Positions 1 through 15,158 of a DNA stretch of 15,158 nucleotides are shown here, piece after piece (positions within the stretch are counted from its first letter, which is position 1; each line of letters starts with the position of its first letter). The position numbers were made by a program, and so were the translations under genes. The notes below the pieces were generated by a model. That model was given only the letters and a program-made list of their open reading frames with translations, was not told where the DNA came from and did no database searches. Source of the DNA: Desulfobacterales bacterium (GTDB lineage: Bacteria; Desulfobacterota; Desulfobacteria; Desulfobacterales; C00003060); NCBI GenBank assembly GCA_030613145.1, contig JAUWMM010000008.1:1-15158 (forward strand), in the 5' to 3' direction.

Positions 1-50
1 TACCCGTGGTCATAGAAATTATCAATTGTAAAATCGTAACACTAGATGGC

Positions 51-245
51 CTCGTAAAAAGTCCCAACAACTTGTCATTTCGAGCGAAGCGAGAAATCTT
101 TCTGAAGTAACACGTTGAAAACATAAGATTTCTTCCTGAGGTCGACCTGCCCGCCATTGCCAGAAATGCAGGCACATAAGCTGAATGTTGTCTCAGGCGT
201 TGGCAGGCGGGAATGACACATTGACTGAATCAGACTTTTTAAGAG
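51..245. repeat. MITE-like element 1 with TCGTAAAAAGTC-type inverted ends
   Basis: The left end CTCGTAAAAAGTC (51-63) is matched in inverse orientation by GACTTTTTAAGAG (233-245), 12 of 13 positions. The interior has its own imperfect dyads: GTCATTTCGAGCGAAGCGAG near 76-95 and an AAATCTT/AAGATTT pair further in, then a GGCAGGCGGGAATGACA stretch. No plausible coding sequence fills it. The same ends bound two other elements here with different interiors. Bases 1-50 hold nothing recognisable. Confidence 0.6.
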
Positions 246-263
246 TTTGTCAATTAAGATGAT

Positions 264-403
264 TTCGTAAAAAGTCTCACTTCCCCTCCCCTGGAGGGAG
301 GGGATTAAGGGGAGGGGGATATAAGTCACTGAAATCCCATATTTTCACCCTCACCCCAACCCTCTCCCATCAAGGGAGAGGGAGTCTTTTGACTTTTTAC
401 GAA
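264..403. repeat. MITE-like element 2 with perfect 13-bp inverted ends
   Basis: TTCGTAAAAAGTC (264-276) and GACTTTTTACGAA (391-403) are perfect inverted repeats. The interior is strand-asymmetric: C-rich then G-rich blocks around 282-320, and CCCTCACCCCAACCCTCTCC followed by a complementary GGGAGAGGG near 347-383, giving a strong internal hairpin. The 10-mer TCAATTAAGA occurs on both sides, at 250-259 and 408-417, each four bases outside the ends. No gene is supported inside. Confidence 0.65.
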
Positions 404-424
404 TGTATCAATTAAGAGGGTTGC

Positions 425-459
425 AAAAAAGGGCCTTCCAAGAATGGAAAACCCTTTTT
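425..459 (-). terminator. Intrinsic terminator after leuA
   Basis: Read on the minus strand, nine bases after the leuA stop, an A-rich run and GGG are followed by TTTTCC, a short loop, GGAAGG, CCC and a run of six T. The stem has about nine pairs including two G-U wobbles, extended by A-U pairs. The plus strand also ends in TTTTT, so the hairpin may work in both directions. Confidence 0.8.
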
Positions 460-467
460 GCTCGACA

Positions 468-2054
468 TCATGCTGTATCAGGTGTGGTACTATTTTGAGA
501 TGAAAGGCCGTTGTCCGAGTGGTGGGTCTCTGAAGTACGCAGCAGCAGCCACTGGAGCCGGTTGATGGCCTGGACATAAGCCTTAGCGCTGGCCTTGAGG
601 ATATCTGTGCTGGATCCCCGACCAAGAGCGCGAAAACCCTCGCGAGCCACCCGCACAGTAGCTATGCCCATGGCCTCCTTGGTCTCGGTCACAGCGTTGA
701 CCTGAAAGTCCTCAAGTTTATGGTAAGCGCCCACAATCTTGTCAACCGCCTTAAAAATTGCGTCGATAGGCCCGTCACCCTGAGCACTCGCCTCCAAAAG
801 AACTCCCTCCCGTCGCAGTTTTACCCTTGCCTCAGGAACTTCTCCGTTGCCCGTAGTCATTTTGTATGATTCAAGGCTGTATAGTTTGCTGTCATCTAAA
901 TAGGCAAAAATCACGTCCTGGACTATGACAGCCACGTCATCATCGTAGACTTGCTTTTTCTTGTCCGCAACAGAGAGAAACTGATTGTAAACAGCTTCAA
1001 ATTCTTGTTCCGGAAAATCATAGCCCATCTCTGAGATCTTCTGCCTGAGGGCGTGCCTGCCCGATCTTGCCGTCAGAACCATGGCATGTTCTGTGATACC
1101 CACATCTTCGGGGCGTATAGCTTCATACGTGGAACGATCTTTGAGGATGCCGTCTTGGTGAATACCGGATGAATGGGAAAAAGCATTGGCGCCAACAATG
1201 GCCTTATTGGCCTGAACCGGCATTCCCATCAACCGGCTGACCAATTTGCTGGTCCTCATAATCTCCGGGGTATTAACCGTAGTGAAGTATTTGAAATAGT
1301 CTTTCCGGGTCTTGATGGCCATGACGAGCTCCTCTAAGGAGGCATTCCCCGCCCTTTCCCCAAGGCCGTTCATCGTACACTCCACCTGTCTTGCTCCATT
1401 TTCTACGGCTGATAAGGTGTTGGCCGTAGCAAGACCCAGGTCGTTATGGCAATGCACACTGAGCACTATCTTGTCGATGTCTGACACCTTTTCCATAAGA
1501 TAAGCGATGAGCCGGCCAAACTGCTGGGGAACCGCATAGCCAACCGTGTCCGGGATATTCACGACTGTAGCACCAGCAGCAATAACCTGTTCTACTACCT
1601 TAACCAGATATTCCGGATCAGTCCTGGAAGCGTCCTCAGGCGAGTACTCTATCTCAGGACACAGAGATTTGGCATATTTTAATGCCTCAAGTCCTCGCTC
1701 TAATTGCTTTGTTCGATCCGTACCAAATTTTTTCTGGATATGAATATCTGATGACGGTAAAAAGACGTGAATACGGGGTCTTGCAGCCTTTCTTATGGCC
1801 CCCCATGCCGCTTCAATGTCCTTTGGAACGGCACGCGCAAGTGCCACAATGGCAGGACCTTTAATCTTTTCGGCAATCGTCTTCACAGCCTCAAAATCAC
1901 CCGGCGATGAGATAGGAAATCCGGCCTCAATGGCATCTACCTGTAAACGTTCAAGTTGTAAGGCGATTTCTAACTTTTCCCGTGGATTGAGGCATGCCCC
2001 TGGAATCTGTTCACCATCTCTCAACGTGGTGTCAAAAATGAAGATTTTTTCCAT
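468..2054 (-). CDS. leuA: 2-isopropylmalate synthase
   Basis: LeuA condenses acetyl-CoA with 2-oxoisovalerate, the first committed step of leucine synthesis in the cytoplasm. The chosen start gives 528 residues, close to the usual long-form LeuA. The N-terminal catalytic barrel shows DTTLRDGEQ at residues 8-16, EAGFPISSPGDFEAV, the metal-binding HCHND, and NGLGERAGN. The C-terminal third is the LeuA dimer/regulatory domain (GDGPIDA, then DILKASAKAYVQAINRL), the module that binds leucine in feedback inhibition. The paralogous citramalate synthase is the main alternative; the SPGDFEAV region favours LeuA. ATG at 2054 has the strong site GGGGAGGAATCA before it. An in-frame ATG at 2147 also has an excellent site (AAGGAGGTGAGGCAG) and would add 31 acidic, non-conserved-looking residues. 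A leucine leader/attenuator lies upstream and a terminator downstream, so leuA looks monocistronic. Confidence 0.95.
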   Translation of the reverse strand: MEKIFIFDTTLRDGEQIPGACLNPREKLEIALQLERLQVDAIEAGFPISSPGDFEAVKTIAEKIKGPAIVALARAVPKDIEAAWGAIRKAARPRIHVFLPSSDIHIQKKFGTDRTKQLERGLEALKYAKSLCPEIEYSPEDASRTDPEYLVKVVEQVIAAGATVVNIPDTVGYAVPQQFGRLIAYLMEKVSDIDKIVLSVHCHNDLGLATANTLSAVENGARQVECTMNGLGERAGNASLEELVMAIKTRKDYFKYFTTVNTPEIMRTSKLVSRLMGMPVQANKAIVGANAFSHSSGIHQDGILKDRSTYEAIRPEDVGITEHAMVLTARSGRHALRQKISEMGYDFPEQEFEAVYNQFLSVADKKKQVYDDDVAVIVQDVIFAYLDDSKLYSLESYKMTTGNGEVPEARVKLRREGVLLEASAQGDGPIDAIFKAVDKIVGAYHKLEDFQVNAVTETKEAMGIATVRVAREGFRALGRGSSTDILKASAKAYVQAINRLQWLLLRTSETHHSDNGLSSQNSTTPDTA

Positions 2055-2222
2055 TGATTCCTCCCCCTGGATCTCTTTTCCCTCCAAATTTGGGTTATCT
2101 GTAAGCTTGCTAATGTCGCCCTCATCCTCATTGAAACCGAGTCCCATCTGCCTCACCTCCTTATCGTGTATGTCAAATCCCATGAGACTAACAATTCACT
2201 GATTTTGATAAAACCGTCCATG

Positions 2223-2253
2223 AAAAAAAGCCGCAGGTTTTGCTGCCTGCGGC
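2223..2253 (-). terminator. Attenuator terminator hairpin upstream of leuA
   Basis: On the minus strand GCCGCAGG, loop CAGCAAAA, CCTGCGGC and seven T form a textbook intrinsic terminator with eight perfect pairs. It stands 36 bases after the leader-peptide stop and before both candidate leuA starts, so it can only act as a leuA attenuator or as a late ispB terminator. The alternative pairing of its 5' arm with the segment just after the leader stop favours the attenuator role. Confidence 0.85.
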
Positions 2254-2340
2254 CCATCATTATCTGAATTGTGTGTCGATTACCGCAGTCAGTCCACTCC
2301 TTGAACTAGCCCAAGAAGAAGCAAAAACTCTATTGGTAAT
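2246..2340 (-). promoter_or_regulatory. Leucine attenuator: leader segments 1-2-3
   Basis: On the minus strand, segment 1 ATTACC (2340-2335, across Leu codons 8-9) can pair with GGTAAT (2284-2279). Segment 2 CTGCGG (2288-2283, immediately after the leader TGA) can pair with CCGCAG (2252-2247), the 5' arm of the terminator. A ribosome stalled on the Leu run at codons 14-17 would leave segment 2 free to form the antiterminator. A ribosome reaching the stop codon would cover segment 2 and let the terminator form. The complementarities are seen in the sequence; the mechanism is inferred by analogy with the classic leu, his and trp attenuators. Confidence 0.75.
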
Positions 2341-2363
2341 AAACACATCACAGATCCTCTCAT
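2289..2363 (-). CDS. leuL: leuA leader peptide (attenuation peptide)
   Basis: A 24-residue reading frame begins MRGSVMCLLPIEF and continues FLLLLGL before a short tail and TGA. Seven of 24 codons are leucine (TTA TTA, then TTG CTT CTT CTT, then CTA), with four in a row. ATG at 2363 follows AAAGG six bases upstream. The stop lies directly against the antiterminator segment, and a terminator hairpin follows before leuA. Leucine starvation should stall ribosomes on the Leu run and allow leuA transcription. The symbol is given by analogy with enterobacterial leuL; there is no expectation of sequence homology. Leader peptides of this size are usually missed by annotation pipelines. Confidence 0.8.
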   Translation of the reverse strand: MRGSVMCLLPIEFLLLLGLVQGVD

Positions 2364-2379
2364 AAACAACCTTTATTGA

Positions 2380-2409
2380 TAGCCAATCACAACATTTTCC
2401 GTATGTCAA
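2380..2409 (-). promoter_or_regulatory. Candidate promoter of the leuL-leuA transcript
   Basis: A perfect -35 hexamer TTGACA is read on the minus strand at 2409-2404, between the ispB stop and the leader peptide. The -10 is unclear: TGGCTA at 18-bp spacing is poor, and the better-looking TATCAA (2381-2376) lies 22 bp away, which is too far. Only the general location is supported. Confidence 0.4.
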
Positions 2410-2462
2410 TACATTTGTTGCGAACTTCGGTGTACCGTCAAAGCCTATACTCGTAAAAGCAA

Positions 2463-3512
2463 TTACACATTTCGCACTAGCACATAATCGGCCAACTGCT
2501 CTAGAAGCCCCCGCGGCTTTGAGGTACTAAATGTGTTAAGACATTTCTTTGCTAGTTCGATGTGCTTCTGGGCACGCTCTCTGGTGTATGCGATACCACC
2601 GTACTTCTTGATCAGCCCCAGCACGGTCTCGAAATCCGCGTCTTTAGCATCCACATCACGTAATAGTTGACCATTCGGGCTGAGGGGGACCTCTTCTCTT
2701 CGTCCTTCGGTGACTGCTACCATATCTTGAATGATGGTTTCCAGGCGCCTGCGGTCTTCCATGGTGGCGCGATCCAGCGCATAGATAACAGGCAAGGTCA
2801 GCTTCCCTTCCCTCAAATCCGCTCCTATGGTCTTTCCTATCACTCTGGTATCCGCAGTATAATCGAGAAGATCATCAGCCATCTGAAAGGCAATCCCCAA
2901 ATGATGTCCATAGTCAGCCAGTGCCTGGACCTGTCCCCCTGGGGCTTCTGCAAGCAAAGCCCCTACTTGACATGCTGCTTGAATCAAATAGGCAGTCTTT
3001 CGCCTGATCACCTCCATGTAATCTGCTTCCTCCACAGCAAGATCACCGCGGTGTAACATTTGGTGTATCTCCCCCTCGGACATTTGGGCTGTTGTGTTGG
3101 CAAGGATGTCAATAATTGGAACAGAATGCGTTTGTGCCGCGATGGCGATGGAGCGGGCCAGCAGGAAGTCTCCAACCAAAACCGTAGCCGGGTTTCCCCA
3201 AATCGAATGGGCCACAGGGTTGCCGCGTCGGATGTCGGCCCCGTCAACTAGGTCATCATGAAGCAGGGTGGCAGCATGAAGGTACTCAAAGACAACCGAC
3301 AGGGTCTTGTCATAGTTTCCCTTGTAGCCGCAAAGACGTGCTGAAAGCACCATCAGAAGCGGGCGTATCCTTTTGCCGCCGCTGAACATAATGTATTTGG
3401 CTACATGGGAAACCAATGGGAGATAAGGTTTGAGGTTGTCGGCAAGGGCACTCTCAATTTCAACCAGGTCTTGGCGGACCGACTCCAAAATCTGTTCCTT
3501 CAGACTCTTCAT
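2463..3512 (-). CDS. ispB: Polyprenyl diphosphate synthase (octaprenyl/heptaprenyl type)
   Basis: A trans-isoprenyl diphosphate synthase of 349 residues that should add isopentenyl diphosphate units to an allylic primer, making the side chain of a respiratory quinone. It shows GGKRIRP at 45-51, the first Asp-rich motif DDLVD at 86-90, SEGEIHQM near 145-152, RRKTAYL near 170-176, and the second Asp-rich motif in FQMADDLLDY (DDLLD 213-217). All expected catalytic residues are present. The region before DDLVD (EYLHAATLLH) resembles long-chain synthases rather than farnesyl diphosphate synthase; exact chain length cannot be read here. The C-terminal part between about residues 260 and 305 looks longer than in many homologues. 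ATG at 3512 overlaps the TGA of a small upstream frame by ATGA, and GGAAG lies about eight bases before the start. It is separated from etfA by a terminator, so it needs its own promoter. Confidence 0.92.
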   Translation of the reverse strand: MKSLKEQILESVRQDLVEIESALADNLKPYLPLVSHVAKYIMFSGGKRIRPLLMVLSARLCGYKGNYDKTLSVVFEYLHAATLLHDDLVDGADIRRGNPVAHSIWGNPATVLVGDFLLARSIAIAAQTHSVPIIDILANTTAQMSEGEIHQMLHRGDLAVEEADYMEVIRRKTAYLIQAACQVGALLAEAPGGQVQALADYGHHLGIAFQMADDLLDYTADTRVIGKTIGADLREGKLTLPVIYALDRATMEDRRRLETIIQDMVAVTEGRREEVPLSPNGQLLRDVDAKDADFETVLGLIKKYGGIAYTRERAQKHIELAKKCLNTFSTSKPRGLLEQLADYVLVRNV

Positions 3513-3637
3513 ACGATGGCTTCCATAAAGTCATATTCGCAGGTCCCGGAGCCAAGGAAAACATCCGCCCCTGGAAGGACCTTGACCACATCCGTGAGCC
3601 ATAGCAGCATACCACAACAAGCCTCCGCCCAACGCAT
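3509..3637 (-). CDS. Possible small gene coupled to ispB
   Basis: A 42-residue frame from ATG at 3637 (MRWAEACCGMLLWL at its start, ending CEYDFMEAIV) stops in an ATGA overlap with the ispB start, a geometry typical of translational coupling. I recognise no family. The frame stays open further upstream to a TTG at 3712, but that lies inside the etfA terminator, so the longer form is unlikely. The ribosome site before 3637 is weak. It may be a coupling ORF, a gene remnant, or chance. Confidence 0.22.
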   Translation of the reverse strand: MRWAEACCGMLLWLTDVVKVLPGADVFLGSGTCEYDFMEAIV

Positions 3638-3690
3638 TGCTGTTTTCACTTTCCCGTTTCCAGAAAGATCGCCACCCCGTAAACGGTTAC

Positions 3691-3731
3691 AAAAAAACAA
3701 GGAGCAAGACAATGTTGCCGCCCAGCTCCTT
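3691..3731 (-). terminator. Intrinsic terminator after etfA
   Basis: On the minus strand, 24 bases after the etfA stop, AAGGAGC and GCTCCTT form a seven-pair stem around a 19-base loop, followed by G and a run of seven T. The other strand lacks a T-tract, so it acts only on the etf transcript. It separates etfBA from ispB. Confidence 0.75.
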
Positions 3732-3755
3732 ATTACGACTGCTGACAGTCTAATT

Positions 3756-4721
3756 TCAGCCTACCTTTTTCAACTCGGCCATTATAGCTGGAATCGCCTT
3801 AAAGAGGTCTTCCACGATACCGTAATCTGCCTTTTTAAAGATGGGTGCCCCCGGATCCTTATTGATGGCTACAATATATTTAGAGGATCCCATGCCGGCC
3901 AGGTGCTGGATGGCCCCGGAGATGCCACAAGCAATGTAAAGGTTTGGGGATACGACCTTTCCGGTCTGGCCCACCTGATCAGAATGAGGGCGCCAACCTT
4001 CGTCTACCGCTGATCTTGATGCCCCTACCGTACCACCCAAAACCTCGGCCAGTTGCTCAATGGCGCCAAAGTCGGGGCCTCCCATACCGCGCCCACCTGA
4101 CACGATAACATCCGCCTCGGTTAGGTCTATCTTGGAGGCAACCTCCAGCCTCTTTTCCACAACCCGTGTCTTGACGACATCTGTTTTTATTGCAACCTTT
4201 TCCAAATCCCCCGCCTTTGGTGATTGCACAATCTCCATTACATTAGGACGTATGGCTGACATTTGCGGTACCCCTTCAAGGGCTACCTCGGCAAGAACCT
4301 TGCCCCCGTACATAGGTCTTGTGGCAATGAGCTTTTCTCCGTCAAGCTTTAAGGCAATGCAATCCATGGCAAGGCCAACCCCCAAACGCGCTGCCAGCCG
4401 TGCAGACAGGTCTTTGCCCCTGCTTGAAGCCCCAAAAAGCAGAATCCTGGGATCGTTATCCTTGACGACTTCGAAAAGCATGTTCGTGTAAGCGTCTGTG
4501 GTGTAGTCAGCCAAGGCCGAATCATCCCCCACAAAAATTTTGTCTGCCCCGTATTGTGCCAGTTCTCCGGCAATTCCCTCTACGCCGGAGCCAAATACGA
4601 CTGCGCTTACAGTATCGCCAAGGGTATCGGCCAGCCGTCTCCCTTCGCTCACAGCCTCATAGGCAATCTTACGAAAACTTCCATCAACTTGTTCTGCAAA
4701 TACCAAAACACCCTGTGCCAT
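3756..4721 (-). CDS. etfA: Electron transfer flavoprotein, alpha subunit
   Basis: EtfA carries the FAD of the EtfAB heterodimer, which passes electrons between acyl-CoA-type dehydrogenases and the quinone pool or other partners in the cytoplasm. The 321-residue length is normal. The N-terminal half is the ETF fold shared with EtfB. The C-terminal half has the FAD domain: SGGRGMGG, then [40 protein letters not shown], and [24 protein letters not shown]. The conserved arginine and Q-x-GQTG/SGAIQH elements that contact FAD are intact. ATG at 4721 has GGAGAG upstream. It follows etfB in the same direction but across a 184-bp gap that contains an inverted repeat. Whether the pair serves beta-oxidation or electron bifurcation cannot be decided from sequence alone. 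Confidence 0.95.
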
Positions 4722-4798
4722 ATTGGCTCTCCTTTTTTCGTTTTTCGTTATTTGGATACGAAGTGGAGCTTGCGCAACATCTTATGCGAAAACGGAAT

Positions 4799-4888
4799 GA
4801 TGGAGTGTTGGAGTACTGGAGTATTGCGTATTAAAAGCGGATGATTTTTTCCTCTAGACCCATCACTCCATTACTCCATCACTCCAAT
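4799..4888. repeat. Inverted repeat of GGAGT microrepeats between etfB and etfA
   Basis: Arms of 28 bp (4799-4826 and 4861-4888) pair at 22 of 28 positions around a 34-base spacer. Each arm is itself a string of TGGAGT units with about 9-bp spacing. There is no T-tract directly after it in the minus direction, so it is probably not a simple terminator. It occupies about half of the gap between two genes expected to be co-transcribed. Confidence 0.6.
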
Positions 4889-4905
4889 TTAAACGCCCCC
4901 CGGGT

Positions 4906-5694
4906 TCAAATAACCTTCGCCTCGTCCCTTAGTAACCTTACCAGCTCAGCTGCCTTGGCCTCTACTGTTTCTCCATCAATGATCCTCCCAGGTGACCTTT
5001 CTGGTGGAAAGGACAAACTCTTAACTCGACATTTTGCCTGGGCCTCCCCCACTTCACTCGGATCTACCTTAAGATCGGCCAAAGTTTTTTTGATTAAGGG
5101 CTTCTTCTTCGCCTTCATGATGCCCGGAAGCGAGGCATATCGGGGTTCATTGATGCCTCTTTGGGTAGTAAAAAGGGCGGGCAGGTCAGTCTCGAGTACC
5201 ATAATCCCGCCCTCAATTGTGCACTCACACCTAATCTTGCCGTCAGTTATTTCTTCCTTAACAACCATAGAAACCTGAGCAATACCAAGCAGTTCCGCAA
5301 CAGCAGCCGGAACCTGATAGCCATCATCATCAACAGCCCGCTGACCTGCTATGACGAGATCGTAGCCAGTATCTTTTAAAGCAGCAGCCAGCACCTTGGC
5401 AGTGCCCAGTGCGTCACTCCCCTGGGTAGCCGGATCGTCTATCAACACCCCTTCGTCCGCACCCATGGCCAACGCAGTGCGGATGGACTCAACAGCTCGC
5501 TCAGCTCCCATGGTAAGAATTGTCACTTTTCCGGCATGCTTCTCTTTGATTCGGAGCGCTTCTTCAACAGCAAACTCGTCGTATGGGTTGATGACCCATT
5601 TGACATCTTCTGTTCTGATAGAGGCTTTGTCGCCGGCAATTTGGATCAAAGTCTCTGTATCAGGCACCTGCTTAAGCAAGACAACAATATCCAC
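4906..5694 (-). CDS. etfB: Electron transfer flavoprotein, beta subunit
   Basis: EtfB is the partner of EtfA, normally binding AMP in a structural role (or FAD in bifurcating ETFs). The 262-residue length and N-terminus MDIVVLLKQVPDTE are typical. The ETF signature region is clear: VINPYDEFAVEEALRIKE, LTMGAERAVESIRTALAMGADEGVL, and the nucleotide-loop segment DLVIAGQRAVDDDGYQVPAAVAELLG. Later ETDLPALFTTQRGINEPRY and IMKAKKKPL match the family. The start is GTG at 5694, with GGAG seven bases upstream. A weak promoter-like pair (TTGACG at 5799-5794, 18 bp, TACGTG) lies upstream and is not convincing. The gene precedes etfA, the usual order. Confidence 0.95.
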   Translation of the reverse strand: MDIVVLLKQVPDTETLIQIAGDKASIRTEDVKWVINPYDEFAVEEALRIKEKHAGKVTILTMGAERAVESIRTALAMGADEGVLIDDPATQGSDALGTAKVLAAALKDTGYDLVIAGQRAVDDDGYQVPAAVAELLGIAQVSMVVKEEITDGKIRCECTIEGGIMVLETDLPALFTTQRGINEPRYASLPGIMKAKKKPLIKKTLADLKVDPSEVGEAQAKCRVKSLSFPPERSPGRIIDGETVEAKAAELVRLLRDEAKVI

Positions 5695-5720
5695 CTTACT
5701 ACTCCTTTCTCATGCATCGA

Positions 5721-5760
5721 AATTGGTTATTGGTTATTTGTTGTTTGTTGTTTGTTGTTT
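5721..5760. repeat. Low-complexity TTGTTGTTTG tract upstream of etfB
   Basis: Short direct repeats of TTGGTTATT pass into TTGTTTG units. This is a simple-sequence tract in the etfB 5' region. No regulatory role can be assigned. Confidence 0.55.
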
Positions 5761-5859
5761 TACGACTTGCACGTAGCACAAAAAATATGGAAACGTCAAG
5801 GTATTCGCTCGCCTATGTCTGTGAAGCGTCATTTGTCATTCGATTGATGATTGATGCAC

Positions 5860-5977
5860 TCGTAAAAAGTCGTCACCCCGGCGAAAGCCGGGGTCCGGTC
5901 AGTCATAAGTTTCTGAAAACACTGGATTCCGGCTTTCGCCGGAATGACAAAAAATGATGTTTTTTGACTTTTTACGA
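5860..5977. repeat. MITE-like element 3 with REP-type interior
   Basis: TCGTAAAAAGTC (5860-5871) and GACTTTTTACGA (5966-5977) are perfect 12-bp inverted ends. Inside are two oppositely oriented REP-like palindromes: CCCCGGCGAAAGCCGGGG near 5877-5894 and CCGGCTTTCGCCGG near 5929-5942, ending GGAATGACA. The 13-mer GATTGATGATTGA occurs on both sides (5842-5854 and 5987-5999). This element fills most of the 356-bp gap between birA and etfB; no gene is seen there. Confidence 0.65.
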
Positions 5978-6000
5978 AGCCGTCATGATTGATGATTGAC

Positions 6001-6027
6001 GATTTGGGATTTGGGATTTGGGATTTT
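6001..6027. repeat. Tandem 7-bp repeat GATTTGG
   Basis: Three to four head-to-tail copies of a GATTTGG unit, the last degenerate, lie just beyond the birA stop. It is simple-sequence intergenic DNA of no clear function. Confidence 0.6.
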
Positions 6028-6050
6028 CAATCGACAATCCTTTTGACGGT

Positions 6051-6878
6051 TCACGATTCTGGACGACAATGCATGACATCCCCTGCAACGACTCTGTGCA
6101 GGAAACCCTTTTTGTCGCGAACCAAAAGTGTGCCGTCCGGCTCCAACGCTTCGGCTACACCGACAAGCCTCTTTTCCGTAAGGAACACCTCAACCACTCT
6201 TCCCAGGGTGTTATCAAATTTACACCACGCATCTACAACGGTCTCATATGCCCCTGTGCAGAAAAAACCGTACCATTGCTCGAGACGGTGCAGTAGGGTT
6301 TGAAGAAAATCGATACGCGAGACCGGTTTACCAAGGCCAAGTCGAAGAGAGGTGGCCAGGCTTCTGCAAGAAATCGGAAACTCGTCCGGTTCCGTATTCA
6401 CATTTATACCGATACCAACAATAGCAAAACCTATACGTCTATTGTCGAAGACAGCCTCCGTTAAAATACCCGCAACCTTCAGATCGGCAATCAGAATATC
6501 GTTTGGCCATTTGAGCTGAGGTCTCAGCCCGATGTCCTGAATTGCAGAAGCCACGGCTACGCCAGCGGTTAACGTGAGTCTTGGAAACCAGTCAGGGGGG
6601 CAACTAGGTCTCAAGATGATGGAAAGATATAGCCCGCTTTCCGGAGGGGAGACCCAGGAGCGCCCCTGGCGGCCCCGGCCCTTGGTTTGCGTGTTAGCCA
6701 CTATCAACGTCCCCTCCGGGGCACCCTCTCGAGCCATGCGATTCGCCTCTGAATTCGTCGATTCGACTACATCAAGACAATAAACCGTCTGTTGGCCGAG
6801 CCATTGAGTTCTTAGGTGTTCCTTGATTGCATGCGGGGAAAGTCTGTTTGGGGTTCTTTGGTTTAGACCTAGACTCAT
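6051..6878 (-). CDS. birA: Biotin--[acetyl-CoA carboxylase] ligase, class I
   Basis: Biotin protein ligase makes biotinyl-AMP and transfers biotin to the carrier lysine of carboxylase subunits. The protein has 275 residues. Seen are VVESTNSEA near 37-45, the biotinyl-AMP loop GRGRQGR at 67-73, SGLYLSIILRP, KWPNDI from residue 123, KVAGILTE from 134, and GIGINVN, followed by a small C-terminal domain (GRVVEVF, GVAEALEPDGTLLV). The usual N-terminal winged helix of bifunctional BirA is absent, since only about 30 residues precede the catalytic core. It should therefore be an enzyme without DNA-binding repressor activity. ATG at 6878 has only a weak ribosome site; no better start is available before the conserved core. 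It is transcribed divergently from dnaJ. Confidence 0.92.
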   Translation of the reverse strand: MSLGLNQRTPNRLSPHAIKEHLRTQWLGQQTVYCLDVVESTNSEANRMAREGAPEGTLIVANTQTKGRGRQGRSWVSPPESGLYLSIILRPSCPPDWFPRLTLTAGVAVASAIQDIGLRPQLKWPNDILIADLKVAGILTEAVFDNRRIGFAIVGIGINVNTEPDEFPISCRSLATSLRLGLGKPVSRIDFLQTLLHRLEQWYGFFCTGAYETVVDAWCKFDNTLGRVVEVFLTEKRLVGVAEALEPDGTLLVRDKKGFLHRVVAGDVMHCRPES

Positions 6879-6912
6879 GATTTTTCAACCCATTGTGTGG
6901 CCTGTTATTTCC

Positions 6913-6940
6913 TTGACATTGTAAGGAATTCAGTTATATT
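6913..6940 (+). promoter_or_regulatory. Sigma-70-type promoter of dnaJ-hpt run
   Basis: TTGACA (6913-6918), a 16-bp spacer and TATATT (6935-6940) make a near-consensus promoter 61 bases before the dnaJ-like start. AAAAAAGGA with seven-base spacing follows as its ribosome site. No CIRCE element or sigma-32-type motif is seen, so heat control is not evident. Confidence 0.7.
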
Positions 6941-6947
6941 TACCCAA
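6918..6947 (-). promoter_or_regulatory. Candidate birA promoter overlapping the dnaJ promoter
   Basis: On the minus strand TTGGGT (6947-6942), an 18-bp spacer and TACAAT (6923-6918) form a plausible but weak promoter. Its -10 shares base 6918 with the -35 of the divergent dnaJ promoter, so the two would compete for polymerase. Confidence 0.4.
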
Positions 6948-7000
6948 CATATATCACGATTTAATATCTCATTCTATGCTTCTCCAAAAAAGGACCATTA

Positions 7001-7936
7001 ATGTCTGAAGCCGATTACTATAAGACCCTGAACATTAACAAAAACGCTAGCGAGAGCGAAATAAAGAAGGCTTATCGCAAACTCGCCATGAAATATCATC
7101 CCGATCGTAACAAGGGGGATAAGTCTGCCGAAGAAATGTTCAAAAAAATCAGCGAGGCCTATGCTGTTTTGAGTGACAAGGAAAAACGGGAGCAGTACGA
7201 TACCTTTGGTGCCTCTGGTTTCAGCCAGCGTTACTCACAGGAAGACATATTCAAGGGCTTCAATTTCGGCGACATCTTCAAGGAGTTTGGCTTCAACGAC
7301 AGCGGTTTCGCAAATATCTTTATGGGTGGTGGTGGCGGCCATGGCCGAAGATGCGGATTTAGTTTTGGGGGGGATCCTTTCAGTGCCTATACAACAGGCC
7401 CAAGGGCTCAAGTCAAAGGATCGGACCTGGTATATGAGCTACCTCTTACCCTCCAGGATGTGCTCCGCGGTACAACCAAGACCATAGCCCTGGAGCAAGG
7501 TGGAAAACAGAAAAGGATAGATGTCAAGATTCCCAAGGGAATGGCGACCGGCAAAAAACTCCGATTAGCCGGAAAGGGGCAGCCAGGGGCCTTTGGTGGA
7601 CCACCTGGAGACCTGTATATTCAGGCCAAGGTACTTGATGATCCTGTCTTTAGCCTGGTTGGCCATGACGTTTATGTAGACCGAGAAATCAAGTTAACTG
7701 AGGCCATCTTGGGAACGCAGATACAGATTCCAACTGTGGACGGAAAAAACTTGAACCTGAAAATACCCCCCGGGACACAGCATCAAACCAAGATGCGCAT
7801 GAAGGGATACGGCCTTCCAGAAATGAGAACGAATCGAAGGGGAAACCTATACGCACGCATTCTCGTCAAGCCCCCTAAACGCCTGAACAAGAAACAGAAG
7901 GCCCTGATTCAGGAACTGTCAGAGACTGGGCTCTAA
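7001..7936 (+). CDS. DnaJ-like co-chaperone, type II (no zinc finger)
   Basis: An Hsp40 of 311 residues that should stimulate DnaK ATPase and deliver unfolded clients. The J domain spans about residues 5-68 with HPD at 33-35. A Gly/Phe linker follows (about 75-130, including [10 protein letters not shown]). The four CxxCxGxG zinc repeats of true DnaJ are missing. The peptide-binding domains come next: [45 protein letters not shown], then [28 protein letters not shown] and [18 protein letters not shown]. This is the CbpA/DnaJB layout; cbpA is a reasonable name but no dnaK or cbpM neighbour supports it. It is followed eight bases later by hpt, so they are probably co-transcribed. Confidence 0.92.
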
Positions 7937-7944
7937 GGTGGACT

Positions 7945-8466
7945 ATGCCGGAAGAAATGATCCCCGTATTGTCCAGGGCTGAAATCTCGCAAAAGGTCCA
8001 AGGCCTGGCACAACGCATTTCAGAAGATTATACGGGAAAGGAACTTGTTGTCCTTGGTGTCCTAAAAGGTTGCTTTATTTTCCTGGCCGACCTTATCCGC
8101 GAGATTACCATTCCCGTCCAGGTTGATTTTGTTCGCCTAGCAAGTTACGGTTCCAACACAACATCCTCCGGGACCATCCGGATCACCAAAGAAGCTGAGC
8201 TTGACATAAGGGATCGGGATGTTCTGATTGTTGAGGATATTATCGACTCTGGCGTAACAATTGCATTTCTTTTGGACCACCTCAAATCATTTTCTCCAAA
8301 ATCGGTTAAAGTATGTACTTTTATCGATAAGTCAGAACGACGTGAGGTCCAAGTTCCAATCGATTATGCAGGTATTATGGTTGAGCAAGGATTTCTGGTG
8401 GGATACGGGCTCGATTTTGATGAAAAATATCGTGCCTTACCCGCTATTTACCGCATAGGATCCTAG
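7945..8466 (+). CDS. hpt: Hypoxanthine phosphoribosyltransferase
   Basis: It converts hypoxanthine or guanine plus PRPP to IMP or GMP in purine salvage. The length of 173 residues is typical. Seen are VVLGVLKGCFIFLADL near 35-50, VDFVRLASYG near 60-69, and the PRPP-binding motif VLIVEDIIDSGVT at 93-105, which holds the paired acidic residues and the phosphate loop. The C-terminal GFLVGYGLDFDEKYRALP is the usual purine-binding and closing segment. ATG at 7945 follows AAGGTGG at short spacing, eight bases after the dnaJ stop. The next gene follows 16 bases later. Confidence 0.94.
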   Translation: MPEEMIPVLSRAEISQKVQGLAQRISEDYTGKELVVLGVLKGCFIFLADLIREITIPVQVDFVRLASYGSNTTSSGTIRITKEAELDIRDRDVLIVEDIIDSGVTIAFLLDHLKSFSPKSVKVCTFIDKSERREVQVPIDYAGIMVEQGFLVGYGLDFDEKYRALPAIYRIGS

Positions 8467-8482
8467 TTGAAAGGAGTCCACG

Positions 8483-9994
8483 ATGATCGTAACCTGTGAA
8501 AACTGCAGCACAAAGTTCAATCTTGACGAAGGCCTGATTAAGGAATCAGGTTCCAAGGTCAGATGTTCTAAGTGCCAACACATATTTACTGTCTATAAAC
8601 TCGCGCACGATGAAGAACCTGAATCTGCAGTCGAACTCGAACAAGATCTTGCTGATCTCCAGGACTCGGCAGAAACGCCTCAGCCTTCCATAGAAGCCGA
8701 GGAAGCCCCTGAAACGGGGCTCGATTTCGGCCTGCCAGGACTTGAAGAAGAACCTGCTGAAGAAGTTGCGCTCGAAGCCTTTGGGCTTGAGGAAGAGCCT
8801 GCCTTAGAAGAACTCCCTCAGGTAAAAGAAGAGCCTGCTGTCGAAGAAACACCTGATGCCGAGGAAGCACTTGAAGAGGAATTCGATTTTGACCTGTCAG
8901 ATCTTGATGAGGAACCGGCTGGAGAAGAACCTGCTGAAGAAGTTGCGCTTGAAGCCTTTGGCCTTGAGGAAGAGCCTGCTGTCAAAGAACTCCCTCAGGT
9001 AGAAGAAGAGCCCGCTGTCGAAGAAACACCTGATGCTGAAGAAGCCCCTGAAAAGGAATTCGATTTTGACCTGTCAGATCTTGAAGGAGAACCGCCTGGA
9101 GAAGAAACTGCTCAAGAAGAAATTGCGCTCGATGCACTTGATTTTGATGAAGAGCCTGCTGCTGAAGGGCTCGCTGACGAGGAGACACCTGATGCTGAGG
9201 AAGCCCCTGAAGAGGAACTCGATTTTGACCTGTCAGGGATAGAAGAGGTACCTCTTGAGGAGACATTTGAAGTCGATGGAGCGGAACTCATAATGGAGGA
9301 AACCGAGGCAACGGAAGGGCCCAAAGAGGAAATGCCGGATGCCGTTTCTGCGGAACCCCTTGAAGGAGCTGACGAAGAGGAGGTGGAACAAGTTGAGGAA
9401 GAACTGATGCCCCCTCCGCAGGCCGAGAAAGAACTAAAAGCAAGGAAGCGCATTAGTACGCCGCTCATGATTGTGTTGATATTGGTCCTCTTGGCAGGAG
9501 GAGTTATTGCCGGCTACACTATTTTGCAAAGCCTTGATATCAAAATACCGTTTGTCGAATCCCTCATAGGTGGCCCAGAGTCTGAGACCACTGATCCCGG
9601 AAACCTCCACATAACCACTCTTGATCAACTGATAAAGACAGAGTTTGTTGAAAACAAGACGGCTGGGCGGCTGTTTGTCATTAGAGGAAAAGTCAGAAAT
9701 GATTATCCTGAAGCACGGAACTTCATCATGGTAAAAGGTGTTGTCTATTCAAGGGACGGGAAAGTCGTTCAAGAGAAGGCCATATACTGCGGCAATACCT
9801 TGTCGGATACTGCCTTGCAAGCCATGGATAAGGCAACCATAGATACGAGACTGCGCAACAAATTCGGCGATGGAAGATCTAATTTCATGGTTACATCCGG
9901 CAAGGTGATTCCCTTTGTGGTTGTATTTCCCGATCTGCCTCAGGATTTGGGAGAGTTCAGCGTCGAAGTGGTGAGTTCGGATCCGGCAGATTAG
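8483..9994 (+). CDS. Zinc-ribbon, acidic-repeat membrane protein with DUF3426-like C-terminus
   Basis: This protein has 503 residues and unknown function. The N-terminus is an MJ0042-type zinc ribbon with CxxC pairs at C5/C8 and C28/C31. Residues about 40-315 are a highly acidic, Glu/Pro/Ala-rich region built from 59-residue repeats (EEPAVEETPDAEEAPE, then FDFDLSDL). A basic stretch (KARKR) and one membrane segment (about 328-350, PLMIVLILVLLAGGVIAGY) follow. The last ~130 residues look like the DUF3426 domain (GRLFVIRGKVRNDYPEARNF, then VIPFVVVFPDLP), an extracytoplasmic beta-rich fold. Topology is inferred as cytoplasmic zinc ribbon and repeats, with the C-terminus in the periplasm. Such architecture is frequent in deltaproteobacteria but its role is not established; a scaffold or regulatory role is speculative. 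AAAGGAG precedes ATG at 8483. It probably shares the dnaJ-hpt transcript. Confidence 0.88.
   Translation: MIVTCENCSTKFNLDEGLIKESGSKVRCSKCQHIFTVYKLAHDEEPESAVELEQDLADLQDSAETPQPSIEAEEAPETGLDFGLPGLEEEPAEEVALEAFGLEEEPALEELPQVKEEPAVEETPDAEEALEEEFDFDLSDLDEEPAGEEPAEEVALEAFGLEEEPAVKELPQVEEEPAVEETPDAEEAPEKEFDFDLSDLEGEPPGEETAQEEIALDALDFDEEPAAEGLADEETPDAEEAPEEELDFDLSGIEEVPLEETFEVDGAELIMEETEATEGPKEEMPDAVSAEPLEGADEEEVEQVEEELMPPPQAEKELKARKRISTPLMIVLILVLLAGGVIAGYTILQSLDIKIPFVESLIGGPESETTDPGNLHITTLDQLIKTEFVENKTAGRLFVIRGKVRNDYPEARNFIMVKGVVYSRDGKVVQEKAIYCGNTLSDTALQAMDKATIDTRLRNKFGDGRSNFMVTSGKVIPFVVVFPDLPQDLGEFSVEVVSSDPAD
8751..9240 (+). repeat. In-frame 177-bp tandem repeat
   Basis: Units begin at 8751, 8928 and 9105, exactly 177 bp (59 codons) apart. 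The first two are nearly identical at DNA level across their length. The third is diverged and internally shortened by roughly ten codons. Nested inside are shorter GAAGAGCCTGCTGTCGAAGA-like motifs. All changes keep the reading frame, so this encodes a variable-length acidic spacer. Confidence 0.85.
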
Positions 9995-10126
9995 AAAGGC
10001 TCCAGACCAGACCAAGTAGGGCGAAATCCATAACAAGGACGCTGTTTCTATCCTTCCCTATAGCCCTCTCGTAATAGGCCGGGACGCTGAAACCGGCCAT
10101 CAAAGACCCCGACCACGAGGTACATT

Positions 10127-11149
10127 TTGGACCGAACCACCTATCTTGTCATAGGCATTATAGTCTTTGTTTTTATAGTCATTGGCGGCACTACCGGATA
10201 CATGGTCATCGAGGGTTGGTCATTCGCAGAAGCCATGTACATGACCATCATCACCTTGAGTACCGTAGGGTACGGTGAGGTTCAAAAACTTTCACCGATT
10301 GGACGGATCTTTACTATTGTCGTCATTGTCCTGGGGGTAGGTTTTGTCTTTTATTTTGCAGGGAGCGTCATCCAGTTCATGGTGGAAGGTCGCATCAGGG
10401 AAATCCTGGGGAGGCATAAATTGGAGAAAAAAATTCGTACCCAAAAAGGTCATTACATTATTTGTGGATATGGGCGCGTTGGAAGCAATATCCTTGAGTC
10501 CCTTCGCTCAAAACCCATCGGTATCGTGGTTATTGAGCGAGACCCGGCCACCATCGCCAAGTTGGATGAACGAAAGATTCTCCACGTTGCAGGGGAAGCT
10601 ACGGATGAGGAGAATCTGATCAAAGCCAATATTCAGCACGCACGAGGTTTGATAGCAGCATTGAAAACCGACAGCGACAACGTATATGTCACATTGAGCG
10701 CCCGGCAGCTCAATCCAGACCTGTTTATCATGGCCCGGGCAGGAGAAGAACGTTCAGAAAAGAAACTCATTGCAGCAGGCGCCGACAAGGTGGTTTGCCC
10801 ATATCGCATGGGGGCTCACCGAATGGCCCAAACCATACTCCGCCCCACGGTCACCGATTTTTTTGAGCTGACCTTGACGGAGACCACCCGCGATATCCAA
10901 ATGGAAGAAATGCCGGTACATCCTTCATCAAAATTGATCAATGTGGCCTTACAGGACTCAGGGATCCGCAAAGACCTCGACCTGATCATCGTGGCAGTGA
11001 AGAAAGCTCCGGGAGATATGCTCTTCAACCCTTCTTCGCAAGCAAGGCTCGAGGCAGGCGATACAGTCATAGCCATCGGGGAAAAGCAGAACCTAGAACG
11101 GCTCGAAACACTCCTGAATCCAACACGTCGTAACACTTTACGTGTCTGA
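10127..11149 (+). CDS. Two-TM potassium channel with RCK (TrkA-N/TrkA-C) module
   Basis: An MthK-type potassium channel of 340 residues. TM1 is about residues 6-27, the pore helix is followed by the selectivity filter TVGYGE at 46-51, and TM2 is about 61-85. The cytoplasmic RCK N domain begins HYIICGYGRVGSN, with the Rossmann loop GYGRVG at 114-119 and an acidic residue at the end of the second strand (VVIERDP). The C-terminal RCK_C domain covers roughly 255-330 (MPVHPSSKLINVAL, then EAGDTVIAIGE). Ligand gating by nucleotide or divalent cation is typical of the family and not readable here. The start is TTG at 10127, supported by GAGGT five bases upstream and by the position of TM1. It lies 132 bp after the zinc-ribbon gene with no recognised promoter between. 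Confidence 0.92.
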   Translation: MDRTTYLVIGIIVFVFIVIGGTTGYMVIEGWSFAEAMYMTIITLSTVGYGEVQKLSPIGRIFTIVVIVLGVGFVFYFAGSVIQFMVEGRIREILGRHKLEKKIRTQKGHYIICGYGRVGSNILESLRSKPIGIVVIERDPATIAKLDERKILHVAGEATDEENLIKANIQHARGLIAALKTDSDNVYVTLSARQLNPDLFIMARAGEERSEKKLIAAGADKVVCPYRMGAHRMAQTILRPTVTDFFELTLTETTRDIQMEEMPVHPSSKLINVALQDSGIRKDLDLIIVAVKKAPGDMLFNPSSQARLEAGDTVIAIGEKQNLERLETLLNPTRRNTLRV

Positions 11150-11197
11150 AAAAGGGCCATTTTGCGAACGACATTGAGCAAAACCTGTCCCCTTTTC
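11148..11197. terminator. Probable bidirectional terminator between convergent genes
   Basis: GAAAAAGGG and CCCCTTTTC enclose a second stem, TTTTGC (11160-11165) with GCAAAA (11178-11183). T-rich ends are present on both strands. It starts at the channel-gene stop and lies 25 bases before the stop of the convergent cyclo-ligase gene, the place expected for a shared terminator. The stem has bulges, so strength is uncertain. Confidence 0.55.
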
Positions 11198-11221
11198 AAA
11201 AAGCTAAACTCTTACAACACG

Positions 11222-11812
11222 TCAAATTTTATAGATGATGCGCTTTTCAGTGATGATGATGTCGGTGTAACGGTCGTGAGGCTCCATGGGAATTTGGGGC
11301 ACTATCTGGCACTCAAAGGCAAGGGCTACTTTTCTTGTTGTGATATCGAGCTTTGGAATGAATCGGTCATATACGCCCATGCCATGTCCTATACGTCCTC
11401 CACGTTCGTCAAAGGCTACGCCTGGGATGATTGCCAGATTAAGATATTGCACCGGGACCTGCTTACACCGCTCCGGGATTGGCTCGCGGATTTCCCGATA
11501 GCCTGGACGTATATCGCTATCAAGGTTATCAATCTTGAAAGGAACGATTTCCCTTTGTTTAGCGTCAACCAGAGGCAAGGCAACAATCTTCTCAAGCTCC
11601 AAGGCCTTCCGGACCATGGGCTCGGTATCCACTTCGCTACCGTAGCTCATGTAAAACAGGACAATCCTGGCTTCCAGAAAATTAGCGAAGTCAAATAACC
11701 GCTCCATAATAGCCGTACTCTTTTTAGAGCGTTCATCTTTGGATAGGGCATCACGCCGGACAAAGGCGCTTCGTCTAATTTGAGATTTTCTTGCTTTTAC
11801 GTCTTCCATCAT
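11222..11812 (-). CDS. 5-formyltetrahydrofolate cyclo-ligase
   Basis: It converts 5-formyl-THF to 5,10-methenyl-THF using ATP, rescuing folate in the cytoplasm. From ATG 11812 the protein has 196 residues, the normal size. Seen are the basic N-terminus KARKSQIRRSAFVRRDALS, IVLFYMSYGSEVDTEPMV, the signature IIPGVAFDERGGRIGHGMGVYDRF, and a C-terminal VPQIPMEPHDRYTDIIITEKR. The usual glycine-rich motif is nearer GYGGGYYDRFL; here it reads GHGMGVYDRF, a moderate deviation. The frame extends to 11926, but AGGAG eight bases before 11812 and a promoter inside the extension (11844-11872) support the short form. An adjacent in-frame ATG at 11809 is equally possible. The gene is also known as ygfA or fau in other bacteria. 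No 6S RNA is recognised next to it. Confidence 0.92.
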   Translation of the reverse strand: MMEDVKARKSQIRRSAFVRRDALSKDERSKKSTAIMERLFDFANFLEARIVLFYMSYGSEVDTEPMVRKALELEKIVALPLVDAKQREIVPFKIDNLDSDIRPGYREIREPIPERCKQVPVQYLNLAIIPGVAFDERGGRIGHGMGVYDRFIPKLDITTRKVALAFECQIVPQIPMEPHDRYTDIIITEKRIIYKI

Positions 11813-11843
11813 ACATCTCGCTCCTGCAAATACACTCATTTTC

Positions 11844-11872
11844 TTCATAGCAAAAATTCCGAATAAAGTCAA
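11844..11872 (-). promoter_or_regulatory. Promoter of the cyclo-ligase gene
   Basis: On the minus strand TTGACT (11872-11867), a 17-bp spacer and TATGAA (11849-11844) sit about 30 bases before the chosen start. Transcription would begin after the longer in-frame ATGs upstream, which excludes them as main starts. Confidence 0.6.
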
Positions 11873-11919
11873 GTAATAATAATCATTGACTAAATAGTTG
11901 GCTCCATGGTAGGCTCGGA

Positions 11920-13316
<1,397 letters not shown>

Positions 13317-13338
13317 TCAATGGTCAGTGGTTATTACC

Positions 13339-13400
13339 GTTCACGGGTTCAGAGGTTCAGAGGTTGTAACCCTGAAACGGTGACCTCTGAACCTGTGAAC
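13339..13400. repeat. Hairpin-forming inverted repeat between serS and thrC
   Basis: An 18-bp arm GTTCACGGGTTCAGAGGT (13339-13356) pairs with 13383-13400 at 17 of 18 positions around a 26-base loop that repeats the GGTTCAGAGG motif. No T-tract follows, so it is not a clear terminator. The flanks carry low-complexity TGGTCAGTGG-like sequence. The rest of the 149-bp gap shows no confident promoter. Confidence 0.65.
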
Positions 13401-13465
13401 GCCTACGATATTTGATATTTAAATGATAAATGACCGATGATAAATGTTCTGTACGGATCACTATT

Positions 13466-14974
13466 ATGAAAATCAACGACTTTCCTGAACATATCCAGCC
13501 CTATCTCATCCCAAAACCAGCTGGCAAAGTTATCTACCGGTGCATCGGCTGTGAGGCAGAACACGACATCAGTCGCCTCCTCTATACGTGTCCTGCGTGC
13601 CACAGCGTGCTCCTTCTGACAGACCTTGCCTTTGACCGCCTGAAGAAGACCCCGGGAGATACCTGGCGCCAGATCTTTGATTATCGAAAGATGCTAAATA
13701 TCCCGGCGCTCCAGGGGGTTTATCGCTACCACGAGTTTGTCGGGCCGATGATGCCACTTGATGCGGTCATCTACCTTGGTGAAGGACACACCCCAATGGT
13801 GGAAGCCAACCAACACCTGCAACAGCTCGTAGGTGCCCGATTCTATATCAAGAACGAAGGCCAGAACCCGAGCGCCTCTTTTAAGGATCGGGGCATGGCA
13901 AGCGCTCTAAGCTATATTAACTTTCTGGTCAACTCGGGGGAGCTCTCCGATGTGCTGGCCGTGTGTGCCTCGACAGGCGACACCTCTGCCTCTGCCGCCC
14001 TCTATGCAGCCTATCTTCAGCCCGCCGTAAAATCTGCCGTCCTCCTTCCCCACAAAAAGGTTACACCCCAGCAACTAGCCCAACCCCTTGGAAGCGGCGC
14101 AGTGGTCTTTGAGATCCCGGGCGTCTTTGACGACTGCATGAAGGTGGTAGAAGCCCTCTCTGAACAATATAACGTAGCGCTTTTAAACTCCAAGAACGCC
14201 TGGCGCATATGGGGCCAGGAATCGTATTCTTATGAAATTGCCCAGGATTTTGACTACGATATGGACCACAAGGTGATCGTAATTCCGATTGGAAACGCCG
14301 GAAATATCACGGCGATCATCAGCGGCTTCATGAAATTTTTTGAGGCCGGAATCATAGACCGGCTTCCAAAGATCATCGGCGTGCAATCAACCCATGCAAA
14401 TCCCGTATACAGGTATTATTTGGAACCCAAGCCTGGAAAAAGAATGTTTATACCTGTAAAAGTTCGTCCCAGCGTGGCCCAGGCCGCCATGATCGGAAAT
14501 CCGGTCTCCGTGCCCCGCGTGATTTACCTGGTGGAAGCCTATAATGAGATGGCAGGGAACCAGGCAGTATTCTTTACAGAAGTTGAGGAACAAGCGATCA
14601 TGGACTGGCAGCTTACGGCCAACCGCAATGGCCACATTGCCTGTACCCAGGGCGGGGAGACCTTAGCCGGGCTGGTGGAGGCAAAAAAACGGGGCATTGT
14701 GAGCGAAGATGATGTGGTTGTGCTCGATGCCACGGCTCACGCCCTGAAATTTGCCGATTTTCAGGCCATGTATTTTGAAAACCGCTTCCCCCCGGAATTC
14801 GAGATTACCCCCAAGAAGTCCCTCCAAAACGTCCCCCGGCTGGTACGCCCTAAAGACCTGGATGTGGTCCCTACTGCCGAAAAGCCCATTGAAGGGAAGG
14901 ACTTTGAGCGTTTTGTCCAACGGACCGCAGAGGCGATAGCAGAAAAGTTAGGATTGCCGCCCAGCCATAGGTGA
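13466..14974 (+). CDS. thrC: Threonine synthase
   Basis: A PLP-dependent enzyme converting O-phosphohomoserine to threonine. From ATG 13466 it has 502 residues. An N-terminal zinc-ribbon-like segment (CIGC, then CPAC about 20 residues later) precedes the fold type II core. LGEGHTPMVEA, the PLP-lysine motif NPSASFKDRG (Lys near residue 140), ASTGDTSASAALYAAY, and the phosphate-binding VIPIGNAGNITA are all present; TQGGETLAGL and DATAHALKF follow. The serine/threonine dehydratase family is related, but the FKDRG motif and LGEGHTP identify threonine synthase. An in-frame ATG at 13430 would add 12 residues and has no ribosome site; the site at 13466 is also weak (GGA nine bases upstream), so the start is uncertain. 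No other threonine-pathway gene is in the window. Confidence 0.93.
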   Translation: MKINDFPEHIQPYLIPKPAGKVIYRCIGCEAEHDISRLLYTCPACHSVLLLTDLAFDRLKKTPGDTWRQIFDYRKMLNIPALQGVYRYHEFVGPMMPLDAVIYLGEGHTPMVEANQHLQQLVGARFYIKNEGQNPSASFKDRGMASALSYINFLVNSGELSDVLAVCASTGDTSASAALYAAYLQPAVKSAVLLPHKKVTPQQLAQPLGSGAVVFEIPGVFDDCMKVVEALSEQYNVALLNSKNAWRIWGQESYSYEIAQDFDYDMDHKVIVIPIGNAGNITAIISGFMKFFEAGIIDRLPKIIGVQSTHANPVYRYYLEPKPGKRMFIPVKVRPSVAQAAMIGNPVSVPRVIYLVEAYNEMAGNQAVFFTEVEEQAIMDWQLTANRNGHIACTQGGETLAGLVEAKKRGIVSEDDVVVLDATAHALKFADFQAMYFENRFPPEFEITPKKSLQNVPRLVRPKDLDVVPTAEKPIEGKDFERFVQRTAEAIAEKLGLPPSHR

Positions 14975-15158
14975 TGTTGATGGTTTTGTAACGGAAATAG
15001 GCTGAGGTGACTTCACTCACCTTCGCCAGAATGCCCCGTGCAGAAGCGTGAGGATGCATGGCGTGGTGACCCGCCATAGTCTCGGTGAAGGCGGGTTATT
15101 GCTTCGGCGAGTTCCGCCGTCCTGATACTCAGTCAGGATGCCCTGTGCGGGATCATGG
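14975..15158. other. Repeat- and hairpin-rich intergenic DNA at the window edge
   Basis: No convincing gene is seen. Three short hairpins can be drawn: AGGTGA/TCACCT (near 15005-15022), ACCCGCC/GGCGGGT, and TCCTGA/TCAGGA (near 15120-15138). AGAATGCCCCGTGC (15028-15041) recurs as AGGATGCCCTGTGC (15135-15148), 107 bp later, each followed shortly by an ATGG. The element may continue past the window. A minus-strand frame in it reads into antisense thrC and is not credible. Confidence 0.4.

Follow-up and report, generated by a model that had tools for sequence, protein, structure and literature searches.

The question raised by this locus is how leuA, which encodes 2-isopropylmalate synthase, is controlled in a genus of uncultured Desulfobacterales. 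The window, that is, the whole stretch of 15,158 nucleotides analysed, had been described in an initial annotation as carrying a leucine attenuator in front of leuA. Both genes that flank the leader are on the minus strand: a prenyl synthase gene, whose end is at position 2463, and leuA, which starts at 2054 (Table 1). The downstream gene is identified as leuA by its match to the NCBIfam model TIGR00973 over positions 510-2054, at 694.8 bits (cut-off 598.7). An alternative in-frame leuA start is present at ATG 2147 with a strong GGAGGTGAGG, yielding an acidic N-terminal extension of 31 residues, MGLGFNEDEGD.. (2147-2055, minus strand); in-frame sequences resembling this extension were seen by eye in G001, G007 and G021.

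Table 1. Features of the leuA leader and the adjoining gene in the window.
Feature	Position	Strand	Remark
leuA, 2-isopropylmalate synthase, regulated gene	468..2054	-	TIGR00973
-35-like TTGACA	2404..2409	-	putative promoter role
Shine-Dalgarno AGAGG	2356..2360	-	7 nt 5' of conserved start ATG 2348
Leader peptide frame	2289..2363	-	ATG 2363 gives 24 codons; TGA at 2291-2289
Sensor, four consecutive Leu codons TTG CTT CTT CTT	2313..2324	-	
Segment 1 (TGTGT..ATTACC), 5' arm of 1:2 stem	2335..2347	-	
3' arm of 1:2 stem (GGTAAT..ACACA)	2272..2284	-	shares last GG of segment 2
Segment 2, antiterminator 5' arm CTGACTGCGG	2283..2292	-	several relatives: CTGCCTGCGG
Segment 3, CCGCAGGCAG	2243..2252	-	partner of segment 2, or part of terminator 5' arm
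Intrinsic terminator, predicted	2223..2255	-	stem 2255-2228 and seven T 2229-2223

The 24-codon frame described earlier, with seven leucine codons in all and four of them consecutive, was recovered on re-reading the minus strand. The ribosome site judged good in that description has two candidates, AGAGG and an AAAGG at 2374-2370 (minus strand) located 6 nt 5' of ATG 2363; the start that is mostly conserved in relatives is the in-frame ATG 2348, giving a frame of 19 codons and the peptide MCLLPIEFLLLLGLVQGVD. The hairpin with its seven T was likewise confirmed, and both of the pairings proposed for the leader are present and longer than first described. The pairing of CCGCAG with CTGCGG is part of a longer 2:3 stem, and ATTACC (2340-2335) pairing with GGTAAT (2284-2279) is extended by TGTGT (2347-2343) with ACACA (2276-2272). 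A consensus promoter scan called no promoter at the TTGACA of positions 2404..2409.

Frames with at least seven leucine codons including four in succession arose in 19 of 5000 dinucleotide-preserving shuffles of the intergenic region, and none of this kind was found elsewhere in the window. A perfect 8-bp stem followed by six T was obtained in 0 of 5000 shuffles of the same kind, as was the leucine frame followed in order by such a stem and T run (0/5000). The combination of leader, stems and terminator upstream of leuA is real and lies far beyond chance.

Conservation was assessed in 22 genomes of the genus, including the window genome (2.0 Mb, 65% complete); the family's other genera are absent from the data set. 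A leuA match was present in all 22. That of G001, a single-contig genome, covers residues 1-270 only of 515 (L075), which suggests a frameshift or truncation. Relatives devoid of the leucine run and the pairings would count against an attenuator; within the genus, 19 of the 22 genomes keep both, having an intact leader with a leucine-rich frame and the 1:2, 2:3 and 3:4 pairings. Each of these 19 leaders contains at least seven leucine codons, with a run of at least four in 17 and shorter runs in G016 and G018, and each is followed by a T-tailed hairpin at which termination is predicted. Typical leader peptides of the relatives are MRLLPLELLLLLGLLREEACLR (G014) and MRLLLLGLLLLLGLLQGGICLR (G001). 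The three remaining genomes comprise G008, where a palindromic insertion 3' of segment 2 interrupts the leader, G002, which retains a remnant without a start, and G004, where no leader was found in the 171 nt available up to the contig edge. The G008 insertion (L015) is TA-flanked, has a near-identical piece upstream of the promoter and looks MITE-like by eye. A model built from the 19 intact leaders (R1) finds the leuA leader in 21 of the 22 genomes, that of G008 in two pieces and that of G002 as a remnant, and at E 0.01 finds no genus site other than leuA leaders. Of the 21 genus regions having a terminator, 20 carry TTGACA before the leader. A second T-tailed hairpin after the attenuator, forming tandem terminators, was seen by eye in G006, G008, G010 and G013; it is CACAGG..CCTGTG in most of these.

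In the window, CTGCGG (2288-2283) directly adjoins the stop codon of the leader frame, as the initial annotation stated, though this arrangement is peculiar to the window genome. Among the 18 other intact leaders, 16 have TAA or TAG immediately behind the CTGCGG-type hexamer, and the hexamer is therefore coding there. The exceptions, G006 and G010, have a 1-nt deletion after the leucine run that shifts the frame, with segment 2 largely kept apart from one mismatch.

Pairing of the arms was then compared with slid controls. For the 1:2 stem 92.3% of 208 cells were paired against 28.8-52.9% in the controls, with double changes at four pairs; the window has U-A where 17 of 19 leaders have C-G. 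Own arms paired more strongly than exchanged arms (means of -16.9 and -14.4 kcal/mol; 0.0002 of 10000 permutations, kinship ignored). In this arm swap G010, G011 and G012 were without a better distinct partner in either direction, and for G009, G014, G016 and G019 the majority of exchanged 3' arms gave stronger pairing than their own. The 1:2 stem is supported by covariation, by statistics that ignore relatedness. For the 2:3 stem, which in the window comprises 9 pairs and one A.G mismatch and in several relatives at least 10 continuous pairs, 94.2% of 171 cells were paired against 20.5-55.6% in slid controls. A test for covariation in the 2:3 and 3:4 stems had been suggested: the 2:3 stem is kept but shows no covariation beyond shuffles across the intact genus leaders, and the 3:4 stem is nearly invariant in the genus; the covarying stem is 1:2. 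The window's own fold also contains an outer pairing, ATCTG/CAGAT, which was discarded as unconserved in relatives.

Alternative folds of the leader, the computation of which had been suggested at the outset, were obtained with an assumed downstream ribosome footprint of 14 nt. When RNA up to segment 3 was folded with a ribosome on the leucine codons, the 2:3 stem formed at -15.8 to -17.9 kcal/mol overall; with the ribosome at the stop codon the value was -3.0 kcal/mol and 2:3 was absent. With no ribosome in the fold, 1:2 formed. The 2:3 stem was confined to partial folds; in the full-length folds the terminator prevailed at all ribosome positions tested. The switch would therefore rest on 2:3 forming first, during transcription.

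Comparison among the relatives makes it very probable that this leader controls leuA by ribosome-mediated transcription attenuation, with charged tRNA-Leu as the signal sensed; promoter, translation, termination and leucine response are all inferred. A promoter near 2409 would give rise to the leader RNA, on which a ribosome would translate the leucine-rich peptide. Under scarcity of leucine the ribosome would stall on the leucine run and cover segment 1, allowing 2:3 to pair before segment 4 is made; no terminator would form and leuA would be transcribed. With leucine plentiful, a ribosome at the stop codon would cover segment 2, the 3:4 stem would form and RNA polymerase would halt at the T run. 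If the leader were not translated, 1:2 would form and leave segment 3 free for segment 4.

Lying between two same-strand genes, about 207 nt past the upstream stop codon, the hairpin might alternatively be the ordinary terminator of the prenyl synthase gene, with the leucine frame in front of it by chance. This is most improbable given that leader and hairpin are kept together in 19 of the 22 genomes, whereas a short motif from the prenyl synthase tail is present in only 3 of the 22 leuA upstream regions; the leader therefore travels with leuA. The covariation of the 1:2 stem argues against it as well, as does the finding that the 20 genus sites of the terminator stem pattern (described below) all precede leuA or DAHP synthase genes, 19 of them with a leader. 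Action mainly at translation or through Rho, and not by intrinsic termination, is judged similarly improbable. Leucine-rich frames that work otherwise do precede leuA in the actinobacterial LEU element, according to the portion of PMC1262725 available, and in 3 of the 19 intact leaders the terminator is only 12-15 nt before the leuA start. All 19, however, possess a strong T-tailed hairpin, and in 16 it stands 39-302 nt before the leuA start and is therefore too far away to hide the start site.

Control by a T-box, or by another tRNA- or ligand-binding leader, has precedent in the deltaproteobacteria: the accessible text of PMC2494555 and PMC2700814 places T-boxes before leuA in Geobacter and Pelobacter, bearing out the remark of the initial annotation on this group. 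Its supposition of a deltaproteobacterial host agrees with the closest relatives by LeuA, which are Desulfobacterales or Deltaproteobacteria MAGs. Such control is nonetheless scarcely credible in this genus. The T-box, of which no consensus had been visible by eye, was found in 0 of 22 genus genomes with RF00230 at E 0.001 (the control matched in 5 of 14, above the cut-off in 2), and the window gave no match to any Rfam family at gathering score, T-box included. At E up to 10 the leader returned two weak matches only, MicC at 18.6 bits and mir-9460 at 14.1 bits, both far below gathering. A permissive Rfam scan yielded 11 matches with E up to 1, none at gathering; the strongest, CsrC in L037, was rejected at 35.5 bits against a gathering score of 61 and on the opposite strand.

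The window genome departs from its relatives in several respects. A TGC codon reads TGA, ending the peptide three codons early, and this stop is most simply regarded as derived because it is present in only one of the 19 leaders; it introduces the A.G mismatch into 2:3, and a ribosome terminating there would still cover segment 2. One leucine of the run is replaced by phenylalanine. The -10 position (2386-2381) reads TTGGCT, a poor match, compared with TTTATT in the sister genome G018, whose LeuA is 98% identical. These four features would suit an attenuator in decay, with leuA constitutive or driven from another promoter. We consider this unlikely: a compensatory pair change has occurred in the 1:2 stem, and both the terminator and the run of four leucine codons are intact, all of which points to continued selection. 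By comparison with its relatives, the attenuator was surely inherited in the window genome and is probably working there.

Close named relatives by LeuA are Desulfobacterales, Desulfobacteria and Deltaproteobacteria MAGs, including Desulfobacterales bacterium C00003060; the order named C00003060 is linked to SEEP-SRB1c in the available part of PMC11237511, and the window genome would presumably fall within it. By identity, the best LeuA matches outside the genus (about 54-57%) come mainly from MAGs of deltaproteobacteria and Omnitrophota. In a LeuA tree built quickly from 57 rows, the genus stood apart from eight of nine same-order rows. Forcing the genus and these eight together changed the log-likelihood by -108 units (AU p 0.0006, in a test chosen after the tree and leaving out G084, the ninth same-order row, which is placed elsewhere).

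Within the genus the leucine-attenuator reading is supported; among 64 regions upstream of leuA in other families of the order there was no clear counterpart and one ambiguous case. These regions derive from 67 non-genus genomes with a leuA match, G027, G059 and G077 being left out. Leucine-rich frames occur in five of the 64. That of G036 was dismissed as the tail of its RPML frame, and those of G022, G056 and G060 were dismissed in that no T-tailed hairpin stands behind the frame in the partial stretches folded. In the fifth (L070, G088), a strong T-tailed hairpin stands behind the frame MLLLQLVLSISAILSEIRQSG, at about -237 to -60 before leuA; this leader is ambiguous and possibly represents another leucine leader in a different family.

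A different leader frame with AAG..RPM is present in 21 of the 64 regions. At L230-L245 a frame of the form (N/H)AAG-x(n)-(L/P)RPML overlies a hairpin CGCCGCRGG..CCYGCGGCCCATGCT upstream of leuA in other families. The exact combination of AAG..RPML and hairpin was found in 16 of 116 order genomes, once in each, against 0 in the reversed control; all 16 lie just before leuA, and in 15 of these the preceding gene encodes a LeuA-like synthase (25-33% identity). The frame is probably translated, because all 16 matched lengths are multiples of three, and it is possibly an arrest peptide. The permissive Rfam scan, which covered 20 of the 21 loci carrying the looser AAG..RPM frame, yielded nothing at gathering there.

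Short frames with 3 to 8 leucine codons also precede leuA at eight loci examined in a deltaproteobacterial group (L169-L181), with 2:3 pairing of -18.0 to -27.2 kcal/mol. Here too a second T-tailed hairpin was noted by eye in several members of the group. It is possible that the leader was acquired with leuA from the group, and a clade of the genus, the L169-L181 rows and L167 gave an AU p of 0.495; against such an origin, the switch sequences differ and R1 scored only 20.6 bits on L169 (E 0.14).

When R1 was applied to 291 genomes of the order, 93 were matched, 19 within the genus and 74 outside it, the latter with 81 places. Forty of these places were read, namely the top 36 and 4 lower ones: 19 lie before DAHP synthase, 15 before an ADTH-synthase-like aldolase, 3 before trpE and 1 before a pheA-like gene, and 2 lie at a contig edge, the gene names relying on short signatures and on NCBIfam for three fragments. 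The leaders among those read contain many Phe, Tyr or Trp codons. As candidates for further leuA leaders the places were rejected, 38 of the 40 read preceding aromatic genes and none being seen before leuA.

Matches of R1 outside the genus were selected for similarity, and the reverse test, with a model (R2) derived from 17 aromatic attenuators that belong to other families, is therefore cleaner. R2 found 37 places in 19 of the 22 genus genomes, and 17 of these places are leuA leaders. Of the other 20, 14 were read: 12 precede DAHP synthase, and L274 and L262 are not of this kind. An aromatic run (e.g. FFYYYYYWYF) in a frame with a start was found in 11 of these 12, followed by VCP in eight. 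The genus accordingly has a second attenuator-like leader, with Phe, Tyr and Trp codons, before DAHP synthase (L251, L253, L257, L260, L261, L266, L268, L270, L271, L272, L273 and L275). The terminator pattern GCCGSRGGN{4,16}CCYSCGGCNTTTT has 20 sites in 16 of the 22 genus genomes. Fifteen of the sites are at leuA leaders, three being assigned by their place, and the other 5 precede DAHP synthase. Of the latter, three have an aromatic frame with a start; in G003 the aromatic frame is open but has no usual start; and in G005 no leader is seen, its locus (L281) keeping the terminator stem with other coding-like sequence upstream. The stricter pattern CTGCCTG..GCCGCRGGCAG was found in 4 of the 22 genomes, at leuA places in every case. 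The frame tails GGA GGG GTC TGC C of leuA leaders and GGA CAG GTC TGC C of DAHP synthase leaders, several of each, are in the same frame.

This evidence suggests that the leuA and DAHP synthase attenuators of the genus are one switch with different sensor codons. The shared core fits a common origin; convergence under the same pairing constraints is the alternative. A more tentative proposal, possible but short of probable, is that these attenuators are modular, with segments 2, 3 and 4 reused and the sensor codons interchangeable, and that a DAHP synthase-type switch moved before leuA, its Phe/Tyr run giving way to leucine. The aromatic-type switch being widespread in the order, and other families having other leuA leaders, belong to the same proposal. 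In the DAHP synthase leaders L253, L257, L277, L293 and L294, the tyrosine run read one base out of frame gives five to seven leucine codons. A shift in reading frame could convert a sensor for tyrosine into one for leucine, and were the modular proposal true, the out-of-frame leucine run would offer a cheap route to a sensor swap.

The mechanism itself is classic; what is new is the lineage, the differences in leader between lineages and the possible reuse of one switch. For this genus of uncultured Desulfobacterales a leucine attenuator is now well supported, and the literature searched contained no report of leucine attenuators in deltaproteobacteria, an earlier mention being possible. Leaders of leuA appear to differ among deltaproteobacterial lineages, with T-box, leucine attenuator and AAG..RPML frame each represented. 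Two attenuators of one genus seem to have a switch core in common, which makes the emergence of new attenuator specificities accessible to comparison.

Among known systems, the T-box of Geobacter and Pelobacter is likewise an RNA leader controlling leuA in deltaproteobacteria, so far as the available text of the two reports goes, but it binds tRNA directly and is unmatched in the genus. The actinobacterial LEU element shares a leucine-rich frame before leuA with the genus leader. It differs in its pseudoknot, in which leucine codons pair with the leuA Shine-Dalgarno box, and its authors thought classical attenuation unlikely, according to the part of PMC1262725 available. Leaders of the L169-L181 group (e.g. 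CSP1-8) similarly place short frames (RLGGLALLALxGGRPAA) and T-tailed hairpins before leuA, and are distinguished from the window leader by another switch sequence and by a leucine codon number varying between loci. The aromatic attenuators of the order and genus, before DAHP synthase, the ADTH-synthase-like aldolase, trpE and the pheA-like gene, resemble the leuA leader in that many share the core GGTCTGCC ... GCCG[CG][AG]GGCAG ... GCGGCTTTT; they carry Phe, Tyr or Trp codons rather than Leu and precede other genes. The enteric leu leader (leuL) combines a leucine run, the logic of 1:2, 2:3 and 3:4 pairing and a T-tailed terminator before leuA. The leader of the genus has the same three components in the same position, and differs from leuL in belonging to no Rfam family at gathering and in a segment 2 whose CTGCGG is coding in 16 of the 18 leaders other than that of the window.
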